Assembly (NCBI RefSeq): GCF_028898845.1
Contig: NZ_CP118575.1
Span: 1 to 64,000 of the forward strand
From: Streptomyces sp. WZ-12
GTDB lineage: Bacteria; Actinomycetota; Actinomycetes; Streptomycetales; Streptomycetaceae
Length of the DNA stretch: 64,000 bases
Reading direction: 5' to 3'
In this document: positions 1-64,000 of the stretch, piece after piece
How the letters are laid out: every line of letters starts with the position of its first letter
Position numbering within the stretch: the stretch's first letter is position 1
The notes under the pieces: generated by a model
What the model was told of the DNA's origin: nothing
Databases searched by the model: none
The model's input: the letters and a program-made list of their open reading frames with translations, nothing else
Translations under genes and position numbers: made by a program

Positions 1-348
1 CAACTCCTTCCTGAGCAACAAGAACGGCTGACCGCACTAGGTATCCAGGCACCCTCCCCCGCTCCTTCTCCCACCCCGGCGAAGGCAGCCAGTGCGACGA
101 AACCGAGCAAAGCACAGCAGGCGTTCCAACGCGGGCTTGCGGCCCTCGCGCAGTGGGTGGAACGGGAAGGCACCCACCGGCCGGTGCCAAGGGGCCACAG
201 CGAACAGATCACAGTCGACGGCGAGGCGGAGCCGGTGACCGTGAAGCTGGGCGTATGGCTATCGAACACCGGGGCGAGGCGGGACAAGCTCACCTCCGAG
301 CAGCTCGCTGCCCTCGCCGACCTCGGACTGGAATGGGCGAGGGCGTAG
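1..348 (+). CDS. C-terminal end of a helicase-associated-domain protein (partial)
   Basis: Frame 1 is open from the first base to the stop at 346-348, so this is the 3' end of a gene that starts outside the window. The last 70 residues fit the short helicase-associated (HA) repeat of actinobacterial DEAD/DEAH helicases: a tryptophan in LAQWVEREG, then LGVWLSN, RRDKL, and a final LADLGLEWA. The stretch before it is rich in Ala, Pro and Lys and looks like a linker between repeats. Such helicases are common near the ends of Streptomyces linear replicons. The helicase core cannot be seen here, so the family call rests on the C-terminal repeat only. Confidence 0.6.
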   Translation, partial: QLLPEQQERLTALGIQAPSPAPSPTPAKAASATKPSKAQQAFQRGLAALAQWVEREGTHRPVPRGHSEQITVDGEAEPVTVKLGVWLSNTGARRDKLTSEQLAALADLGLEWARA

Positions 349-360
349 AAGACACTCGGG

Positions 361-553
361 CTACTGTGCGTCGATGCAGGGCCCTTGGGCGCGGAAGCGC
401 GCGCGGGTTTCCGGCCAGGGCGTCGCGCTGTCGTGTCCGGGGCAGCCGACGCCTCCGCAAAGAGGTCGTGAGTCGGGCACTGGCTTTCCGTTGTGCAGCG
501 CCACCCGCCCGTACGCCTCGTAACGCTTGTCCACGGACATCGGCCCGTCTGGG
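361..553 (-). pseudogene. 3' part of a small gene split by the IS21 element
   Basis: Reading the minus strand inwards from the left IS end gives an open frame through HPDGPMSVDKRYEAY to a stop at 361-363. An internal ATG lies at 540. It contains a Cys-rich CGGVGCPGH segment. The matching 5' part appears to lie beyond the IS at 3275-3390. I do not recognise the product. It could also be a free-standing 59-residue ORF. Confidence 0.35.
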
Positions 554-598
554 TGAGCGGTCAGTTCGGGTCTTGCTGGGCGGACAGCTCATCTCCCG
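554..598. repeat. IS21 terminal inverted repeat, left
   Basis: The segment with core GTCAGTTCGGGTCTTG pairs with the right end at 3231-3275. The 16-base core CAGCTCATCTCCC side is nearly perfect. Confidence 0.7.
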
Positions 599-631
599 TC
601 GCGGTATGACTTTTCGTCCCTCGGTTGGCGG

Positions 632-1474
632 TCAGTTGGCGGTGATGAGAGGTTGGACTCCCTGGCCGGTGGTGGCCTGGGTGAGGCGGAGTGAGGAGCC
701 TTCGGTCAGCACGATGTGAGCGTGGTGCAGGAGGCGATCGACAGCGGCGGTGGCCAGTGTCTTGGGCATGATCGAATCGAATCCTGAGGGATGAAGGTTC
801 GAGGTCACGATGACCGAACGGCGTTCGTAGGCGGCGTCGATGACGCGGTAGAAGGCTTCGGCGGCGGCCTGGCCGCAGGGCAGCATGCCAATGTCATCCA
901 CGACGATCAGATCACATCGGGTGATCTTCGCGACGGCCTTGGAGACGGTGTTGTCGACGACGGCCCGGCCGAGGTGGGCGGTGAGGGATTCGAGGGTGAA
1001 CCAGGCGACTTTCATCCCTTCGTCGATGGCCTTGTTGGCGAGTGCTTCGGCCAGGTGGCTTTTGCCCGTGCCGCTGGGGCCGGCGGCCGCCAAGTTCTCC
1101 GCCCGGCCGATCCACTCCAGCGTCATCAACGCGTGCTGGGTTGGGACGGGGATGGAGGAGATGTCCTCCTTCCACGACTCGAAGGTCTTGCCCGAGGGGA
1201 GTTGAGCCTGCTTGCGGTGGTTGCGTCTGGTGGCCGCGTCGCGGCCCTTGATCTCTTCCTCCAGCAGGATGCGGACCACTTCAGCGGGGTCCCACCGTTG
1301 TGATCTCGCGGTCGCGAGGACTTCGGGGGCGGCCCTGCGGAGGTAGGGAAAACGCATGCGCCGAAGGACGGACTCCAGCTCGGGCGGGATCGGCGGGGCC
1401 GTCGGCGGCGGGGGAAGCGGTGTCGGGGGCGTCTGGGTGACGACCTCGACGGGATCCATCACGGGGGCTGTCAT
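632..1474 (-). CDS. istB: IS21 helper ATPase IstB
   Basis: A 280-residue AAA+ ATPase that assists the IstA transposase and shapes target DNA. The Walker A motif GPSGTGKSHL lies near residue 135 and Walker B LIVVDDIG near residue 190, followed by TSNLHPSGF, as in IstB/DnaC-type ATPases. The length is normal for IstB apart from a proline-rich N-terminal extension of about 35 residues. It sits 75 bases downstream of istA in the same orientation. It appears intact, so the element may be active. Confidence 0.9.
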   Translation of the reverse strand: MTAPVMDPVEVVTQTPPTPLPPPPTAPPIPPELESVLRRMRFPYLRRAAPEVLATARSQRWDPAEVVRILLEEEIKGRDAATRRNHRKQAQLPSGKTFESWKEDISSIPVPTQHALMTLEWIGRAENLAAAGPSGTGKSHLAEALANKAIDEGMKVAWFTLESLTAHLGRAVVDNTVSKAVAKITRCDLIVVDDIGMLPCGQAAAEAFYRVIDAAYERRSVIVTSNLHPSGFDSIMPKTLATAAVDRLLHHAHIVLTEGSSLRLTQATTGQGVQPLITAN

Positions 1475-1549
1475 GTCAACTTCCTTTCCATGGTGCCGGG
1501 TTGGGAGGGTCCCCGTTCCCGGGCCGCAAAGCGGCCCGGGAACGGAAGA

Positions 1550-3118
1550 TCAGGCGGGTTTGACGCGGCCGAAGTCGGCCCAGGCGGAGGTGCCGGGTTG
1601 GACGGAGTGGGCCTCATCGGCGACGACCAGGTCGGCGGGGCGGGAACCGTGGCGGCGGTGTTGGACGATGGACATGAGGTCCTCTTCGGCGAACCGTCCG
1701 GCGGTCGCCGCGAGCCCGAGGGCGATGTCGACCTCGCCGACACCGACCAGAGCGGCCAGTTCGACGGCGGCGGCCATCTTGACCCGCATCCTGCTGGTGC
1801 CGGCCGCGGCGGCTTCGATCAGCCACGACTTGGCCCCCGGGCCGAGGTCGAGGAATGCTTTCTCCGCGTCCGTGCTGGGCTTGGGTTTGGGCTGGCGGGG
1901 ACCACCGTCCATGTCCTGGGGGTGGTTGGGGTAGTGGGTCAGGTCGATCACCGGCCGTCCGGGCAGGGAGAGTTGGTGCCGGGCGACTTCCACCAAGCCG
2001 GCGGGGCCGTGCATCCACTCGGGCCGGTGGGCAAGGCGGGACAGGTCGACGACGATGACCAACTCGTCGCCGTCGGCACGAACCCAGGCTTCGGAACCGA
2101 CCAGGCCCGGCGGGGTCGAGTAGCGGACCGATCCGAAGCGGACCGTCTGGTCCTTGAGGACCTGCCTCGACTCGCCCAACGCGAGGGTGTGGGGGGCCTC
2201 GGGCAACGGATGAAGCCGCTTCTTTTCGATGTCGAGCATGGCCGCCGGCGTCTTGCCGGTCTCGCGGTGGATGCGCTGGTTGACCTGCTGGCAGAACACC
2301 GCGCAGGCCCCGCGGAGTTCGGTGAAACTGTCGTACTCGCCCAGCAGATTGGCATCAGTGGGCACCAGGTCGGCCTTCGCGATGCGGACCGTGGCCTCCG
2401 AACCGCCCTTGGATTCCGGATCGAAGGGGACGCATGTGTGCACTTGCACGCCGTAGTGGCGGCCCGTGCCCACCACCTGAGGGTGGCGGACGGCGACACC
2501 GGCGACGCGGTCGATGGTGACGGTCTTCTCGTTGTCGGTCAGCGCATAGGTCGGGACCCCACCGAACTGCCGCAGCATGGAGTCGATGCACGAGATCAGC
2601 GTGCCCAGCGACCGGTCCCAGGCCGGGACCACCACCCGGTAACGGGACCACGCCAACCACGCGCAGAACAACAGCGTTTGGCGGGGCTCGCCACCGCCTG
2701 GGCCAGGCACTTTCGGTCCCCAACCCCAGTCGAATTGGCACCAGAGCGCAGGTTCAGCGATCCATGGGCGATACGTTCTGCGGTGGCCGGCCTTCCACCG
2801 TTCCTTCGCCTTCGCCACCGCCCGGCGGGTCGTGCGCTCATCACCGGTGAAACCCAGTAGTTGCAGGCGTTCGTGGAGCTTGTCGGCACGGACCTTGCCC
2901 TGCGAACGTTCGACCCACTCCTCGATCTTCGGCATGAACGGGTCGATCAGCTTCGGGCGGACGATCGGTCCGTCGACGGGCATCCCCCTGTCCCTCATCC
3001 GTGCGTACCGGCGCACGGTCTTGGGATCAACCCCCGCCAGCTGAGCCGCCGAGTACACGCACTCGGTGGCATCCAACGCCTCGAAGATCTCCATCACTTC
3101 CCTGGCATTCTTCTTCAC
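1550..3118 (-). CDS. istA: IS21 transposase IstA
   Basis: A 522-residue transposase. The N-terminus carries a helix-turn-helix (AAQLAGVDPKTVRRYARMRD, residues about 22-41). The DDE core is visible as QFDWG near residue 128, ALTDNEKT near residue 191, and a downstream acidic residue in FDPESKGGSE. The start is the ATG 100-120 bases inside the right inverted repeat. No frameshift or internal stop is seen. The element has inserted into a small gene, pieces of which flank it. Confidence 0.92.
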   Translation of the reverse strand: MKKNAREVMEIFEALDATECVYSAAQLAGVDPKTVRRYARMRDRGMPVDGPIVRPKLIDPFMPKIEEWVERSQGKVRADKLHERLQLLGFTGDERTTRRAVAKAKERWKAGHRRTYRPWIAEPALWCQFDWGWGPKVPGPGGGEPRQTLLFCAWLAWSRYRVVVPAWDRSLGTLISCIDSMLRQFGGVPTYALTDNEKTVTIDRVAGVAVRHPQVVGTGRHYGVQVHTCVPFDPESKGGSEATVRIAKADLVPTDANLLGEYDSFTELRGACAVFCQQVNQRIHRETGKTPAAMLDIEKKRLHPLPEAPHTLALGESRQVLKDQTVRFGSVRYSTPPGLVGSEAWVRADGDELVIVVDLSRLAHRPEWMHGPAGLVEVARHQLSLPGRPVIDLTHYPNHPQDMDGGPRQPKPKPSTDAEKAFLDLGPGAKSWLIEAAAAGTSRMRVKMAAAVELAALVGVGEVDIALGLAATAGRFAEEDLMSIVQHRRHGSRPADLVVADEAHSVQPGTSAWADFGRVKPA

Positions 3119-3230
3119 GATCCCTCCGGGAGGAGTCGCTCATATGTGATCGGGCAATCACGAGCAAACCCCCGGAGGGATTCATCTGTTCGGAATGGAT
3201 GTTCGGACTGCCTCGAATAGCCCAATCACC

Positions 3231-3275
3231 AGGGAGATGAGCTGTCCGCCAGCCAAGACCCGGAATGACCGTCTA
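3231..3275. repeat. IS21 terminal inverted repeat, right
   Basis: Inverted partner of 554-598. The segment GAGCTGTCCGCCAGCC is followed by AAGACCCGGAATGACC. Confidence 0.7.
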
Positions 3276-3390
3276 CCTGGATCTTGCGCTGTCCGCTGTC
3301 ATAGATCTGGGCCCAGTCGATCGAGCACCCGAGATAGGGCTGCGTGGCGTCGACCCGTCCGGCGTCGGGGTGCACGGCAATGAAAGGCAT
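3275..3390 (-). pseudogene. 5' part of the gene split by the IS21 element
   Basis: An ATG at 3388-3390 opens a frame beginning MPFIAVHPDAGRVDAT and containing GCSIDWAQIYDSG. It runs into the IS21 right end with coding-like codon use. Together with 361-553 it would form a protein of about 100 residues. I do not recognise it. The reconstruction is an inference from matching orientation and open frames. Confidence 0.35.
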
Positions 3391-3479
3391 GAATCGCATC
3401 TCCAGGCGATCCAGCGCATAGCGCTATTAATAGTGACGATCACGGCATACAGGGCAGCACTGACAACGGTGGTCCACAT

Positions 3480-3726
3480 GGCTGAACCGGTGCCGTGAAT
3501 CGCCACCAGAGGGTGCTCCGTCGAAGCACCGCGCCGGATAACCTTTCGCAGCGCGAACTCGTCCGTCTCAAGGACCCGCGGCGTGGACTAGGCGGGAACC
3601 GGCACACCGCGTATCAGCCGCAGCAGTGTGGACCGGCTGGCCCGTACCGCGAGCAAGTTCGCCAGACGGGCGCCCGCCCGGCCCGCCAGCATCACGACCA
3701 TGTGCCGCAGGACCGCCTGCAGCCCG
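3480..3726 (-). pseudogene. ISL3-family transposase relic
   Basis: On the minus strand a degenerate frame reads VLRHMVVMLAGRAGARLAN, then ASRSTLLRLIRGVPVPA, an in-frame stop near 3585, then STPRVLETDEFALRK. The AGRAGARLA...SRSTLLRL...DEFALR succession is typical of ISL3-family transposases just before and at the first catalytic aspartate. Both ends are missing. The rest of 3391-3873 shows no gene. The stretch is transposon debris next to the IS21 element. Confidence 0.6.
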
Positions 3727-3873
3727 GCACTTCACCGTCCATAACGAAAGGTCAACGTTGATCTGCTCAACGAACGTCGCCTGAGAACAACCGCGTTCAA
3801 GGCAGTGGAACCACCAAACCCGAACTCGATCACCGCCGGGCGGCGCCGGGGGCAGTGGCTGCCCACGACTTGT

Positions 3874-4284
3874 CTACTGTCCAGCGGCGGTACGGCGCGG
3901 CGGAATGCGCAGGCCCTGGTACCCGGGGCCGAGGCCGCGCCGCGTCGGCCGGCGAAGGGGGGTTGGAGGGGTGACGACCTGCTCCTGGTCGCGGTCCCCT
4001 TCGTCGACGGGGAGGCCGAGGTCGCGGCGGAGCCGGGCCAGGGCCTGGACAACGGTGCCCAGCGCCGCAGCGGCGGCTGGATGCGCGGTGTGCAGGGCGA
4101 GCGCGGTGGTCTCCATCGCCTCGACCGCGTCGTCGGCGGCGGCCACGCTCCAACTCCTTGAGGAACTGGCGGCATCGGCCAGTTCGCACGCGGCATCGGC
4201 CAGAGCCTCGGCCTGCTCCGCAACGCCCGGCGCCGCGACGGTGGGCAACAGGTCCATGACCCGGTCAACGACGTTCGGCGGCAA
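3874..4284 (-). CDS. hypothetical helical protein
   Basis: 136 codons from a TTG at 4284, preceded by TAGGAG at a workable distance. The product is alanine-rich and mostly predicted helical in its first 100 residues, then arginine- and proline-rich. No motif is recognised. It lies downstream of the lasso cluster on the same strand but 239 bases away with no visible coupling, so it should not be counted as part of the cluster. The overlapping longer minus-strand frame from 4799 has non-coding composition. Confidence 0.45.
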   Translation of the reverse strand: MPPNVVDRVMDLLPTVAAPGVAEQAEALADAACELADAASSSRSWSVAAADDAVEAMETTALALHTAHPAAAAALGTVVQALARLRRDLGLPVDEGDRDQEQVVTPPTPLRRPTRRGLGPGYQGLRIPPRRTAAGQ

Positions 4285-4522
4285 GGGGAACGGCTCCTAT
4301 ATAAGGGAGGGATGGCCCCGGCGGCGGGCAGCATCGGCCGGACAGGCTTGCGACGCCGGGGCGCTCGGCCAGTCTCCCCTACGCCACGGCGTTGCATGAA
4401 ATGCCTGCGGACCCTAATACGCTCGCGGTCCAGGCGGCTGTGGACCCTGTGGGCAGTGCGTCGATGGCGATCTGCCACAGAGTAGGCGTCGAGGTTCCCG
4501 TGCCGGGGCCGATGCAGTGGGC

Positions 4523-5545
4523 CTACTGGGACAACTGCAGGTCCCAGCCCCCCGTGTCCCCGTTGTCCGTACGGGCCAAGGTTGCCTGGTAGGTCTCGGG
4601 GGCGGGACGTCCGGCGGCCTCCCATCCGGCCAGCCAGTCGCGCAGGATGGTGAGCGACTGCGAGTCGGGCTTGTCGGCGAGGATCATGCCGTCCTGCTGG
4701 ATAACGGCAGCGGACTTCTGTGTGGAGTGGCCGATTGCGCACAGGTCCGGCGTCAGCCCGGCCATGGTCAGATTCTGGTCGGAGGTGGCCGCGACCCACG
4801 TGCGCCAGCTTGGCCAGTCGATCCTCTCCCCGGCGTACGGCGCGGCGTATCCAGGGTTACGCAGCTGGTCCAGAACGATGCGGGCGCCAGTGCCGCGCCA
4901 GTCGTCCGTGTCCCGCCAGGCGATCGAGATCCATGTTTGCTCTGGAACGCGGTACTCCCAGTCGACCCATCGTCCGGGCATGGTGAAGTCCGTGCGGACC
5001 GAGGCGGTTGCTTCGATATACCCGCCGTGGAAGATCGCCTCCACGCGAGGCTGCCCGTCTGCGACGCGGATCTTGGCGACGACGGTGAGATTGGGGACCG
5101 CGGCGATCGGCAGCGGGGTGACGATGACGCCGGCGTTGGCGAGTTGGTCGATCCATGCGTCCGGCAACAGCGTCGGGGTGCACCAGGCCACCAGGCGATC
5201 GTAGGAGGCGCGTTCGGGGTGCCCGGCGGTGCCGTCGCCGGTGAAACAGTCGACGTTCTCCACACCACGTTCCTGGTGAATGGCGTTGGCCCAGCGGGTC
5301 AGGTAGGGGTCGATGTCAACGCTGGTGACGGCTCCAGAGGCACCCACGAGGTTGGCAAGGAGGGCGCCGGAGTAGCCGGAGCCGGTGCCGATCTCCATGA
5401 CGCGCATGCCCTCAGCGACCTCCAGTGAGGTCAACTCCCGGTGGATGACTGCCGGGTTGGAGCGGTGCGGGGTGGGCCCGCGGCCTTCGTGGTGGGTGTA
5501 GTGGCGTTCGGGGACGGTTGCGGCGACCTCGGCGACAGGGGGCAT
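4523..5545 (-). CDS. lasso-peptide PIMT-type O-methyltransferase
   Basis: A 340-residue SAM-dependent methyltransferase of the protein-L-isoaspartate methyltransferase (PCMT) family. The SAM-binding motif I is VMEIGTGSGYSGAL near residue 50 and the acidic loop VTSVDIDP near residue 75. The C-terminal 130 residues extend beyond a housekeeping PIMT (about 210 residues). The start is an ATG preceded by GAAGGAG. It is the last gene of the A-C-B1-B2-M cluster, 76 bases after B2. In known lasso clusters of this layout (cellulonodin-2, lihuanodin) the PIMT homologue methylates an in-ring aspartate, which then closes to an aspartimide. That role is inferred here. Related enzymes also serve FxLD lanthipeptides and graspetides, but the neighbours argue for lasso. 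Confidence 0.85.
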   Translation of the reverse strand: MPPVAEVAATVPERHYTHHEGRGPTPHRSNPAVIHRELTSLEVAEGMRVMEIGTGSGYSGALLANLVGASGAVTSVDIDPYLTRWANAIHQERGVENVDCFTGDGTAGHPERASYDRLVAWCTPTLLPDAWIDQLANAGVIVTPLPIAAVPNLTVVAKIRVADGQPRVEAIFHGGYIEATASVRTDFTMPGRWVDWEYRVPEQTWISIAWRDTDDWRGTGARIVLDQLRNPGYAAPYAGERIDWPSWRTWVAATSDQNLTMAGLTPDLCAIGHSTQKSAAVIQQDGMILADKPDSQSLTILRDWLAGWEAAGRPAPETYQATLARTDNGDTGGWDLQLSQ

Positions 5546-5621
5546 GCTTCACTCCTTCGGGCGATGTGTCGGGCATGTACTTCAACTGCTCCGGCCGGGT
5601 GGGGACACGCCCTGCCAGGGT

Positions 5622-6062
5622 TCAGATGCTTAGGGCGGTGCGGTGATGCCACCCGCCGAGGGTGTACTCGCCTACCGGACCTGTGCCTGGCAGTTCGGCC
5701 CAGGCGTGGTACTCGACCGGTGGCGGGCAGAAGCGGGCCCCGAGACACCAGTTGAGGCGGCGGCCGAGCAGGGCGGCTGCGAGCACGGCGCCCAGCGAGG
5801 TCTCCATGCAGGCGGCGCGGCCGGGCCACCACCGTGCGGTGTGCCGTACGGCGTCGACCAGCTCCTGTGCTCGCGTGGGGTCGAGCGGGCGTCGGCCGGC
5901 CCGGCGTGCGAGGCGGGCGGCGCGGAGGGTGTAGCGGAAGCGGAGGTGGCGGCGGACGGGCAGGTGTAGCAGGACGAGCGCCAGGGCGAGGCCCGCGGCG
6001 GCCGCGCATCGCTCGGGGTAGGTGCCGCTGCGGGTGGTGGAGTACGCCTCGATGCTGGTCAT
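5622..6062 (-). CDS. lasso-peptide B2 leader peptidase (transglutaminase-like)
   Basis: A 146-residue cysteine protease that removes the precursor's leader. Family features are a basic helical N-terminal half, a catalytic Cys in WPGRAACMETSLG (about residue 85) and a His in EYHAWAEL (about residue 119). The usual third acidic residue is not obvious in the short C-terminus. The start is the ATG at 6062, whose last bases overlap the B1 stop (ATGA). The longer frame from 6077 would lie inside B1. Coupled translation with B1 fits the need for the RRE protein to present the substrate to this protease. Confidence 0.88.
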   Translation of the reverse strand: MTSIEAYSTTRSGTYPERCAAAAGLALALVLLHLPVRRHLRFRYTLRAARLARRAGRRPLDPTRAQELVDAVRHTARWWPGRAACMETSLGAVLAAALLGRRLNWCLGARFCPPPVEYHAWAELPGTGPVGEYTLGGWHHRTALSI

Positions 6063-6355
6063 CGCCACCACCTCCAACCTTGCCGCCGCGAGGGCGCATC
6101 GCTGGGCGTGGCGAGGCCCTGGGCGGTGAGGGTTTCGGCGATGGTGCGGATGTCGGTGGTGGCCTGCTTGGTGGAGATGCCGTAGCGCTGGGCGAAGCGG
6201 TTGGCGGCCTGCTCTTCGGTGGGGCAGGAGAGTAGGAGCATGACGGCGGCGGCTGCGGTCGGGGTGAGCTGGGTCCAGCGTCCGGTGTGCTCGTTGAGGA
6301 TGGCGCCGCCGTCGTCGGTGAGGATGGGGTGGGCGCGTTCACGCAAGAGCCACAC
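6059..6355 (-). CDS. lasso-peptide B1 / RRE (PqqD-like) protein
   Basis: 98 residues. It resembles the PqqD-fold RiPP recognition element that grips the leader's YxxP segment: GGAILNEHTGRWTQLTPTAAAAVM, then helices with AANRFAQRYGI and ATTDIRTIAETL (each shown in part). I place the start at the GTG at 6355, which overlaps the cyclase stop by 17 bases. An internal TTG is an alternative. The long upstream extension of this frame lies inside the cyclase gene and is not coding. Stop and B2 start overlap as ATGA. Confidence 0.85.
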   Translation of the reverse strand: MWLLRERAHPILTDDGGAILNEHTGRWTQLTPTAAAAVMLLLSCPTEEQAANRFAQRYGISTKQATTDIRTIAETLTAQGLATPSDAPSRRQGWRWWR

Positions 6356-8177
6356 GGGGGGTGACCTCCTCCCACCATTGCTTGGGTGCGAAGGCCAGTT
6401 GCCGTAGCCAGACCTCGGCGGCGACCACCAGGTGGAGGGTGCCTTGGGCGGTAGGCTGCCCGGCGGCGGCGCGTTCGAGCGCCGAGGTGATGGGGTACTC
6501 GGTGACCAATCCCAGAGCGGCCAGCCGGGAGGACGGCCCCAGCAGCTCTTTGAGGACTCGGGCGTGGTCGCGCAGGCCCGCGTAGGCAAGTGCGTTGAAC
6601 CCGCCCTTCGTCGTGCGGGCCAGGACGAAGGGAGGCAGCACACCGGTACCGGTGAAGGCGGCGTCCAACAGCGGCTTGTACTGGGCGGGTTCTCCGCGCC
6701 GGTCGGCGGGGACGGCGAGGCAGGCGCGGATCACCTCGTTGTCCAGGTACGGGGCGGCCAGCTCGATGCCGTGCTCGGCGAGGGCGAGCGCCCGCCAGCC
6801 GGCGGTGTTCGTACCGAGGCGCGCCAGGTCCTGGCGGTCGCTCCAGTCCGCCAACCGCACGGGGGCGTCGGTGAGTTCTTCGGCGGCCTGGTCGAGGGCG
6901 GCGGCCAGGCGGCGGCGGACGTCGGGGGCCATCCAGTCCGCCGAGGCCAGCAGCGGGGTCCAGGAGATCGGCCGCTGGGCTTGGGGAATCCAGTCCCGTG
7001 CGGGGCGGCGGAGTTCGGCCGCCGTCCGCAGCCAGGACCCGGCAAGGCCAGTGCGAGCCGCGTCCTTCACACGGGCCAGAACGGTGAAGGCGGAGGTATG
7101 CCGCAGCCGGGCGTGGATGACCGCGTGGCTCAATGCCCGGCGGTGCTGCCGTTCGCGCAGCAGATCCGCGAGATAGGAGGACGGGGCGGACAAGACCGCG
7201 TCCCCGGCCGCCCCGGTGAAGTGCACCCCCGGCCCCGGCATCTTCTCAACGACGGTGCCGAGCACGGCCCGTTTGATGGAAGCGGTGACCACATAGGGGT
7301 TGGGCGCGTCCGTGGCCGGCAACTCCGTCAGGTCATTGAGCCCGGCGTAGTACACCGCGTCGGCGGCGCCGGGTACCGCGTGGTGCGTCAGGCTCGGCAC
7401 CGCGGCCGCGGTGCGACGGGCGTAGGCGAGGTCGTCGTCGCGGAGGCGTTCGTCGGCGTAGGTCACCGCGGTCACGGGAGCGTGCTGGGCGGCTAGGCAG
7501 GCCAGGGTGGTGGAGTCCAGCCCCGCCAAGTCCGCGCTCACGGGGCGATCGTCGATACGGGTAGCGACGGCCTCGGTGAGCGCGGCCCGCACCGTCGGGG
7601 CCGCCTCCCGCAACGCGACCGAGGGATACGTGACCGGCTCGTACCGCTCGACGGCGGCGCCGTCGGGGCCGAGCAGCAGCAGATGGCCGCCCGGCACCCG
7701 CCGCACCGACCGGAACAGGCTGCGCTCGGCAAGCGCGTCCGGCTGGCTGAAGGCCAGGTGGGCGGCGAGGACGGTCACGTCGACCGGCGCCCCGTCCAGC
7801 GCCGCCAGCGCGGAGGCCGTCGTCGACCACCAGGTGCCGGCCGCGTCCTCGCGGTAGTAGACCGGGTGCTGCCCGGCCAGGTCACCGACTACCGCCAGGG
7901 TCTCGCCACTGCGGGCGACGACGAGATATGAGCCAGGCCAGCCGGTCAGCGCGGGCCACCCGCGCGCTCGTACTGCGGGCAGCGCTTCTCGAAGCTGCCG
8001 GTCACTGGCGCCGCACTCACCGACCGTCGTGAGGACCACTGGGCCTTCGCCGGCGGACCTGACTCGGGCAGTTGGCCACCCGACCGTCCATGTGTTCTCC
8101 AGGCCGGGCACCGCCCGGCCGCCGGCGGGCTGCCGATCGTGCCTGGTGCCGCCGTACCATCCCGCGCTCCACCTCAT
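6339..8177 (-). CDS. lasso-peptide cyclase (asparagine-synthetase-like)
   Basis: A 612-residue protein that adenylates the side-chain carboxylate of the core's Asp/Glu and forms the isopeptide bond with the N-terminal amine. The N-terminal half is a glutaminase-like fold without the catalytic Cys2 of AsnB (the protein starts MRWSAGWYG). The synthetase half shows the pyrophosphatase motif as SADLAGLDSTT near residue 200, later YLDNEVIRACLAVP, and KPLLDAAFTG. The ATG at 8177 has a strong AGGAGGGA upstream and is preferred over a longer frame into the precursor. It lies 156 bases downstream of the precursor gene. Confidence 0.92.
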   Translation of the reverse strand: MRWSAGWYGGTRHDRQPAGGRAVPGLENTWTVGWPTARVRSAGEGPVVLTTVGECGASDRQLREALPAVRARGWPALTGWPGSYLVVARSGETLAVVGDLAGQHPVYYREDAAGTWWSTTASALAALDGAPVDVTVLAAHLAFSQPDALAERSLFRSVRRVPGGHLLLLGPDGAAVERYEPVTYPSVALREAAPTVRAALTEAVATRIDDRPVSADLAGLDSTTLACLAAQHAPVTAVTYADERLRDDDLAYARRTAAAVPSLTHHAVPGAADAVYYAGLNDLTELPATDAPNPYVVTASIKRAVLGTVVEKMPGPGVHFTGAAGDAVLSAPSSYLADLLRERQHRRALSHAVIHARLRHTSAFTVLARVKDAARTGLAGSWLRTAAELRRPARDWIPQAQRPISWTPLLASADWMAPDVRRRLAAALDQAAEELTDAPVRLADWSDRQDLARLGTNTAGWRALALAEHGIELAAPYLDNEVIRACLAVPADRRGEPAQYKPLLDAAFTGTGVLPPFVLARTTKGGFNALAYAGLRDHARVLKELLGPSSRLAALGLVTEYPITSALERAAAGQPTAQGTLHLVVAAEVWLRQLAFAPKQWWEEVTPRVALA

Positions 8178-8333
8178 CGGTGTCCCTCCTGGTCCGTGCG
8201 AGTCATGTGCGACAGGGCGAAGGCGCCGGTCCGCCCGCTCGTGTGCCCAGACGAAGCGGAATCGGCCCGGCGCCTCCTGATGCCAGGGCCGGCCGAGGTG
8301 CGAATTCCCTGCCCGGCCCCGGCAGTTCACGGG

Positions 8334-8456
8334 CTACGCGTTCTTGTACTCGGTGTCGTCGGCGTGGTCGAAGTTGTTCGTGCCCAGCGTCACCTCGACG
8401 ACGTCGCCGGCGTCCAGCACGGTCGGCGTCACGTAGACCTCGGTGGTGTTCTCCAT
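8334..8456 (-). CDS. lasso-peptide precursor (A peptide)
   Basis: A 40-codon gene: ATG at 8454-8456, TAG at 8334-8336, preceded by GAGGAGAAGGGA. The leader is MENTTEVYVTPTVLDAGDV followed by VEVTL. It contains the YxxP segment Y8-V-T-P11 that B1 proteins bind, and the conserved Thr at position -2. The predicted core is GTNNFDHADDTEYKNA. Gly1 and Asp9 fit a nine-residue macrolactam ring, leaving a seven-residue tail. Asp6 is the only other aspartate in the ring and is the likely target of the downstream PIMT. Leader features and gene order are seen. Ring size and modification are inferred. Confidence 0.88.
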   Translation of the reverse strand: MENTTEVYVTPTVLDAGDVVEVTLGTNNFDHADDTEYKNA

Positions 8457-8597
8457 GACGAACGTCCCTTCTCCTCAGTCGAACCCGGGTGGACGGTGTG
8501 TCACCGGGCTTCGCCAACTAGTGAACTGCGCAAGGGAGTTGGCGGGTACCGTGTGGAGCACGCGGAGCCGTATATCGGGTATACGAGGACGGACGCC
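8457..8597. promoter_or_regulatory. divergent promoter region between lasso precursor and XRE/TPR regulator
   Basis: A 141-base intergenic stretch separates the minus-strand precursor from the plus-strand regulator. It holds the precursor's ribosome-binding site near 8465-8478. An ACTAGTGAACT half-site at 8517-8527 resembles half of the GntR operator seen at 18.7 kb, but it is imperfect. No convincing -10/-35 pair is claimed. Confidence 0.4.
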
Positions 8598-9974
8598 ATG
8601 GTCCAGCGCACGGCAAACCAGCAGCTCAAAGACCTCATCGAGGAGTCCGGTCTGCCGTACGACGGCATCGCCCGTGCCGTGAGAGCCGTGGCGTTGGAAA
8701 GCGGTGAGCGACTGGCGACCAACAAGTCGGCCGTCCACCACTGGACGCGCGGGGCGGTCCCAGACAAGCCGACCGCCAGCTACCTGGCCGAGGTACTCTC
8801 CCGTCGCCTCGGCCGCCGCATCACCCTCCATGACCTCGGGCTTAGTTCCCCCGACAGTGGCAAAGATGACAGCATCGGATTGATGCTTGACCTCGATCCC
8901 ATCGAGACGCTGACCACCATCGGGGAGGCCGATGTGAACCGCCGCCGATTCCTCGCCGCCTCCGCCTACTCCATGGCCGCCGCCGCCCTTCCCCTACAGA
9001 CCGTCCAAGAGGCCGCCGCCCGCACCCGCACCGTCAGCAGCGGAGGCGTGTCCGGGCACGCCGACGTCACAGCGGTGCGGGACATGGTCCGCCTCTTCAT
9101 GGACATGGACGAGCGCCACGGCGGGCAACACGGCCGCTCCGCCTTCGTGCAGTACCTGATCACTGACGTCGCGGAGCTGTGCCGAGGCCGCTTCGCCAAC
9201 GAGGAGGTGCGCGCCGAGGCGTTCTCCGTCGCTTCGGCCGGCGCTCACCTGGCCGGCTGGAAGGCATACGACAGCGGCGAACAGGGCCTCGCGCAGCGGT
9301 ACTACATGCAATCCCTCGCCTTGGCACGGGAGTCAGGAGTCCCCGGCCAGGACGGGTTTGTCATGCGCACCATGTCCCAGCAAGGCATGAAACTGCACCG
9401 CCCCGAGCACTGCCTCGCACTGGCCGAGACCGGCTGGAACCGCGCCAAGGGCCAGGTGGACTCGCAAACCGAGGCGCTCTTCGCCATCACCCACGCCCAC
9501 GCACTCGCCAAAGTCGGCCAGCGCCAGCGAGCCCTCGCGGACGTCGAGCACGCCCACACCGCCCTGGCCGCCGGCGACGAAGCAGACGTGCCGTTTTGGG
9601 CGTTGGTCTGGGGGCCACCCCCGGGCACCGTGCACTCCCGCACCGCGAAGGTCTTCGAAACCCTGGGCGACCGCCGCAACGCGGCCCACCAATACGCAAC
9701 CGCCGCCGCAAGCCGGCCCGGCACCACCTACGCACGAATCATCGCGCTCGACCTCGTAGCCCAAGCCGAACAGCAAGCCAAACAGGGCAGCATCGAGCAG
9801 GCGTGCGCCACCTGGCACCGGGCCATCGACACCATGGACGGTGTCCGCTCCGCCCGCACCCGCAAGGCCGTCCGCTCCCTCCGCTCCGACATCAGCTCCT
9901 ACCGAGCCCGCGGACTACAGTGCGCTGCCGAACTCGACGAACGAGCCCACGACTTCCTCACACACCAACGCTGA
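8598..9974 (+). CDS. XRE/TPR transcriptional regulator
   Basis: 458 residues from the ATG at 8598, which follows GAGGACGG. The N-terminal 80 residues form a Streptomyces-type helix-turn-helix (LIEESGLPYDGIARAVRAVA, then NKSAVHHWTRG, SYLAEVLSRRLG). Next comes NRRRFLAASAYSMAAAAL, then an all-helical region with TPR-like repeats (about residues 160-450). The frame continues upstream across the lasso gene only as a shadow. Its divergent position suggests it controls the lasso cluster, perhaps sensing a peptide, but this is only context. Confidence 0.75.
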   Translation: MVQRTANQQLKDLIEESGLPYDGIARAVRAVALESGERLATNKSAVHHWTRGAVPDKPTASYLAEVLSRRLGRRITLHDLGLSSPDSGKDDSIGLMLDLDPIETLTTIGEADVNRRRFLAASAYSMAAAALPLQTVQEAAARTRTVSSGGVSGHADVTAVRDMVRLFMDMDERHGGQHGRSAFVQYLITDVAELCRGRFANEEVRAEAFSVASAGAHLAGWKAYDSGEQGLAQRYYMQSLALARESGVPGQDGFVMRTMSQQGMKLHRPEHCLALAETGWNRAKGQVDSQTEALFAITHAHALAKVGQRQRALADVEHAHTALAAGDEADVPFWALVWGPPPGTVHSRTAKVFETLGDRRNAAHQYATAAASRPGTTYARIIALDLVAQAEQQAKQGSIEQACATWHRAIDTMDGVRSARTRKAVRSLRSDISSYRARGLQCAAELDERAHDFLTHQR

Positions 9975-10038
9975 ACTTGCTTCACCCCCTGGCCGGTCTC
10001 GCCCGATCGTCCGGCCAGGGCTCTCGCGTACGCGCGCG

Positions 10039-10323
10039 TCAGGCACAGGCCAGACGGTCGGTGACGGGCCACTCGATGCGCACTCCGCGGCGGATCAGAG
10101 CGGTGATGCTGTCGACTTGGCATGTGGACGGCCAGTCCTGGGTGAAGCGACGCAGCGCCCGGTACACGCCGTCGCGCAGTTGACCGTCGGTCATCGTGGG
10201 CGCCTGCCTTTGCAGTTCGTCGAGAAGCTGCCCGGCGCGGGCCGCACGAGACAATGCGGCGTCTGCGAGCGGTCCTTCGGCGAAGCCGTTCCGGACGCGC
10301 AGGCCGGGCTCGATGAAGGTCAT
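10039..10323 (-). CDS. hypothetical protein
   Basis: 94 residues from an ATG with GGAAGGGA eight bases upstream. The product is mixed charge and mostly helical (LLDELQRQAP, LRDGVYRALRRFTQDW). No known motif or membrane segment. It stands alone, convergent with the regulator ending at 9974. Confidence 0.55.
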   Translation of the reverse strand: MTFIEPGLRVRNGFAEGPLADAALSRAARAGQLLDELQRQAPTMTDGQLRDGVYRALRRFTQDWPSTCQVDSITALIRRGVRIEWPVTDRLACA

Positions 10324-10456
10324 GGTGACGATCCCTTCCGCCCGGACTCGCGTGGTCTCCCGGATGGAGACGCGGTCGCGGACCGAGCGGGCGGAACGTA
10401 GAGCGCGGACGTCGTTAGCGTCGCGTCGTGGCCGCCGGCCCCGGGCAGTCAGAGGA

Positions 10457-10534
10457 CCTCTCCCCCACGGCTACCGCGTGGGAAGAGGTGTCGTTCTCCG
10501 AAGATGGCTTGCCCACAGGTCCTGACCTGGGCAA
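10457..10534. terminator. two hairpins in a 293-base gap
   Basis: CCTCTCCCCCACG (10457-10469) pairs with CGCGTGGGAAGAGG after a short loop. A second stem-loop, TTGCCCACAGGTC/GACCTGGGCAA, lies at 10509-10534. Both lie downstream of the minus-strand DUF402 gene. Otherwise 10324-10616 contains nothing recognisable. Confidence 0.4.
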
Positions 10535-10616
10535 ACGGGCGGCCACTGATTCGGAGGGTTCACACCTCCGGTCACACCTTCGGTCCCCCGCCGAAAGCAA
10601 CCGTCCAAGCAACGGT

Positions 10617-11294
10617 TCAGCCGCTCTCCGGTGCAACCCCCTCCGCAGCCTGGGCAAGACGCGGTGTGGGCCAGGCCGGGTCCCACCGCCAGGCCGCCCA
10701 GCGTTCCGCCTGCGCGAAGACACCGGAGAGTTCGGTGAGCATCGCCAGGACCTCGCCGCGGGCGGCGTCGACGGCCCGGTGCTCGGCGTCGGAGACAATG
10801 CCGAGGCGTCGCACATGGGCGTACTCGTCCTCGTCCTTCCACTCCCAGCGGGTGAGGTCGGGTGTGACCACAAGGTCCACAGTGAGGTCGAAGGTGTCGA
10901 AGCCGGCGTCGGTGCGGCGGGCGGGGCGCTCGAAGTTGACGTACCAGTTCCGCAACCGACGCCCGGCCCCGTCGGGCACGTAGAAGGCGTTGACGCTGAA
11001 CCAGGCCGTGGGCGGCTTCCATAGCAGCAGGTCGGTCTCCTGCCACACCGCGCCCGCGAGCTCCCACCGGCCACTCGCCATCGCCTCGAACGCCTCCACG
11101 CGCACCGACCGGTCCCCCTCCGCGCGGGCCCGCGCGTACAGGGCCGGCCACCGGACCTGCGCTCCGGGAGCGCAGGCCGTCACCAACGCCTCACCGGTAT
11201 CGGCGACAACCCGCAGCGCCTGCTCGCTCCAGACTCGCCCGGAGCGGTGGACATCACGCCGTACAACCGTCTGACCCGCCTCGAAACCGCTCAC
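10617..11294 (-). CDS. DUF402 domain protein (nucleoside-phosphate hydrolase-like)
   Basis: 225 residues. The central part matches the DUF402/FomD fold: WFSVNAFYVPDG, WYVNFERPARRTD, FDTFDLTVDLVVTPD, then WEWKDEDEYAHVRRLG, with the clustered aspartates that bind divalent metal. Characterised members hydrolyse nucleoside di/triphosphates or cytidylyl conjugates. The substrate here is unknown. It stands alone, so no pathway can be inferred. Confidence 0.75.
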   Translation of the reverse strand: MSGFEAGQTVVRRDVHRSGRVWSEQALRVVADTGEALVTACAPGAQVRWPALYARARAEGDRSVRVEAFEAMASGRWELAGAVWQETDLLLWKPPTAWFSVNAFYVPDGAGRRLRNWYVNFERPARRTDAGFDTFDLTVDLVVTPDLTRWEWKDEDEYAHVRRLGIVSDAEHRAVDAARGEVLAMLTELSGVFAQAERWAAWRWDPAWPTPRLAQAAEGVAPESG

Positions 11295-12011
11295 CGCGTC
11301 CCTCCTCCGGTCCCGCGCCGTGGTCCCCGGCCCGGCTTACCCACCTCAGCCCATCCCGGCCAGGGTGGGCAAGCCTGCCATCCGAAGGTGGCTTGCCCAG
11401 GCTTCCCTTGGGCTTGCCCGCAGCTACCGGCGACGCCCGAACAGACCGCGGCTCGCTCATCCTCCTTGTCGTCGGCGGCCTCCTTGTACGTGAGTCGTTG
11501 GCGTGGTGTGTGGCCCCGGCTGCCCTGGCGGGCGGGCCGTTTCGCGACCGTCGGGCGGACCGGGCCGTCAGTCGAGGTCGATGGTCCCGGACGCGGCACG
11601 AGGTCGGTTGCGGGCCCACTTCTTGAGGTCGCTGACGTGTGCCGGCGCTCGTCGTGCCGCAGTTGGGGGCGCCGTGGGGATCAGTCGGCCCGGTCGACGG
11701 CGGCAGGGCACCGACCGGGCCGGCAAGGAGCGCGCGACGGCGGGGCGTACGAGGAGGTACCTCTCGAACGCCATTGCGGTGCATCAGGTCGCGCGGGGAG
11801 GGCGACCTCGCTGGTAGCGTCGGCGACGCGTCGAATCACGGCGAACCGCCACACCTCCAAGAGGGCCAGCGCACGGGCCACCTGGAGCACGAGACCGGGC
11901 CTCTGCTGCGTGCACGGGGCCTCGCCCGACCGATGGCACCACCGCCGCTGACTCAATGCGCCTGCCCAGCCGGCCCTATCCCCCTGTCCAGTGGCGTGCC
12001 AGGGTGCTCGC
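11295..12011. other. 717-base non-coding stretch with a duplicated gene end
   Basis: No gene is supported here. It contains a 98-base relic of the FtsK-like gene's 3' end (11539-11636, listed separately) and GC-rich hairpin-prone sequence around 11391-11417. The remaining open frames have non-coding composition. Confidence 0.5.
11539..11636 (-). pseudogene. relic of the 3' end of an FtsK-like gene
   Basis: About 88 of 98 bases match 13167-13264, the last codons and 3' flank of the FtsK-like gene. On the minus strand it still reads DLKKWARNRPRAASGTIDLD followed by a stop. Everything upstream of this tail is missing. Confidence 0.75.
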
Positions 12012-12545
12012 ATGATCGAGACGCCGCGGCTGATACTGCGCCGCTTCACCCTCGCTGACGCGCCGGCCATGCGTACCTACCGCAACACCCCTGCCATCGC
12101 CCGCTATCAGGCATGGCGCTCCCCCTTGACACATGAGGATGCGGAGCACCAGGTGCTGCTCTATGCCAAGCAGGAGCCTGCGGAGGCGGGGTGGTTCCAG
12201 TACGCCGTCGAGCACAAAGGCACCGGACATCTGGCTGGCGACCTTGGTGTTCGCCTCGATGACGACCTGCTGCAGGCCGAGATCGGCTTCACCCTCGCCC
12301 CTGCATTCCAACGGCAGGGATACGGCACCGAAATGGTGCTCTCCATCCTCGACCACCTCTTCGCGCAAGGCATGCGCCGCGTCTACGCTGAGTGCGACAT
12401 CCGTAATACCCGCTCAGCCGCACTTCTTGAGCGCACCGGGTTCCGACATGAGGGAACGCGTACCAGGCCCACGATCAACATCAACACCGGTGAGCGGACA
12501 GACATGACGCTGTACGAGTTGAGCCACCATCAACGCACGGCATAA
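12012..12545 (+). CDS. GNAT N-acetyltransferase, RimJ/RimL type
   Basis: 177 residues from the ATG at 12012, where the family's usual opening MIETPRLILRRF begins. An upstream in-frame GTG would add seven unrelated residues. The acetyl-CoA-binding motif is IGFTLAPAFQRQGYGTE (about residues 92-108), followed by CDIRNTRSAALLERTGFRHEG. Such enzymes acetylate protein N-termini or small molecules. The substrate is unknown. Confidence 0.85.
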   Translation: MIETPRLILRRFTLADAPAMRTYRNTPAIARYQAWRSPLTHEDAEHQVLLYAKQEPAEAGWFQYAVEHKGTGHLAGDLGVRLDDDLLQAEIGFTLAPAFQRQGYGTEMVLSILDHLFAQGMRRVYAECDIRNTRSAALLERTGFRHEGTRTRPTININTGERTDMTLYELSHHQRTA

Positions 12546-12640
12546 CGGCAGCTAAGTGGCTTTGCCACGCGGCCGTTGACGTTCTCCGGCACAGCCCTGC
12601 GCGGCGAGCAGCCGCCGGTTCTCCTCCAGGCGCAGTGTGT

Positions 12641-12680
12641 GGCCCCGGCCGGATTGCGTCCCGTCACGGGGGCCGGGGCC
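12641..12680 (+). terminator. hairpin downstream of GNAT gene
   Basis: GGCCCCGGCC and GGCCGGGGCC form a perfect 10-bp stem with a 20-base loop about 95 bases after the GNAT stop. No U-run follows, as is common in Streptomyces. Confidence 0.45.
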
Positions 12681-12974
12681 GTCCCGCGCACCCCATACCG
12701 GCACGGGCAGAAAGGGAGCCTAGTCTGTCTGTCCACGGCGGGATATTCGCCTCCCATGATGAGCCGCATGGTCCCTTTAACTGTGGTGTCTCAGGACGTT
12801 GGTGTGACAAAGCGACTCGTCACGCTGTCGGCACGGTGACGTCATCATCGATTCGCTGGGCGGCTATCTTCCGCCGCACGTTGCGGAGTTGGCGCGGAAA
12901 GTCGCCAGGTGCCGGCGCCGACGGCCGCGTGACGGCACAGGCGCAGCCTCGTTGACCCGGGCGGTATCCATTGT

Positions 12975-13014
12975 TGCGGGCCCTGGGCTGTCGTCGCTGT
13001 CCCCAGGGCCCGCA
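12975..13014 (-). terminator. hairpin downstream of FtsK-like gene
   Basis: TGCGGGCCCTGGG pairs perfectly with CCCAGGGCCCGCA (13-bp stem, 14-base loop), about 180 bases past the stop of the minus-strand gene. Confidence 0.55.
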
Positions 13015-13195
13015 GCATGACCGAAAGCGTCAAGCTCGGTTGCTGCCAGACCCCAGGTGCGCGGCTGTTTCCCGGCGCCCAGGGTGTGTCCGCGGCGGGG
13101 TGGCGCAACTCCCCGGCCCTCGTGGCCGCGAGCCCGTCGGCGGCATCGGCCGAACCGAGCATGGCTGTTTCGTGGCCGCCGGGCGGATCGGGCTG

Positions 13196-15055
13196 TCAGT
13201 CGAGGTCGGTGGTGCCGGACGCGGCGCGAGGCCGGTTGCGGGCCCACTTCTTGAGGTCGCCTACGCGGTAGAGGAGTTCGGCGCCGCGCTTGTCGACCGA
13301 GCCTGGGAACGTGGGGTCGTTGGCGCGGGCATAGCGCAGCGCGGCGAGGGTGTACGGCAGGTGGTGTTCGGCGGCCTCGCGCAGCCCCACCACCTGGTCG
13401 CCGTCCACCGGGGTCGCCGGCAACGTCGCCGGGATGACGTCGGCCGGGGGCATGAGGCTCCCGGCGTCGTCGAGCACGTCGACGGACGATATGTCGGGGG
13501 CGGGTGGCTTGTGCAGTTGCACCGGGCCGGGCTGCGTCGGGAGGTCCGCGGGCTTGGGGTCGGTGGCCATCTTGCCGGTGCTGGCCCACTGGTGGGCTTC
13601 GGCCTCGGTGAAGAACAGCACCTGGGTCTCGCGGGCAGAGCCGCCGATGACGACCTGGGCGCGGCCGTGGTGCTTGGTGGACTTCGGCGCCGGGTGGACC
13701 TCGGGGGCGAGCATGCGCCAGGCGTTCACGCTGTAGCGGGCGAGGATGCGGGTGGCGAACTGCTCGCGGACCTCCGGGCCTCCCAGGGCTCGGGCGGTGG
13801 CGGACTGGGCGACCAGGAGCACGTGCATGCGCAACTGGCGGCCCATGTAGAGGATTTCGTTGAGCGCGTCGACGGCCGGGGAAACCTTCGGGTCGCCGGA
13901 CTCGCGGATCTTCTCCCAGTAGCGGGCCAGCTGCTTCATGGTGGCGTTGATCTCTTCGAGGAGGATCAACACCCGTGGGCCGATGGCTTTCGGATCGGCG
14001 TCGATGCCGAGTTCGTCGGCGATCCGGGTGCGCAGTCGGCCCAGCTGCCCGAGCTCGATGAGCTGGTCGTGGATGTCGGCGATGTCGCGGCAGTACGTGA
14101 CGCCGTCGGTGCCGTGGGCCCACGGGTGGGAGATCCGCTTGGTGTCGAGGACGACCACGCGCGAGCCGTGGTGGAGCATCTGGCAGGCGATGCAGCGCAA
14201 GGTGGCGGACTTGCCGCCGCCGGTGGAGGCGTTGACCAGGATGTGCGGGGAGTCGGCGTCCAGGTCGACGGAGACGATCCGGCCGCCGGTGCCGATCCCG
14301 ATGATGGGTGCGGACTCCGGGGCCTTGGCCACCAGCTCGCGGACCTTGGGGTCCTTGAAGAGGGCCTTGGCCGGGGGCTTGCGGGTCTTCTTCACCCGCA
14401 CGTACGGCTTGCGGCCCTCCGGATGCCAGTCGAACGTCACGCCCTCCAGGGCGAGTTTCTGCGTGATGCGGTCCGCGACGACGTCGCGGGAGAAGTCCAG
14501 GTGGCTGGGCAGGTCGATCCGTATCTCCGCGTCGTCGTCGGAGAAATTGCGCGGGATGTGGAGGTAGCGGCGCGGGTCGGTCTGCTCCGCCAACCCGAGC
14601 GGCCGGTAGAGCGCATCGTGCAGCGGAGCGACCCATTCGCGCATCAACTCCCGGCGCTCGCGGGTCAGCACCATGTACGCCGCGGTGCCCACGGTCAGCA
14701 CAAAGGTCGCGCCGATCCCGCCCGGCTCCAACGCGGCGAGCGTGGCGTCCCGGTTGTTCCACAGCTCCTGGACGCCTCGCACGGTGGCGTCCAGGTCCTG
14801 TGTGGCCAGGTAGCCGGTCTCCCCGACGCCAGCCCCCAACGCGAGGCGGAAGGTCAGGCGCCTCCACCCCGGCTTGTAGGAGCGGCGCCGTACGCGGCCT
14901 TCCACCGTCGGCAGGACACGGGTGCCGGCGCGCCAAAAGGTGGCGTCGGTGCGCTTGATGCCGTCCAGGTCTCGGCCGGCCAGGATCCGGCCGATGCCGA
15001 GCATGAGGGATTCGGCGGTCTCCTCGACCTGCTTGTCGAACTTCGTCTGTGCCAC
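13196..15055 (-). CDS. FtsK/SpoIIIE-type DNA translocase
   Basis: 619 residues. The Walker A motif NASTGGGKSATLR lies near residue 270. Walker B is VLILLEEINA with the downstream QLRMHVLLVAQS switch. The N-terminal third has one or two possible membrane helices (LTFRLALGAGVGETG; FVLTVGTAAYMVL). This layout fits actinomycete TraSA/FtsK-like translocases of integrative elements. The C-terminus (residues about 555-610, ending VGDLKKWARNR) looks like a small DNA-binding domain. It is distinct from the second FtsK-type gene at 42.4-44.0 kb, so the replicon has two. Its 3' end is duplicated at 11.5 kb. Confidence 0.82.
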   Translation of the reverse strand: MAQTKFDKQVEETAESLMLGIGRILAGRDLDGIKRTDATFWRAGTRVLPTVEGRVRRRSYKPGWRRLTFRLALGAGVGETGYLATQDLDATVRGVQELWNNRDATLAALEPGGIGATFVLTVGTAAYMVLTRERRELMREWVAPLHDALYRPLGLAEQTDPRRYLHIPRNFSDDDAEIRIDLPSHLDFSRDVVADRITQKLALEGVTFDWHPEGRKPYVRVKKTRKPPAKALFKDPKVRELVAKAPESAPIIGIGTGGRIVSVDLDADSPHILVNASTGGGKSATLRCIACQMLHHGSRVVVLDTKRISHPWAHGTDGVTYCRDIADIHDQLIELGQLGRLRTRIADELGIDADPKAIGPRVLILLEEINATMKQLARYWEKIRESGDPKVSPAVDALNEILYMGRQLRMHVLLVAQSATARALGGPEVREQFATRILARYSVNAWRMLAPEVHPAPKSTKHHGRAQVVIGGSARETQVLFFTEAEAHQWASTGKMATDPKPADLPTQPGPVQLHKPPAPDISSVDVLDDAGSLMPPADVIPATLPATPVDGDQVVGLREAAEHHLPYTLAALRYARANDPTFPGSVDKRGAELLYRVGDLKKWARNRPRAASGTTDLD

Positions 15056-15075
15056 TGGTCGTGCCCTTTCGGTGT

Positions 15076-15102
15076 GCTTCCGGGCACCTCACACCCGGAA
15101 GC
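15076..15102. promoter_or_regulatory. palindrome upstream of the FtsK-like gene
   Basis: GCTTCCGGG and CCCGGAAGC form a 9-bp inverted repeat with a 9-base spacer 21 bases before the FtsK-like start. It may be an operator or a leader hairpin. Confidence 0.35.
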
Positions 15103-15303
15103 GGACACCTCCCTTCTAAACCAGATCACTTGTGGATAGATGCGGGCGTATCCTCTCGGCCTCTGCGGCTTCTGACCTACGTGAAGAAGTCCGGTCGGGC
15201 ACCATGGCAAGTAGTCGGCAGCATGGTCGAGGCGGCACGCCTGGTACGAGCGCGGCCACCATGCATGGTCGGCTTGGGGACGCCGGACGGAGGGGCGCAG
15301 GAC

Positions 15304-16812
15304 ATGACGAGTAAGAGCGCGCGGGTCGCCAAGGTCGTCGATCACCACGGCAATCCGGTGTACCGAAGGATGCTTCAGCAAAATCCCTGGCCGTTCGTCG
15401 AACCGCTCAGATGCGCCGGCTGCACCCGCCCGGTGTCCATCGTGGCGACGCACCTGCGGCGTGGCACTCCCGTCGCGGCGCACTTCCGGCTGCACGAGGG
15501 GCATGACGCCAACTGCCCGCTCAATCCCACCACCATCATTGAAGAGATCGCCCGTGGCTCGCACGGTCTGGCGACGGCCGGGGCTGATGGCACCCTCCGG
15601 CTCACCATCCCCGCGCAAGACACCTCCGTCTCGACGCCCGAGGCATCGGGAGTCGAGGCGGAGGACGAGGAGAGCCGGGCAGCGCTGCGCATCACGACGG
15701 TGCGGCCATGGCTACCGCCGGCGCTCAACAGCGCGGTGAAAGTGGCTCAGTTCCTGCAGCGATGCGATTTCGATTCTGAGATCGCCGAGTTGTTCACCGT
15801 CACATACCAACGTTCACCGATTCCGTGGACGAGGTTCTGCTACGGCCCCGACGACCTCTCCTACGCCCAACTGCACAAGCGGGTGGCTGCCACCCAGAGC
15901 AAGAGACTCAAGCACCCGGTGGCCGTGCACGGCACGGTGCTGCGCACCGGCACCTCCGGCAACAAGTCGTTCGCCGTCCTGGCCACCAACATCCCGCCAG
16001 CCTCAGGTGGCCGGATGATCGAGGTGGTCCTACGCAGCGCCTACCCCTCCCTCCTGGACGGCCTGGAGGTGGGCATGCAGGTCCTGGCCGTCGGAGCGGG
16101 CTGGAAGCTCTTCGCCCCACCTCACCGCACCATCGACGAAGTACAGTTGTGGGTCACCCAGCATTGGAACCTGGCCTACTGGACATGGGACCAAGACACC
16201 GGACACGCCGGCTCCCCGATGTGTCCCCCACCCCTGCCACCGCAAGAACACCGCCCGCAAGACACACAACGCCCAGCGGCACGCCGCGCGAACAGCAGCC
16301 ACACCGGCGGCCGCGGGAAGCCACCCCGAGCCGTGAAGGGCTCCCAGACAATGCGGCGGACCCCGGCCCCACGACGCGCCCCCACGCCCCGTCAAGGAAA
16401 CAAGCCCTTGGGCCAACCACCAAAGGAGCCTGCCGCTCCGTCATCCCAGGACGCTTCCTCGGACGACCTGGCCCGGCTGACGTGGCAGGCGTATACGAAG
16501 CCGGCCAGCAACCTCCCCAACGAGCTAAAGCAGCCAGCGCCGGCCCACCCCCTCACGCCAGCCGAGCCCACGCCGCCAGTACCCAAACCGATTTCACCGC
16601 CCGCAGAAGGCCGAAGCCAACTCCCAGTCAACCGCCCTCCATCGGCGACATCCGACGCCCCACTCCCCCCTCGGCCAGCCCACCCCCCTGCCGCCGGTGC
16701 TCCTGTCGAACCCACATCCCCGCCGGCTTCGGCACCCCAGCCAGAGCAACCCACCCCTGTGACGCGAACAGGGATCCGCGGACTGTTCACACGATGGCGG
16801 CGCAAGCGGTAG
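15304..16812 (+). CDS. hypothetical protein with N-terminal zinc-binding motif
   Basis: 502 residues from the ATG at 15304, preceded by GGAGGGG. An earlier in-frame extension is non-coding. Near residues 36-75 the spacing C-x2-C ... H ... H-x-C (CAGCTRP, AHFRLHEGHDANCPL) suggests a zinc site, somewhat like the N-terminal region of CoiA-type competence proteins, which is a weak resemblance. A compact middle domain (about 110-300) has LQRCDFDSEIAELF and ITTVRPWLPP. The last 190 residues are a proline-rich, disordered tail ending in RWRRKR. Function unknown. It is transcribed away from the FtsK-like gene. Confidence 0.65.
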   Translation: MTSKSARVAKVVDHHGNPVYRRMLQQNPWPFVEPLRCAGCTRPVSIVATHLRRGTPVAAHFRLHEGHDANCPLNPTTIIEEIARGSHGLATAGADGTLRLTIPAQDTSVSTPEASGVEAEDEESRAALRITTVRPWLPPALNSAVKVAQFLQRCDFDSEIAELFTVTYQRSPIPWTRFCYGPDDLSYAQLHKRVAATQSKRLKHPVAVHGTVLRTGTSGNKSFAVLATNIPPASGGRMIEVVLRSAYPSLLDGLEVGMQVLAVGAGWKLFAPPHRTIDEVQLWVTQHWNLAYWTWDQDTGHAGSPMCPPPLPPQEHRPQDTQRPAARRANSSHTGGRGKPPRAVKGSQTMRRTPAPRRAPTPRQGNKPLGQPPKEPAAPSSQDASSDDLARLTWQAYTKPASNLPNELKQPAPAHPLTPAEPTPPVPKPISPPAEGRSQLPVNRPPSATSDAPLPPRPAHPPAAGAPVEPTSPPASAPQPEQPTPVTRTGIRGLFTRWRRKR

Positions 16813-16880
16813 CCAGCACCACACCGCCTCGCGGGTCGAACCTCCAGCCGCCACTGACAACTCGGCATGCCCAAGCGACG

Positions 16881-16917
16881 CAGGGGGCCTCGGCGAGTTG
16901 CCCGCCGAGGCCCCCTG
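16881..16917. terminator. bidirectional terminator hairpin
   Basis: CAGGGGGCCTCGGCG pairs perfectly with CGCCGAGGCCCCCTG (15-bp stem, 7-base loop), followed by TTGTGTG. It lies between two convergent genes. Confidence 0.75.
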
Positions 16918-16930
16918 TTGTGTGCTGCTG

Positions 16931-17833
16931 CTACGTCGCGTCAAGGGCTTGCGTGACGCGGTCGGCGTCCCACGCGCCGCCATCGATCATGGGGCGGGTG
17001 AGGGTCTCGTAGGTTTGGAGAGTCGTGGTCGCGGAGTGTGCGCTCCAGACCTCCTCGAACCGCTCTCGCCAGCGGTCGACGCCCTGAAAATGCACGGTGG
17101 AGCGGCCGCGGGTGTAGTCGGCGTCGCCTTGTTCTTCTTCGACGAGGGCGGCGCCAGCCGCGACGACGATGTAGTCGACGGCCTGCTCGGGGCGGAGTCG
17201 GTCGCGGACGGCCAGGCCGCAGGTGACGCCGAGCTGGCGGTGCTGGTTGATGAGGGCCAGCAGGTTGCGGGCGTAGTCCTCGCGGGTGAGGTCGGCCTGG
17301 TAGGCGATGAAGAGCCGGTTGATCTGGCCGCCGGATTCGATCATCTGCCGGTTGGCGGCGAGGTACTCGCGGCGTTGGGTGAGCAGGGAGGGGTCGGTGG
17401 TCAGGTCGGCGGCGAGGATCCGCTGGGGCTGGGACTGTGCCTCGATGAGGGTTTTGACGAGCATGACGGACAGGCGCGGTACTTCAGTTGAGTACACACG
17501 CATGTGGCCGCTGGCGATCTGCTCGTAGTCCTGGACGATGTCACGTTCGACCTTTGCGCGGACCATTGCGTAGAACTGCGCGTCATCCATGCCTTTGAGG
17601 TTATGGGCCCGACGCAACGTCAGGAAGCGCCTGCGCAGCCATATGTGGCTGCCGACCAGCACGAGGACGATCGCGGTCTCGGCGGCCAGGAGGACGTTCT
17701 TGATGTCCGGCGCTTTGGTGGCCCAGGCAACGACCGGTGTGATGATGCCCGCGAGACCGATGAGGTTGGCCAGGGCTGGGGAGGCGAGGGCGTCGATGCT
17801 CCGTAACGCCGGCCTTTGGGGTGCTGTAGCCAC
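16931..17833 (-). CDS. hypothetical membrane-anchored protein
   Basis: 300 residues from a GTG with AGGAGGGGG upstream. Two adjacent hydrophobic helices near the N-terminus (LIGLAGIITPVVAWA and VLLAAETAIVLVLVGSHIW) anchor a soluble C-terminal domain. That domain begins with a basic RRRFLTLRRAHN segment and has alternating helix/strand character (YIVVAAGAALVEEE, VHFQGVDRWRERFEEVW). It ends 17 bases from the GntR gene in the same direction and may be co-transcribed. I do not recognise the family. Confidence 0.65.
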   Translation of the reverse strand: MATAPQRPALRSIDALASPALANLIGLAGIITPVVAWATKAPDIKNVLLAAETAIVLVLVGSHIWLRRRFLTLRRAHNLKGMDDAQFYAMVRAKVERDIVQDYEQIASGHMRVYSTEVPRLSVMLVKTLIEAQSQPQRILAADLTTDPSLLTQRREYLAANRQMIESGGQINRLFIAYQADLTREDYARNLLALINQHRQLGVTCGLAVRDRLRPEQAVDYIVVAAGAALVEEEQGDADYTRGRSTVHFQGVDRWRERFEEVWSAHSATTTLQTYETLTRPMIDGGAWDADRVTQALDAT

Positions 17834-17850
17834 GATGTTGTTCCCCCTCC

Positions 17851-18630
17851 TTAGGCCCGCTCGGGGCCGTCATGCGATGTGCCGTCGGGTGCGGGGAGCG
17901 GGATGTCGTAGGTGACCTCCCACCGCTCGTGGGGCACGACGATGTCCGCGGTCTCCACCGGCCGGCCGACGGTGTCGTAGTGCGTGCGTTCGATGTGCAG
18001 AGCCTGGGCCCCGGGGCGCATCCCCAGCAGATGTGCTTGGTCGTCGTCCAGGCGGACCGGCCGGGGCACCTCGGTGACGCGGGTCACGGTGATGCCGAGG
18101 TGGGCCATCCGCTCGACGACGCCTCGGCCGGCAAGGGGCCCGCCTTCGGGTAGGACGACGGTGGTGCCGTCGGTGATGGCCATGGGCTCCCAGCTGGTGG
18201 TCACCATCACCGGCTGCCGCTCGGCGAGGAATTCGTATGCCGTGCGCACGCACAGGTCACCGGGCTCGATATCGAGGCGGGCGGCGATGTCGGCTGGGGC
18301 CGGGGTCTTGGCCAGGGAGTCCGATTCCCAGATGCCGTCGAAGCCGGCCGGGGCGACCCCGGCGGGGGCGGTGCGCAGCATGGTCCGTCGTGTGTACGTC
18401 TGGCGGACGTACGTCCCGGCGCCGGGGCGGCCCTCCAGCAGTCCTTCGGTGATCAGGAGTTCCTGGGCGCGGCGGATGACGTTCTCGCCGGCATCGAGTT
18501 CGGCGCCCAGTTCCGGGCGGGAGGGCAGCCGGTGGCCGGCGGGCCAGGTGCCGTCGACGATGCGGTCCCTAAGGATGGCGGCGACCCGTTCATAGGGGTG
18601 TGGAGGGGTGCGTGACGCGCCGTCAGCCAT
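17851..18630 (-). CDS. GntR-family repressor (HutC/KorSA-like, UTRA domain)
   Basis: 259 residues. An N-terminal GntR winged helix (YERVAAILRDRIVDGTWPAG, then LPSRPELGAELDAGENVIRR) is joined to a UTRA effector domain (about 85-245). The ATG follows AAGGAGAGG. It is divergent from a small gene plus dapF across two CTAGT-N-ACTAG boxes (18673-18705). The same box lies at 21084-21098. Autoregulation and control of both neighbours are therefore likely. UTRA ligands are usually small metabolites. None can be named. Confidence 0.87.
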   Translation of the reverse strand: MADGASRTPPHPYERVAAILRDRIVDGTWPAGHRLPSRPELGAELDAGENVIRRAQELLITEGLLEGRPGAGTYVRQTYTRRTMLRTAPAGVAPAGFDGIWESDSLAKTPAPADIAARLDIEPGDLCVRTAYEFLAERQPVMVTTSWEPMAITDGTTVVLPEGGPLAGRGVVERMAHLGITVTRVTEVPRPVRLDDDQAHLLGMRPGAQALHIERTHYDTVGRPVETADIVVPHERWEVTYDIPLPAPDGTSHDGPERA

Positions 18631-18672
18631 GCCTCTCCTTGCCCTGGGTGTTGATCAGTACCGATTGACAAA

Positions 18673-18705
18673 GCTAGTCACTAGCTCGAAAACTAGTGAC
18701 TAGCT
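18673..18705. promoter_or_regulatory. double GntR operator
   Basis: Two near-identical palindromes, GCTAGTCACTAGC (18673-18685) and AACTAGTGACTAGCT (18691-18705), share the core CTAGT-N-ACTAG in opposite central-base orientation. They sit between the divergent GntR and dapF units, directly after a TTGACA hexamer at 18665-18670 that could be the -35 of the dapF promoter. Confidence 0.8.
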
Positions 18706-18744
18706 CTACCTTGTGTGACATCTCTTTGGGCCGATCGGGGAGCA

Positions 18745-18996
18745 GTGGCCTACGACCCGCAGATCGCCGTCATCCACTCGGTACGCGCACGGCTCACGGC
18801 GCTGGCGGGGATCCCGCCCCGAGTCATTGACGAGGGCGCCTCCGTGCGCATCGAGACCGACGTCACCGACGCCCTCCTGCGTCGGTGGACGCACGCGGTC
18901 CCGGTGTTCTCCCTGGGCTCCGAGTTCGGCCTGATCACCACGACAGCCGGGCAAATCGCCTGGCTGCGCATCGAGTTACGAGAGGGCACTCCATGA
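18745..18996 (+). CDS. small hypothetical protein coupled to dapF
   Basis: 83 residues from the GTG at 18745, with GGGGAG just upstream. A GTG at 18715 would add ten residues but lies only ten bases from the operator. It contains PRVIDEGASVRIETDVTDALLRRW and FSLGSEFGLITT (each given in part). Its stop overlaps the dapF start as ATGA, so the two are translationally coupled. No family is recognised. Confidence 0.65.
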   Translation: MAYDPQIAVIHSVRARLTALAGIPPRVIDEGASVRIETDVTDALLRRWTHAVPVFSLGSEFGLITTTAGQIAWLRIELREGTP

Positions 18997-19910
18997 CCCC
19001 CGCCCCTGTCGCCGCCTGGCCCTTCCTCAAAGGCCATGGAGCCCAAAACGACTTTCTCCTGCTGCCGGACCCCCACGGACGCCTGCGTCTGCTCCCCGAG
19101 GACGTCCGGCAACTGTGTGACCGGCGCGTCGGTATCGGCGCCGACGGGCTGCTGCGCGCCGTCCACACCGCCACTGATCCCGAGGCCGCCACGATGGCGG
19201 AGCGGGCCACGTGGTTCATGGACTACCGCAATCCCGACGGCTCCCCCGCCCAGATGTGCGGCAACGGCATACGCGTCCTTGCCCGCTACCTGGTGGACGC
19301 CGGCCACCAGGACCCCGGCACCCTCGCCATCGCCACCCGCGCGGGCATCCGCCACGTCCACGTCCCTTCCCGCAGCCCCGAGTTCACCGGCCCCGTCACC
19401 GTCCTGATGGGCCGCCCTGCCCTCCCTGGCCCCGCCGGCATCCGCGTGACCGTCGCCGACCGCTCCTGGCCCGCCACCCACGTCGACATGGGCAACCCCC
19501 ACGCCGTCGCCTTCGTCGACGACCTCGACGACGCCGGCGACCTGCGCACCCCGCCCACCGTCACCCCAGCCGACGCCTACCCGGCCGGTGTCACCGTGGA
19601 GTTCGTGGCCGTCCGCGGCCCGCAGCACCTGGCCGTCCGCGTCCACGAGCGCGGCGTCGGCGAGACCCGCGCTTGCGGAACCGGTGCCTGCGCCGCCGTC
19701 GCCGGTGCCCTCGCCCGCACCGGCCTTCGCCCCGCCGGCCCCCTCCGGTTCGCCGTCGACCTGCCCGGCGGCCGGCTCACCATCACGGCGAACCCGGACG
19801 GCACGATGGAACTCATTGGCCCGGCCGCCATCGTCGCCCAGGGCACGCTCAACCCGACCATCCGAATCCCCGGCCCGCGGATCGGGTGGTCACCCGCCAG
19901 AGCCCGCTGA
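18993..19910 (+). CDS. dapF: diaminopimelate epimerase
   Basis: 305 residues from the ATG at 18993. DapF interconverts LL- and meso-diaminopimelate with two cysteines, both present: MCGNGIRVLARYL near residue 88 and ACGTGACAAV near residue 228. Other family blocks include HGAQNDFLLL at the start, MDYRNPDGSPAQ and HVDMGNPHAVAF. The length is normal (270-310). It is not in a lysine or cell-wall operon but in a small repressor-controlled unit with an unknown partner, so it is probably an accessory paralogue. Altered peptidoglycan stem chemistry or a non-DAP amino acid substrate are possible roles. Confidence 0.9.
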   Translation: MTPAPVAAWPFLKGHGAQNDFLLLPDPHGRLRLLPEDVRQLCDRRVGIGADGLLRAVHTATDPEAATMAERATWFMDYRNPDGSPAQMCGNGIRVLARYLVDAGHQDPGTLAIATRAGIRHVHVPSRSPEFTGPVTVLMGRPALPGPAGIRVTVADRSWPATHVDMGNPHAVAFVDDLDDAGDLRTPPTVTPADAYPAGVTVEFVAVRGPQHLAVRVHERGVGETRACGTGACAAVAGALARTGLRPAGPLRFAVDLPGGRLTITANPDGTMELIGPAAIVAQGTLNPTIRIPGPRIGWSPARAR

Positions 19911-19932
19911 TCCCGAAGAAGCCACGGCGCAG

Positions 19933-19972
19933 GGGAGAGGGCCCGAACCTTGCTGGGTTCGGGCCCTCTCCC
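19933..19972. terminator. bidirectional terminator between dapF and desaturase
   Basis: GGGAGAGGGCCCGAACC and GGTTCGGGCCCTCTCCC form a perfect 17-bp stem with a 6-base loop between convergent genes. Confidence 0.9.
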
Positions 19973-19985
19973 ATGCGCTGCCGCT

Positions 19986-21074
19986 CTACACGGCCGGACG
20001 CGCCTCTGCTCCCGCTGGGGAAGCGGGCGTGCTCCCCAGGGCCCGCAGGTGCCGGCCGGCGACCGAATCCTCACCGAGGACCAGTCCGGCGGGCGTGAAA
20101 TGCGGGTCGCCCAAGAACCGCTCCAGAGCGGGCAGATAGCCCCACCGCACGCTCGGGTGCGCGGAGTGGGCGTAGTGATGCAGATCCCCGTACGGGAGCC
20201 ACAGGACCGAGGCGAGTGTGGCCAGAAGCCGGTTGCGCGGGTACAGACGAAGGCACCGCCCCGCCTCCACCTCGGCCGGGGAGCCGCTGCGGTGCTCAGG
20301 GTCGAACCAGGTGTGCTCCACCACCAAGGACAGCCAGGCGAGTTGCGGGTACAGCAGCAGCCGCGGAACCAGCACCCCGCACACCACCGCGCCCGCCTCG
20401 CCGACCAGATACGACGCGACCAGGACCGCTCCCACGCCGGCCGCCCGGCCCGGCGAGTGCCGCAGGCTCCCCGCGATCGAAGTCAGGGTGGAGCGCAGCC
20501 CCCGCGGTGTCAGGGGGAACAGGAGCGCGGCGGCGAATCGCGCGGGGGCGACGCCCGGACGGAGCCCTGCCGCGCGGAGTTCGGACAGGTTCGGGTCGAC
20601 GGACAGAGTCGCGTGGGGGTGATGGTCACGCACGTGCCGCCGACGCCGGGTCTCGACGGGCACGAAGCCGAGCGGCACGTGCGCGAAGACCTCACCCAGC
20701 AACCGGTTCGCGCCGGCACTACGGGCGAGCACACCGTGAACGGCGAAGTGGCTGATCTCCTGCAGATGCCGAAATGCCACGGCCACGCCCACGGCGGCGG
20801 TCGCAGCCGGCAGCGGGCCCTGGCGCGCGAGCAGCCACCAGCCCGTGATCTGCACCCACTGACCGGCGAGCAGTAGCACCGGGGTGACGTTGTTGGCCCG
20901 GCGGCGCTGAAGGGATATCAGCTCCGGTGCCGCGGCGGAGCGAGGGCGGCCCCGGGCGAACCAGGCGCGGTCGACCTGGCGCAGGGCGATGCCAAGGGTG
21001 ATGACGGCTAAGCACAGCAGCATGAGCGGTCCAAAAGAGCAGATAGGAGGCGGGCCAGCCCCGCCGATCATCAC
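19986..21074 (-). CDS. fatty-acid desaturase-like membrane di-iron enzyme
   Basis: 362 residues with several hydrophobic segments (PLMLLCLAVITLGIAL, VTPVLLLAGQWVQITGWWLL, AAGVGAVLVASYLV). The histidine boxes expected of membrane desaturases/hydroxylases are present: HLQEISHFAVHG (about 103-114), RHVRDHHPH (about 145-153) and HHYAHSAHP (about 305-313). The GTG/ATG start pair at 21074/21071 lies ten bases from the CTAGTCACTAG box at 21084, so repression by the GntR protein is likely. The substrate, lipid or otherwise, is unknown. Confidence 0.75.
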   Translation of the reverse strand: MMIGGAGPPPICSFGPLMLLCLAVITLGIALRQVDRAWFARGRPRSAAAPELISLQRRRANNVTPVLLLAGQWVQITGWWLLARQGPLPAATAAVGVAVAFRHLQEISHFAVHGVLARSAGANRLLGEVFAHVPLGFVPVETRRRRHVRDHHPHATLSVDPNLSELRAAGLRPGVAPARFAAALLFPLTPRGLRSTLTSIAGSLRHSPGRAAGVGAVLVASYLVGEAGAVVCGVLVPRLLLYPQLAWLSLVVEHTWFDPEHRSGSPAEVEAGRCLRLYPRNRLLATLASVLWLPYGDLHHYAHSAHPSVRWGYLPALERFLGDPHFTPAGLVLGEDSVAGRHLRALGSTPASPAGAEARPAV

Positions 21075-21083
21075 GTAACGTAC

Positions 21084-21098
21084 ATCTAGTCACTAGAT
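21084..21098. promoter_or_regulatory. GntR operator, second locus
   Basis: ATCTAGTCACTAGAT is a perfect palindrome about a central C. It carries the same CTAGTCACTAG core as the boxes at 18.7 kb. It lies between the divergent desaturase and the small plus-strand operon starting at 21116. Confidence 0.8.
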
Positions 21099-21115
21099 TT
21101 GGCCCAGGGGAGCCC

Positions 21116-21358
21116 ATGCCGCAACTGGAGTACCGCGACGCCGACGACCTGCCCCAGGCCCTGAAGGGCACGGTCTTCCGGGAGCGCGACGGCAGGTGCT
21201 GGTACGTGGCGGCGCTGGTCATCCACTACGACCGCGAATCGGGTCAGGAGACCAAGCAGGTCGCGTTCCTGCGGCGTGCTGACTCCTGCAGCGGCATCGA
21301 GTGGGAGATCCCCCTGGCGACGTTGTACGAGACTGCGGAGGTAGACCAATGGCCATGA
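21116..21358 (+). CDS. small hypothetical protein
   Basis: 80 residues from an ATG preceded by CAGGGGAG. Features are a probable beta-rich core (CWYVAALVIHYDRES, KQVAFLRRADSC) and an acidic C-terminus. It is the first gene after the GntR operator and overlaps the next gene by ten bases. No family recognised. Confidence 0.6.
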   Translation: MPQLEYRDADDLPQALKGTVFRERDGRCWYVAALVIHYDRESGQETKQVAFLRRADSCSGIEWEIPLATLYETAEVDQWP

Positions 21359-21612
21359 ACGCCGAGGAACGCGCCTGGCGGAGCGCCCGGGAAGCGGACG
21401 CGCTCCGGGCCGGGAAGACGGCGGCAACGAGCCTTCAAGAGGCACTCGCCCGAGTCGGCATCGTGATCCCGTCACTGCGCGCGGGCTACCCAGTCAACGG
21501 CAACGCCCACGTGGAGCTGGGCGGTTGCAATGCCGACACCGCCACCAAGCTGGCAAAGATCATCAACGGGGCCGCCGACGCCCTGCCGGAACTACGAGCC
21601 ACCGCCCCCTGA
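21349..21612 (+). CDS. small hypothetical protein
   Basis: 87 residues from the ATG at 21349, which has GGAGG seven bases upstream, inside the end of the preceding gene. An earlier in-frame GTG at 21301 is less likely. It has a charged N-terminus (NAEERAWRSAREADALRAGK) and a C-terminal ADTATKLAKIINGAADALPEL. It is co-expressed with the 80-residue protein and presumably controlled by the GntR box. Confidence 0.6.
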   Translation: MAMNAEERAWRSAREADALRAGKTAATSLQEALARVGIVIPSLRAGYPVNGNAHVELGGCNADTATKLAKIINGAADALPELRATAP

Positions 21613-21628
21613 GCGCCGTGCAGGAGGG

Positions 21629-21652
21629 GACTCCCGCTAGTCGGCGGGAGTC
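21629..21652 (+). terminator. terminator hairpin after the small operon
   Basis: GACTCCCGC pairs with GCGGGAGTC (9 bp, 6-base loop) 17 bases past the stop at 21612. A second 11-bp stem AGCGCCACTGG/CCAGTGGCGCT lies at 21714-21743. The rest of 21653-21890 carries only a short minus-strand tail reading LLTGEQMNMLVYRLRGQYAA before a stop, perhaps a gene remnant. Confidence 0.6.
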
Positions 21653-21890
21653 GATCGCACAGCCGGATCACCAAGAGGGCCCCGGTGACGGGCAGCATCG
21701 GCCGGACGGCGTCAGCGCCACTGGGGCGGTCTCCAGTGGCGCTTATGCCGCGTACTGGCCGCGGAGCCTGTACACCAGCATGTTCATCTGCTCACCCGTC
21801 AGGAGCGCGGCCGTGCTCCCGCCGTCGCTGATCTCGGCGACGGCCGAGGTTCACCCACCGCCGACATTGTGGACGTCAGTGTGAAGACGG

Positions 21891-22634
21891 TCAGCTCACC
21901 AGCATGGCCTGGAGGGCGCTGAGCGACAGCTCGTTTGTGCCACGGTCTGCCGCAGGACTCTGCGTCCAGGCGACGATCGCTGGGTGTGCATCCTCGTAGG
22001 GGGTGCCGGCGGGCGTGATGCCTCCGTCGTTGCGAGCGATCTGGGTGAGGTAGGCGGCCAGGGCGTGCGGGCCGCCGCCGCTGTAGCCGATGTTGTAACC
22101 CACGGCACGGCGCTGCGGCAGGATCGACAGATCACCCTTGTCGGTCCGGGCCCAGAACAGACCTCTGCCGGTGTGGAAGCTGCTGAAGATGTCGCCAGGG
22201 CGCAGTTCGAGAGGGGCGTACGTCTTGTAGCTCCACTGGTCCGTGCCACCGGCACCCACGTGCTTGAAGTGCTCGCCCACGACGGGCAGCCCGAACTCAG
22301 GGTCGTAGAAGGTCCGGCGGCACACACAGCCCGATTCGCGTACGGCCGCCGGGTTGTCCTTGTCCTCCGTGACACACGGATGGAACAGAGCCGGGATCTT
22401 CGTCGGCTCCACGAGCGTGCAGTGCATCGCGTTCGGCTCGCAACGCACCAGCCTGCTCAGCCACTCCTGGAAGTGAGGTGTCACCGTCTGGGACGCCTCG
22501 ATATCCAGTTCGGCGTTCAGCGACGACGAGGCGATTCCGAGGCGGGCCTCGGTATAGAGGACGAAGTTCAGGTAACCGGTCGTCGGGTCGCTCAGGTTCA
22601 GGTCGTGGGCCTCATAGGTCACGTGGCGCTCCAA
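21891..22634 (-). CDS. hypothetical protein
   Basis: 247 residues, ATG start. It has several paired cysteines (LVRCEPNAMHC; ESGCVCRRTF) and a Gly/Tyr-rich VGYNIGYSGGGPHAL segment near residue 175, with aromatic-rich neighbours (TDQWSYKTYAPLELRPGDIF in full is 20 residues). It follows another unknown gene by 32 bases in the same direction, so the two are probably an operon. No family is recognised. Confidence 0.6.
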   Translation of the reverse strand: MERHVTYEAHDLNLSDPTTGYLNFVLYTEARLGIASSSLNAELDIEASQTVTPHFQEWLSRLVRCEPNAMHCTLVEPTKIPALFHPCVTEDKDNPAAVRESGCVCRRTFYDPEFGLPVVGEHFKHVGAGGTDQWSYKTYAPLELRPGDIFSSFHTGRGLFWARTDKGDLSILPQRRAVGYNIGYSGGGPHALAAYLTQIARNDGGITPAGTPYEDAHPAIVAWTQSPAADRGTNELSLSALQAMLVS

Positions 22635-22666
22635 GATGGAATGGCTCTCCAGGCGTGGCGGCGGTG

Positions 22667-23251
22667 TCAGATGGCGCGGTGCTCAGGGCGCAGAGTGAGG
22701 CCGCGGTACAGGAGCTGATCGGCGTCGTCGGGACCGAGTCCAAGCGCGTGAGAGACGGCCGTGCCTTCGTCGTCGCGGACGAAGGCCAGCAGGATCTTGT
22801 GGCTGGCGGGGTCAGCCATGATCCGGCGAGCGGCTTCGACGATGTGGGCGACGCAGCCAGTGGTGCCGTCTTCGATGATGTCCCGGCGCGTCTTGTCATC
22901 CCAGACGTTGAGCTGGAGGTTGGCCCCCTCGGTGGAGCAGTCTTCCTTGGAGTCCGCACCGAGCACGCACCTCCCGAGCAGGGCCGCGTGGGCGTGACGC
23001 TGAAGGTAGACAGCCTTACCCAGGAGGCGATCGACTTCCTTCTCCGTGTTCTCGCGTGCCTTCTCGGCACTCACGAGCGAGGTCCTGGAGTTGTGGGGCT
23101 GCATCCGGATCTTCAGCGCCGACAGGCTGCGGGCGAGGTCGTCGGCGACGCTGAGCAGGCCCACCAAGTTCACATCCCCGCGCTGGCGGGGCGGGGGCAG
23201 TTCGTCGGGGTAGCTCTCCAGTGGTTCCAGCGGTTCGTGCAGGTCGGTCAA
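22667..23251 (-). CDS. hypothetical protein
   Basis: 194 residues from the TTG at 23251, which has GGGAGGA immediately upstream. A GTG at 23278 would add nine residues. Features are a helical middle (SLSALKIRMQP, EKARENTEKEVDRLLG) and a C-terminal half with LGRCVLGADSKEDC, DIIEDGTTGCVAHIVEAARR and a KILLAFVRDDEG strand. It is first of a two-gene unit with 21891-22634. Function unknown. Confidence 0.6.
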   Translation of the reverse strand: MTDLHEPLEPLESYPDELPPPRQRGDVNLVGLLSVADDLARSLSALKIRMQPHNSRTSLVSAEKARENTEKEVDRLLGKAVYLQRHAHAALLGRCVLGADSKEDCSTEGANLQLNVWDDKTRRDIIEDGTTGCVAHIVEAARRIMADPASHKILLAFVRDDEGTAVSHALGLGPDDADQLLYRGLTLRPEHRAI

Positions 23252-23696
23252 GGTTCCTCCCGTGCCGGGTGCCAACACCCCCGATTCTCAGTCCCGCTCG
23301 CCGGGCCTCGCGGGTGAAGTCGCCAATCGGCCATGCGCTGGCCGATTGACATCCCTTCAACGGTCACGACCTACTCGGAGGTCCCTTCAGGATGGAGCTT
23401 GAGCAAACCGACCTCGCCCACATCAACTCCACCAACTTGACCTAGGGCTTCGGCGTCAAGGCAGCTCCGGCCAGACGCGGCCTTTTGTAAGCCTCTCCCC
23501 CGCTACTTCGGCCGCCACACCAGCGCCCCCACCCCGACCCCAGCAACCACATGCTCCCCACGCCGGCAGCGCCGACGGTGATTGGACAGCCCCGAACCAT
23601 GGCCGTGGCCGCCCACCGCCCCGTCAACCGACATCCTCCTCACCGGCCCTGAGTGCACGACAGCTGTCCGCGGCATCGGGCACCCGTCAGGCATAG

Positions 23697-23736
23697 TCGA
23701 AGGCCGGCACGCCCTGGGCGGAGTGCCGGCCTTCGA
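23697..23736 (-). terminator. terminator of parB-parA
   Basis: TCGAAGGCCGGCAC pairs perfectly with GTGCCGGCCTTCGA (14-bp stem, 12-base loop) about 30 bases past the parA stop. Confidence 0.8.
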
Positions 23737-23751
23737 TCGAACGGCGATGCC

Positions 23752-23766
23752 GTTTCCAGTGGAAAC
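23752..23766. promoter_or_regulatory. parS-like palindrome 1
   Basis: GTTTCCAGTGGAAAC lies just downstream of the parA stop. It has the same arms as the four other sites, with a different central base. Confidence 0.75.
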
Positions 23767-23768
23767 GC

Positions 23769-24665
23769 TTAGGCAGTCAGGTCGGCGAAGCCGAGGTGCG
23801 TCATGACCTTGCGGTAGTCCACCGATGGCACGGAGTTCGGCAGGAGGACGGGCAGCGGGCACTCGTCCTCGTACAGCTTCTTCGCGTCGGCCGAGTACCG
23901 GACGTAGGGGAGCAGCACCGAGCCGTATAGGGCTTCGGCCTGGGCGGTGGCGCGGCGGGCCGCGGCTTCGTTGTGGCTGGAGGTCGGTGATCCGGTAAGG
24001 AGCATGTGATTGAGGGTGGGGCGGCCGGGCACGGAGCGCCGCCCGCGGTTCTTGTCCCTGACTCGCTCAAGCTCGTCGATGAGTCGCTTGACCATCTTGA
24101 CGTCCTTGGGGTCCGCCTTGATGGAAGGCATGACGGAGTCGTCCTCGTCCAGCATGCGAAGGACGGAGTACGGGAGTTTGCCGTAGCTGGCGGGGAAGTC
24201 CATGTAGAAGACCGTGTCGTCGCCTTGGTAGCTGCGGAGAATCTCGGCGAACCAGTCGTTGCGGTCAGGGTCTTCTGCGATGGCGGTGTCCGCGCCAGCC
24301 ATGAGGGGACTACTGGGGACCACCCGGAGATTCGGGATGGTGGCGAACGCGTCGTCGTCGTAGCCCTCGTCGATGCGGTATCGGGCGGGGAGGGCGACCT
24401 CGTCGAGGGTGGCGTTGCCGTACAGCAGGTCCATGGCAGTCTTCTTGCCCTTAAGGGCGGTCTCGTCGTAGCCGAGCACGAGGGAACTGGACATGTTGCT
24501 GTCGAGGTCGAACACGACACCCGAGTGCCCACGCAAGGCAGCTGTGACGGCCATGGAGGTGGCACTGGTGGTCTTTGTGGAGCCACCGCATTCGATGACA
24601 TAGGCCCAGATGAGAGGCCAGTTCCTGCCGTTGGGACGGAAACGGCGGTCTACAGCGGCGGTCAT
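23769..24665 (-). CDS. parA: ParA-type partition ATPase
   Basis: 298 residues from the ATG at 24665, which overlaps the parB stop (ATGA). The P-loop reads CGGSTKTTSATSMA (about residues 26-39) and motif A' VVFDLDSNMSSS (about 50-61). ParA/MinD ATPases normally have KGG at the loop start. Here that signature lysine position is a cysteine, which may change ATP-dependent dimerisation. A longer frame upstream lies inside parB and is not coding. Flanking palindromes and a ParB partner support a partition role. Confidence 0.82.
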   Translation of the reverse strand: MTAAVDRRFRPNGRNWPLIWAYVIECGGSTKTTSATSMAVTAALRGHSGVVFDLDSNMSSSLVLGYDETALKGKKTAMDLLYGNATLDEVALPARYRIDEGYDDDAFATIPNLRVVPSSPLMAGADTAIAEDPDRNDWFAEILRSYQGDDTVFYMDFPASYGKLPYSVLRMLDEDDSVMPSIKADPKDVKMVKRLIDELERVRDKNRGRRSVPGRPTLNHMLLTGSPTSSHNEAAARRATAQAEALYGSVLLPYVRYSADAKKLYEDECPLPVLLPNSVPSVDYRKVMTHLGFADLTA

Positions 24666-26008
24666 CGGTTTCCTCCTGCGGAGACCAGGCCGAGTTCCTT
24701 CTTTTCCCACTCGGTCTGCGGGACGTAGTCGGCGTGTTCCGTGAGCGTGCGGACGTGCTGGACCTCGCGCCAGGTCCAGGACTGACGGCGGGCTGCGGTG
24801 CGGAGCTCGGCTGCCGCCAGGCCACTCGCGAAGGCGGCGAGGCGCTGGAGATTGACGTCGCCGGACTCTTGCACAGCGGCGAAGTAGGTTGCGGCGTCGT
24901 CTGCTTCCAGGCCAACGCGGTTGGTCTCGCGCAGCCACGCGTAGGCGCGCTGCTGGGCAGCGGACTGTTGCTGCGGCGCGAGGACGGTAGTTGTGAGCAC
25001 CTGGAGGACCAGCTCGTGGGTCGCGGGATCAGCCGTGTCCGTGGTTTCCAACAGAAGTCGACATGCGGCGTCGCGGGCGGCGGCAGCGGTTCGTCGGGCT
25101 GACTCGTCCTCCCCTCCGGTCGACTTGGCCTTCTTGGGCTTCCGGGGGGCGGGCGGGGTGGCCACTGCGTTTCCATTGGAAACGGGAGCAGGGGGGGATG
25201 CGGGGGGAGTGCCCTCTTGCTCACTGGAACCGTTTCCATTGGAAACGGGTTCGTCGTTGTCCGGGGCGTCTCCGGGTTGACGCTGACGCGCCATGATCTG
25301 TGCGTGAGCTTCCGCCGGGCGCATGCCGCCGCGCACGAGGCCGAGGTAGTCCCGCTGGTCCTGACTGTCGAGCTTGTGCGCCTTCTCGGCTGAGCTGACC
25401 TTCAGCGTCCCTTCCCGGACCGCCTGCAATACCTCGGGGTCGAGCTCAAGGAGTCGGACACGCTTCCAAACGGTGCCCTTGGAGATAGCGCCGTTGGCGG
25501 TCTCTCCCACCTTTTCGGCGATCTGCTCATAGGAGAGCCCGGCGTCGCGGAGTGCTTGGTAGTGCTCGGCTTCTTCGAGGGGGCTGAGCTGTGCACGACG
25601 CAGGTTTTCGATCAGGGTGATGAGGCGCGCGTCCTCAACCTTGTCGTCGCGCAGCGTGCTGGGGATGGTGGACCAGCCCAGCTCCTGGAAGGCGAGCCAG
25701 CGGTGTTCGCCGAAGAGGATCACGTTGGGGGCGGTGACCTGGTCGGCGGTCTCCGGGTAGACCTTGAGCCACTCTTCAGCGCGAATGTGAGCGATGTTCT
25801 GCAGCAACCCGACCTCGGCGATCGTGGCAGCGAGTTCAGGTACTCCCTTCTTCTCCCGTTTGTTGAACGGGTTGGGGCACAGGGAGTCCAGCTCCAGGTC
25901 CAAGGTGTCGCCGCTGCGATCCTTGTCGGTGTAGAGGAGCTCTTCGGGAGCAGCCGCGGTCGTCTTCGTGGTGCTCTTACGCTTGGGCCGCGGGAGTGCG
26001 CCTGCCAT
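24662..26008 (-). CDS. parB: ParB-type centromere-binding protein
   Basis: 448 residues from the ATG at 26008, with CTGGAG upstream. A longer frame to 26317 crosses two palindromes and is not credible. The N-terminal ParB/Srx-like domain includes LCPNPFNKR, LAATIAEVGLLQNI and the nucleotide-binding box FGEHRWLAFQELG (about residue 100). A KorB-type HTH follows (SYEQIAEKVGETANGAISKG, then TVWKRVRLLEL). The C-terminal half is a disordered SNGNG linker and a helical dimerisation region. Two parS-like palindromes are embedded in the linker's coding sequence, where they encode the repeated VSNGN motif. Confidence 0.85.
   Translation of the reverse strand: MAGALPRPKRKSTTKTTAAAPEELLYTDKDRSGDTLDLELDSLCPNPFNKREKKGVPELAATIAEVGLLQNIAHIRAEEWLKVYPETADQVTAPNVILFGEHRWLAFQELGWSTIPSTLRDDKVEDARLITLIENLRRAQLSPLEEAEHYQALRDAGLSYEQIAEKVGETANGAISKGTVWKRVRLLELDPEVLQAVREGTLKVSSAEKAHKLDSQDQRDYLGLVRGGMRPAEAHAQIMARQRQPGDAPDNDEPVSNGNGSSEQEGTPPASPPAPVSNGNAVATPPAPRKPKKAKSTGGEDESARRTAAAARDAACRLLLETTDTADPATHELVLQVLTTTVLAPQQQSAAQQRAYAWLRETNRVGLEADDAATYFAAVQESGDVNLQRLAAFASGLAAAELRTAARRQSWTWREVQHVRTLTEHADYVPQTEWEKKELGLVSAGGNR
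25169..25183. promoter_or_regulatory. parS-like palindrome 2 (inside parB)
   Basis: GTTTCCATTGGAAAC, encoding part of the parB linker PVSNGNA. Confidence 0.8.
25232..25246. promoter_or_regulatory. parS-like palindrome 3 (inside parB)
   Basis: GTTTCCATTGGAAAC, 63 bases from site 2, in the parB linker. Confidence 0.8.
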
Positions 26009-26051
26009 TGATTCTCCAGAACTGCCGTCAGAAGTACGGCCCGAGACTAGC

Positions 26052-26066
26052 GTTTCCATTGGAAAC
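26052..26066. promoter_or_regulatory. parS-like palindrome 4 (parB promoter)
   Basis: GTTTCCATTGGAAAC, 44 bases upstream of the parB start. It is suited to ParB autoregulation as well as centromere function. Confidence 0.85.
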
Positions 26067-26137
26067 GGCGCGCCGCCGGTGCCGTTAAAACCCCCTTCGG
26101 GCGGTTTGATGATGGCACAGGGGCCACGGCGTTGAGC

Positions 26138-26152
26138 GTTTCCAATGGAAAC
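26138..26152. promoter_or_regulatory. parS-like palindrome 5 (parB promoter)
   Basis: GTTTCCAATGGAAAC, 86 bases from site 4. The rest of 26009-26477 holds no gene. Confidence 0.85.
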
Positions 26153-26315
26153 GCCTTGGGCAGCCGCCCCCTCGACACGGACCTCGCTCGCAGTGAACCC
26201 GCCAAGGGCAGCAACAGTGGGCAGGCAACCATCCGCCATCAGCTTTGAGGCAGGTGCCCAACGCCCGCTGCTTGGGAGCACAGTTCGGCTGGTACCGAGA
26301 GATGGCGCTGAAAAC

Positions 26316-26361
26316 ACGAGAAGGTCCGCCCCACATCGTCTGTGGAAGCGGACCTTCTCGT
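26316..26361 (-). terminator. intrinsic terminator after the RapZ-C/HIT operon
   Basis: ACGAGAAGGTCCGC pairs perfectly with GCGGACCTTCTCGT (14-bp stem, 18-base loop). On the minus strand it is followed by GTTTTC. It lies about 115 bases past the minus-strand stop at 26478. Confidence 0.85.
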
Positions 26362-26477
26362 TCGAAGTACAGAGTCCCCCTCAGGGTGGGGAGCCTCGCG
26401 CGGAACTGGTCGACGACGGCCTGGTCCCAGAGGTCAGGGCACGCCGGGGGTGTGGCCGCAGCGGCGGAAGAGTCGCT

Positions 26478-27287
26478 TCACCGGTTGGGCTCCCGTTCCC
26501 AGGCGGGGTGGGCCCAGGGCAGCGCGAGGCCGTCGCCGGCGGCTCGGGGAATGAGGTGGCCGTGCAGGTGGAACACGGTCTGGGTCGCGTCCGGGCCGCA
26601 GGAGGTGAGGTAGTTCCACTGGCCGCCGATCTGTGCGGCGAGTTCGGCGGCGCGCAGTTGGACGGTGGCGGAGACGACGGGGTCGGTCGTGAAGTCGGCG
26701 ACGTGGCCGCGGGGCAGGACCAGGAGGTGGCCGTCGGCGCAGCCGCCTCTGCGGGGCACGATCGCGAGGGCGTCGGCCCACTCTTGGACGATCGTGGCCG
26801 GGGCGCCGTTGTGGATGATCTGGCAGAACGGACAGTCGGGGCGGGGGCGTTTGCGGGGGACCGGCGGTCGGTTGATGTGGTGGTGGGTGATCTGGACGCG
26901 GGCACCAGTCCCCCGCATCCGGTGGCCGATGGCGTCGGCGATAGCGGGTGCTCGATGGCGTCCATACCAGCAGTTCACCAGGAGTTGGACGGGGCGGCCG
27001 TGCGCGGCGGCGCGCAGCGCGGTGAGTTCGTGCACGGCGTCGTTGATGATGCGGGCCGCGCCGGGGGTGTTCAGGACGTAGTCGCGTATGCCCGGGTCCT
27101 GTCCGGTCTGGCGAGCGACGATGTCGTCGAGGGCGGGGTCATCGGGCGAGGTCAGCAGCGCGTTGGTCAGGTTGATGCTGAGGACGGCGGCGCGGTAGCG
27201 AGGTGGCGGCGGGTCCTGCCAGCGGCCGCCGAAGGAGTCGATGAAGATGAATACGTCGGGCACGAGGGCCTCCAGACGAGTAGTCAC
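26478..27287 (-). CDS. RapZ-C-like / HIT domain fusion protein
   Basis: 269 residues from the GTG at 27287, which overlaps the ASCH gene's stop (GTGA). Residues 10-140 resemble the RapZ C-terminal domain (VFIFIDSFGG, then LLVNCWYGRHRAPAIADAIG, a CxxGxHRS-like loop). The last 115 residues are a HIT domain: CPFCQIIHNG, then LLVLPRGHVADF and the H-phi-H-phi-H signature HLHGHLIPR. HIT proteins hydrolyse or transfer nucleotide phosphates. RapZ-C binds RNA or metabolites in other bacteria. The combination suggests nucleotide or RNA-linked chemistry, but no substrate can be named. Confidence 0.75.
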   Translation of the reverse strand: MTTRLEALVPDVFIFIDSFGGRWQDPPPPRYRAAVLSINLTNALLTSPDDPALDDIVARQTGQDPGIRDYVLNTPGAARIINDAVHELTALRAAAHGRPVQLLVNCWYGRHRAPAIADAIGHRMRGTGARVQITHHHINRPPVPRKRPRPDCPFCQIIHNGAPATIVQEWADALAIVPRRGGCADGHLLVLPRGHVADFTTDPVVSATVQLRAAELAAQIGGQWNYLTSCGPDATQTVFHLHGHLIPRAAGDGLALPWAHPAWEREPNR

Positions 27288-27730
27288 GGGCGTAAGTCGG
27301 GCAGCTGCCGGAGGACCTGCGCGATCAGGTCTTCGGTGGGCCTCCATGGCCCGAGCTGTCCACGTGCGGGGATCGGCAAGGCGAGCTCTTGGACGTCGGC
27401 GAGCTCCAGGTGCCACCGGCCGGGCTCAGCCCACGGTGTGCAGGGCGGGGAGCCGTCCGGGTCCTGGTGGCAGCCGGTCAGCCGGGCAACGCCGATCACC
27501 ACGCCGGTTGGCAGGTCGCGACCGCGGATCGTACGGGCGACTAACGGCAGGCGGAGGGCAGGTCGGTCGATCTGCAGGCCCGCGTGCAGCAGGAGCCAGC
27601 CGCGCCAGGCCCAGGGCTGCGGACGGTTCTCGATCGGCTTGGCCCCGACGGCGATGCACGTAGTCCACGGCTGCTTGACGCTGATTCCGCGGATCCAGTC
27701 GCCCGCCGGTGGAAGGGTGGCGGTGCTCAT
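27284..27730 (-). CDS. ASCH-domain protein
   Basis: 148 residues. The ASCH fold (RNA- or modified-nucleotide-binding beta-barrel) is indicated by ISVKQPWTTCIAVGAKPIEN near the N-terminus, WRGWLLLHAG, and GVVIGVARLTGC. The start ATG overlaps the upstream diguanylate cyclase stop, and its own stop overlaps the HIT gene start, so the three genes form a tightly coupled operon. Some ASCH proteins hydrolyse N4-acetylcytidine. Activity here is not known. Confidence 0.8.
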   Translation of the reverse strand: MSTATLPPAGDWIRGISVKQPWTTCIAVGAKPIENRPQPWAWRGWLLLHAGLQIDRPALRLPLVARTIRGRDLPTGVVIGVARLTGCHQDPDGSPPCTPWAEPGRWHLELADVQELALPIPARGQLGPWRPTEDLIAQVLRQLPDLRP

Positions 27731-28404
27731 GCCGCTCGCCCATACACGGCCGTGCCCTGCCTGCCCGCCCGGCGCCCGTTGATGGACGGGACCGTGGTGT
27801 GCGCGGCGGTGGCGAGGACCGCGCGGCCGGAGTGCTTGCCGTCGTACAGCGCCGCGTCGGCCGCCCTCTGAAGGGCGGTCAGGTCGCGGGTGCCGAGGAC
27901 GTCGGGGGTCGCGGCGCCGACCGAGGCGGCGACGTCGACGGTGCGTCCGTCATCCAGGACGACCGGGGTGTGCAGCATCCGGACCAGTTGCGCCAGGCGC
28001 TGCTCGCGACGGTCGACAGGCAGCTCCAGGACGACCGCGAACTCGTCGCCCCCGAGGCGGCCCACAGCAGCACGCGGGCCCGCCCACGCGGTGAGCCGGG
28101 CACCGAACGCGGCGAGGACGGCATCCCCGACCGGGTGCCCGGCCGTGTCGTTGACCCGCTTGAAGTGGTCGACGTCGACAATGAACACGGCCGTGGTGTC
28201 GCCGCGGCGCGCGAGGATCCGGCGAGCGCGGGCTGTGTAGGCGTCGCGACGCAGCAGACCAGTCAACGGGTCCTTCCGCGTGGCAGCGAGCCGCTTATGT
28301 AGGGCGATGGCGTGTACGACCCAGCCGGTCAACGGCACGGCAGCGGTGGTCAGCAAGAGTGCGCGCTGTCCGATTCGGGCCTGCACGCGCAGGGCGGAGT
28401 CCAT
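27727..28404 (-). CDS. diguanylate cyclase (GGDEF domain), membrane-anchored
   Basis: 225 residues. One N-terminal transmembrane helix (ALLLTTAAVPLTGWVVHAIAL) precedes a GGDEF domain: DPLTGLLRRDAY, VFIVDVDHFKRVNDTAGH, and the intact active-site motif RLGGDEFAVVLE (about residues 115-126). It should make cyclic di-GMP, which controls development in Streptomyces. No RxxD inhibitory site or sensory domain is evident. The C-terminus has about 30 extra basic residues. It leads the operon with ASCH and RapZ-C/HIT. Start ATG preceded by GAGAGGGAG. Confidence 0.85.
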   Translation of the reverse strand: MDSALRVQARIGQRALLLTTAAVPLTGWVVHAIALHKRLAATRKDPLTGLLRRDAYTARARRILARRGDTTAVFIVDVDHFKRVNDTAGHPVGDAVLAAFGARLTAWAGPRAAVGRLGGDEFAVVLELPVDRREQRLAQLVRMLHTPVVLDDGRTVDVAASVGAATPDVLGTRDLTALQRAADAALYDGKHSGRAVLATAAHTTVPSINGRRAGRQGTAVYGRAA

Positions 28405-28566
28405 ACTGGGATCTCCCTCTCGTCTCGTACGGGTTGGGTAGGCCCGGGGCAGGCGGCTGGTTGGACGCCGTGGCGCCTGTCCTGGGCGGATTCAGGTGGG
28501 CCGCAGAAGTGTTGTAGCCAAGGTCAATGCGGGCCCGTGGGCCGGGGCTGTCCGGTCCTCTACACT

Positions 28567-28595
28567 GCCCCGGCCGCAGTGGTCGCAGCCGGGGC
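28567..28595 (-). terminator. hairpin downstream of the 154-residue protein gene
   Basis: GCCCCGGC pairs with GCCGGGGC across a 13-base loop. It lies 30 bases past the stop at 28625 of the minus-strand gene. Confidence 0.5.
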
Positions 28596-28624
28596 GGCAC
28601 AAGAGGTCGCCAGGCGGATCAGGG

Positions 28625-29089
28625 TCACTTCGACGCGGCGATGGCGGCGGCGATCGTTTCCACAGTGTGATGAAACGCCTGGTCAAGGGCATAGTTGCCG
28701 CCCAGCGGGCCGCCCAGGTTATAGAAGTCGCCCTTGCCGATGGCTTCGGCGACGGCCTTGAGGTGGATGCGTCGATCGGCCCACCAGTGGGTACCGGCCG
28801 ACAGGGCGAGCGCGGCGGCGACCCGGCTGGGCTTCAGGCGCAGGCCGAGAACGCGGGATCCGGCGAGCAGGGCCAGGGCTTGCGTGGCGGTGTAGGTGGC
28901 GACGTGCGCGGTACAGGCGATGCGCCCAGCTCGGCTGGACTGCCCATCGTTCTCGTCGTGCTGCCCCTTGGTGACCGCCTGGTGGTGGGACTGGATCCAG
29001 TGGTCGCCCAGGTCCGCGCCCATGCGCATCAGGGCGTAGACGGAGGCGAAGCGTACGGCGTGCTCGGTCATCCTGGAGGTGCTCCTCAT
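28625..29089 (-). CDS. hypothetical, possibly membrane-associated protein
   Basis: 154 residues. There are two stretches of moderate hydrophobicity (VATYTATQALALLAGSRVLG and VAAALALSAGTHWWA) and a cluster of histidines (GDHWIQSHHQAV, GTHWWADRR, QAFHHTVE). An ATG at 29071 is an alternative start. The histidine pattern resembles small actinomycete membrane proteins of unknown function. No catalytic role is claimed. Confidence 0.6.
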   Translation of the reverse strand: MRSTSRMTEHAVRFASVYALMRMGADLGDHWIQSHHQAVTKGQHDENDGQSSRAGRIACTAHVATYTATQALALLAGSRVLGLRLKPSRVAAALALSAGTHWWADRRIHLKAVAEAIGKGDFYNLGGPLGGNYALDQAFHHTVETIAAAIAASK

Positions 29090-29131
29090 CTCGCTCGTGA
29101 TCCGGCCGGGCGGTCCGGCCGTGCGGTGCGG

Positions 29132-29764
29132 TTACTGCAAAGCCACCTGGGCGATCGGGGTCCAGGTGATGTGGCGCCGGTTGTGCGCCTGGGCGACCAG
29201 GCACAGGCGAGTGGCGCGTAGGACGACCGGCTCGCCGGGCTGGTCGGACAGGGCGGCCTTCAGCTCGCGCCGGTCGGCTCGGTTGGGGCCGGCAGTGCCG
29301 TAAGCGAGTGAAATGTGCGGGGCGTAGACGGCGGGGATCAGCGGGAAGCGGCCGCCGGTGACGTCCGCGTCGACCCGGGCCGTCAACTCCCACAGCTGCC
29401 GGGCGGGAGCTCCGGGGCGGGCCGCGCATTCCACGGCGACCGTGCCGACGACGGGCCGGTCGAAGGTGAGGTCGAAGGAGCCGATGGTCTGGCACTCCTT
29501 GGCGACCCGCTCGGCGATCTGGGTGATCTCGCCGTCGCGGTACTGGTCGACGGGCCCGCCGTGGAGCACCGTGCAGTGCACCCAGCGAGCCGGGACCGGG
29601 GCGAGCCCGGGGCGGTGGGTTATCGCCCGGTACGGCTCCACCAGCGCCTCGCGCACGACCTGCTCGGAAAACAGCAGGTGCCAGTGCAGGTCAGCACGTC
29701 CGGCAATCCACGCGTGCTGTCGTGTCTCCACCGTGTTGAAGAAGTCGCCGACGACGGTCGTCAC
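29132..29764 (-). CDS. 2H phosphoesterase (2'-5' RNA ligase/ThpR-like)
   Basis: 210 residues. The two H-phi-[ST]-phi motifs of the 2H superfamily are present: HCTVLHG (about residues 63-69) and HISLAYG (about 149-155), about 80 residues apart as expected. Family members open or join 2'-5' or 2',3'-cyclic phosphate ends of RNA. The GTG start overlaps the stop of the preceding P-loop kinase (GTGA), so kinase and phosphoesterase are co-translated, as in end-healing RNA repair pairs. Confidence 0.82.
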   Translation of the reverse strand: MTTVVGDFFNTVETRQHAWIAGRADLHWHLLFSEQVVREALVEPYRAITHRPGLAPVPARWVHCTVLHGGPVDQYRDGEITQIAERVAKECQTIGSFDLTFDRPVVGTVAVECAARPGAPARQLWELTARVDADVTGGRFPLIPAVYAPHISLAYGTAGPNRADRRELKAALSDQPGEPVVLRATRLCLVAQAHNRRHITWTPIAQVALQ

Positions 29765-30291
29765 CGTGCACCCCCGGCGGTCGGGATGAGCGCGGAGGCG
29801 AGATGCACGGCGGTGAAGCCCTCAGCGTGCAGCTGGTCGACGGTGGGCAGGTGGGCTTGGAGGTCGTCCAGCACGTGGCTGGACACGACACGCTCACGCT
29901 CGGCGTTCTGCGCCTGGGCTGTGGCGAGCGGTACGTCGAACAGGACCGCCACGACGGGGCTCTGCCAGTAGCCGGCGCGTGCCAGCAGTCCGGCCCTGAC
30001 GTGCGCGAAGACGTTCGTGCTGTCCACCAATGTGGTGCGGCCGCGGGCGAGGCGGGCGTCCAGGAGCAGGTTCTGGATCTGGGCAGCGACCGGGGTAGCC
30101 GATTGGTCCTTCATGTCGTCGGTCGCCGCCAGGCGGTACTCGTCCAGGCAGACCCGCCAGCTGGGCGGGTACTGAGCTGCGAAGGTCGACTTGCCGCAGC
30201 CGGGGACGCCGACCAGCACGGCGAGCGTGCCGTCGGCGAGGGGGAGTCGGCTGCCCGGAGGCAAGGGTGGCGTGGTGTCCAGCGTGGTCAC
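29761..30291 (-). CDS. P-loop polynucleotide kinase-like protein
   Basis: 176 residues from the GTG at 30291, preceded by GAAGGAGAAG. The longer frame to 30351 lacks a ribosome-binding site. Walker A is LVGVPGCGKSTFA near residue 27. Then come CLDEYRLAATDD, the T4-Pnkp-like TTLVDSTNV, and the RExxxxR-like QNAERERVVSSHV, all as in the kinase domain of bacterial and phage 5'-polynucleotide kinases. It is coupled to the 2H phosphoesterase gene. The pair could repair cleaved RNA, for example after ribotoxin damage. Confidence 0.8.
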   Translation of the reverse strand: MTTLDTTPPLPPGSRLPLADGTLAVLVGVPGCGKSTFAAQYPPSWRVCLDEYRLAATDDMKDQSATPVAAQIQNLLLDARLARGRTTLVDSTNVFAHVRAGLLARAGYWQSPVVAVLFDVPLATAQAQNAERERVVSSHVLDDLQAHLPTVDQLHAEGFTAVHLASALIPTAGGAR

Positions 30292-30401
30292 GGGTGGGCT
30301 TCTCCTTCTGAAGGCTTGGGGGAGACGCGGGGTTGGCCGGTCGACGACCACCAGCCTTGAGCACCCGCGGGGCGAGATTCGGGGCGGCAGAAGCGGGCCG
30401 G

Positions 30402-31625
30402 TCAGCTCTTGCGGACGTCGCCGTTGCGGGTCTTGGTGGACACGTCCAGGTCGTGGCGGCCGGACACGCCACGCAGGCGGATGTCACCGTTGTAGGTGCG
30501 CGCCTCGATGCGGCCGCTCGCGTTGCGGGAGGCGGTGAGGCGGATGTCGCCGTTGTAGGTGATGAGCTTGGCGTCGCCGCCGCTGTAGCTGTCGATCTCG
30601 TTGTCGCCGTTATAGGTCTCCAGGTCGGCCCACTCCTGGACGGCGTCGATGACGTTGTCGCCGTGGTAGCCGCGCACCTTCACCCGGCCGAGGACACCGG
30701 CGGTCAGGTTGCCGTTGTGCGTCTTGAAGTCGAGGGCTGCCAGGGCGCCTTGGACGGTCAGCGGCGCGTTGTAGGACTGCATCTTCACGCCGGAGCCGGG
30801 CGGCAGGACGACGTTGACTTCGATCGGGCTGGGGCCGATCCGCATGCCGCCGCGGGCGGTGCCGCCGTTGAAGCGGGCGTCGCCGACGGTCATGTTGCCG
30901 TCGGCGTCGATGGTCACGCCGGTGACGGTGGTGCCCGGGCCGACGTACGAGACGTTCTGGTAGACCGTGCCGCCCTGGAAGCTCATGTTGCCGATGACGG
31001 TGGCCTCCACCTTCGGCACGACGACGGTCAGCACGTCACCGTTGGACTTCACAGTGGCGTTGCGGGCGGCGTCGGCCGACGGGCCCGTGGCATCGCCGGT
31101 GCGAACGGTGGCGCTGGCGACAGTGGCGGCCGGGTCGACGGTGACCGTGACGACGCCGTCGGGGCACTTGATGTCAGCGAGGCACGGCCGTCCGAGGGGC
31201 GTCTCCTGTCGGTTCTGCTCGTCGGCGGTCTTGGTGGTCGTGACGCCGGTCTCGCGGTAGAGCAGAGTGACAACCTCGGCTGCGGCCGCGGCGGGCAGTG
31301 CGTGCTCGCGCGCCAGCTGGGCGGCGGGGTCCTGGCCGGTGGTGATGGCACGCTGGTAGGTGGCGCGGAAGCCGGGAAGGCGCTTGTTGAACGTCGCCTG
31401 GACGAACTCGGTCGCCCACGACTCGCCCTGCGCGACGGACTGCATGACAGCCCTCTGGAACTCCGGCTCCGCCTGGTCCTCGGACATGGCGGAGGCGATG
31501 GTGACGAAGAGACTGGTCGCCATCGTGGCCGTGGGCTCGCTGACGCCGTACTCGGTCATGAAGTCGCAGATGAGCTCGTCATGGTCGTCAGTGGTGAGGT
31601 CCGCGAGCATTTCCTTGGTGAACAC
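30402..31625 (-). CDS. DUF4097-like beta-repeat protein
   Basis: 407 residues from a GTG with GGAGGG upstream. The first 150 residues are helical and acidic (MLADLTTDDHDELICDF). The rest is a beta-solenoid-like domain with repeats centred on YNGD: YNGDNEIDSYSGG, TYNGDIRLTASR, TYNGDIRLRG, and the related NGNLTAG and HGDNVIDA. This is the pattern of DUF4097 adhesin-like domains. No signal peptide is visible, which is unusual if it acts outside the cell. It lies 110 bases upstream of the kinase gene and may share its transcript. Confidence 0.7.
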   Translation of the reverse strand: MFTKEMLADLTTDDHDELICDFMTEYGVSEPTATMATSLFVTIASAMSEDQAEPEFQRAVMQSVAQGESWATEFVQATFNKRLPGFRATYQRAITTGQDPAAQLAREHALPAAAAAEVVTLLYRETGVTTTKTADEQNRQETPLGRPCLADIKCPDGVVTVTVDPAATVASATVRTGDATGPSADAARNATVKSNGDVLTVVVPKVEATVIGNMSFQGGTVYQNVSYVGPGTTVTGVTIDADGNMTVGDARFNGGTARGGMRIGPSPIEVNVVLPPGSGVKMQSYNAPLTVQGALAALDFKTHNGNLTAGVLGRVKVRGYHGDNVIDAVQEWADLETYNGDNEIDSYSGGDAKLITYNGDIRLTASRNASGRIEARTYNGDIRLRGVSGRHDLDVSTKTRNGDVRKS

Positions 31626-31774
31626 GGGTTTCCCTCCAGCTGGTTGGGTTTGTTGGTGTGGTTGTGCGCAGAGCGGTCAGGCCGCCTTCGAGGCATCGGC
31701 GGGATGTAAGAACGAGGGTCGGCGGAGGTGCCGTTGAAGCACTCCTCGCATACGCCCCCTCCAATGCGAATTAA

Positions 31775-31833
31775 GTTCGCGAACTCGCTTCACGTTAGAT
31801 TGACGCGCCAACCCATGTCAACTTTGTTCGCGA
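31775..31833. promoter_or_regulatory. repeated GTTCGCGA operator in a divergent promoter
   Basis: GTTCGCGAAC, a 10-base palindrome at 31775-31784, and a second copy GTTCGCGA at 31826-31833 lie 51 bases apart between the divergent beta-repeat gene and the small HTH gene. The region is AT-rich for this DNA. The HTH protein downstream is the natural candidate to bind them. Confidence 0.6.
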
Positions 31834-31857
31834 TGTTTGTTGTGAGAGTCTGGGTTC

Positions 31858-32058
31858 ATGAGCGATCAGCAGAGCCAGGCCCGCGAGGTCGTCAGAGAGG
31901 CCAAAACGGCCTACGCGCAGGCCCGTTCACATTTCTTCGACGCCATCAAGCAGGCCCTCGCCGCGGGCGTCGGCCCGTCTGACCTTGCACGCGACAGCGG
32001 ATTCACCCGCGAGTACATCGCCAAGATCCGCGACGGCAAGGGCCCCAAGGGGGTCTGA
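31858..32058 (+). CDS. small helix-turn-helix protein
   Basis: 66 residues. A charged helical N-terminus (QAREVVREAKTAYAQAR) precedes a compact HTH: GVGPSDLARDSGFTREYIAK (about residues 38-57). The size suggests a plasmid regulator or antitoxin-like repressor. It faces the GTTCGCGA repeats. Confidence 0.65.
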   Translation: MSDQQSQAREVVREAKTAYAQARSHFFDAIKQALAAGVGPSDLARDSGFTREYIAKIRDGKGPKGV

Positions 32059-32062
32059 TCTG

Positions 32063-32377
32063 ATGCCCCAGCACGAACGTCCTAGTGGCCGGCCGTGCAG
32101 TCATACGCGATACCGGCTCAGCTGCGCCGACTTCGATGAGCTGATGCGCCAGGCCGGATACCGCTGCCAGCTCTGTCGCCGCACTGGGGCCGAAACGGGC
32201 CACGGTTACTTGATCGTCGACCACGACTTCCGAGTCGGATGCTCGCCGCGCGAGCCCTCAACGTGGATCTCGCCGAACCACCACTCGGCACAACGGTGCG
32301 CATTGGTCGCCGCACGTGGCGCCGCATGGCCGATGGCTGGTCCGCCCAGGACCGGTACAGGGGCAACAACACCATGA
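32063..32377 (+). CDS. HNH/endonuclease VII-like protein, probably frameshifted
   Basis: 104 codons from the ATG at 32063. It contains the start of a recombination-endonuclease-VII-like zinc/HNH motif, GYRCQLCRRTGAE followed by YLIVDHDFRVG. The family then has a Gly-Leu-Leu-Cys-x2-Cys block, which is missing. After about 32232 codon use in this frame becomes poor while another frame (32239-32463) looks coding. A frameshift near 32235 would explain both. Confidence 0.45.
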   Translation: MPQHERPSGRPCSHTRYRLSCADFDELMRQAGYRCQLCRRTGAETGHGYLIVDHDFRVGCSPREPSTWISPNHHSAQRCALVAARGAAWPMAGPPRTGTGATTP

Positions 32378-32463
32378 CCCGGGCACAGATCTACTACCGC
32401 TTCGGCCCGCACAACATCACCACGAGCCAGACGCGAGACAGTGCAGCACCCCCCAACACCTGA
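32239..32463 (+). CDS. small ORF overlapping the HNH frame
   Basis: 74 codons with Streptomyces-like third-position GC: ALNVDLAEPPLGTTVRIGRR, then NNTMTRAQIYYRFGPHNI. It may be an independent gene or the displaced C-terminus of the HNH frame. No family recognised. Confidence 0.4.
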   Translation: MLAARALNVDLAEPPLGTTVRIGRRTWRRMADGWSAQDRYRGNNTMTRAQIYYRFGPHNITTSQTRDSAAPPNT

Positions 32464-32478
32464 CGCTCTCGCGCCAAC

Positions 32479-32591
32479 TCAGTCGCTCTCCCCGGCGGCC
32501 AGGACCTCGCGTAGAAGCGGGCGCACTGTTCGCCAGTGAGGGCGTCGCCGATAGCGTTGATGGTGTGTTGATCGCGGTTCGGCAGGTTCAA
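32479..32591 (-). pseudogene. frameshifted fragment of a small gene
   Basis: From an ATG at 32591 the frame reads MNLPNRDQHTINAIGDAL, then TGEQCARFYAR. A one-base shift would continue with REVLAAGESD and a stop at 32479. This looks like the 5' end of a small actinomycete gene. The family name is not known to me. Confidence 0.35.
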
Positions 32592-32690
32592 CGATGCTCG
32601 CCGAGGGAGGTTGCAGGCAGCGATCGGGGAGGAAGTGGCAGCGGTGACAGGCTGTGGGGTATCTGGGCTGACCTGCGGAGGCGTAAGCGG

Positions 32691-32891
32691 CTACGCAGGG
32701 CGCGGGCAGCCGCAGGGCAGCGTGAATGGGATACCTGTTGCCGGGTCGACCACCATCACGCATCCCGCACACCGCCGGACACGACGCCGCCCCCATCGGC
32801 TGCGTGGTGGCCGAGGATGCCCTTCGGCCGCCCGCGCCTCGCGGTACGCCCTTACCGTCGCCGCGTACCGCGGGTTGGTCCACTCAGACAT
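32691..32891 (-). CDS. small zinc-ribbon-like protein
   Basis: 66 residues from the ATG at 32891, with AGGAGG upstream. It has a very basic middle (PRPPRSRWGRRRVRR) followed by C-x2-C (CAGC) and C-x-C (CGC) about 20 residues apart, possibly binding zinc. The longer frame upstream is non-coding. Function unknown. Confidence 0.6.
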   Translation of the reverse strand: MSEWTNPRYAATVRAYREARAAEGHPRPPRSRWGRRRVRRCAGCVMVVDPATGIPFTLPCGCPRPA

Positions 32892-32964
32892 CGTGCCTCC
32901 TGGCAGCAGGATACGGGTGTGCCCTGCCCCGGTGAACCGGAGCAGGGCACCAAGTTGACGCGGT

Positions 32965-33471
32965 TCAGGCAGCGTTGGGGCCGGTGTTGGAGCAGTCGGC
33001 GCCGCAGCCGGCGGGCGGCGGTTCGGAATGCTCACAGGTCGCGGCCACCGGGATGGTGCCATCGGTCGGCGGCAGCCACAGCCGCACGTCGACCGCGTAT
33101 CCGGCATCCGTGATCCGGGCCATGGTTCGCCTGAGCGCCCCGGGGTCGTGGCGCGAGGTGTCCGGGCGTTCGGGGACATGATGTACGAACCTGTGGAGGC
33201 TCCGGCACAGACCGGCGTACACGCCGGTGTGCAGAATCAGCGCGTGCCAGCCCTCGTCAACGACCCGTGACGGCCGCAGCCGTTCACCCGGGAACTGCGA
33301 GCACGCGGCGACGAACTTCAGCGCCTCGTTGACGATCCGTTCGGCGACGTCGCGATCCATGTCGGTGTTGTTGTCCAGCACGGTTGCGACAACGCCCGTG
33401 AACGCCTCCGACGCGATGAGGTCTCGCGCGCTGGACACTTCCTGGGCAGTCTGCTCCTGTAGGACGGTCAC
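32965..33471 (-). CDS. hypothetical protein with conserved W-H ... Y ... C ... H-H pattern
   Basis: 168 residues from the GTG at 33471 (GTGACCGTC), preceded by AAGGGAG. The centre reads VVDEGWHALILHTGVYAGLC and RSLHRFVHHVPERPD, which resembles the W-H-x(n)-Y-x3-C-x(n)-H-x-P core of glycine-rich-domain-like proteins. The C-terminus is Pro- and Cys-rich with C-x3-C pairs. It may bind a metal. The role is not known. Confidence 0.6.
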   Translation of the reverse strand: MTVLQEQTAQEVSSARDLIASEAFTGVVATVLDNNTDMDRDVAERIVNEALKFVAACSQFPGERLRPSRVVDEGWHALILHTGVYAGLCRSLHRFVHHVPERPDTSRHDPGALRRTMARITDAGYAVDVRLWLPPTDGTIPVAATCEHSEPPPAGCGADCSNTGPNAA

Positions 33472-33602
33472 CGTTTCTCCCTTCGTTGGTGTGCGGTGGC
33501 TCCTGCCGGACCGAGTTCGTTGGACCGGTCCCGGTCCGGCAGGAACTTCCTGGGTGACGCCGGCGGGGGCGTACGCGCTTGCCAGCACGCACCCGCCGGG
33601 GG

Positions 33603-33821
33603 CTATGAAGTGGTGCGGGCGCCGCAGCGGCAGGCGTGCCGCGCGTCGGTGTGCGATGTCCCCAGAGCCTCGGGGGAGGCATCCGGGACGCTGGCTGGAG
33701 CGGGGGACGCGTGCCCATCCGAGGCGCCGGTGAGGATCGCGGCGGGGGCTGCAAGCGCGGCTATAGCCAGTGCCACGAACGGCGGCCAGCACCGATCCGG
33801 CTTGGCATGACGGCCGCTCAC
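33603..33821 (-). CDS. small secreted or membrane-anchored protein
   Basis: 72 residues from the GTG at 33821, overlapping the ATPase gene's stop (GTGA). A basic start and one hydrophobic helix (WPPFVALAIAALAAPAAIL) look like a signal anchor. A short polar tail ends in CRCGARTTS. It is coupled to the ATP-binding protein gene. Confidence 0.5.
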   Translation of the reverse strand: MSGRHAKPDRCWPPFVALAIAALAAPAAILTGASDGHASPAPASVPDASPEALGTSHTDARHACRCGARTTS

Positions 33822-34294
33822 CGGTCGGCCACCCGCAGCAGCGCCCACACCGTTTTCCCGCCGGTCAACCGCTGCGTCACGCCCCAGTCGGCGGCGAGGA
33901 CAGCGACGACGGCCAGGCCGTGGCCGGTCTCCTGGTCTTCCTGCACCGTGCGTTGGACGGGCCGGCGGCCGGATGGGTCGGAGACCGCTATGCGCACGGT
34001 GTCGGGCCGCGGGCGCTCGATCTCCAGGCGGCACCGTACGGGCTCATCCCCCGGCAGCAAGGTCGGATTCGCGTGCTGGACCGCGTTGGTGACGAGCTCG
34101 GAGGCGACCAGTGCCGCATCCTCGATCAGTTCGTCGGGCATCGCCCAGCAGGTGAGCGTGGTGCGCGCGGCCATCCGCGCCAAGGCGGCGGACGGCGGGA
34201 TGCACACAAGGCTGGTGCTGTAGCCCGGGTGTCCGGTTGCCCGCGGGCGCATCGGCTGAGCCGGGTACGCCGGGAACGACGCAATCACCGTCAC
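33818..34294 (-). CDS. anti-sigma-factor-like ATP-binding protein (HATPase)
   Basis: 158 residues from the GTG at 34294, with GGGGAGG upstream. The Bergerat-fold N-box is LVASELVTNAVQHANP and the G1 box VSDPSGRRPV. The later loop ETGHGLAVVAVLAADWGV matches the Streptomyces RsbW/SpoIIAB-like regulators that often sit next to XRE/DUF397 pairs, as here. It may act as a serine kinase or anti-sigma protein. It overlaps genes on both sides. Confidence 0.78.
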   Translation of the reverse strand: MTVIASFPAYPAQPMRPRATGHPGYSTSLVCIPPSAALARMAARTTLTCWAMPDELIEDAALVASELVTNAVQHANPTLLPGDEPVRCRLEIERPRPDTVRIAVSDPSGRRPVQRTVQEDQETGHGLAVVAVLAADWGVTQRLTGGKTVWALLRVADR

Positions 34295-34482
34295 TGGATG
34301 CCTCCCCGGTCGGCGTAGGTTTGCAGTTCCTCGGAGGACCAATCGGCGAAATCGCCGTGCGCGACGGCGTATTCGCGGGCGGGGGTGCTTATCGGCCGCG
34401 GGCCGTCGTCGGCCGTCGCGGTACCGCTCTGGGGGTTGGCCGCCTCGAACTCTTCAGCGGCCTTTGCTGCGCTGGTGTTCAT
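34291..34482 (-). CDS. small hypothetical protein
   Basis: 63 residues from the ATG at 34482. A GTG/ATG further out at 34515 is an alternative. It is acidic, with AAKAAEEFEAAN and a C-terminal DFADWSSEELQTYADR. Its stop overlaps the ATPase start. Such small proteins are usual beside HATPase/DUF397 clusters. No function can be given. Confidence 0.5.
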   Translation of the reverse strand: MNTSAAKAAEEFEAANPQSGTATADDGPRPISTPAREYAVAHGDFADWSSEELQTYADRGGIQ

Positions 34483-34722
34483 CCGCGCTCCGTTCACCAC
34501 GTGCCCGGAGATCAACAGCGGGCCACTGTGTCACTACGACATGTAGTCGAGAACTCCATTAGAGTGCGCCATGCAATCCCATAGTGCAAGCCCGTGAAGA
34601 AATCTCGCCCGGATCGGGTGGTGGCAAGGAGGGGCAATACAGTGGCTGACCGGCGGCAACGCGATGGGGCAGACTTGCACCACGCAAACGCGTCAAGGAA
34701 GCGACGGAGGAGAGGGGGGCCG

Positions 34723-35565
34723 GTGGAAACGCAGGGATCGACCGTGCGGCGGCGTCGCCTTGGCGCTGAGATGAGAGCGCTACGCGAGCGGGCTGGCCTG
34801 GACCAAAGCGACGCGGCCAAGGAGTTGGAGTGCTCCACCTCCAAGATCAGCCGTCTGGAGAAGGGACAGGGCCGCGTCTCCTTCAAGGCCATGGAGATGG
34901 ATCGTCTGCTGGCCCTGTACGGTGCAGACGACGTCGAGAAGGCCAAGATGCACGAAATCCGGCGTGCGGCCTCGGAGTTGGGCTGGTGGGAGCAAGCCCA
35001 GTACGAGGAGGTCCTACCGTCGGGCCTTGGCGTCTACGTCGGGCTGGAGTACGCCGCCCGGCAGGTCCAGGCATGGGAACCGCTGCTCGTCCCGGGCTTG
35101 CTGCAAACTCCGCAGTATGCGCGGGCCGTCTTCGGTGAAGCACCGGACACCGACCGTCAGGTCGACATCCGGCTGAAGCGCCAAGAACGACTGACGGACC
35201 CGGACAACCCATTGGAGCTCTGGGCCATCATCGACGAGTTCGCTCTACGGCGGCCGATGGGTGGCCCAGAGGTGATGCGAGAGCAGGTCGCCGTGCTCGC
35301 CGAAGCCGCGGCGCGGCCGAACGTCACGATTCAGATCTTCCCCGCGGACAAACCTCATCACCCGGGCTTGGTTGGCGCGTTCAGCATCCTCAACTTCGGC
35401 CCCTCGGACCCGCAAGTCGGCTATGTCGATTCGTTCGCCGGCAATTCGTTTCTGGAGCGAGACTCACAAATCGTCGCTCTCACCCACGTGTTCAGTCTGC
35501 TCAAGGCTGGCGCGCTTGATATCCCAGAATCCGCGGCGTTGCTGCACACGCTGGCCGCCGCATAG
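34723..35565 (+). CDS. XRE-family regulator with DUF5753-like domain (Scr1 type)
   Basis: 280 residues from the GTG at 34723, preceded by GGAGGAGAGGGG. The HTH is RRRRLGAEMRALRERAGLDQ ... CSTSKISRLEKGQG (about residues 9-45). The rest is the DUF5753-like domain: WEPLLVPGLLQTPQYARAVF, DEFALRRPMGG, IQIFPADKPHHPGL. It forms the typical Streptomyces pair with the DUF397 gene nine bases downstream, described elsewhere as a toxin-antitoxin-like, development-affecting module (Scr1/Scr2). Confidence 0.88.
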   Translation: METQGSTVRRRRLGAEMRALRERAGLDQSDAAKELECSTSKISRLEKGQGRVSFKAMEMDRLLALYGADDVEKAKMHEIRRAASELGWWEQAQYEEVLPSGLGVYVGLEYAARQVQAWEPLLVPGLLQTPQYARAVFGEAPDTDRQVDIRLKRQERLTDPDNPLELWAIIDEFALRRPMGGPEVMREQVAVLAEAAARPNVTIQIFPADKPHHPGLVGAFSILNFGPSDPQVGYVDSFAGNSFLERDSQIVALTHVFSLLKAGALDIPESAALLHTLAAA

Positions 35566-35573
35566 GAGTAGCT

Positions 35574-35801
35574 ATGAACACCCCGACCCCTCCCCCTGTC
35601 GACTTCGCCGCCCTGAACTGGGTAAAAGCCACTGCCAGCAGCAATCAAGGGGCCTGCGTTGAACTCGCCGCTGCCCCTCAGGGGTGGGTCGCTCTGCGAG
35701 ACAGCAAGAACAAGGACCGGGAACCGCTACTGTTCACTCCTGCTGAGCTGACGGCCTTTCTCGATGGGGCCAAGGGCGGCGAATTCGATCACCTCACCTG
35801 A
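35574..35801 (+). CDS. DUF397 protein (Scr2-like partner)
   Basis: 75 residues, ATG with AGGAG upstream. It shows the DUF397 pattern: NWVKATASSNQGACVELA, then VALRDSKNKDREPLLFTPAE, with the family's closing aromatic/acidic FLDGAKGGEFDHL. It is co-transcribed with the XRE gene. Confidence 0.88.
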   Translation: MNTPTPPPVDFAALNWVKATASSNQGACVELAAAPQGWVALRDSKNKDREPLLFTPAELTAFLDGAKGGEFDHLT

Positions 35802-35900
35802 TGTAGGGCATCTCGAATCCGTACGGCGGCAGCGGGTAAACCCGCAGGTCGTTAGGGGCCAATTGGCCCCGGAACGCGGAACCTACACCTGACAAACAGC

Positions 35901-35944
35901 CGCCGGCGGGGCCGCTCCAGCTCGGAGCGGCCCCGCCGGCGTTT
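35901..35944 (+). terminator. strong terminator after XRE/DUF397
   Basis: An 18-bp perfect stem (CGCCGGCGGGGCCGCTCC with its complement at 35924-35941), a 5-base loop, then TTTC. It lies 100 bases past the DUF397 stop and faces the converging VirB4-like gene. Confidence 0.9.
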
Positions 35945-36063
35945 CAATGGTCCCGGCGCTTGGGCGAGCCGTTCGTGCAACACGGCGGGACCGGGGACCA
36001 GGGGCAGACGAAGCGGCCCGCCCTCAACTCCCCGATGAGGGCGGTCGTCGGCGGGTGAGTGCG

Positions 36064-38217
36064 TCAGAGATCGGAGGGCAGTTGCTTGCCCGTTTCCCCG
36101 TCGTATGCGATGCCGGTCGGTGACAGCCGGATCGTGCGCGAAGCAGCGCGGGCACCTTCTTTCCAGTTCTTTCCCCCGATCGCTACTTGGACGGTTACGT
36201 CAGCCAGAGGGTCGCTGACCGGCAGCTCAATCTCTGGGGTGGCGGGGTACAACCCCTTCTTGACGCTCTGGGCGCTCCGACCATCGGCATCAATGCGCAG
36301 AAATTTAGCGTTGGGGTCGAAATACGATCGCAGTTCGAGGATGACGTGATCCTTGCCGGTGGTCCAGTGGGCCACGACATCGGCGTTGACACTGTCGATG
36401 TTGAGTGCTGCTCCCGACCTGCCCTTGTAGGCGATGGCCTTTTGTTGGCGCTGTTCCTGCTGTTGGTCGTCATCAGCGTTCTGCCAGACGCCGGCGGCGG
36501 CGATGGCCAGGGCTGCGATAACGACGATGTAGGGCCAGGTACGCCGACGTGCGCGGGGCTGGGGCTGGCCGTCGGCCATGGGCGCGATCCCGGCCGGGGG
36601 CACAGGCGCGGGAGGCTGGGGGCCTCGATGCCATTGTGCGGAGTCATCGTCGGTGTGCTCGAACCAGGCTGAGCTGTCGTTGTGCCCCATGCGGGCGACG
36701 GTAGCGCGCAGTTGTGCGGCCTGGGCAGTGTTCCCGGACAGTTCGGCCATCTTCGCTCTCGTGATGAGCCAGGCTGTTGCCTGGGGGGAGTTGATGCCGT
36801 GGGCGGTGATGTCCTCGCGCTCGCCCAGGGCGGCGAGTTCGGAGGCTTCGATCAGCCGGCCTTCGCGGGCGGCCTGGACGACGGCGTGGTGTCGGCTGTC
36901 GAGCTGCGGCCCGGTGTAGACGGTGTCGATGGTGTTCGGCGGCAGTTCGAAGTCCCACCCGCCCTGGGCGGTGTCCGTGTCGTTCTCTTCGGGTGCCGTG
37001 TCCTTGGTCAAGGACACGGCCGGTTCCTCTTGCTCGCTGGCAAGGGCCTGTTGTGCCTTGCGGCGCCGGGTGGAGGTGTCGGTCAGTTGGGCCTCTTCCT
37101 CGCTGAGGGTGGTCTGAACGACGTCGTAGAAGTCGGGGCCGACCTTCCACAGGGCCTGTCCAGGCTGCAGGGCTGGAATCTTGGCGATGGCCCAGGCGGG
37201 CAGTCCGAGGAGGGCGCCGACGGTGGCGGCCTCCTCGGGACCGAGGCGTCCGACGTGCGCGATCTCGCACAACTTGGCCAGGTCCTGTGCGCGGCCGTCG
37301 CCGAGGTCGGACAGCGTGTGCATGATCACCTTCAGCGACAGGGCCGCCTTGCGGCTGTTCTTCAACAGCCGTTGGATCAACTCGGCCGTGGCGGGGCTCA
37401 GGAGGATCTGCCACGCCTCCTCAAGGACCAAGTGGCGGTGCACGGCGGTCGACTGCCGCAGCCACACGTGCTCGACCCAGCACGTGATCGCGGCCATGAG
37501 AGCGGGGATCGCGGGGCTGTTGCGGTCAAGGCTGCTGAAGTCGAAGCTGACGATGGGCAGGTCCGTGGGGGGCAGACTGGCGTTGGGGCCGTCGAACAGG
37601 CCGCGCAACGATCCATCGGTGTAGCGGGACAGGGCGATCGCCACGCCCTCACCCCACACGGCAAGTTTCTCCGCTGGCCAACGGCCGTCCTCCGGGCTCA
37701 CCAACGCGTCGACCAGGCCGGCGAGCGTGCCGGCCTTGGGGCTGTTGAGGCCGTGTTGAAGAGCGTGGGTGGACTGGGGGTTGAGCGCGGCGGGTTCGAC
37801 CGCGGCGATCAGCGAGCGAATCAACTGCTCCCGTACCTCGGTTGCGAACTCCGGGCTGCATGGGTTCAGGCTGAAGGAGCCCGCCTCCACGACCAAGCCG
37901 TCAAGAGACCGGGTAAGGGGGGCCCACTCGCCGGCTGCGGTCTCCTCTCCAAAAGAGTCGATCACGACGGCCTGGTGGCCGTGGTGCAGGATCTCCCGGC
38001 GCACCCAGGTCTTGTCCGTCGTGGACTTGCCCGACCCGAGTCCGCCCAGGGCCAAGGAGTTGGTAGCGGGCAGGATGCCATCGTCGACCAAGACGGGAGA
38101 GAGGTGGAAGGGGCGGCCGTCGGTTGCGCAGCGGCCGATCAGGACGCCGGGAAACTGCGCGTTGGAGGCGACCAGCGGCGCCGTGATGGCGGCGTGCGTC
38201 GCGGGCAGGCGGATCAC
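36064..38217 (-). CDS. VirB4-like conjugation ATPase with C-terminal membrane-anchored domain
   Basis: 717 residues from the GTG at 38217, overlapping the upstream stop (GTGA). Walker A is LGGLGSGKSTTDKT near residue 55, followed by VVIDSFGEET. Walker B is HLVLEEAWQILLS (about 270), and IMHTLSDLGDG follows. This is the VirB4/TraC layout that powers type IV-like secretion. After about residue 480 comes a linker, then one transmembrane helix (YIVVIAALAIAAAGVW, about 570) and a 130-residue domain that would lie outside the membrane. That tail is unusual for VirB4. Confidence 0.8.
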   Translation of the reverse strand: MIRLPATHAAITAPLVASNAQFPGVLIGRCATDGRPFHLSPVLVDDGILPATNSLALGGLGSGKSTTDKTWVRREILHHGHQAVVIDSFGEETAAGEWAPLTRSLDGLVVEAGSFSLNPCSPEFATEVREQLIRSLIAAVEPAALNPQSTHALQHGLNSPKAGTLAGLVDALVSPEDGRWPAEKLAVWGEGVAIALSRYTDGSLRGLFDGPNASLPPTDLPIVSFDFSSLDRNSPAIPALMAAITCWVEHVWLRQSTAVHRHLVLEEAWQILLSPATAELIQRLLKNSRKAALSLKVIMHTLSDLGDGRAQDLAKLCEIAHVGRLGPEEAATVGALLGLPAWAIAKIPALQPGQALWKVGPDFYDVVQTTLSEEEAQLTDTSTRRRKAQQALASEQEEPAVSLTKDTAPEENDTDTAQGGWDFELPPNTIDTVYTGPQLDSRHHAVVQAAREGRLIEASELAALGEREDITAHGINSPQATAWLITRAKMAELSGNTAQAAQLRATVARMGHNDSSAWFEHTDDDSAQWHRGPQPPAPVPPAGIAPMADGQPQPRARRRTWPYIVVIAALAIAAAGVWQNADDDQQQEQRQQKAIAYKGRSGAALNIDSVNADVVAHWTTGKDHVILELRSYFDPNAKFLRIDADGRSAQSVKKGLYPATPEIELPVSDPLADVTVQVAIGGKNWKEGARAASRTIRLSPTGIAYDGETGKQLPSDL

Positions 38218-39311
38218 AGGATGGCCCCTTTCCGAGTGGGTGCGCCGTGTGGGGTCGTCATGACGTGGGCGCGCTGTTGCTGGCCGGTGAGCCAGTCCAG
38301 GCAGATGCGGTGTCGGTCGGCGGTCAGGGAGACGTCCCAACGCGCGTCCGTGACCTCTTCGGGACTGTCGCCCCACACGGTCAGGTAGGCGTCGACGTCG
38401 ACGAGAGAGGCGCCTTGTACGAGGGCGTCGCGGGTGGTGTCGCTGGCCGCCGCGTGCGTGTCCTGCTTGATCTTGTCTGTGGTGAAGGCGCCGGCTGCGG
38501 CGTCCTGCCACTTCGCGGAGCGGCGCGACTGCGCAGGCGGCAGTGGACGGTAGAGCACCGCGAAGGAACGGTCCCGAGAAGGTTCTTGGGTGCGGTCGGC
38601 GTCTTGGCCGAGCAGGAACTTGGGCATCAGGTCGCCGGCTGTCTCGGCGGGCCAGCCGGTGATCCGTGCGGTTGCCGCATACCGGCCGTCCTCAAGTTCG
38701 GCGCAGGTGGCGGACCGGCCGGTCGCGGCGGGGGCCGGCCCCGGGGTGACCTGGGCCAGGACGCCGAGCGCGGCGAACTCGCCCTCGATCGTGTTGAGAA
38801 CGCGCTCGGGCTGGCCGATCAGCCCCTTGGGGATGTGCACGGAGATCGTCTGGGCATGGTCGGTGTACTCGCCCGCTTCGGCGTAGTGGGCGACGTGCAC
38901 CTGAATCCCCGCGGTGCGGGACTGGTCGGCCGCGAACGTCAGCGCGCGGGCGAACGCCCCGTGGAACGAGGCCCGCAGGTAGGGGTCTTGCATGGTGCCG
39001 TGGTGCGGGTACAGCGTCCACGTCCTGGTCGTGCCGGCGCTCGTAGCCACGTCGGCAGTGGTGCGGCGCTCGCGCCAGTACCGGACGCCGACCGCTGCCC
39101 AGCGGGCGATCGAGCGGCGTCCGGGCGCGATGTTGATCAGTCCGGCGATTCCGGCGACGGCACCGAACGCCCAGACGGGCGGCGTCTGGAGCATCGACGA
39201 TGCCAGGATCGCGGCCCCTGCCCCCGCGTTTACCTTCGTGATCACGACCTCTGCGGGGCTCAGCCCGCGCTGGATAGCAGGGACGCGGTAGCCGGGGGAC
39301 AGGGAGTACAT
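38214..39311 (-). CDS. SCO6880-like membrane protein of actinomycete transfer systems
   Basis: 365 residues, ATG with AAGGAGGG upstream. Two N-terminal hydrophobic segments (AGAGAAILASSML; VWAFGAVAGIAGLINIA) are followed by a large soluble domain (about 100-365) with GYRVPAIQRGLSPAEV at the start and TVWGDSPEEVTDARW near the end. It resembles the SCO6880-type proteins found beside VirB4-like ATPases in Streptomyces mobile elements, with PrgI/EccE-like topology. Probably part of the transfer channel. No enzyme motif seen. Confidence 0.7.
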   Translation of the reverse strand: MYSLSPGYRVPAIQRGLSPAEVVITKVNAGAGAAILASSMLQTPPVWAFGAVAGIAGLINIAPGRRSIARWAAVGVRYWRERRTTADVATSAGTTRTWTLYPHHGTMQDPYLRASFHGAFARALTFAADQSRTAGIQVHVAHYAEAGEYTDHAQTISVHIPKGLIGQPERVLNTIEGEFAALGVLAQVTPGPAPAATGRSATCAELEDGRYAATARITGWPAETAGDLMPKFLLGQDADRTQEPSRDRSFAVLYRPLPPAQSRRSAKWQDAAAGAFTTDKIKQDTHAAASDTTRDALVQGASLVDVDAYLTVWGDSPEEVTDARWDVSLTADRHRICLDWLTGQQQRAHVMTTPHGAPTRKGAIL

Positions 39312-39323
39312 CGAGAACCCTCC

Positions 39324-40859
39324 TTAAGGGGTGGCCGGCCCGCCGCCCGACTGCGGCGGTGGCGGCGAGTTGGGCGGCGGCGTCGGCCGTGACGGCGTGC
39401 GCCTGGACGCGGGCGCGGGACTGGGGTTGGCGGCGGGTGTCCTGCGTGCTGCGGGCTGGTTGTTGGCAGCGCGGGCCTGACGGCGCGCTTCGGTGAGCCG
39501 CTGCGTGCGCGCGGCGTCGTTGTTGATCTGATCGATGACCGAGTCGGTTGTCAGCCGTCCCGGCCGTGGCCGGGGCCGGCCCCCGTACGCGGCGAACAGA
39601 ACGTCGCCGTCCTGGGCCATGGCACGGCCCGGAGTGGCGACCACACGCGGCCCGCGAGGGCTGGATTCCTGCTCGTGGAAGTCGGGCACGCCGAGCGAAA
39701 CGGCCCTGCGCACCAGCGGGTTGGATGTGCGGTTCTCCACCATGGTCCGGGCCGCGCGGGCCATCCGGGGCCCGATGTACGGCACTCCGTGGAAGATCAG
39801 CCGCAGTATCAGGACGTCGGCCGCGACCAGGAGCACCGCGTCCATCACCAGCGAGCCCTGAGCGAGCTTCACGAACGGCGCGACCAAGAGCAAGGCCATG
39901 GGGGCGAACATGAGCCCCAACAGGCGCTGCGCCCACCGCTGGACGGCCTCTGTGTCGCCTCCACGAGCCAGCGACGCGATCACCAGCGGTGAGATGCAGA
40001 CGAACACCAGAAGGCCCGGCTGGCGGGTCATGAACACCAGCGCGGCGAAGCCGAGGGCGACACACAGTGCCGAGACGATGATCAGGATCGCCAGCGGATT
40101 GCCCGCATCGGCCCCGCTCTTGAGGTCTTGGGTGATGGCGCCGAATAGGGAGGACTCATCGGAGTTGAACGCTGCGGTGAACCCGTCGCTGACGGCCTTG
40201 TTCAGCAGCATGACGGCGCCGGGCACGCACGCCATGCCGGCTACGGCCACCAGCGTCCACCCTGTGGAGTGCCCCATCTGCCGCAGGCGGGGTGCGCCCT
40301 GCCACGCGGACAGGCCGCACACCACAACCACACAGACGAAGATCGCCACCGCCAGGTGCTGACCAAGCCACAAGAACGGGGCGAAGATGGCGTTATCAGC
40401 CTTTTCTGGAGCCCAGGCGTCCTTGGGGGCAAGAAGGCCCTTGATCTTGTCGATCAGCCAATTGGCGAGGTCTTTGACGTGCTGGGAGGCTCCGGCGGTC
40501 AGCCCGCTTCCGCCTCCGTCTCCGCCCCCACCGCCGGACAAGCCAGGAACGTCCTTAGTGCGGTTCTCGCACAGCTTTTGCGCGACACCCTTGAGCAGCG
40601 CGCACGGCCCCGAGGAGCCCTTTTGTGAGGACTCGCCCTGTGACTCACAGTCGAGCTTAGCCGGGCCTTCAAGACCCTTGCACCGCTCGGTTTCTGACGG
40701 TTCGTCGTGACAGAACTTTCTCGCTTCTCCTTTGACGGAGTCGCAGGTGGTTTTGGGGTCCGCCTGGGCGGGGCTGGACTGCGGGCCGATCAGAACACCC
40801 ACCACGGCCAGCAGCAACGCCAGACACCACACGCGGCCCCAATTCAGCGGCGACGTCAT
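39324..40859 (-). CDS. polytopic VirB6/TrbL-like transfer protein
   Basis: 511 residues. An N-terminal signal-like segment (VWCLALLLAVVGVLIGPQ) is followed by a Cys-rich extracytoplasmic region (TTCDSVKGEARKFC, ERCKGLEGPAKLDC) and a glycine-rich stretch. About six membrane helices follow (LAVAIFVCVVVVCGLSAW, LAILIIVSALCVALGFAAL, GLLVFVCISPLVIASLA, and others). The C-terminus (about 390-511) is Pro/Arg-rich and disordered. This is the architecture of VirB6/TrbL channel components. Start ATG has AGGGGG upstream. Confidence 0.72.
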   Translation of the reverse strand: MTSPLNWGRVWCLALLLAVVGVLIGPQSSPAQADPKTTCDSVKGEARKFCHDEPSETERCKGLEGPAKLDCESQGESSQKGSSGPCALLKGVAQKLCENRTKDVPGLSGGGGGDGGGSGLTAGASQHVKDLANWLIDKIKGLLAPKDAWAPEKADNAIFAPFLWLGQHLAVAIFVCVVVVCGLSAWQGAPRLRQMGHSTGWTLVAVAGMACVPGAVMLLNKAVSDGFTAAFNSDESSLFGAITQDLKSGADAGNPLAILIIVSALCVALGFAALVFMTRQPGLLVFVCISPLVIASLARGGDTEAVQRWAQRLLGLMFAPMALLLVAPFVKLAQGSLVMDAVLLVAADVLILRLIFHGVPYIGPRMARAARTMVENRTSNPLVRRAVSLGVPDFHEQESSPRGPRVVATPGRAMAQDGDVLFAAYGGRPRPRPGRLTTDSVIDQINNDAARTQRLTEARRQARAANNQPAARRTPAANPSPAPASRRTPSRPTPPPNSPPPPQSGGGPATP

Positions 40860-40890
40860 CGCACACCCCCTTTCCTTTGCTGGCTATGCG

Positions 40891-41199
40891 CTAGTGGGAG
40901 CCCGTCACGGTCGAGAACAACTGGCCGCCGTACATGGCCAGTACGACAGCGACGAACAGTGTGCCGATCGCCATGGAGCCGTGGCGAAGTGCACGCTTCG
41001 GGTCGCCGCTGAGGCTGAAAAGCATTCGCACAGCGATGACGGCGATAACGGCGGCAATTCCCTTGGTAACCAGACCCGCTCCGGTCAATCCAATGGAATT
41101 AAAGAAGTCGCTGAACCCTCCGGACAGGTCTTGCGGCTTGGCGAGCTGAACGGTCTTGCCGAGGGTCTTAGCGACGATGACGGACGTGGACATGGGCAT
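40891..41199 (-). CDS. small two-helix membrane protein (pilin/VirB2-like)
   Basis: 102 residues from the ATG at 41199, with AAGGAG upstream. Two hydrophobic helices (LVTKGIAAVIAVIAVRMLF and GTLFVAVVLAMYGGQLF) flank a short basic loop (GDPKRALRH). The size and position in the transfer operon suggest a VirB2- or VirB3-like part. Confidence 0.6.
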   Translation of the reverse strand: MPMSTSVIVAKTLGKTVQLAKPQDLSGGFSDFFNSIGLTGAGLVTKGIAAVIAVIAVRMLFSLSGDPKRALRHGSMAIGTLFVAVVLAMYGGQLFSTVTGSH

Positions 41200-41202
41200 G
41201 GG

Positions 41203-42210
41203 TCAGATCTCCTTAGAGGCGCCGTGAACGGGTCGGGCAATGCCGAACAGGTCGTGCATCGAATCGAGCGGAGAGAAACGGACTTCGGTGCCGGGGCGCG
41301 GGGCGTCGATCATGTAGCCGCCGCCGACGTAAATGCCTACGTGGTGAATGCTCTCTGCACTAGACCCGTAGAACACCAAATCGCCCGGCATTGGGTTGGA
41401 CTTGATGGGTTTGGATGCCGCGTATTGCGCCGCCGCTGTGCGGGGCAGGGTGACGCCGACTTTCGCGTAAACGTAGAGGGTGAGGCCGGAGCAGTCGAAT
41501 CCGCGAATGTCCGCGCCGGATCGGCCCCGAGGCGAACAGCACGTCCCAGTGCTGGGCCCAGACTCGTCACCGCCACCCCACGAATACGGAGTGCCCAGCA
41601 CGTCCTGAGCCGCATTCACGGCCGTGGCGCCCTGTTCGGCGGTTATCGTCGCTCCGGGCGTCCCTCCCTTTGCCGGCTGATCAGCCAGAGAGGTTATCGC
41701 CCGGACGTAGCTCTGCGTCTCCTTGAACGGAGGGACGCCCCCGTACTTGCGGACGGCGCCGGTACCCGCGTTATACGCGGCGAGCATGTTGTTCTGCTTG
41801 TTGCCGGGAACGTCCTTCACGTCCTTGGCGATACCGCACAGGTATTTGGCGGCCGAGGGAATCGCGTCCTCGGGGTCCCACACGTCCCGCTTACCGTCCC
41901 CGTTTCCGTCGACTCCGCTGCTCTCCCATGTGGACGGCATGAACTGCGCGATGCCCTGCGCCCCTACCGGCGATTGAGCCTTGGGATTGAAACCCGATTC
42001 CTGGGTGAGCAGCGATGCCAGCAGATTTGGCGTGACTTCCGGGCAGGTATGTCCTGCCTCTTCCACCAGCCCTTGGTACTTGGCCGGAACGCTGACGCTC
42101 AGCGCCATGTTCAGCACCGGGTCGTTGCTGGCGGCCTGGACGAGCGCGGCCCCGATGACGACGACGGTCGCCCCGACGCCGATCGCGACCCCTAAAGCGC
42201 CTGATCTCAA
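41203..42210 (-). CDS. bifunctional peptidoglycan hydrolase (lytic transglycosylase + NlpC/P60)
   Basis: 334 residues from a TTG at 42210 with GGGAGGGGG six bases upstream. A longer frame to 42285 runs through the repeat array and lacks a site. One N-terminal anchor helix is [16 protein letters not shown]. The SLT domain has [20 protein letters not shown] (catalytic Glu in TQES), AQFMPSTWE and [10 protein letters not shown]. The NlpC/P60 domain has [11 protein letters not shown] (catalytic Cys) and [16 protein letters not shown] (His). It opens the cell wall for the transfer channel. Confidence 0.9.
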
Positions 42211-42252
42211 GTTTTCCCCCTCCCTGCTGTATTCGGTGTTTTCCCTGGTCAG

Positions 42253-42363
42253 GACCGCCACCCGGCACCGCCAGAGGACCGCCACCCCACCGCCACCTGA
42301 CCGCCACCCGGAGCTCTGGGTGGCGGTGGGGTGGCGGTGCCCTGGCGGTGCCGGGTGGCGGTC
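42253..42363 (-). repeat. 43-bp near-perfect inverted repeat built of GCCACC units
   Basis: Arms 42253-42295 and 42321-42363 match at 41 of 43 positions around a 25-base loop. They are themselves built from repeated ACCGCCACC units. The right arm overlaps the stop of the TraB-like gene. As RNA it would be a very stable stem ahead of the hydrolase gene, acting as terminator or attenuator. Confidence 0.85.
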
Positions 42364-44008
42364 ACGAATCGGACATCGCGGCGGTGGTGAGGGCGGCTAG
42401 GTGGTAGCCCCGCGCGCCCTTCGCGCCCCTGCCGGCCGGAACGCCGAGCAGCTTCGAAAGCTTCTTTCCGCGGTCTGTCGGATCGGCTTCCACGACTCCG
42501 AGGAATGGAGCCAGGTCGGCGCTGGTGATGAAGTCCACCCCCTTGCTCTGCATCAGCTCGATTGCCTGCTTGAGCGGAGACTCCGGCGCCTTTTTCAGCA
42601 TCACTTGCTGCTGAGCCTGGGCACCATCGACTACCCCCCAGATGAATTCATCAGGGAAGTCGAATCCCCGGATGAGGGTGGATGCTCCGTTGGCGAAAAG
42701 GACACCCTGACCCTTAATTTTCGGATCGAGGAGTGCAGGGTTAATCGGCGCGACTGTCTCGAAGTACGTGTCACCCAGCGCGACCTTGGCCGTGCCCGAC
42801 GACGCTACGTAGAGACACAGCCGGTAAAGGAACTGATCCCGCACCACCACAGGAATTGCGTTCGTGGAAGGGCGCTGCGTCATGAGCACCGAGGAGATTC
42901 CCGATTCCAAAGACTTGGAGACCAGCGACCTCGTGTCCTCAGCAATCTGCCGGGCTTGGTCCTTCTCTTCATTCGTTGCGCCGGAAGCGAAGAAGTCAGC
43001 GGCTTCATCCACGATGAAAATTACCGGCTTGAACTTCGGTACAGGCTGCCGATTACGGATGGCTTCCTTGATCTTCTCGTACCGACCGTCCGCGCGCCCG
43101 TTCAGCTCCCGGACCATACTCCGGAAGACGGCCGGGTCGTCTGACGATTCATAGCGCTTGGCGACCGGCTCGAACTTGGTCAGCCCGCAGAATTTCCCGT
43201 CGAGCAAATACAGCTCGAAGTCGCCGTACGCGATCAGCAGGCACGCGATAAGCCCATTGATCAACGTGGTTTTGCCCATTTGCGTCATACCGGCAACAAG
43301 CAGGGATGCTCTGTCGAACGTGGGCACTCCGGCAAGACGTCCAGTGACATCGTGACCGAGCGGAATGCCGGCGAACGTCTCGATCTCCTGCCGCGTCGGT
43401 GCCGCGAACGGGCGCGTGAACGGCGGCTCGTGGAGTTTGAGGAGCTTAACCTCGCGCTCGGTGTTCCGGGACGTCTCCAGTTTCAGATGCAGCCGGGTGA
43501 CGCCGAACATCGACGCAATGGGCCCGATCTGTTTGGCGACGTCCTCGTGGGTACGGCCCTTGGGCACCAAGAACGTGTACTGGGTGCCAATACCTGACAG
43601 TTCCTCCGTCCGTACGTCGGACAGCAGGACGGCCTCATCCTTGCCGATCGCGCCGGTACGAGTCAGAGCCGCAGTCAGTTCCGGGTGTATCGGAACGGCT
43701 GTCTCGGCGTCCGCCTCGGGCAGGGATTCCTGCGCCAAAGCCGTTGCCGTGGGCTGCGCTTCAGCAGGTCTTCTGGTCCACCACCGCATTAAGGCGATCT
43801 TGACCCTCCAGGCCGCGTAACCGAGCGCGACCAGTGTGCCCGCGGTGAACAGGATGGTCGCCGGCCAGTTGAGGCCCAGCTTGGTCTTGATCGCGATCAG
43901 GACTGCCAGGACCATGCCCAGGCCGCCGATTGCACCAGCAGCGTGGGCGTAGATGTCGTCATGCTCGCGACTGTCGCGCCTTTCGTACCGGTGGGTATTT
44001 TTTCCCAT
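42362..44008 (-). CDS. TraB/FtsK-type conjugative DNA translocase
   Basis: 548 residues, ATG preceded by GGGGGGAG. Two N-terminal transmembrane helices ([31 protein letters not shown]) precede an FtsK motor: Walker [17 protein letters not shown] near residue 240, Walker [15 protein letters not shown], and [17 protein letters not shown]. The C-terminal 60 residues ([29 protein letters not shown]) look like the winged helix that binds clt sites in TraB. In Streptomyces a single such protein moves double-stranded plasmid DNA. Confidence 0.88.
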
Positions 44009-44248
44009 ACTCCCCCCTGCATTTCCACGTTCAAGGAATCTTCGATGATAACTCCAACTCCCCTTTTACACTTAGGGGTTTGTCATGCTTCGCCGGGTCT
44101 GTCCTGCGGGTCTGCGACAGAACTGGATTAGCTCTTCGCTCGCCGAAATGGCTCGCCGGGTCTGCATGCTCTCGACTACGAATTCCGGCAGTCGCGACAC
44201 AGCCCAGCCGGCACGGAGCGCGGGCTGGGCTGCATCGGTGGTGCCGGA
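44009..44248. other. 240-base gap downstream of the SpdB-like gene
   Basis: A hairpin AGCCCAGC/GCTGGGCT at 44201-44231 probably ends the SpdB-like transcript. CCCCTTTTACACTTAGGGG near 44058 is a second small stem. The promoter of the TraB-like gene should also lie here. Confidence 0.4.
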
Positions 44249-45382
44249 CTACAGGACGTCCGTTTCTTCTTCGTCAACGACCTCTTCGCCACCGCCGTCA
44301 CCGCCGGTGGCCTCTGCGGTGGAGACCTCCGTTCCCCACACGCGGCGTACGCGTTCCTCGCTCCCGATGTAGCCCAGGCGCCGGAACAGCTTGACGGCTT
44401 GGCGGTAGGAGCGGGGCGGGTCCTCGTGGTAGCGCAGGTAGCGCAGCACCACGCCGAGTTGGTCATCCGTCAGCGGTTCGCCGGGGGCCGGGGTCGGCAC
44501 GCCCCTGACCGCGGCCAAGTCGGCAAGCGTGACGCCCGTGTCGCCCATGTCGCGAGACGTGTCGGGTCGCGCCCCCTTCAGGGCGTTGACCTGCGTGCCG
44601 AGGGTGTGACGACCCGTGCCGGGCAGGGCGAGCGCGGTCGGCTCCCACTGGTCCAGCTCGGGAAGCTCGATGTCCCTGATGGCATCGGGCAGCGGCTTCT
44701 GCGCGAGCGTCTTCCCCGTCGTCACCGCTTGGCCGTGCAGCCGCTCGGTGATGCGTTGCTCGGCCTTCAGGGTCGCCATCCGGTAGTCCGCCTCTGCCTG
44801 GCCAACCTGCCGCTCCAACACGGTTGCAGCCCGCAGCAGTTCGATGCGGGAGGCGGCATCCGCCTCCATCTCCTCCAGCCGGTCGGCTACGGCCTGGCGC
44901 TTTTCGGCGATGGCCTGCCGGGTGGTGTCGGAGGTCCTGCGCCCAAGTGCGGGAAGCGCGACCCACCAAGCGAGCTTCGTCGCCACGATCGCCGTAGGAG
45001 TGAGGATCACCGCCAGGTCGTTCCCGCCCGTGCGGACCAGGACCATGACCAGATCGGCCGTCGGAATCGCCGCGATGATCGCCGTCAGCACCAGCCCGGC
45101 GAACTGGACACGCCGAGCGCGCCGGCGGTTGCTGCCCGCCAAGATTTCCGTCGCCTGCATCACCACCCACAGCGCATCCAGCGCGGCCACCGTCGGTTTG
45201 GCCCACTCGCCGAACCGGGGCACGAGGATCTGGTAGGTGACGCTCACCGACAGCACCGCCACCCCCACCGTGACCGCGCCGAGGATGCCGAGCACGATGG
45301 CCCGCGGGGAGATCGTCGGTACTGCCGGACGCCGCGGGGGCCGCGGGGGTCGCGGCTCCCTCTTCGTCTGCTTGTTGAACAT
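44249..45382 (-). CDS. SpdB-like plasmid spread protein
   Basis: 377 residues from the ATG at 45382, with GAGGAG upstream. A basic start (KREPRPPRPPRRP) is followed by four hydrophobic segments (VLGILGAVTVGVAVLSVSV, VAALDALWVVMQATEIL, VQFAGLVLTAIIAAIPTA, LAVILTPTAIVATKLAWWVA). A coiled-coil follows (KRQAVADRLEEMEADAASRI; QVGQAEADYRMATLKAEQR). A C-terminal domain has LTDDQLGVVLRYLRYHEDPP. This is the layout of Streptomyces spread (Spd) proteins for intramycelial plasmid movement. Confidence 0.75.
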   Translation of the reverse strand: MFNKQTKREPRPPRPPRRPAVPTISPRAIVLGILGAVTVGVAVLSVSVTYQILVPRFGEWAKPTVAALDALWVVMQATEILAGSNRRRARRVQFAGLVLTAIIAAIPTADLVMVLVRTGGNDLAVILTPTAIVATKLAWWVALPALGRRTSDTTRQAIAEKRQAVADRLEEMEADAASRIELLRAATVLERQVGQAEADYRMATLKAEQRITERLHGQAVTTGKTLAQKPLPDAIRDIELPELDQWEPTALALPGTGRHTLGTQVNALKGARPDTSRDMGDTGVTLADLAAVRGVPTPAPGEPLTDDQLGVVLRYLRYHEDPPRSYRQAVKLFRRLGYIGSEERVRRVWGTEVSTAEATGGDGGGEEVVDEEETDVL

Positions 45383-45418
45383 AATGAGGTGCTCCTCTTC
45401 AACTGCGAGTGGGGCGAG

Positions 45419-45457
45419 GGGCCCGGACGGCGCTTGGCTGGCCATCCGTCCGGGCCC
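45419..45457 (-). terminator. hairpin after the 86-residue protein gene
   Basis: GGGCCCGGACGG pairs perfectly with CCGTCCGGGCCC (12 bp, 15-base loop). Confidence 0.65.
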
Positions 45458-45477
45458 GCATCACAACGACGGTGCGG

Positions 45478-45738
45478 TCAGAGCCGGTTGGGCTCGGGGA
45501 CGACGGCGAGGTTGGTGTGCACCGTCTCGGGGGACGGGGAGGTACCGAGCTCGGCGCCGGTGCCCAGGCGGCGCCGGAGGTAGTCGACTCCGGCCAGGTC
45601 GAACCGGATGAAGGACCGGCCGATGCGCCCGGTTTCGGGGTCCTTGGTGTAGGCAACGAGAACAGCACCCTTCGCGTCGGTCTGCATGCTCATCCTGTAG
45701 ACGGCGCCGGAGATCTCGATGTCCGGGATGTCGGTCAC
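45478..45738 (-). CDS. small hypothetical plasmid protein
   Basis: 86 residues from a GTG preceded by GAGGAG. Beta-rich: IEISGAVYRMSMQTDAKGAV, then VAYTKDPETGRIGRSFIRFD. It sits between the WhiB group and the SpdB-like gene in the transfer region. No function known. Confidence 0.65.
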   Translation of the reverse strand: MTDIPDIEISGAVYRMSMQTDAKGAVLVAYTKDPETGRIGRSFIRFDLAGVDYLRRRLGTGAELGTSPSPETVHTNLAVVPEPNRL

Positions 45739-45837
45739 GGCCGTGCTCCTCTGCCTCGTGGAGGGTGTGAAGTGGAGTGGGGCGAGCGCCCTTCGCAGGT
45801 CTCGCCGTGCGTGCGGCTAGCAGCTGCGTACAGGGAC

Positions 45838-45924
45838 TCAGCCGCGGGACCGCCGGCCGAAGTCGTGGTCCTCGTTGGTCCGGCGGACGTCGTCCTCCAG
45901 GCGCTTGTGGTCGGCGTCGGTCAT
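45838..45924 (-). CDS. 28-residue ORF coupled to the WhiB gene
   Basis: ATG at 45924 overlaps the WhiB stop (ATGA) and GGAGG lies nine bases upstream, within the WhiB gene. The product is highly charged (TDADHKRLEDDVRRTNEDHD). Translation is plausible from its position and ribosome-binding site. Confidence 0.5.
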   Translation of the reverse strand: MTDADHKRLEDDVRRTNEDHDFGRRSRG

Positions 45925-46187
45925 GCCGTCGCCTCCTTCCTGGCCTGGAGCCGGTTCCGGGCGGAGCGGCGCTTCATCGCCTGCCGCTCGTCCTCGGACA
46001 GGCCGCCCCACACACCCTCGTTCTGCTCGGACTCCAGCGCCCACTGGAGACACTGCTCGATGACGGGGCAGCGGCAGCAGACGGCCTTGGCTTCCTCGAT
46101 CTGCAGGATCGCCGGGCCGGTGTTGCCGATGGGGAAGAACAGCTCGGGGTTCTCTTCGCGGCAGACCGCGCGGTGCCGCCAGTCCAT
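45921..46187 (-). CDS. WhiB-family iron-sulfur regulator (WhiB1/WblE-like)
   Basis: 88 residues from the ATG at 46187 (MDWRHRAVCREENPELFFP), the usual start of this subfamily. ATGs further upstream are less likely. Four cluster-binding cysteines are present: one in AVCREE and three in CCRCPVIEQC. The GVWGGLSEDER turn and the basic AMKRRSARNR tail follow. WhiB proteins hold a 4Fe-4S cluster and work with sigma factors. A plasmid-borne copy could interfere with chromosomal WblE control. Confidence 0.92.
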   Translation of the reverse strand: MDWRHRAVCREENPELFFPIGNTGPAILQIEEAKAVCCRCPVIEQCLQWALESEQNEGVWGGLSEDERQAMKRRSARNRLQARKEATA

Positions 46188-46295
46188 GCCGCTCACCGCC
46201 CCGGCTGGACGTGGCGCAGCCTTATCCATGTTCGGGTCGGAGTCGCCATCGTGGTGTGCGATGCTGTGGTGCACGGGTCCTCCAGTCAGGTCCTG

Positions 46296-46331
46296 GACAG
46301 CCCCGGGGGGTTCCAAGTCGCCGGGGCTGTC
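46296..46331 (-). terminator. hairpin after the 69-residue protein gene
   Basis: GACAGCCCCGG pairs perfectly with CCGGGGCTGTC (11 bp, 14-base loop). Confidence 0.6.
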
Positions 46332-46410
46332 GTGCTGTTCGGGCTGTTCGTGCGAGCAGCCGCGGCCGCCCCCACCTCCGCACGGAGCCGGGGGCGACTG
46401 TGATCGCTCG

Positions 46411-46620
46411 TCAGTTGGTGCCGGTGGTCGCGCCGGACAGGCGGCTGACCTTGGCGACGTGGGCCTCCTGCTTCTTGATCAGCTGCTGGGCCTGGCCCGC
46501 GATCGTGTGTGGGTCGTACTCCGCCTGGTAGTTCGTGCCGTAGTAGTCGTCGGACGCGATGTGCCAGTCCTTGGCCTCCGGGCATCCGGCGGCTGCCAGG
46601 GCGTCGGCGTCGCCCAGCAT
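46411..46620 (-). CDS. small hypothetical plasmid protein
   Basis: 69 residues from the ATG at 46620, with GAAGGAGAG upstream. It has CPEAKDWHIASDDYYGTNYQ and a helical tail (TIAGQAQQLIKKQEAHVAKV). It lies in the transfer region between WhiB and a zinc-ribbon protein. Unknown function. Confidence 0.6.
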   Translation of the reverse strand: MLGDADALAAAGCPEAKDWHIASDDYYGTNYQAEYDPHTIAGQAQQLIKKQEAHVAKVSRLSGATTGTN

Positions 46621-46673
46621 GTGAACTCTCCTTCGCAGGAAGTTGGTTGAAGGTGGCTGTCGCGTACGAGCAG

Positions 46674-46723
46674 CCACGGCCCCGGTCACCCGCAGCGTGG
46701 TCTGCGGGTGGCCGGGGCCGTGG
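46674..46723 (-). terminator. 22-bp hairpin after the zinc-ribbon protein gene
   Basis: CCACGGCCCCGGTCACCCGC (start of the left arm, 46674-46695) pairs with 46702-46723. Only one position departs from Watson-Crick, as a G-U pair. Loop 6 bases. Confidence 0.8.
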
Positions 46724-46741
46724 TCGTTCGTCTGGAGCGGG

Positions 46742-47350
46742 TCAGCTCACGCGGCGCTCGGGGTGCAGCGTCTTGAGCGGCACCGGCGGCGCACCCAACG
46801 GCGCGGCACCGTCGGGTAGTTGCGCACGGCGGGTGTCGGCGTCGCGGACCGCAGACGCAGTCGACGCCCACTTCATCTCGCGCAGTAGCCACATGGGCCG
46901 GCCGTCGCCGGGCTCGTCGGCCACCGGCGCCTGCTTCTGCGCAGCGATCTGGCTGGCGGCCAGGGCGACCGCGACCCTCGGCTTGCGCCGCACGGTGGTC
47001 CGACGGCGGTGACCGGTCTGCGCGTGGCCGTCCTCCAGGCGCTCCTGCCACTTTCGGACCGTGACGTTGACCGTGACCAGACGGTTGCTTCCCAGGCGGC
47101 AGCGGTCGGCGGCGTCCTTGCCCGCACGGCCAGTGTCGTGCGGGACGAGCTTCGGCGTCTTGGTCTGGATGCCGGTGATCGGCACCCACGTCTCGCAGTC
47201 AGGGCAGATCAACGACGCGCAGGCGGGGCGCAGGTCGTACTGGTGGGGCTTCAGGGTGGAGATGACGAGCGCTGGGCGGTTGTTGACGGTGCGGGAGCGG
47301 GTCCGGCTCCGGCGGGGGCGGGCGGTGCGCTCAAGGGGCGAAGCAGTCAT
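46742..47350 (-). CDS. zinc-ribbon-containing hypothetical protein
   Basis: 202 residues, ATG with GAGGAG upstream. A basic N-terminus precedes a likely zinc ribbon (LRPACASLICPDCETWVPIT, about 41-60, and a later RCRLG). The central part is Arg-rich (GHRRRTTVRRKPRV) and the tail contains PMWLLREMKWASTASAVRDA. It starts the minus-strand transfer region, divergent from the GntR gene at 47650. Function not known. Confidence 0.65.
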   Translation of the reverse strand: MTASPLERTARPRRSRTRSRTVNNRPALVISTLKPHQYDLRPACASLICPDCETWVPITGIQTKTPKLVPHDTGRAGKDAADRCRLGSNRLVTVNVTVRKWQERLEDGHAQTGHRRRTTVRRKPRVAVALAASQIAAQKQAPVADEPGDGRPMWLLREMKWASTASAVRDADTRRAQLPDGAAPLGAPPVPLKTLHPERRVS

Positions 47351-47572
47351 CTGGACTCCTCACGGGCGGAGTGGCGGGGGCGCGGGTTGCGATGCTCTCT
47401 CCGCCCTCCGGGCCGCGCGGCGCAAGGCCGGCGTCCCGCAGGACAGACAGCGCACAGCGCTGCGACGTACCCACAGTCGTCGCGGCCTTCAGGCTCCGGG
47501 GGAGTTCGATGGTGCTCTCAACCCCGGCCGCCCCGAGGGGCGGACGACTACTGCGGTCTTGCGCCTTACATA

Positions 47573-47600
47573 CATCAGGTTGCATCAGGTATCTTCAGGT
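47573..47600. promoter_or_regulatory. three 10-bp-phased CATCAGGT repeats
   Basis: CATCAGGTTG, CATCAGGTAT and CTTCAGGTGT follow each other with a period of exactly ten bases, placing them on one face of the helix. They lie 50 bases before the GntR gene, in the region it shares with the divergent transfer genes. Confidence 0.7.
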
Positions 47601-47649
47601 GTCAAGCGGTATAGTGAGGCACCCAGAGGGAATTTGAAGGAGGCGAGGC

Positions 47650-48402
47650 ATGCCAGGGCCACCCCGAGCCGACAATCGGCCGCCATACGCGCGGATTGCG
47701 AGCCACTACCGCGACCTGATCAGCTCTGGGGAGCTCTCGCCGGGCGACCTCCTGCCCAGCATCAAGTCGCTGGCGGAGGAGTGGAAGGTCAGTACGGCTA
47801 CCGCGGACCGGGCGATGCGGCGGTTGCGCGAAGAGAAGCTCGTGCAGGGCATCCCGGGAGTCGGCACCGAGGTGATGGCGCGCCCCATCTCGCTGTCCTC
47901 CGGAGCGGAGCGCCACGACCGCAGCAGCACGACACAGTCATCGTGGGGCGTTGGCGAGAAGTCGTCCGGCCACACCGCCGGCATAGCCGAAGCTCCCGAA
48001 GACGTCGCCCGCGTATTGGGTATTTCTCCTGGTGACGACGTGATTCGCCGCAGCCGTGTCTACCGGGACGGTCATGGCATCGTCTCCCACTCCACGTCAT
48101 GGATCCCGGCGGAATTCGCCCAGGCCGTGCCCGAGTTGGCACGGAGCGAGCGGCTCAAAGGTGGGTTGTCGCTCGACCTGATCGCTCGGGCTACCGGGAG
48201 GCAGGTCGTGAAGCGCGTGGACGAGGAGACGGCCCGCATCGCCACGGCACAGGACCTTGAGCTCCTAGAGTTGGAGGCCGACACAGTCGCGGCGATCCTC
48301 GTGCTCACCGCCCGCTTCCTGGACGCCGACAGCGAACCGTTGGAGTACGGCGTGGACTTGGGAGCTCCGGGCCGCACCCGTCGTACGACGTCAGAGATAT
48401 AG
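47650..48402 (+). CDS. GntR-family repressor (UTRA domain)
   Basis: 250 residues, ATG with AAGGAGG upstream. The N-terminal winged helix (YARIASHYRDLISSGELSPG; LPSIKSLAEEWKVSTATADR) is followed by a UTRA domain with VIRRSRVYRDGHGIVSHSTS and AAILVLTARFLDADSEPLEY. The layout matches KorSA/TraR-type repressors of Streptomyces transfer genes. The phased repeats just upstream, and the divergent transfer region, are probable targets. It differs from the GntR protein at 17.9 kb. Confidence 0.87.
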   Translation: MPGPPRADNRPPYARIASHYRDLISSGELSPGDLLPSIKSLAEEWKVSTATADRAMRRLREEKLVQGIPGVGTEVMARPISLSSGAERHDRSSTTQSSWGVGEKSSGHTAGIAEAPEDVARVLGISPGDDVIRRSRVYRDGHGIVSHSTSWIPAEFAQAVPELARSERLKGGLSLDLIARATGRQVVKRVDEETARIATAQDLELLELEADTVAAILVLTARFLDADSEPLEYGVDLGAPGRTRRTTSEI

Positions 48403-48404
48403 CG

Positions 48405-48983
48405 ATGACCACGGACAACCGTCTGAGCCCCGCGCCCCGCGCGATCCTCATGTCTGGCCTTCAGGGCGCTGGCAAAACCACCCTCGCCCGCGCCCTGGAG
48501 GAAGACGCCGGCTTCCGGCGTCTCTGCCCTGACGAGGAGATGTTCCGTCGTTACGGCCACTACGGCAGGGACTTCCCTCGCGGGCAGTTCAGGATCAGGG
48601 AGGCGCCCGTACTCAAGGACATCGCCCGTGAATTCCAGCAACTCTTGACGGCCGGACACGACACCGTGATCGACCACGGCTTCTGGACCCCGGACGAACG
48701 GGCCCAGTGGGCAGCGACCGCGATAGAGGCCGGCGGCGAGCCCGTTCTCGTCTACTTGCCTGTGCCGCATGAGGTGCGTTGGCACCGAATCCGGAAACGC
48801 AACGAGCAATCACTGTTCGACGCGAACAGCATCGAGTTCAGCGAGGAGGATCTGCTCAGGCACGCTGGCCGCTTCTGCCCGCCGACGGACGGTGAGCCGC
48901 ACATCGTGTACGACGGTTGCCCGGAGAACGTGCTGGCCGCACTCCGCCGTGCACGCCCCTCGACGGATGGCGGTCGCCGGTGA
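48405..48983 (+). CDS. P-loop kinase (zeta-toxin/AAA_33-like)
   Basis: 192 residues, two bases after the GntR stop, so translation is likely coupled. Walker A is LMSGLQGAGKTTLARAL near residue 18. Then come RLCPDEEMFRRYG, DTVIDHGFWTPDERAQW and the lid arginines in RWHRIRKRNEQ. The family includes small-molecule and polynucleotide kinases and zeta-type toxins. No matching antitoxin is obvious, unless the GntR gene fills that role. Confidence 0.75.
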   Translation: MTTDNRLSPAPRAILMSGLQGAGKTTLARALEEDAGFRRLCPDEEMFRRYGHYGRDFPRGQFRIREAPVLKDIAREFQQLLTAGHDTVIDHGFWTPDERAQWAATAIEAGGEPVLVYLPVPHEVRWHRIRKRNEQSLFDANSIEFSEEDLLRHAGRFCPPTDGEPHIVYDGCPENVLAALRRARPSTDGGRR

Positions 48984-49051
48984 CGGTCATTCCCCAACGG
49001 AGATCGCGTGATGTATCTTTTTAGGGGCTGTTTTCTACGATGGAGGCCGCA

Positions 49052-49318
49052 ATGTCGGATCCGCTGCGCCGAGTTGATGCTCTGGTGGATGCTGACACCT
49101 TGCCTCCGCCTCACGTTCGGCAGCAGCTACGAGTCGCCGCCGGGCTCACCCAGGCAGAAGTCGCCCACGCCATCGGCGTCCAGCGCGTCGCTGTCGCCCG
49201 ATGGGAGGCCGGGCTCACCAAGCCCCATCGCGGCAATCGCCTGAAGTACGCGCACTTCCTCCGCCGGCTGGCCGAGAAATACCCGGCCGCAACACAGGAG
49301 GCACCCGGTGAAGACTGA
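49052..49318 (+). CDS. small XRE-type DNA-binding protein related to the Tap N-terminus
   Basis: 88 residues from the ATG at 49052, with GGAGG five bases before. The HTH is LRVAAGLTQAEVAHAIGVQR (about 32-51) followed by VAVARWEAGLTKP and LRRLAEKYPA. The same pattern (LPPP...R..LR.AAG.TQA..A.A...S/Q...V..-E-G...P...A-KYPA) forms the N-terminus of the Tap protein at 56.9 kb. It may be a free-standing Tap-like DNA-binding unit regulating replication genes. Confidence 0.72.
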   Translation: MSDPLRRVDALVDADTLPPPHVRQQLRVAAGLTQAEVAHAIGVQRVAVARWEAGLTKPHRGNRLKYAHFLRRLAEKYPAATQEAPGED

Positions 49319-50016
49319 CCTCGTATCTGATTTCAGGCACGCCGACTCCACCTTCGGAATCGAGGGGGTCGGGGTGACCTAGGTGCCACCGGCCGCGCGC
49401 GCCAAATAAGCGGACTGCAATCCACTTCGGCCCCGCGCGGCCCTTCATGCCGACCAGATTCAACATCCAGGTCGGCCGCCCAGTCTCCGGTTCGCATCCG
49501 GCTCTGGGCTCTAGCTCATCGAGCTGGGTCTTCACATCACAGCACCACCAGGTCCGAGAGGACCAAGCAGCAACACACCGCAGCGGCCCCCCTGCAAGGG
49601 GGCTTCTGCACCAGCAACACAGCAGTGGCCCCTCTGCAAGGGGGCTGCTGTACCGCTCCGTTCCACCGGCCCCGGCAAGGGCCTTTGGAACATCCGTTCG
49701 AATCACCTCAAGGAAGGAAGGCCCGCCTCTGGTTCTTCGCCCGGTCGCCCGCTCCTCACGGAGGGGGCTCACCGCCGTCCATACGTGACCCGATCCCCGT
49801 GAGGGGGTCGGCCCTTGTTGATCCATATGGAAGTTGGTTATCGCCATAGTGCACGAGCTCCGGTCGACTTGTCAGGTCGACCACGACCAGGTCGGTACCC
49901 CCTCTGGGGTGATTCCCGCTGGTTGTGGTGTCCCCCCTGCGGGGATTGTGACGTACATCACACCCCTTGAGTGTCACACGGGCACCCCCGGTCAGGCGGT
50001 CTGCCTGACCTCGGGG
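49319..50016. other. hairpin-rich, gene-less segment upstream of rep (origin candidate)
   Basis: No credible gene is seen. At least five G/C-arm hairpins occur: two in the tandem repeat 49568-49654, then GACCC/GGGTC near 49787-49807, CCCC-TCT-GGGG near 49893-49905, CCCC-TGC-GGGG near 49934-49945, and GGTCAGGC/GCCTGACC at 49990-50010. Position next to rep suggests an origin or its control region. Confidence 0.45.
49568..49654. repeat. tandem repeat of a 42-44-bp hairpin unit
   Basis: Two direct copies begin AGCAACACA and each contains a GCCCC...TGCAA...GGGGGCT hairpin with the same TGCAA loop and flanking GCAG/CTGC pairing. Confidence 0.75.
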
Positions 50017-50352
50017 ATGCGTGCGGAAGCGGTGTCGGCCGCCGCGCTGGACCACCTCTTCGACGACGTCCTCGACAACTCCGGCGGCGGTGCCCGCGAG
50101 GGTGCCGTCCCGTGTGGCGGGACGGAAAGCAAGATCGTTGCCCGTGGTGCGGGAGCGGCGGGGGCAATCGGGGCTCCCCGGCCCCTGCCCACAGGCCGCC
50201 CGGTGCAGGGTCGGCGGGTGGATGACGAGACGAGGGTCCTGACTGCTCCGAATGGGGGTGTCCGCTTTGGCGTGTACACCGGCCCGATGACGACTCAGAC
50301 GGTCTCGGCCCTCACCGTGTCCGCCGCTCCTGCTGGGGCGGTGGCCCGATGA
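50017..50352 (+). CDS. hypothetical protein overlapping rep
   Basis: 111 codons from the ATG at 50017. The stop overlaps the rep start (ATGA), which suggests coupling. It contains AAALDHLFDDVLDNSGGGAR and a C-terminal MTTQTVSALTVSAAPAGAVA. An internal ATG at 50287 could instead give a 21-residue leader-like ORF. Composition is fair but no family is known. Confidence 0.4.
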   Translation: MRAEAVSAAALDHLFDDVLDNSGGGAREGAVPCGGTESKIVARGAGAAGAIGAPRPLPTGRPVQGRRVDDETRVLTAPNGGVRFGVYTGPMTTQTVSALTVSAAPAGAVAR

Positions 50353-52973
50353 GCGCCCTGGCGGCACCGGCCGCGGAGCTGGACTCCCTCTTCGGCGACT
50401 TCGTCGACGGGGCCCCGGTACTTCCCGCGCAGCGGAACGCGCTGCGGTCGGTGCCGGCCGCAGGGAAGCCGGATGGCGACGGCCCGGAGGACCCGCTGCG
50501 TCTCGGTCGCACGATGCGGCTGCGGCTGCGCGACGCGGTCCAGGCGCTGCTGGCGGACCCGTCGATCGCCGGGCTGAAGGACGCGCCGAAGCTGGCGGCC
50601 GTGGTGCTGTACGCGAAGTCGCGGGCGCCGAAGGGCGAGGACGACGACCTCCAGACCTCGACCTGGGGCGCGGAGCTCGGCCGGTGGATGGGCGTGAAGG
50701 AGTCGACGGTCCACCACAAGGTGCTGCCGGTGCTTCGCGGCTCGGACGCGGTGCACACGCAGGTGGTGAGGGACGCCAAGGGGCACCCGACCGGGCTGGA
50801 CTGCCTGGTCATGCCGCTGTGGCGCGCGCACCACGGCGGGGGAGCGGGGCACCCGCTGGCGCTGACGAAGGCGGAGCTGGCGACGCTGCTGCACCTGTGC
50901 GAGGCGCTGTTCGGGCACGGCTGGACGCCGAAGGACAAGGAGCCGACGCCGCCGGGGCTGCTGGCCGGCCGTACGGGCAAGGGCGCGGCGACCGACCGGC
51001 TCGGGCTGCTGCTGATGGTGCTGAACACGAGGGCGTCGGGCTGGCTGCAGTTGGTCGGCGGTTCGGTGAAGAAGCGCGAGGGGCGCGGGGCGGCGACGCT
51101 GGCCCGACTGCTGGGCTGCTCGCCGTCGGGGGCTCGGAAGGTGCTGGCGAGGCTGACGGAGGCCGGGGTCGTGGCGCGGCAGCGCAAGGCGACGTCGACG
51201 CGGATGAACGGCCGGGGCCGGGTCATGTTGCTGCCGGTCGCCCGCGCGTACGGCCGCACGCTGGCCTCGGTGGAGGCTGCCCAGGGCGCCGGTCCGGTGT
51301 GTTCGGCGCGTCCTGATGGTGCGTGCGGAGATCATGGTCCGGCCGGTGCTGCTGGTGCCCTTGGTGCGTCTGGGATCGGCGGTGCCGAGGGCTCCGAGGA
51401 TGCGGTCGATCGGGAGCGTCCCGATGGTGCAGAGCTCCACGCAGACCACGCTTCTGGGGTTACTGCCGTAGTTTCTCCGCAGCTTGATTGTGGTTTTTCC
51501 GGCGAAGGCCGTGGGGGTGAAGGCCGTCGGCCGGAGCGCGTGTGCGTGGGCGAGGACCAGGCCGCCGACGGCCAGGCCGCCGTTGCCGAGGCCGGCAAGC
51601 CGGTGGCTCAGGGCGGCCCGCTGCACGGGGAAAAGCCGAAAGAGTCCCCGGTCGACGAGCGGGTGGGGCAGCGCGCTACCGGGGCTGGCGCCGGTGGCCG
51701 GCCGAAGGCCGGAGGGTGGGAAAAGGCGCAGCAGCAGAGGCGGGTGACCCTTCCGGCTGATCTTCGTCTGCGGGTGGCCCTGGGGCCGGTCTCCTGGCTG
51801 TGGGAGCGGCTGTCGGGCTGGCAGCAGGACCAGGTGGAGGCCGCCGCGAAGCAGGAGCTGGCGCAGCTGGCGGGCCTGGGTGTGGCGCCGGAGGGTGCGC
51901 CGCGGCTGCTGGCCGACCGGCTGACCGACCGCCTGGCGGAGACCGGCGGCGAGGCGATGGTCACCGGCCCGTACGGGTGGCTGATCCGCCGGGGCCTGCC
52001 CCAGCGGACGGCCTGCTCGCACCGCAAGTGCGACGACGGGATCCGGCTCGACACGGGCGAGGACTGCGAGAACTGCGGCAACGTCCTCCACCTGCGCCGG
52101 GCCTGGCGTGCCCGGATCGGCGCGGACATCGACCGGGAGCTGCCCGGCCTGGCCGACGGCGAGCGCCGGCGCGTCCTCGAGGAGCGGCTGCGCGAGCGGG
52201 TCGCCATCGACGCGGAGGACCTGGCCTGGCGCCAGGAGCAGGCCCGCGCGGAGCGGGCCCGGCGCGATGCGGCCCGTGCGGCAGCCGCTGAGCAGGCCGA
52301 ACGCGACCAGCAGGCCGCGGCCGCCGCCGACGAGGTCCGCCAGGCGCTGGCGTGTGCGGACTGCGGGCGCGGCCGGGCGGCCGGGCTGTGCGAGGCGTGC
52401 GACCACCGCCGTCAGACCGAGGCCCTGATCGGTGAGGCCGGTCTCCTCGCGGCGGCCGGGTCCGCCGACCTGAGCGAGGCGGGCAGCATCGCGGCCGCCG
52501 TCGCCGGGGCCCGTACGGCCATCGAGGACGGCACCGCGGCCGCGTGGCAGGAGTTCCTCCAGATCACCGACGTGGCCACCCTGAAGGCCGATCCGCAAGG
52601 TGCTGCGGACGCGTACGCGTACACCGCGTTCCACACCGCGCAGCAGGCCGTCGGCGAGTACCAGGACGACGCCCTGGCGGTGCTGCGCGGCACCCCGGAG
52701 GCCGAAGCCGAGGCCCGGCGGGCGTACCGGTCCGAGCAGGGCCGCCCGTGGTTCCGGAACAATCCGGGCGGTGCGGATGCTGTCGCCGCCGCGACGAGGG
52801 CCGCCAACACGGCGAGGGAGCGCGTAGCCGAGTACCTGCTGGCCGCGCGGCTGAAGCAGCTGCACGAGCGGTCCGCCGCCCGGCCCGAGAAGCCCGGGTC
52901 GTGGACGGACCGGCTGCCCGGCCTCGCCGCGCGTCCGCTGGACGGCGACGCCACCGGGCCGGTGATCGCGTGA
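50349..52973 (+). CDS. plasmid replication initiator (Rep)
   Basis: 874 residues. The N-terminal third has winged-helix character (TSTWGAELGRWMGVKESTVH; AATLARLLGCSPSGARKVLA). Residues about 310-460 are a Gly/Ala-rich linker. The C-terminal half carries Cys4 zinc-ribbon patterns: CSHRKCDDGIR...CENCG (about 557-578) and CADCGRGRAAGLCEACD (about 672-688), with charged coiled-coil between (RRRVLEERLRERVAID). No helicase motif is seen. Its size, the hairpin-rich upstream segment, and coupling to a DciA-like protein fit the initiator of a linear Streptomyces plasmid. The specific family name is not certain. Confidence 0.72.
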   Translation: MSALAAPAAELDSLFGDFVDGAPVLPAQRNALRSVPAAGKPDGDGPEDPLRLGRTMRLRLRDAVQALLADPSIAGLKDAPKLAAVVLYAKSRAPKGEDDDLQTSTWGAELGRWMGVKESTVHHKVLPVLRGSDAVHTQVVRDAKGHPTGLDCLVMPLWRAHHGGGAGHPLALTKAELATLLHLCEALFGHGWTPKDKEPTPPGLLAGRTGKGAATDRLGLLLMVLNTRASGWLQLVGGSVKKREGRGAATLARLLGCSPSGARKVLARLTEAGVVARQRKATSTRMNGRGRVMLLPVARAYGRTLASVEAAQGAGPVCSARPDGACGDHGPAGAAGALGASGIGGAEGSEDAVDRERPDGAELHADHASGVTAVVSPQLDCGFSGEGRGGEGRRPERVCVGEDQAADGQAAVAEAGKPVAQGGPLHGEKPKESPVDERVGQRATGAGAGGRPKAGGWEKAQQQRRVTLPADLRLRVALGPVSWLWERLSGWQQDQVEAAAKQELAQLAGLGVAPEGAPRLLADRLTDRLAETGGEAMVTGPYGWLIRRGLPQRTACSHRKCDDGIRLDTGEDCENCGNVLHLRRAWRARIGADIDRELPGLADGERRRVLEERLRERVAIDAEDLAWRQEQARAERARRDAARAAAAEQAERDQQAAAAADEVRQALACADCGRGRAAGLCEACDHRRQTEALIGEAGLLAAAGSADLSEAGSIAAAVAGARTAIEDGTAAAWQEFLQITDVATLKADPQGAADAYAYTAFHTAQQAVGEYQDDALAVLRGTPEAEAEARRAYRSEQGRPWFRNNPGGADAVAAATRAANTARERVAEYLLAARLKQLHERSAARPEKPGSWTDRLPGLAARPLDGDATGPVIA

Positions 52974-53791
52974 CCACCGAGCTGAGCGGTGTCGACCTCG
53001 CCCGCCAGGCCCTCATCGCGGCTCGGGAGGCGGCGAAGAAGAACGCCGCCACCACCAGGAAGCCGAAGCGGCGCACCACCGCCGCCGTACGCCGCGACGG
53101 GCGCGAGCCGCTCGGGCTCGGGGCGGCGATCGGCATGATGATGACCGAGCGCGGCATGGTCGCCCCGGCCGCCGGCGGATCCGTCCTCGCCGACTTCGAC
53201 GCCATCCTCACCGCGACGGTGCCCGAGCTCGCCGGGCGTGTGCAGGCGACGGCGTTCGACGCGGACACTGGCCGCCTGGACGTCGTCCCCGACGCCCCGG
53301 CCGTCGCAACGAAACTGCGCTGGAGCGCACCGCAGCTGCTCGCAGCAGCCAACGGGCGGGTGCCGACCGCGAACGTCCGCGCCCTGCACGTCCTGGCGCC
53401 CGCGTCCATCAGGACCGGCCCCACCACCGCGGCCGCCGTCCCGGCCCCGGCCACGTCCGTCGCGCCCGCCGTCCCGGTGGAGCGCCGGCCGCCGCCGGAC
53501 GGATACCGCCGCGCGATCGAGGCGCACCGCCAGGCCGCGCCGCCGTCCCGGGTGGATCTGGGGATCGCGGAGGCGGTGGAGCGGCAGACGAAGGCGATGC
53601 GTGAGCTGAGCCGCCGGGCCTTCCCCGAGCCCGACGTCGCCGCCGACGATGCGCCGGCCCCGATCGACCAGGCCCGCCTCCAGCGGCGCCGCCAGGCCGC
53701 AGCGACCGAAGCCGCCGCGCTGCGCCGGGCGCGGCAGGAACGCGCGGGCATCGCCGTGCCGCAGGCCGTTGCACTGCGCACGACAGCATGA
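52970..53791 (+). CDS. DciA-like (DUF721) helicase-loading protein
   Basis: 273 residues from the GTG at 52970, overlapping the rep stop (GTGA). The middle matches DUF721/DciA: LAGRVQATAFDADTGRLDVV, then VATKLRWSAPQLLAAANGR and VRALHVLAP (about residues 75-140). A basic N-terminal tail (KKNAATTRKPKRRTT) and a long C-terminal region with helical RQRR-rich segments extend it beyond chromosomal DciA. DciA is the common bacterial loader of the DnaB helicase, so this may recruit host DnaB to the plasmid origin marked by Rep. Confidence 0.75.
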   Translation: MTTELSGVDLARQALIAAREAAKKNAATTRKPKRRTTAAVRRDGREPLGLGAAIGMMMTERGMVAPAAGGSVLADFDAILTATVPELAGRVQATAFDADTGRLDVVPDAPAVATKLRWSAPQLLAAANGRVPTANVRALHVLAPASIRTGPTTAAAVPAPATSVAPAVPVERRPPPDGYRRAIEAHRQAAPPSRVDLGIAEAVERQTKAMRELSRRAFPEPDVAADDAPAPIDQARLQRRRQAAATEAAALRRARQERAGIAVPQAVALRTTA

Positions 53792-53813
53792 GCGCCAGTT
53801 CGTACGGTGGGTG

Positions 53814-53845
53814 GGCTCGTTGTTTCCCGCGTGAAACAACGAGCC
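53814..53845 (+). terminator. hairpin after the rep operon, with parS-like arms
   Basis: GGCTCGTTGTTTC pairs perfectly with GAAACAACGAGCC (13 bp, 6-base loop CCGCGT), 22 bases past the operon's last stop. The inner TGTTTC...GAAACA arms resemble the chromosomal Streptomyces parS, but the spacing differs. Confidence 0.75.
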
Positions 53846-54028
53846 TTCGAGCAGGTGGTCAGGAGGTCGGCGCACCCGACTCCCCGCGGGCCGTGATCCG
53901 CCAACTCGACGCGCCCCACGCTCTGAACCAGGTTCCCTCACTTGGCGCACCGCGCGTATCTCCCCGACCCGCTTCCCTCGTTAGGCACGGCACGGGCCCG
54001 GTGCGGGCCCTGGACAGGGAGTGATGAC

Positions 54029-54517
54029 GTGGCGGTCAGCCGTACGAGGAAAAAGAAGAAGAACCAGAACCGGACCACCCCGGCATGGGAGGGCCGCACC
54101 GTCTACGGCATGGGCAAAGAACTGCAGGACGCCGGTGGGCCGTCGCGCAGGAACATCGAGGTCGGACAGCGGGCAGCGGAAGGTGACCGGGTGTGGTTCG
54201 ACAAGAATCCCGGCGCCTCGGTGCGCGCACGCGAGGCTCTGCCCGGCGAGCACGACCACCGGGCATTCGGTCCCGAGCCCCTCGCCCCGAACCAGAAGAT
54301 CGCCGTGGTGGTGGTGCAGGCCGCCCCCGGGCGCCGCACCCGCATCCCCTTCCAGGTCGTTACCACCGCGACGGCCGGCGCGGCGATCTCCCCTCAGCAA
54401 CTTGAGGAGGTCCGGGCGGAGTGGGAGAGCGGTGACCAGACAGCGCCCCTGATGAACCAGGACAGCAGAGTCGTCGATGGACTTGCCCTGATGCGCGCCC
54501 TCCAGTCGATGGGCTGA
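54029..54517 (+). CDS. hypothetical plasmid protein
   Basis: 162 residues from the GTG at 54029, with AGGGAG upstream. A lysine/arginine-rich start (SRTRKKKKNQNRTTPAWEGR) precedes a globular part with RRNIEVGQRAAEGDRVWFDK and IAVVVVQAAPGRRTRIPFQV. Function unknown. It lies between the replication genes and tap/tpg. Confidence 0.6.
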   Translation: MAVSRTRKKKKNQNRTTPAWEGRTVYGMGKELQDAGGPSRRNIEVGQRAAEGDRVWFDKNPGASVRAREALPGEHDHRAFGPEPLAPNQKIAVVVVQAAPGRRTRIPFQVVTTATAGAAISPQQLEEVRAEWESGDQTAPLMNQDSRVVDGLALMRALQSMG

Positions 54518-54664
54518 ACCCGCGCGGCAACAGTGGCTTCTCGGCCATTGCGAGTGCCGAATCGGGCAGCTCGGAGCATCGACGGTGTGCCGAACGGTGT
54601 CCCGCTCCATGATCTGCGGCAGCGGGACGCGACGGGCGGGCCTGGTGGCAGGGGGAGGTACCCA

Positions 54665-55354
54665 GTGGCAGTGACCGAGCTGTTGGTCGCGGACGAGATC
54701 ATGACCCGACTGTCGGATGAGGCCCGCCAGCAGGTGGCGCTCAACCTGCACAAGCGGGACTGCCAGACCTGCGGGGCGTCGCTGGGCGAAAAGACGCCGG
54801 CGCTCGCCGTCGACGACTGCGGCCCGTTCTTGAGCGCGTCCCTCAACCACCAGGACTGCCGCCCCTCGGGCTGGTACGGGCTGCGCACAGTCATGGTCGG
54901 CGCGCACGTGTCGTGGACCAGCCGGTTCTTCACCCTGCCGATGGACGAGGGCAACGGCCGCCCCCCGCGCCCGATGTTCATCGTCTGTCCGCACCTGGAG
55001 ACGGTGGCCCTGGACCAGGACGGCGGCGACGGTTGGAGCGTGAACACCGAACGGCACTGGCGGGCCCGCGGCTTCCGCCCGATGGGCCGCGAGCTGATCG
55101 TCGACAAGTGGGTGGCCGACCAGGCCCCGCCCAAGGCCCGGCTGACCGGCTCCACCATTCACATCGACGCGGGCCTGGACGGCCAGTGGTCCTCATCGGC
55201 GAACCTCGACACCATCAAGGCGACCCGCGCTCTGGGCGGGCTGCTGCTCGGCATCTCCACCGCCTGCGAGCCGACCTCCACGACCGGCCCCAACGACATC
55301 CTGCGCTACGGCGCCGCCGGCCACATCTACCTCGGCTGGGTGCCACTCACCTGA
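54665..55354 (+). CDS. hypothetical protein with C-x2-C motif
   Basis: 229 residues from the GTG at 54665, preceded by GGGGGAGG. A helical start (LLVADEIMTRLSDEARQQVA) leads to a CQTCGASLGEKTPALAVDD zinc-like segment, a histidine/cysteine pair (LNHQDCRPSGW), then a mixed domain ending YGAAGHIYLGWVPLT. Similar proteins occur on actinomycete linear plasmids, from general impression. No role is known. Confidence 0.6.
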   Translation: MAVTELLVADEIMTRLSDEARQQVALNLHKRDCQTCGASLGEKTPALAVDDCGPFLSASLNHQDCRPSGWYGLRTVMVGAHVSWTSRFFTLPMDEGNGRPPRPMFIVCPHLETVALDQDGGDGWSVNTERHWRARGFRPMGRELIVDKWVADQAPPKARLTGSTIHIDAGLDGQWSSSANLDTIKATRALGGLLLGISTACEPTSTTGPNDILRYGAAGHIYLGWVPLT

Positions 55355-55402
55355 CGTGCGGCGGCGTTTGGCCAGGATCAGCAGGAAGAAGGGGAGGACA
55401 CC

Positions 55403-55864
55403 ATGACGGAGCAGGACCGCATCTACCACGGTGTGCAGCAGGTCAGGGACGACGAATCGCTGTGCCGCATCCTGGTGGAGAAGAGGAAGCTGGGGCCCAC
55501 CGAGCGGCAGGTCGACGACCTCGTCTTGTACGAGCTCGCCCCGAAGGACGCTGAGGTCCTGGGCGGGTTCAACTGGGGATACAGCGGGTCCGGCCCCGGC
55601 AGGGCCGCCGACGCGATCCTTGCCGACGCCTTGGGCTTGGGTGATCCCTGGACCTGCGGATTTGAAGGATGGCCCCTCGACCCGGTCCTCCAGGCGCTGA
55701 GCATCGGCTTCGCCTCCGATGTGCTGGTGCAATGCTGCTCGGAGTGGCGGCTCAGCCGCGCCGGCGTTCTGCGCTGGTGCCGCGGCTGGTACGCGCAGCA
55801 GGGTGCCAACGATCTCCCCGCTGCTCTGGCCGACCTTCCTGAACTGGCCAGCAGCAGCCTGTGA
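55403..55864 (+). CDS. DUF6166-like hypothetical protein
   Basis: 153 residues, ATG preceded by GAAGGGGAGG. The segment FNWGYSGSGPGRAADAILAD (about 55-74) followed by ALGLGDP fits small proteins of the DUF6166 type. The second half has tryptophan-rich helices (CCSEWRLSRAGVLRWCRGWY). Unknown function. Confidence 0.6.
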   Translation: MTEQDRIYHGVQQVRDDESLCRILVEKRKLGPTERQVDDLVLYELAPKDAEVLGGFNWGYSGSGPGRAADAILADALGLGDPWTCGFEGWPLDPVLQALSIGFASDVLVQCCSEWRLSRAGVLRWCRGWYAQQGANDLPAALADLPELASSSL

Positions 55865-55971
55865 CGACTGGCTGCACCTGTGAGCCTCACACGGCGTTTC
55901 CGCAGGCGGGAGTGCTGTGGGTGACCCTGTGAGCTGTGAGCGGAGGCTTGCGGCGGGACGGTGTGACCGGA

Positions 55972-56640
55972 TCAGGGGCGGCGGGCGAGGACGTCGTTGA
56001 TGCGGGAGGCGTCGGCGACCCAGGTGGCGGCGGCCGGCGCGATGAAGCCGAGGACGGCCCGCAGGTCGTCCCGGCGGGCCGCGAGCGGCATGGTCCAGAT
56101 GCCTTCGTGGTGGGCGATGCGGTTGCGGAGCTTGTGGAGGCGCTGGACGGGGTCCTCGATGAGGGTCAGGGCGCGGCTGGGGGCGTGGGGGAAGGCGCCG
56201 GCGAGGTCGGGCCAGAGGGTCGCGCGGTACTGGCGGGCGAGCAGGAAGCGCCAGAAGCCGAACCCGAGTTCCGCGATGATCTTTCCGCGCGGTGTGGCCG
56301 CTCCGCCGCGCTGGGCACGCTGGCGAGCGGTGCGGATGTCGGCGCGGGCCTTGTCGCTTAGCGGGACGGCGGGGTCGTCGTACCACTCGGCGGTGCGGCC
56401 GCGGTGCTGTTGACGGTGTACGAGCCGGGCGTCCATGGCGTTGCGCAGCATGATCTCCAGGTGCCCCAGCGACTCGAAGAACGCGGCTGCGGCCGCGCTG
56501 TTCCACCGGTACAGCACCAGCGCGGCCGTCGCGTCGCCGCCGCAGGCGGCCAGGTACGGGGCGAAGCGGTCAGAGCTGATCAACGTGACCACGGTCGAGT
56601 GGCTGGACGGCGGTGAGGATGCGGGCGGTGTGCTGGGCAT
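55972..56640 (-). CDS. Abi-like (Abi_2/AbiD-F type) HEPN protein
   Basis: 222 residues from the ATG at 56640. Family pattern: DRFAPYLAACGGDATAALVL, then YRWNSAAAAAFFESLGHLEI and MLRNAMDARL, GFWRFLLARQYRATLWPDL, and the HEPN-type R-x4-H motif in LRNRIAHHEGIW (about 172-183). Abi_2 proteins are implicated in abortive infection, where HEPN motifs cleave RNA. It stands alone and is divergent from tap. Confidence 0.78.
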   Translation of the reverse strand: MPSTPPASSPPSSHSTVVTLISSDRFAPYLAACGGDATAALVLYRWNSAAAAAFFESLGHLEIMLRNAMDARLVHRQQHRGRTAEWYDDPAVPLSDKARADIRTARQRAQRGGAATPRGKIIAELGFGFWRFLLARQYRATLWPDLAGAFPHAPSRALTLIEDPVQRLHKLRNRIAHHEGIWTMPLAARRDDLRAVLGFIAPAAATWVADASRINDVLARRP

Positions 56641-56670
56641 GGTGGGGCCATCGTAGGTACACTGGGCGAC

Positions 56671-56770
56671 GAAGACCCTGGAATCGTCCCTGGTAGCCCC
56701 GAAGGGGCAGGCCACACGCCCAGGGTTCAGCTTCTCGAAGGCCGTCCGGCACCCGCCGGGCGGCCTTCTT
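56671..56770 (+). ncRNA. candidate structured RNA upstream of tap
   Basis: On the plus strand ACCCTGG (56675-56681) pairs with CCAGGGT (56720-56726). Inside it lies GCCCC-GAA-GGGGC (56696-56708). A terminator-like stem GAAGGCCGTCCGG/CCGGGCGGCCTTC then TT follows at 56737-56770. No ORF explains it. It could be a small RNA, a leader, or just the terminator of an unseen short transcript. Confidence 0.35.
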
Positions 56771-56804
56771 GCGTGGCCGCCCCACTCTCGAAATCTATCC
56801 GATC

Positions 56805-56838
56805 GGGTTAAATAAATAGGTTAAAGATCAGGGTAAAG
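56805..56838. promoter_or_regulatory. three GGTTAAA-like repeats before tap
   Basis: GGGTTAAA, AGGTTAAAG and GGGTAAAG start at about 56806, 56819 and 56832 (13-base period) in an AT-rich patch 35 bases before the tap start. Probable operator or promoter of the tap-tpg operon. Confidence 0.5.
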
Positions 56839-56870
56839 TCTGTTAGTGTTCGGGGTGGAGGTAGTCGCAC

Positions 56871-59018
56871 ATGGCATCCGAGGAAGAGCTGTTCGCGAAC
56901 ATTGACGCGTTGTTGGAGGAGGAACCGCAGCTCCCGCCGCCGGCGGAGCGTGCCCGGCTTCGCGAGGCCGCTGGCATCACCCAGGCCCGGCTCGCGGTCG
57001 CGTTGAAGACGTCGACGCAGACGGTGAAGAACTACGAGAACGGTCGCTCCGAGCCGAAGTCGCCGCGCTTGGAGGCGTATCAGCGGCTGCTGAAGGGGTG
57101 GGCGGCGAAGTACCCTGCGCACGGCGCTCCCGCTGCACCCGCCCCGGCCCCGGCCCCGGCCCCGGCCGCCACGATGGAGCCGGAGGTGCCCGAGACGTTC
57201 GCCGGCCCGGCCGCCTCTGAGCCGGAGGCGCCGGCTGCCGCACCGGTGCAGGCTCCGGCCGGGCCCGAACGGCGCGCCCGTGCGGCCGCGCGTCCGGCGA
57301 CGTCGCGGCGTCTGGCGGCGAAGAAGGCGGTGAAGCCCGCGAAGCCGGCCGTCGACCCGCGCTTCCCGCACGGCCCGCTGGCCGTGCTGGATGGTGACGG
57401 CTCCGCATACGGCGTGGGCGGCATCGTGCTCGACTGCCCGGCCACTACGGTGCCGGAGCTGGTGGAGTGGACGCTGCGCGAGTCCGGTCTCGGTGCCGCG
57501 AAGCTCAATCGGTACGGCAAGGACAGCGACCCGCTGATCGTCCTCACCGCCGCGGCCGCCGTGAAGCTCGGACTGCCCGAGCGCCTGGAGGGCCACGAGC
57601 AGCGCCGCTCCCTGCGCCTGCCGGAGGACCACCCGGTCGTCAAGCAGGTCGCGAAGGCGAAGTGGCAGCTCACGCAGCGCGGGTTCGGCCCATGGGCGCG
57701 GATCTACCGCAAGGCGCAGGGCCGTGACCGGCAGTGCGTGCAATTGGCGATCCTGTCGTGGGATGCCCTCGATGAGCGGTCCTGGCCCGGCGTCTCCCAG
57801 ATGGAGCCGGCCGACATCGCCCGCGTGCTCGGGGTGTACGCCCAGCGGGTCATCACCCCGCGCGGCTCCACCGCCGTCTCGGGCCTGGAGCTGATGACCG
57901 CCATGCGCCCGCCGACGAAGCCGGAGCGCGATGAGCAGACCGGCAACTGGATCTCCGGCCACAACCTGGGCTCGCTGGGGACGGAGCCGATGGACCCGGC
58001 TCCGCCGGAGGCCACCGCGGAGCACCCAGTCGTCGTTCAGTCCGGCTGGAAGGGCGGGTTCCTCAACGAGGAGGCGTACCAGTGGGTGCGCTCGGTGGAC
58101 TTGCTCAGCGATGAGGAGTGCCTGTTGCCCTTCGCGGTCGGCCTCGACCTGAACACGGCGTTCTTGGCCGCCGCGGCCCGCCTGGTTGTCGGCCTGTCCG
58201 CGCCCGACCACTTCCACGCCCCGAAGTTCAACCCGAAGATCCCCGGGAGCTGGCTGGTCGACCTGTCCCGCATCGAGCTGGACCCTCGTCTGCCCTCGCC
58301 GTTCACGCCGGACGGCTCCCGGCCGACGGGCCCGGCCTGGTACCAGACGCACACCGTCGCCTACGCCCAGGAGCTCGGGTACGACGTGCACCCGATCGAG
58401 GCGTACCTGCGGCGCGAGACCGGCGCCTACCTGGACCCGTGGCACGACCGCCTCAAGAACGCCTACGTCGACACCCTCGCCGACCTGGGCGTCACTAAGG
58501 ACCTGGACGACCGCGCTTTCCTCGCCGCGATGGAGCAGCACAAGCAAGTCGATCCGGCCCTGGCCGCAGTCCTCGCGGCCATCAAAGCCACGGTGAAGGG
58601 GGGCGTGGGCAAGCTGCGCGAGCGCCCGCAGGGCAAGCACTACAAGGACGGCGAGCGGTGGCCGGCCCTTCAGCGGCCGACCTGGCGCCCGGACATCCGC
58701 GCCGCCGTCATCTCCAAGGCGCGGGTCAACATGCACCGCAAGCTGCTGAACATGGCGAAGATGACGGGTCTGTACCCCCTCGCCGTGCTCTCCGACTGCG
58801 TCGTCTACCCCTCGCCCGGCGCCTCGCCGCTGGACTTCCTCCCGTACGCCGCCTCGGGCAAGCCGCAGCCGGGCGGCTTCCGCCTCGGGCCCACGCCGGG
58901 CCTGGCGAAGCTGGAGGGCGTCCAGGAGATGTCCTGGGCCGTGGACCTGATGGAGAAGGGCCTCAACCCCGCCCGCCACATCAAGGGCGGCGACGCCGTC
59001 CTCGACGAGGGCGAGTAG
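56871..59018 (+). CDS. tap: telomere-associated protein Tap
   Basis: 715 residues, ATG with GGTGGAGG upstream. The opening EEELFANIDALLEEEPQLPP and the XRE-type HTH (LREAAGITQARLAVALKTST; VKNYENGRSEPKS) are the hallmark of Streptomyces Tap. An Ala-Pro linker (APAPAPAPAPAPA, about 85-97) leads to a long C-terminal domain (about 150-710). Tap binds the 3' overhang at telomeres and recruits the terminal protein Tpg for end patching of linear replicons. It is followed by a winged-helix gene and tpg in the same direction. Confidence 0.88.
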   Translation: MASEEELFANIDALLEEEPQLPPPAERARLREAAGITQARLAVALKTSTQTVKNYENGRSEPKSPRLEAYQRLLKGWAAKYPAHGAPAAPAPAPAPAPAATMEPEVPETFAGPAASEPEAPAAAPVQAPAGPERRARAAARPATSRRLAAKKAVKPAKPAVDPRFPHGPLAVLDGDGSAYGVGGIVLDCPATTVPELVEWTLRESGLGAAKLNRYGKDSDPLIVLTAAAAVKLGLPERLEGHEQRRSLRLPEDHPVVKQVAKAKWQLTQRGFGPWARIYRKAQGRDRQCVQLAILSWDALDERSWPGVSQMEPADIARVLGVYAQRVITPRGSTAVSGLELMTAMRPPTKPERDEQTGNWISGHNLGSLGTEPMDPAPPEATAEHPVVVQSGWKGGFLNEEAYQWVRSVDLLSDEECLLPFAVGLDLNTAFLAAAARLVVGLSAPDHFHAPKFNPKIPGSWLVDLSRIELDPRLPSPFTPDGSRPTGPAWYQTHTVAYAQELGYDVHPIEAYLRRETGAYLDPWHDRLKNAYVDTLADLGVTKDLDDRAFLAAMEQHKQVDPALAAVLAAIKATVKGGVGKLRERPQGKHYKDGERWPALQRPTWRPDIRAAVISKARVNMHRKLLNMAKMTGLYPLAVLSDCVVYPSPGASPLDFLPYAASGKPQPGGFRLGPTPGLAKLEGVQEMSWAVDLMEKGLNPARHIKGGDAVLDEGE

Positions 59019-59109
59019 GACCGCGACCCGCGACCGCCGGCACCGGCATGACGCCGTCCCAACGAAAAGGCCGGCGCGCACCTCAACCGCACCGAAGGAG
59101 CCGTACCCG

Positions 59110-59502
59110 ATGACCACCACCGACGCCGCGCCTCCGCAGTGGCCCGTTCCCACCGCCCCGCCCGCCCATGACCCGGCACTGTTGGCGCGGGCGATGCGGG
59201 ACATGCGCCTGACCTGGCGCGCCCGCGGCGTCCTGGCCGAACTCGCCACCGGCTACACCCCCGGCCAGGCCCCCACGGTCAGCGAACTGATCTCCCTCAC
59301 CCGCGATGAGCGCCTGGCCGCCGAGGGCCGCGACGCCTTCCGCAAGGCGGTCGGCGAACTGCGCGCCCTCGGCTACCTCACACCCGACGCCACCACGGCC
59401 TCCGGTGTGGGCGAGCGCCTGGTCGTGGACCTCGCCCCGGCCGCCGACGCCCGCCTGATCCCTCAGCGCTACGGCCACAGCCTGTTCACGGACGGGAGCT
59501 GA
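59110..59502 (+). CDS. winged-helix-like protein between tap and tpg
   Basis: 130 residues, ATG with GAAGGAG upstream. The core resembles a replication/transcription winged helix: MRDMRLTWRARGVLAELATG, TVSELISLTRDERLAAEGRD, AFRKAVGELRALGYLT. It lies 91 bases after tap and 3 bases before tpg, so it is probably co-expressed with both. tap and tpg are usually described as directly adjacent, so this insertion deserves attention. Confidence 0.65.
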   Translation: MTTTDAAPPQWPVPTAPPAHDPALLARAMRDMRLTWRARGVLAELATGYTPGQAPTVSELISLTRDERLAAEGRDAFRKAVGELRALGYLTPDATTASGVGERLVVDLAPAADARLIPQRYGHSLFTDGS

Positions 59503-59505
59503 CCG

Positions 59506-60060
59506 GTGGGGGAGATTGAGGGCGCTATCGAGCGAGCCGATCAGGAAGCGTTCACCCGTCAGCCACCCAAGAGCCTCAAAGCGCGCATCAACTTCCTGGT
59601 GGGGCAGATGAAGACCACCAAGGCCGTTGCCGCCGAGCTCGGCGTCAGCCAGCGCTCGGTGGAGCGTTACCGCACCGGCGAGCGCAAACACCCGCCCAAG
59701 CCCATCGCGGACCGGATCGACACGGCCGTACGCGCCCGCTGGCAGCCGAAGGTCCGAGGGCGCCGCCGGAAACAGGCCGCCACCAGCACCGGCATCACCG
59801 TGGAGACCCGGGCCCGGTTCGGCTATACCGCGCCGATCGGCACTACCGACGACGGCCGGATGCGCCGCCTGACCGTCCACCTTCCGCCGGCCTACGCCCG
59901 TCGTCTGTTCGACGCCCAGCAGCAGGGCGCCACCGACCAGCAGATGCGGGACATCGTCGCCGAAGGACTGCAGGAGGTGTACTTCAAGGATGGCGGACGC
60001 CGCGCCGCGGGCCTCGAGGTCGCCGTCACCGACATCGACTACTTCGACGTCTCCTACTGA
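59506..60060 (+). CDS. tpg: telomere terminal protein Tpg
   Basis: 184 residues from a GTG three bases after the previous stop, the usual Tpg length. The HTH KAVAAELGVSQRSVERYRTG lies at about 39-58, then a basic patch (PKVRGRRRKQ). Thr113-Thr114 lie in PIGTTDDGRMRR. Thr114 is the residue reported to receive the first deoxynucleotide in the Streptomyces chromosomal Tpg. The C-terminal half includes LTVHLPPAYARRLFDAQQQG. Tpg is covalently linked to the 5' telomere ends and primes end patching, so it marks the replicon as linear. Confidence 0.9.
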   Translation: MGEIEGAIERADQEAFTRQPPKSLKARINFLVGQMKTTKAVAAELGVSQRSVERYRTGERKHPPKPIADRIDTAVRARWQPKVRGRRRKQAATSTGITVETRARFGYTAPIGTTDDGRMRRLTVHLPPAYARRLFDAQQQGATDQQMRDIVAEGLQEVYFKDGGRRAAGLEVAVTDIDYFDVSY

Positions 60061-60137
60061 CCGGAACCGGACTCAAGCGGCCGCGCACCGCTGTGTGACT
60101 GCGCGCTTCACTTCAGCCGGGGTTTCTGTCGCGTCGG

Positions 60138-60764
60138 ATGACTTTGGTGGTTCCGGCGGGGCTGGTGTACCCCTGCCCGCTGTGCCACTGGCCGATGCGG
60201 GTGGCACAGCACGCAGCGACGGTCGAGGTGCGGTGCGAGGCCCACGCACCCCGCGGCGTGCACTACCGCCGCACCGCCAGTCCTGCTGGTGCGGGCCCGC
60301 CTGAGCTGGTCGGCACGGGGAAGAAGGCAACACCCGTGCAAGGGCTGCCGGCCAGCACGGAACACCTGGCCCTGGCCCGCCCGGTGTGGCGCTACGGGGT
60401 CCTGCCGACACTGATGGAACTGCACCTGCGCAACGAGGTCGCCGACCTTCCGCACGTCACTGTGGAGATGTGGCCCGGCGAGCTGCGGCCGGACGAGTAC
60501 GACCTGCACATCACGGTGGCGGTGCCGGGCCGGCGCACACAGCACTTCCGGGCGGACGCCAAAGCATGGGAGTCGGTGGTCGCCCTCGGCGACGCGCTGA
60601 TGGAACGCGAGCCGCCGCGGTGCCCGCTGACGATTGTGCTCCCTGACCACCAGGACCGCGAGCGGCACTACCTCGCCGCCAGGCTCCGCGGCCGCCTTAT
60701 CACGGTGACCACCCTCAGCCGGCTGGTCAAGCGCATCAAGACGGCATCCGGAGCGCCGCAGTGA
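60138..60764 (+). CDS. zinc-ribbon plus restriction-endonuclease-like hypothetical protein
   Basis: 208 residues. A C-x2-C pair (YPCPLCHWPM) and a later RCEAH form a possible zinc knuckle near the N-terminus. The second half has alternating strands and helices, YDLHITVAVPGRRTQHFRAD then CPLTIVLPDHQDRERHYLAA, like small REase-fold domains. I suspect, without proof, a relation to REase subunits of pPIWI-RE islands. It is followed closely by another unknown gene and a helicase fragment. Confidence 0.5.
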   Translation: MTLVVPAGLVYPCPLCHWPMRVAQHAATVEVRCEAHAPRGVHYRRTASPAGAGPPELVGTGKKATPVQGLPASTEHLALARPVWRYGVLPTLMELHLRNEVADLPHVTVEMWPGELRPDEYDLHITVAVPGRRTQHFRADAKAWESVVALGDALMEREPPRCPLTIVLPDHQDRERHYLAARLRGRLITVTTLSRLVKRIKTASGAPQ

Positions 60765-60774
60765 GGCCTGAGGA

Positions 60775-61353
60775 GTGGGAGCTGCGGCGGCTGACGGCGC
60801 GGTGCCGCTGGCGATCGCCGAGATGTACTTCGGCTTCCGCAACCCTCAGGGTGAGCTGGTCGTCCCGCTGGACCAGGCCTACTACATCTGGGCCGCCGCG
60901 CGCGTGGATCTGTGGGACCAGTGGCCCCGCCTGCCGCGCCGGGTACGGGAACTGGCCGGCCGGTACTGGCATGTGCGAGAAGACGACCTGGCCAGCCGGG
61001 ACACGTTCTATGCCATGGCCCGCGCCTACGCTGCCAGCCCGGACGGCCTGTACTGCCTGCCGGAGGATGTACCGCCCCGGGAGGCCCGGTACCTGGTCGT
61101 GGCGCACGCACAAAACCCCCTGCGGCTGGCAAAGCAGCTGGTGAGCGAGGCTGAGGAGCTCTTTTACCAGGCCCGCAGCCCGCTGCCCGTGGCCGGCCCC
61201 GGGCAGTGGTGCTTCGGCGGACGCGAACCCTCGGTGGTGACGATCCCCGACACCGAGAAAGACGCCCAGGTGCTTCCGCTGCGGCTGCGTACCGCCGCCT
61301 ACCGGCCCACCACGACGGTGTCCCGCAAGAAGGTGCTGCACCTGGCGCGCTGA
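60775..61353 (+). CDS. hypothetical protein
   Basis: 192 residues from a GTG at 60775 with GAGG upstream. A GTG at 60761 opens a different frame and dies, so a start-region frameshift is possible. It contains VPLAIAEMYFGFRNPQGELV, YYIWAAARVDLWDQWPRLPR and PPREARYLVVAHAQNPLRLA. It is 11 bases after the zinc-ribbon gene, so the two are likely an operon. Not recognised with confidence. Confidence 0.5.
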   Translation: MGAAAADGAVPLAIAEMYFGFRNPQGELVVPLDQAYYIWAAARVDLWDQWPRLPRRVRELAGRYWHVREDDLASRDTFYAMARAYAASPDGLYCLPEDVPPREARYLVVAHAQNPLRLAKQLVSEAEELFYQARSPLPVAGPGQWCFGGREPSVVTIPDTEKDAQVLPLRLRTAAYRPTTTVSRKKVLHLAR

Positions 61354-61656
61354 CAGGCGGCCGCCACCCCCGACCGTCATGGGTGGACACCCGGCCTGCT
61401 GACCGCGTTCTTCGACAAGCTCCTCGACGCCGAGGACCGCCCTGTCACCCGCCTCCAACTGCCCGCCGGAGCCATCAGAGTCCTCAACGCACCGACCGGC
61501 GTCGGCAAGAGCGTCCTGATGAACGCGATCGCCCCCCTGCTCGCCCAGCAGAGGCAGGGCCCCATCGCAGTGGTCGTCGGCCAGATCCACGACAGTCTCA
61601 GCGGCGCGGAACGCATCGAGGCGGACAACGACCTCGTCCGCCAGGTAGCCACCTAG
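61354..61656 (+). pseudogene. fragment of a P-loop helicase, cut by an IS481 element
   Basis: The frame directly following the previous stop stays open to the IS end and reads GWTPGLLTAFFDKLLDAED, then a Walker A LNAPTGVGKSVLMNAI and AVVVGQIHDSL. No start codon precedes it, so the 5' end is lost or mutated. The 3' end is replaced by the IS481-family element. Probably once the third gene of this operon. Confidence 0.6.
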
Positions 61657-62642
61657 CTGTATTGACCCGTGAGGTTGGGGACGCGGCTGGCGGGTGGCTG
61701 ACCTTTCAGCGCGGTGTGTCCGCGGTGGTGATTGTAGGTGTGCAGCCAGGCGGGGTAGGCGTCGCGTCGTTCCTGCTCGGTGCGGTAGGGCTTGGCGTAG
61801 GCCCATTCGTCGAGCAGGGTGCGGTTCAGGCGCTCGACTTTGCCGTTGGTCTGGGGCCGGTAGGGTCGGGTGCGCTTGTGGGCGATGCCTGCGGCGGCCA
61901 AGGCATCGCGCCACAGGTGGGACTTGTAGCAGGAGCCGTTGTCGGTCAGGACCCGCTCGACAGTGATCCCGCACGAGGTGAAGAACTCCTGGGCCCGGGT
62001 CCAGAAGGCGGTCGCGGTCTCCTTCTTCTCGTCGGTCAGGATCTCGCTGTAGGCGAGGCGGGAGTGGTCGTCGACGGCGGTGTGGATGTAGCTGTAGCCG
62101 GTGCCGGAACGGGTTTTGCGGCCGGCGTGGCGGCCCAGCACCTTGTGTCCGCCGCCGTCGGGGATGTTGCCGAGTTTCTTGATGTCCACGTGCACCAGCT
62201 CGCCGGGCCGTTCGCGTTCGTAGCGGCGTATGGCTCGGCTGGTCGCGCGGTCCAGGTGCGTGAGCCGGGCCAGCTGGTAGCGGGTCAGCACTCGATGCAC
62301 CGTTGAGGGGACCAGGCCGAGCAGGCCGGCGATGCGGGCTGGCCCCCAGCGGCGCAGGATGCGGAGCTTGATGATCCGGCGTTCGGTGCGGGTCGGTGTC
62401 CGGCGTGGGCTGTGGTGGGGGCGGGAGGAGCGGTCGGTCATGCCGGCCTCGCCCAGGACTCGGTAGCGGCCGGCCCATCGTTGGGCCGTGGTCGGGGAGA
62501 CCTGGAAGCGTTCGGCGGCCCGCCGTAGGGTCCAGCCGTCCTCGACGACGCAGCGGGCCAGACGCAGCCGGCCGGTCTCGGTCAGGGGTGCATTACGGTG
62601 GGGCACGAGGGCCTTTCGGTCGGTGTAGACGTCGCAATCCAC
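61653..62642 (-). CDS. IS481-family transposase
   Basis: 329 residues. An N-terminal HTH pair (TLRRAAERFQVSPTTAQRWA; GPARIAGLLGLVPSTVHRVL) leads to an integrase-like DDE core: VHVDIKKLG, RVLTDNGSCYKS, and NGKVERLNRTLLDEW. The length is normal for the family and no stop interrupts it, so it may be active. Confidence 0.92.
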   Translation of the reverse strand: MDCDVYTDRKALVPHRNAPLTETGRLRLARCVVEDGWTLRRAAERFQVSPTTAQRWAGRYRVLGEAGMTDRSSRPHHSPRRTPTRTERRIIKLRILRRWGPARIAGLLGLVPSTVHRVLTRYQLARLTHLDRATSRAIRRYERERPGELVHVDIKKLGNIPDGGGHKVLGRHAGRKTRSGTGYSYIHTAVDDHSRLAYSEILTDEKKETATAFWTRAQEFFTSCGITVERVLTDNGSCYKSHLWRDALAAAGIAHKRTRPYRPQTNGKVERLNRTLLDEWAYAKPYRTEQERRDAYPAWLHTYNHHRGHTALKGQPPASRVPNLTGQYS

Positions 62643-62676
62643 ACCGAACCCGGAAGGCCCTCACCCGTTCAAGATC
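61656..62676 (-). mobile_element. IS481-family insertion sequence
   Basis: Imperfect terminal inverted repeats: TGTATTGACCCGTGAGG at about 61658 and the complement of CCTCACCCGTTCAAGATC near 62659-62676. They enclose a single transposase gene. It separates a helicase fragment from a recombinase fragment. Exact ends uncertain by a few bases. Confidence 0.75.
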
Positions 62677-63313
62677 CCGCAACCGAGACCTGCATCACCC
62701 GTCCACAACCTCCCGGGACAGAACACCGACCAGTGGCAGGGCACCTCCACCGCGGCCACCAGCCGCACCCTGCTTATCGCCTGCCTACGCCAGGGCCTGC
62801 GCCTGGCTCGCGACCACCGCCTGACGGACCTGACCTGGCTCACCGACGCCGCCTACGCGTACGACAACGACGCCATCTGGGAACCCCTGGCCCCGCCCGC
62901 CCACGACCACAGCAACACGAACCCGTCGCTGAAGTTCAACGAGGTCGAAGAGCCCTTCGAGTTCCTGATGCCGGACCAGATCCCGACGCTGGTCGAGACC
63001 ACTCGCAACGTCCGGGACCGGTTCCTGGTCTCCCTCGGTGCGGTCACCGGCATGCGGATTGGTGAACCGCTCGGCCTGCACCGCCAGGACATGCACCTGC
63101 TGTCGGACTCGCGGGTCCTGGGCTGCCCAGCGGCCGGCCCGCACGTCCACGCCCGGCGTCGGCGAGACAACACCAACGGGGCTCTGGCAAAGGCCCGCGT
63201 TCCCCGCGCGATCCCGGTCACCACCGACGTGGTCGGCCTCTACGCCGACTACACGTACGAGCGGGCCCGGCTGCTGCCCCAGGACGACCAGGAACTCGTC
63301 TTCGTCAACCTCT
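62677..63313 (+). pseudogene. tyrosine recombinase fragment, truncated at both ends
   Basis: Frame 1 is open between the two IS elements: LLIACLRQGLRLARDHRLTD, LTWLTDAAYAYDNDAIWEPL, and the box-I arginine in GAVTGMRIGEPLGLHRQD (near 63040). The later H-x-x-R and catalytic Tyr are missing, removed by the IS3-family element at 63314. It was probably the integrase of an earlier integrative element. Confidence 0.7.
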
Positions 63314-64000
63314 TGAGGTGCCTCGAGGTTTCCGGACAGGCGTCCAATAGGATCGCCTGGAACAGGGAACGAGGAACAAGCAGTGGCACCGAGAAAGTAC
63401 TCCCCGGAGTTCCGTGAGGAAGCCGTCCGGATTGCCTTGAGTTCGAGCAAGACGGTCACCGAGGTCGGCCGGGAACTCGAGATGAATCCGGAGACGCTCC
63501 GTGGCTGGATGAAGAAGCACCAGAAGCGGAATGAGTTGCCCGCCGATGCCGGCCTGCCCGTCAGTGAGCGTGCGCGACTGAAAGAGCTGGAACGGCGCAA
63601 CCACGAGCTCGAGATGGAGAACGCCTTCCTGACAAAAAGCCGCAGCGTACTTCGCGAAGGATCCCCGGTAGCGAGCAAGTACGAGTTCATCGATGAGATG
63701 CGACTTGATACGGCGGAGTACGTCTACAGCGTCGAGTTCATGTGCAGCAGACTCGGCGTTTGCAGATCCGGCTACTACGAATGGCGCGACCGTCCAGAAT
63801 CCGCAACAGCCAAGCGGCGCGAGGAACTGAAAATGCTCATCAAGAAGGCATTCGAGGAATCCGACAGCACCTATGGCTACCGGCGCGTCCACGCCCAGCT
63901 GGCCCGCTGGGGCCGCGCCGTCGGCCCGGAGCTGGTCCGCCGCCTCATGCGCGAGATGGGCCTGGAACCCTGCCAGCCGAGGCCGAATCGTTTCGGCCTC
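63314..64000 (+). mobile_element. IS3-family insertion sequence (left part)
   Basis: Begins near TGAGGTGCCTCGAGGTTTCC, which fits an IS3-type terminal repeat, and contains the transposase reading frame to the window edge. Confidence 0.75.
63383..64000 (+). CDS. IS3-family transposase, OrfA and OrfB joined in one frame (partial)
   Basis: From the GTG at 63383 the OrfA HTH is visible (YSPEFREEAVRIALSSSKTV; EVGRELEMNPETLRGWMKKH), then the leucine-zipper region (LKELERRNHELEMENAFL). At the usual frameshift site the sequence is GACAAAAAGCC. Reading straight on gives the OrfB frame (KYEFIDEMRLDT, then GYYEWRDRPESATAKRREEL, STYGYRRVHAQLARWG) without a shift, whereas skipping one base gives the expected OrfA end AAAYFAKDPR and a stop. 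The gene runs off the window. Confidence 0.85.
   Translation, partial: MAPRKYSPEFREEAVRIALSSSKTVTEVGRELEMNPETLRGWMKKHQKRNELPADAGLPVSERARLKELERRNHELEMENAFLTKSRSVLREGSPVASKYEFIDEMRLDTAEYVYSVEFMCSRLGVCRSGYYEWRDRPESATAKRREELKMLIKKAFEESDSTYGYRRVHAQLARWGRAVGPELVRRLMREMGLEPCQPRPNRFGL

What the first reader, a model, noticed from the sequence alone, without database searches (positions are those of the whole stretch)
4523..8456. Complete lasso-peptide cluster with an isoaspartate-methyltransferase-type tailoring enzyme on a linear replicon
Seen: precursor, AsnB-like cyclase, RRE protein, B2 protease and a PIMT-family methyltransferase in one minus-strand series with overlapping starts. Known: lasso clusters with PIMT homologues (cellulonodin-2, lihuanodin) make aspartimide-containing rings. 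Inferred: this is another such system with a core sequence I do not recognise. No export ABC gene or isopeptidase is visible, so export and self-protection are unexplained.
Basis: partly seen in the sequence, partly recalled or inferred. Interest (0 to 1): 0.92.

Follow-up and report, generated by a model that had tools for sequence, protein, structure and literature searches.

The report
Aspartimide-type lasso peptide cluster, His variant
A Streptomyces bacterium carries, on a second replicon, the genes for a tiny knotted peptide and for an enzyme that probably converts one aspartate in the knot's ring into a reactive imide, with an unusual histidine at the position thought to control what happens to that imide.

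Summary
Window 4523-8456 encodes an intact lasso-peptide cluster: precursor A, cyclase C, B1, B2 and a PIMT-type methyltransferase M. It belongs to a family widespread in Streptomyces; I compared 17 unbroken clusters including this one. A divergent HTH/TPR-like regulator (8598-9974) sits beside 16 of the 17 and should be counted in. M groups with lasso-associated methyltransferases, apart from the FxLD, graspetide and other PCMT proteins tested. The core is GTNNFDHADDTEYKNA: ring Gly1-Asp9, Asp6 the expected aspartimide site. Published lassimiditides have Thr or Ser at position 7, and Thr7 is reported to steer imide hydrolysis back to Asp; here it is His. Of 120 precursors listed (of 205 hits), 113 have Thr, 5 Ser, 2 His: this one and one of unnamed source. 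So this is a known kind of system with a natural variant at a mechanistically loaded residue. In 392 genus genomes I count 20 loci: intact M without intact C at 4, the reverse at none (one undecidable). That is weak support for a protective role of M; chance decay is not excluded. Linearity of the replicon was not shown, and no chemistry was done.

The parts
8334..8456 (-). Precursor A: leader MENTTEVYVTPTVLDAGDVVEVTL, core GTNNFDHADDTEYKNA
   Evidence: NCBIfam lasso leader L3 23.4 bits, cut-off 19; 36-80% identical to 17 precursors of relatives; 205 hits among proteins at E <= 10
8358..8384 (-). Codons of core residues 1-9 (predicted ring Gly1-Asp9, with Asp6-His7 at 8369-8364)
   Evidence: read from sequence; D9 in 120 of 120 and D6 in 119 of 120 listed precursors
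6339..8168 (-). C: asparagine-synthetase-like macrolactam cyclase (ring closure)
   Evidence: NF033561 361 bits, cut-off 300; no departure from 129 columns conserved in >=90% of 22 rows
6059..6346 (-). B1: RRE/PqqD-type leader-binding protein
   Evidence: Pfam PqqD 34.3, cut-off 23.4; NCBIfam lasso PqqD 53.6, under its cut-off 70; no departure from 31 columns conserved in >=90% of 14 rows
5622..6077 (-). B2: leader peptidase, transglutaminase-like; probable start 6062
   Evidence: NF033537 57.3, cut-off 33; no departure from 33 columns conserved in >=90% of 20 rows
4523..5545 (-). M: PIMT/PAMT-type O-methyltransferase with C-terminal extension and WXXXGXP (WEAAGRP)
   Evidence: PCMT 86.4 bits; tree; model pLDDT 93.8; Foldseek's best solved match is 1dl5
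8598..9974 (+). Divergent HTH/TPR-type regulator, conserved neighbour
   Evidence: adjacent and divergent in 16 of 17 unbroken clusters counting this one, 25-81% identity in the others; no Pfam hit at 1e-5; counterparts annotated as TPR or HTH proteins in two plasmid records and as hypothetical in two

Best explanation
The cluster makes a 16-residue lasso peptide carrying an aspartimide ('lassimiditide' in the naming of Zhu and Link 2026). B1 binds the leader and B2 cuts after VTL; C joins the Gly1 amine to the Asp9 side chain around the threaded tail. M then methylates Asp6 of the threaded ring, and the His7 backbone amide expels methanol to give an aspartimide. Shown by sequence: genes, their intactness, family placement, core, conservation of D6 and D9. 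Inferred from characterised relatives: order of steps, substrate, product. Because residue 7 is His rather than Thr/Ser, I expect ready imide formation, and hydrolysis that need not return cleanly to Asp, so isoAsp or an unthreaded species may appear.
For: Curated family hits; intact conserved columns in C, B1, B2; M in a 38-row clade, 100/100 support, that holds all 28 locus-derived lasso-type M proteins (24 from lasso loci, 4 orphan copies) and ten database proteins; D6 119/120, T7 113, S7 5, H7 2, D9 120/120. Published: TceM and LihM act on Asp6 of threaded lassos with DTAD; T7L in lihuanodin favours isoAsp and unthreading; His at n+1 in imiditide NmaA, where changing it to Thr or Gly lowers aspartimide (PMC13001092, parts 1-3 of 5 read; PMC13352647, passages; PMC9266682, passages).
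Against: No chemistry. Thr/Ser7, kept in 118 of 120 listed precursors, is replaced here. A second Asp-Thr pair (D10-T11) lies in the loop. The published WXXXGXP motif is in M and in 23 of 28 locus-derived M proteins (M included), but also in the FxLD protein, all three tgmC proteins and one of four other PCMT proteins examined, so it does not discriminate. The tree's outgroup branches are long and treekit warns of it. TceM and LihM sequences were not obtained, so direct similarity to them was not measured.
Confidence: 0.78

Rival explanations
1. M modifies Asp10 in the loop (Asp10-Thr11) rather than Asp6, as predicted for the published 'group 2' precursors with a conserved loop Asp.
For: D10-T11 is the only Asp-Thr pair left in this core; position 10 is Asp in 111 and position 11 Thr in 115 of 120 listed precursors. 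A loop-Asp group is described (PMC10787088, passages; PMC13001092).
Against: D6 is stricter (119 of 120) than D10 (Asn 5, Ser 3, Glu 1). The five divergent clusters read have D6-Ser7 but Gln, Lys or Glu at position 10. TceM and LihM act on Asp6 (PMC13001092).
Confidence: 0.1
2. M is mainly a protective enzyme: methylation/imide formation disarms the peptide for the producer, and orphan M genes act as immunity genes in non-producers.
For: In 392 genus genomes I count 20 loci of this clade: M and C both intact 11, M intact with C lost or broken 4, C intact with M lost 0 (one undecidable, contig end), neither intact 4. Four such M genes (of G055, G131, G241 and of plasmid pSGZL) have pairwise dN/dS of 0.26-0.37 to the complete-cluster M nearest by dS, within the 0.18-0.48 of the seven other M genes printed. 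Two of them lie behind homologous TPR-type and GNAT genes. The immunity idea is raised as speculation in PMC13001092.
Against: Small numbers; C is nearly twice as long as M, and four of four in C by length alone has a chance of about 0.17 (my arithmetic from the coordinates); orphaning may be recent; M is broken or absent at four loci in the sample, and broken at three places outside it. G241 keeps B1 and B2, so it is not a lone M. The G336 break in C may be an assembly error. Remnants below the search thresholds (1e-70 for M and C, 1e-20 for B2) are missed. The three lone M genes lack their own cluster's precursor, so expression and role are unknown.
Confidence: 0.2
3. The His7 change marks a drifting, non-functional core in a cluster on its way out.
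For: Decay is common in the family: broken or partial clusters at 8 of 20 loci (calls listed in the rival above), and eight of 120 listed precursors lack T11-(E/Q)12-Y13. The same genome holds a broken chromosomal B2-M remnant 94% identical in DNA to this one.
Against: No departure from >=90% columns in C, B1 and B2, and M is an open frame with the conserved SAM motif; a second precursor with the same DHAD but another leader exists (P0177).
Confidence: 0.1

Closest known systems
Cellulonodin-2 / lihuanodin (lassimiditides, group 1 D(T/S)AD)
   Same: Predicted nine-residue ring Gly1-Asp9, Asp6 site, Ala8, PIMT homologue with C-terminal extension and WXXXGXP (features of the known ones from PMC13001092)
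   Different: His instead of Thr/Ser at position 7; a Streptomyces clade with a conserved divergent TPR-type regulator; not compared with TceM/LihM by sequence
Imiditide NmaA/NmaM (type I pamtide)
   Same: His follows the modified Asp (PMC13001092)
   Different: NmaA is linear; here the substrate is expected to be a threaded lasso
Albusnodin/ikarugamycin-type lasso cyclases (NF033561)
   Same: C passes this model's cut-off
   Different: No acetyltransferase inside the operon; a PIMT homologue instead (albusnodin is Lys-acetylated: PMC13352647 passage)

Membership tests
Lasso peptide cluster | Lasso leader, B1, B2 and macrolactam cyclase together | tested here: met
   B1 by Pfam PqqD and position only, under the NCBIfam lasso-PqqD cut-off
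Lasso peptide cluster | Threaded isopeptide product | not testable with these tools
   needs expression and MS/NMR
Lassimiditide (lasso peptide with potential aspartimide) | PIMT homologue of the RiPP type with C-terminal extension in the cluster | tested here: met
Lassimiditide (lasso peptide with potential aspartimide) | Asp at core 6 and ring-closing Asp at core 9 | tested here: met
   residues present; that they serve so is inferred
Lassimiditide (lasso peptide with potential aspartimide) | Aspartimide actually formed on the threaded peptide | not testable with these tools
   inferred from relatives
Published group 1 core motif D(T/S)AD | Thr or Ser at core 7 | tested here: not met
   His7; 2 of 120 listed precursors
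FxLD lanthipeptide methyltransferase (TIGR04364) | curated cut-off | tested here: not met
   107.5 bits, cut-off 320
Graspetide methyltransferase (TIGR04188) | curated cut-off | tested here: not met
   121.8 bits, cut-off 380
Housekeeping PIMT (TIGR00080) | curated cut-off | tested here: not met
   80.8 bits, cut-off 159.05

The most novel reading that the evidence does not exclude
His7 is an evolved switch: its imidazole speeds imide formation and changes how the imide opens, so that this lasso is meant to convert to an isoAsp or unthreaded form, a naturally timed unthreading lasso; and M doubles as an immunity enzyme, which is why intact orphan copies persist.
Probability: 0.08. Interest if true: 0.85.

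Novelty: new variant of a known kind. Interest (0 to 1): 0.5.

Why it matters
What aspartimides do in RiPPs is an open question. Thr7 is reported to be what sends the imide back to Asp and keeps the lasso threaded. A natural peptide with His there, beside a sister core that differs at that residue alone, is a ready-made experiment on n+1 control. The orphan methyltransferases give a testable route to the self-protection question.

Tried and rejected
FxLD, graspetide or housekeeping identity of M: rejected. A role for the downstream ORF 3874-4284: no match in any of the 36 other loci compared. Viral contigs with M: none. Sequences of TceM and LihM: a third protein search, with divergent lasso methyltransferases, listed 120 of 1788 hits; neither source organism appears among the named rows. 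Rfam and tRNA scans of the window: nothing. Pattern of M versus C loss: suggestive only. A further genus sample of 305 genomes gave no hit that was new. The precursors next to P0002 and P0003, the nearest M relatives, could not be read.

Papers: PMC13001092 parts 1-3 of 5; passages of PMC13352647, PMC9266682 and PMC10787088; other papers only in search listings. The 2021 and 2023 primary papers on cellulonodin-2 and lihuanodin are not held, so their precursor lists were not seen. That His7 is unreported in lassimiditides rests on the review's wording (58 mined, seven with Ser7, group 1 as D(T/S)AD) and on searches.

Left out of the locus count: C homologues of 34-42% identity in the same sample. 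Of these, two fetched loci (L122, L124) have C and B2 but no M match, so lasso clusters without M exist among more distant relatives; several others were not fetched.

Full report
What is there. The window is the first 64,000 bases of the second contig (378,325 bases) of a 9.55 Mb genome. The genome is placed in the same genus as G055, whose 290,055-base contig has the length and M matches of plasmid pSTRVI01 of Streptomyces violaceusniger, hence Streptomyces. On the minus strand from 8456 to 4523 lie precursor A, cyclase C, B1, B2 and methyltransferase M. Profile hits pass curated cut-offs for leader, cyclase and B2; B1 passes Pfam PqqD but not the narrower NCBIfam lasso model. C and B1 overlap, as do B1 and B2 (ATGA); by the starts I chose, A-C and B2-M have gaps. 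Compared with relatives, C (22 rows), B2 (20) and B1 (14) show no departure from any column conserved in at least 90% of rows, so the enzymes look functional.

The unit is wider than reported. An HTH/TPR-like gene at 8598-9974, divergent from A, has a counterpart in the same place in 16 of the 17 unbroken clusters compared (this one included), at 25-81% identity in the others; in L083 none was detected beside A. The downstream ORF 3874-4284 had no match in the 36 other loci. No ABC transporter is annotated within about 9 kb of M in the four annotated plasmid clusters (the gene tables are incomplete). None appeared among the 36 window ORFs scanned with Pfam; these are A, B1 and 34 of the 56 candidates, so the window was not scanned whole.

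The core. The published lassimiditides have D6-(T/S)7-A8-D9, with Asp6 modified and Asp9 closing the ring in the two characterised ones; of 58 further mined ones seven are said to have Ser7 (PMC13001092). This core reads G1 T N N F D6 H7 A8 D9 D T E Y K N A. A profile search of precursors found 205 proteins at E <= 10, of which the best 120 are listed and were parsed: D6 in 119, T7 113, S7 5, H7 2, A8 112, D9 120, D10 111. The second His7 precursor, P0177, has a different leader and Gln12, so the change is neither unique nor easily a sequencing error; whether the two share an origin is unknown. I did not check each listed precursor for a neighbouring M. Five divergent clusters read have DSAD, DSSD or DSQD.

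Why His7 matters. In lihuanodin, Thr7 is reported to send the imide back to Asp; T7L favours isoAsp about 3:1, widens the ring by one atom and unthreads the peptide (PMC13352647 passage; PMC13001092). In the linear imiditide NmaA an 'uncommon' His follows the Asp, and replacing it by Thr or Gly lowers aspartimide (PMC13001092). So His here plausibly keeps imide formation going while leaving open how the imide hydrolyses. This is inference.

Decay and orphan methyltransferases. In 392 genus genomes searched with M, C and B2 (the weak chromosomal copy of G000), I count 20 loci of this clade: both M and C intact 11 (G000, G035, G055, G108, G169, G214, G230, G304, G342, G369, G387); M intact with C lost or broken 4 (second G055 copy, G131, G241, G336); neither intact 4 (chromosomal remnant of G000, G350, G426, G017); C intact with M lost 0; G159 undecidable, as its contig ends just after B2. 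Divergent C homologues (34-42% identity) were left out; two of those fetched, L122 and L124, have C and B2 without an M match. Outside the sample: plasmid pSGZL has an intact orphan M, G631 has a frame-broken C with intact M, while a S. albus plasmid, S. samsunensis and G731 have broken M. Four M genes without an intact C show dN/dS of 0.26-0.37 to the complete-cluster M nearest by dS, against 0.18-0.48 for the seven others printed. Numbers are small, and gene length alone could explain them.

Verdict. A well-supported new variant of a known kind: a lassimiditide-type cluster with a residue outside the published D(T/S)AD rule. The mechanism is inferred from characterised relatives.

Noticed in passing
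window ~558-3301 and C2 right end (locus L072): IS21 (istA/istB) left of the cluster; the last 693 bases of the contig are an inverted identical copy of window 2609-3301, so the contig ends inside an IS or repeat.
   Followed up: partly
L070 9135-9798 (chromosome C1): A broken B2-M remnant 94% identical in DNA to window 5134-5799: the chromosome of the same genome once held a close copy of at least this part.
   Followed up: partly
P0225, P0229, P0232, P0235, P0237; L121: Several precursors share an odd tail (..SVKS..) in place of T(E/Q)YK.., a recurring decayed or recombined form.
   Followed up: no
P0189: A precursor with Asp6 replaced by Gly (GTAD), which should not be a substrate.
   Followed up: no
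P0289, P0338: Proteins that seem to fuse a B2-type (transglutaminase-like) part to the methyltransferase.
   Followed up: no
L045 7132-10020; L078 8153-11775: Two orphan M genes in different genomes lie behind homologous TPR-type and GNAT genes (39% and 43% identity).
   Followed up: partly
window 6339-8168 and relatives: The cyclase PP-loop reads DLAGLDS in 18 of 22 C proteins compared, one residue shorter than the SGGLDS form of the divergent four.
   Followed up: no
window 24662-26317, 42362-44008, 27727-28404: ParB-like, FtsK/SpoIIIE-like and GGDEF proteins; the first two are in keeping with a plasmid.
   Followed up: no
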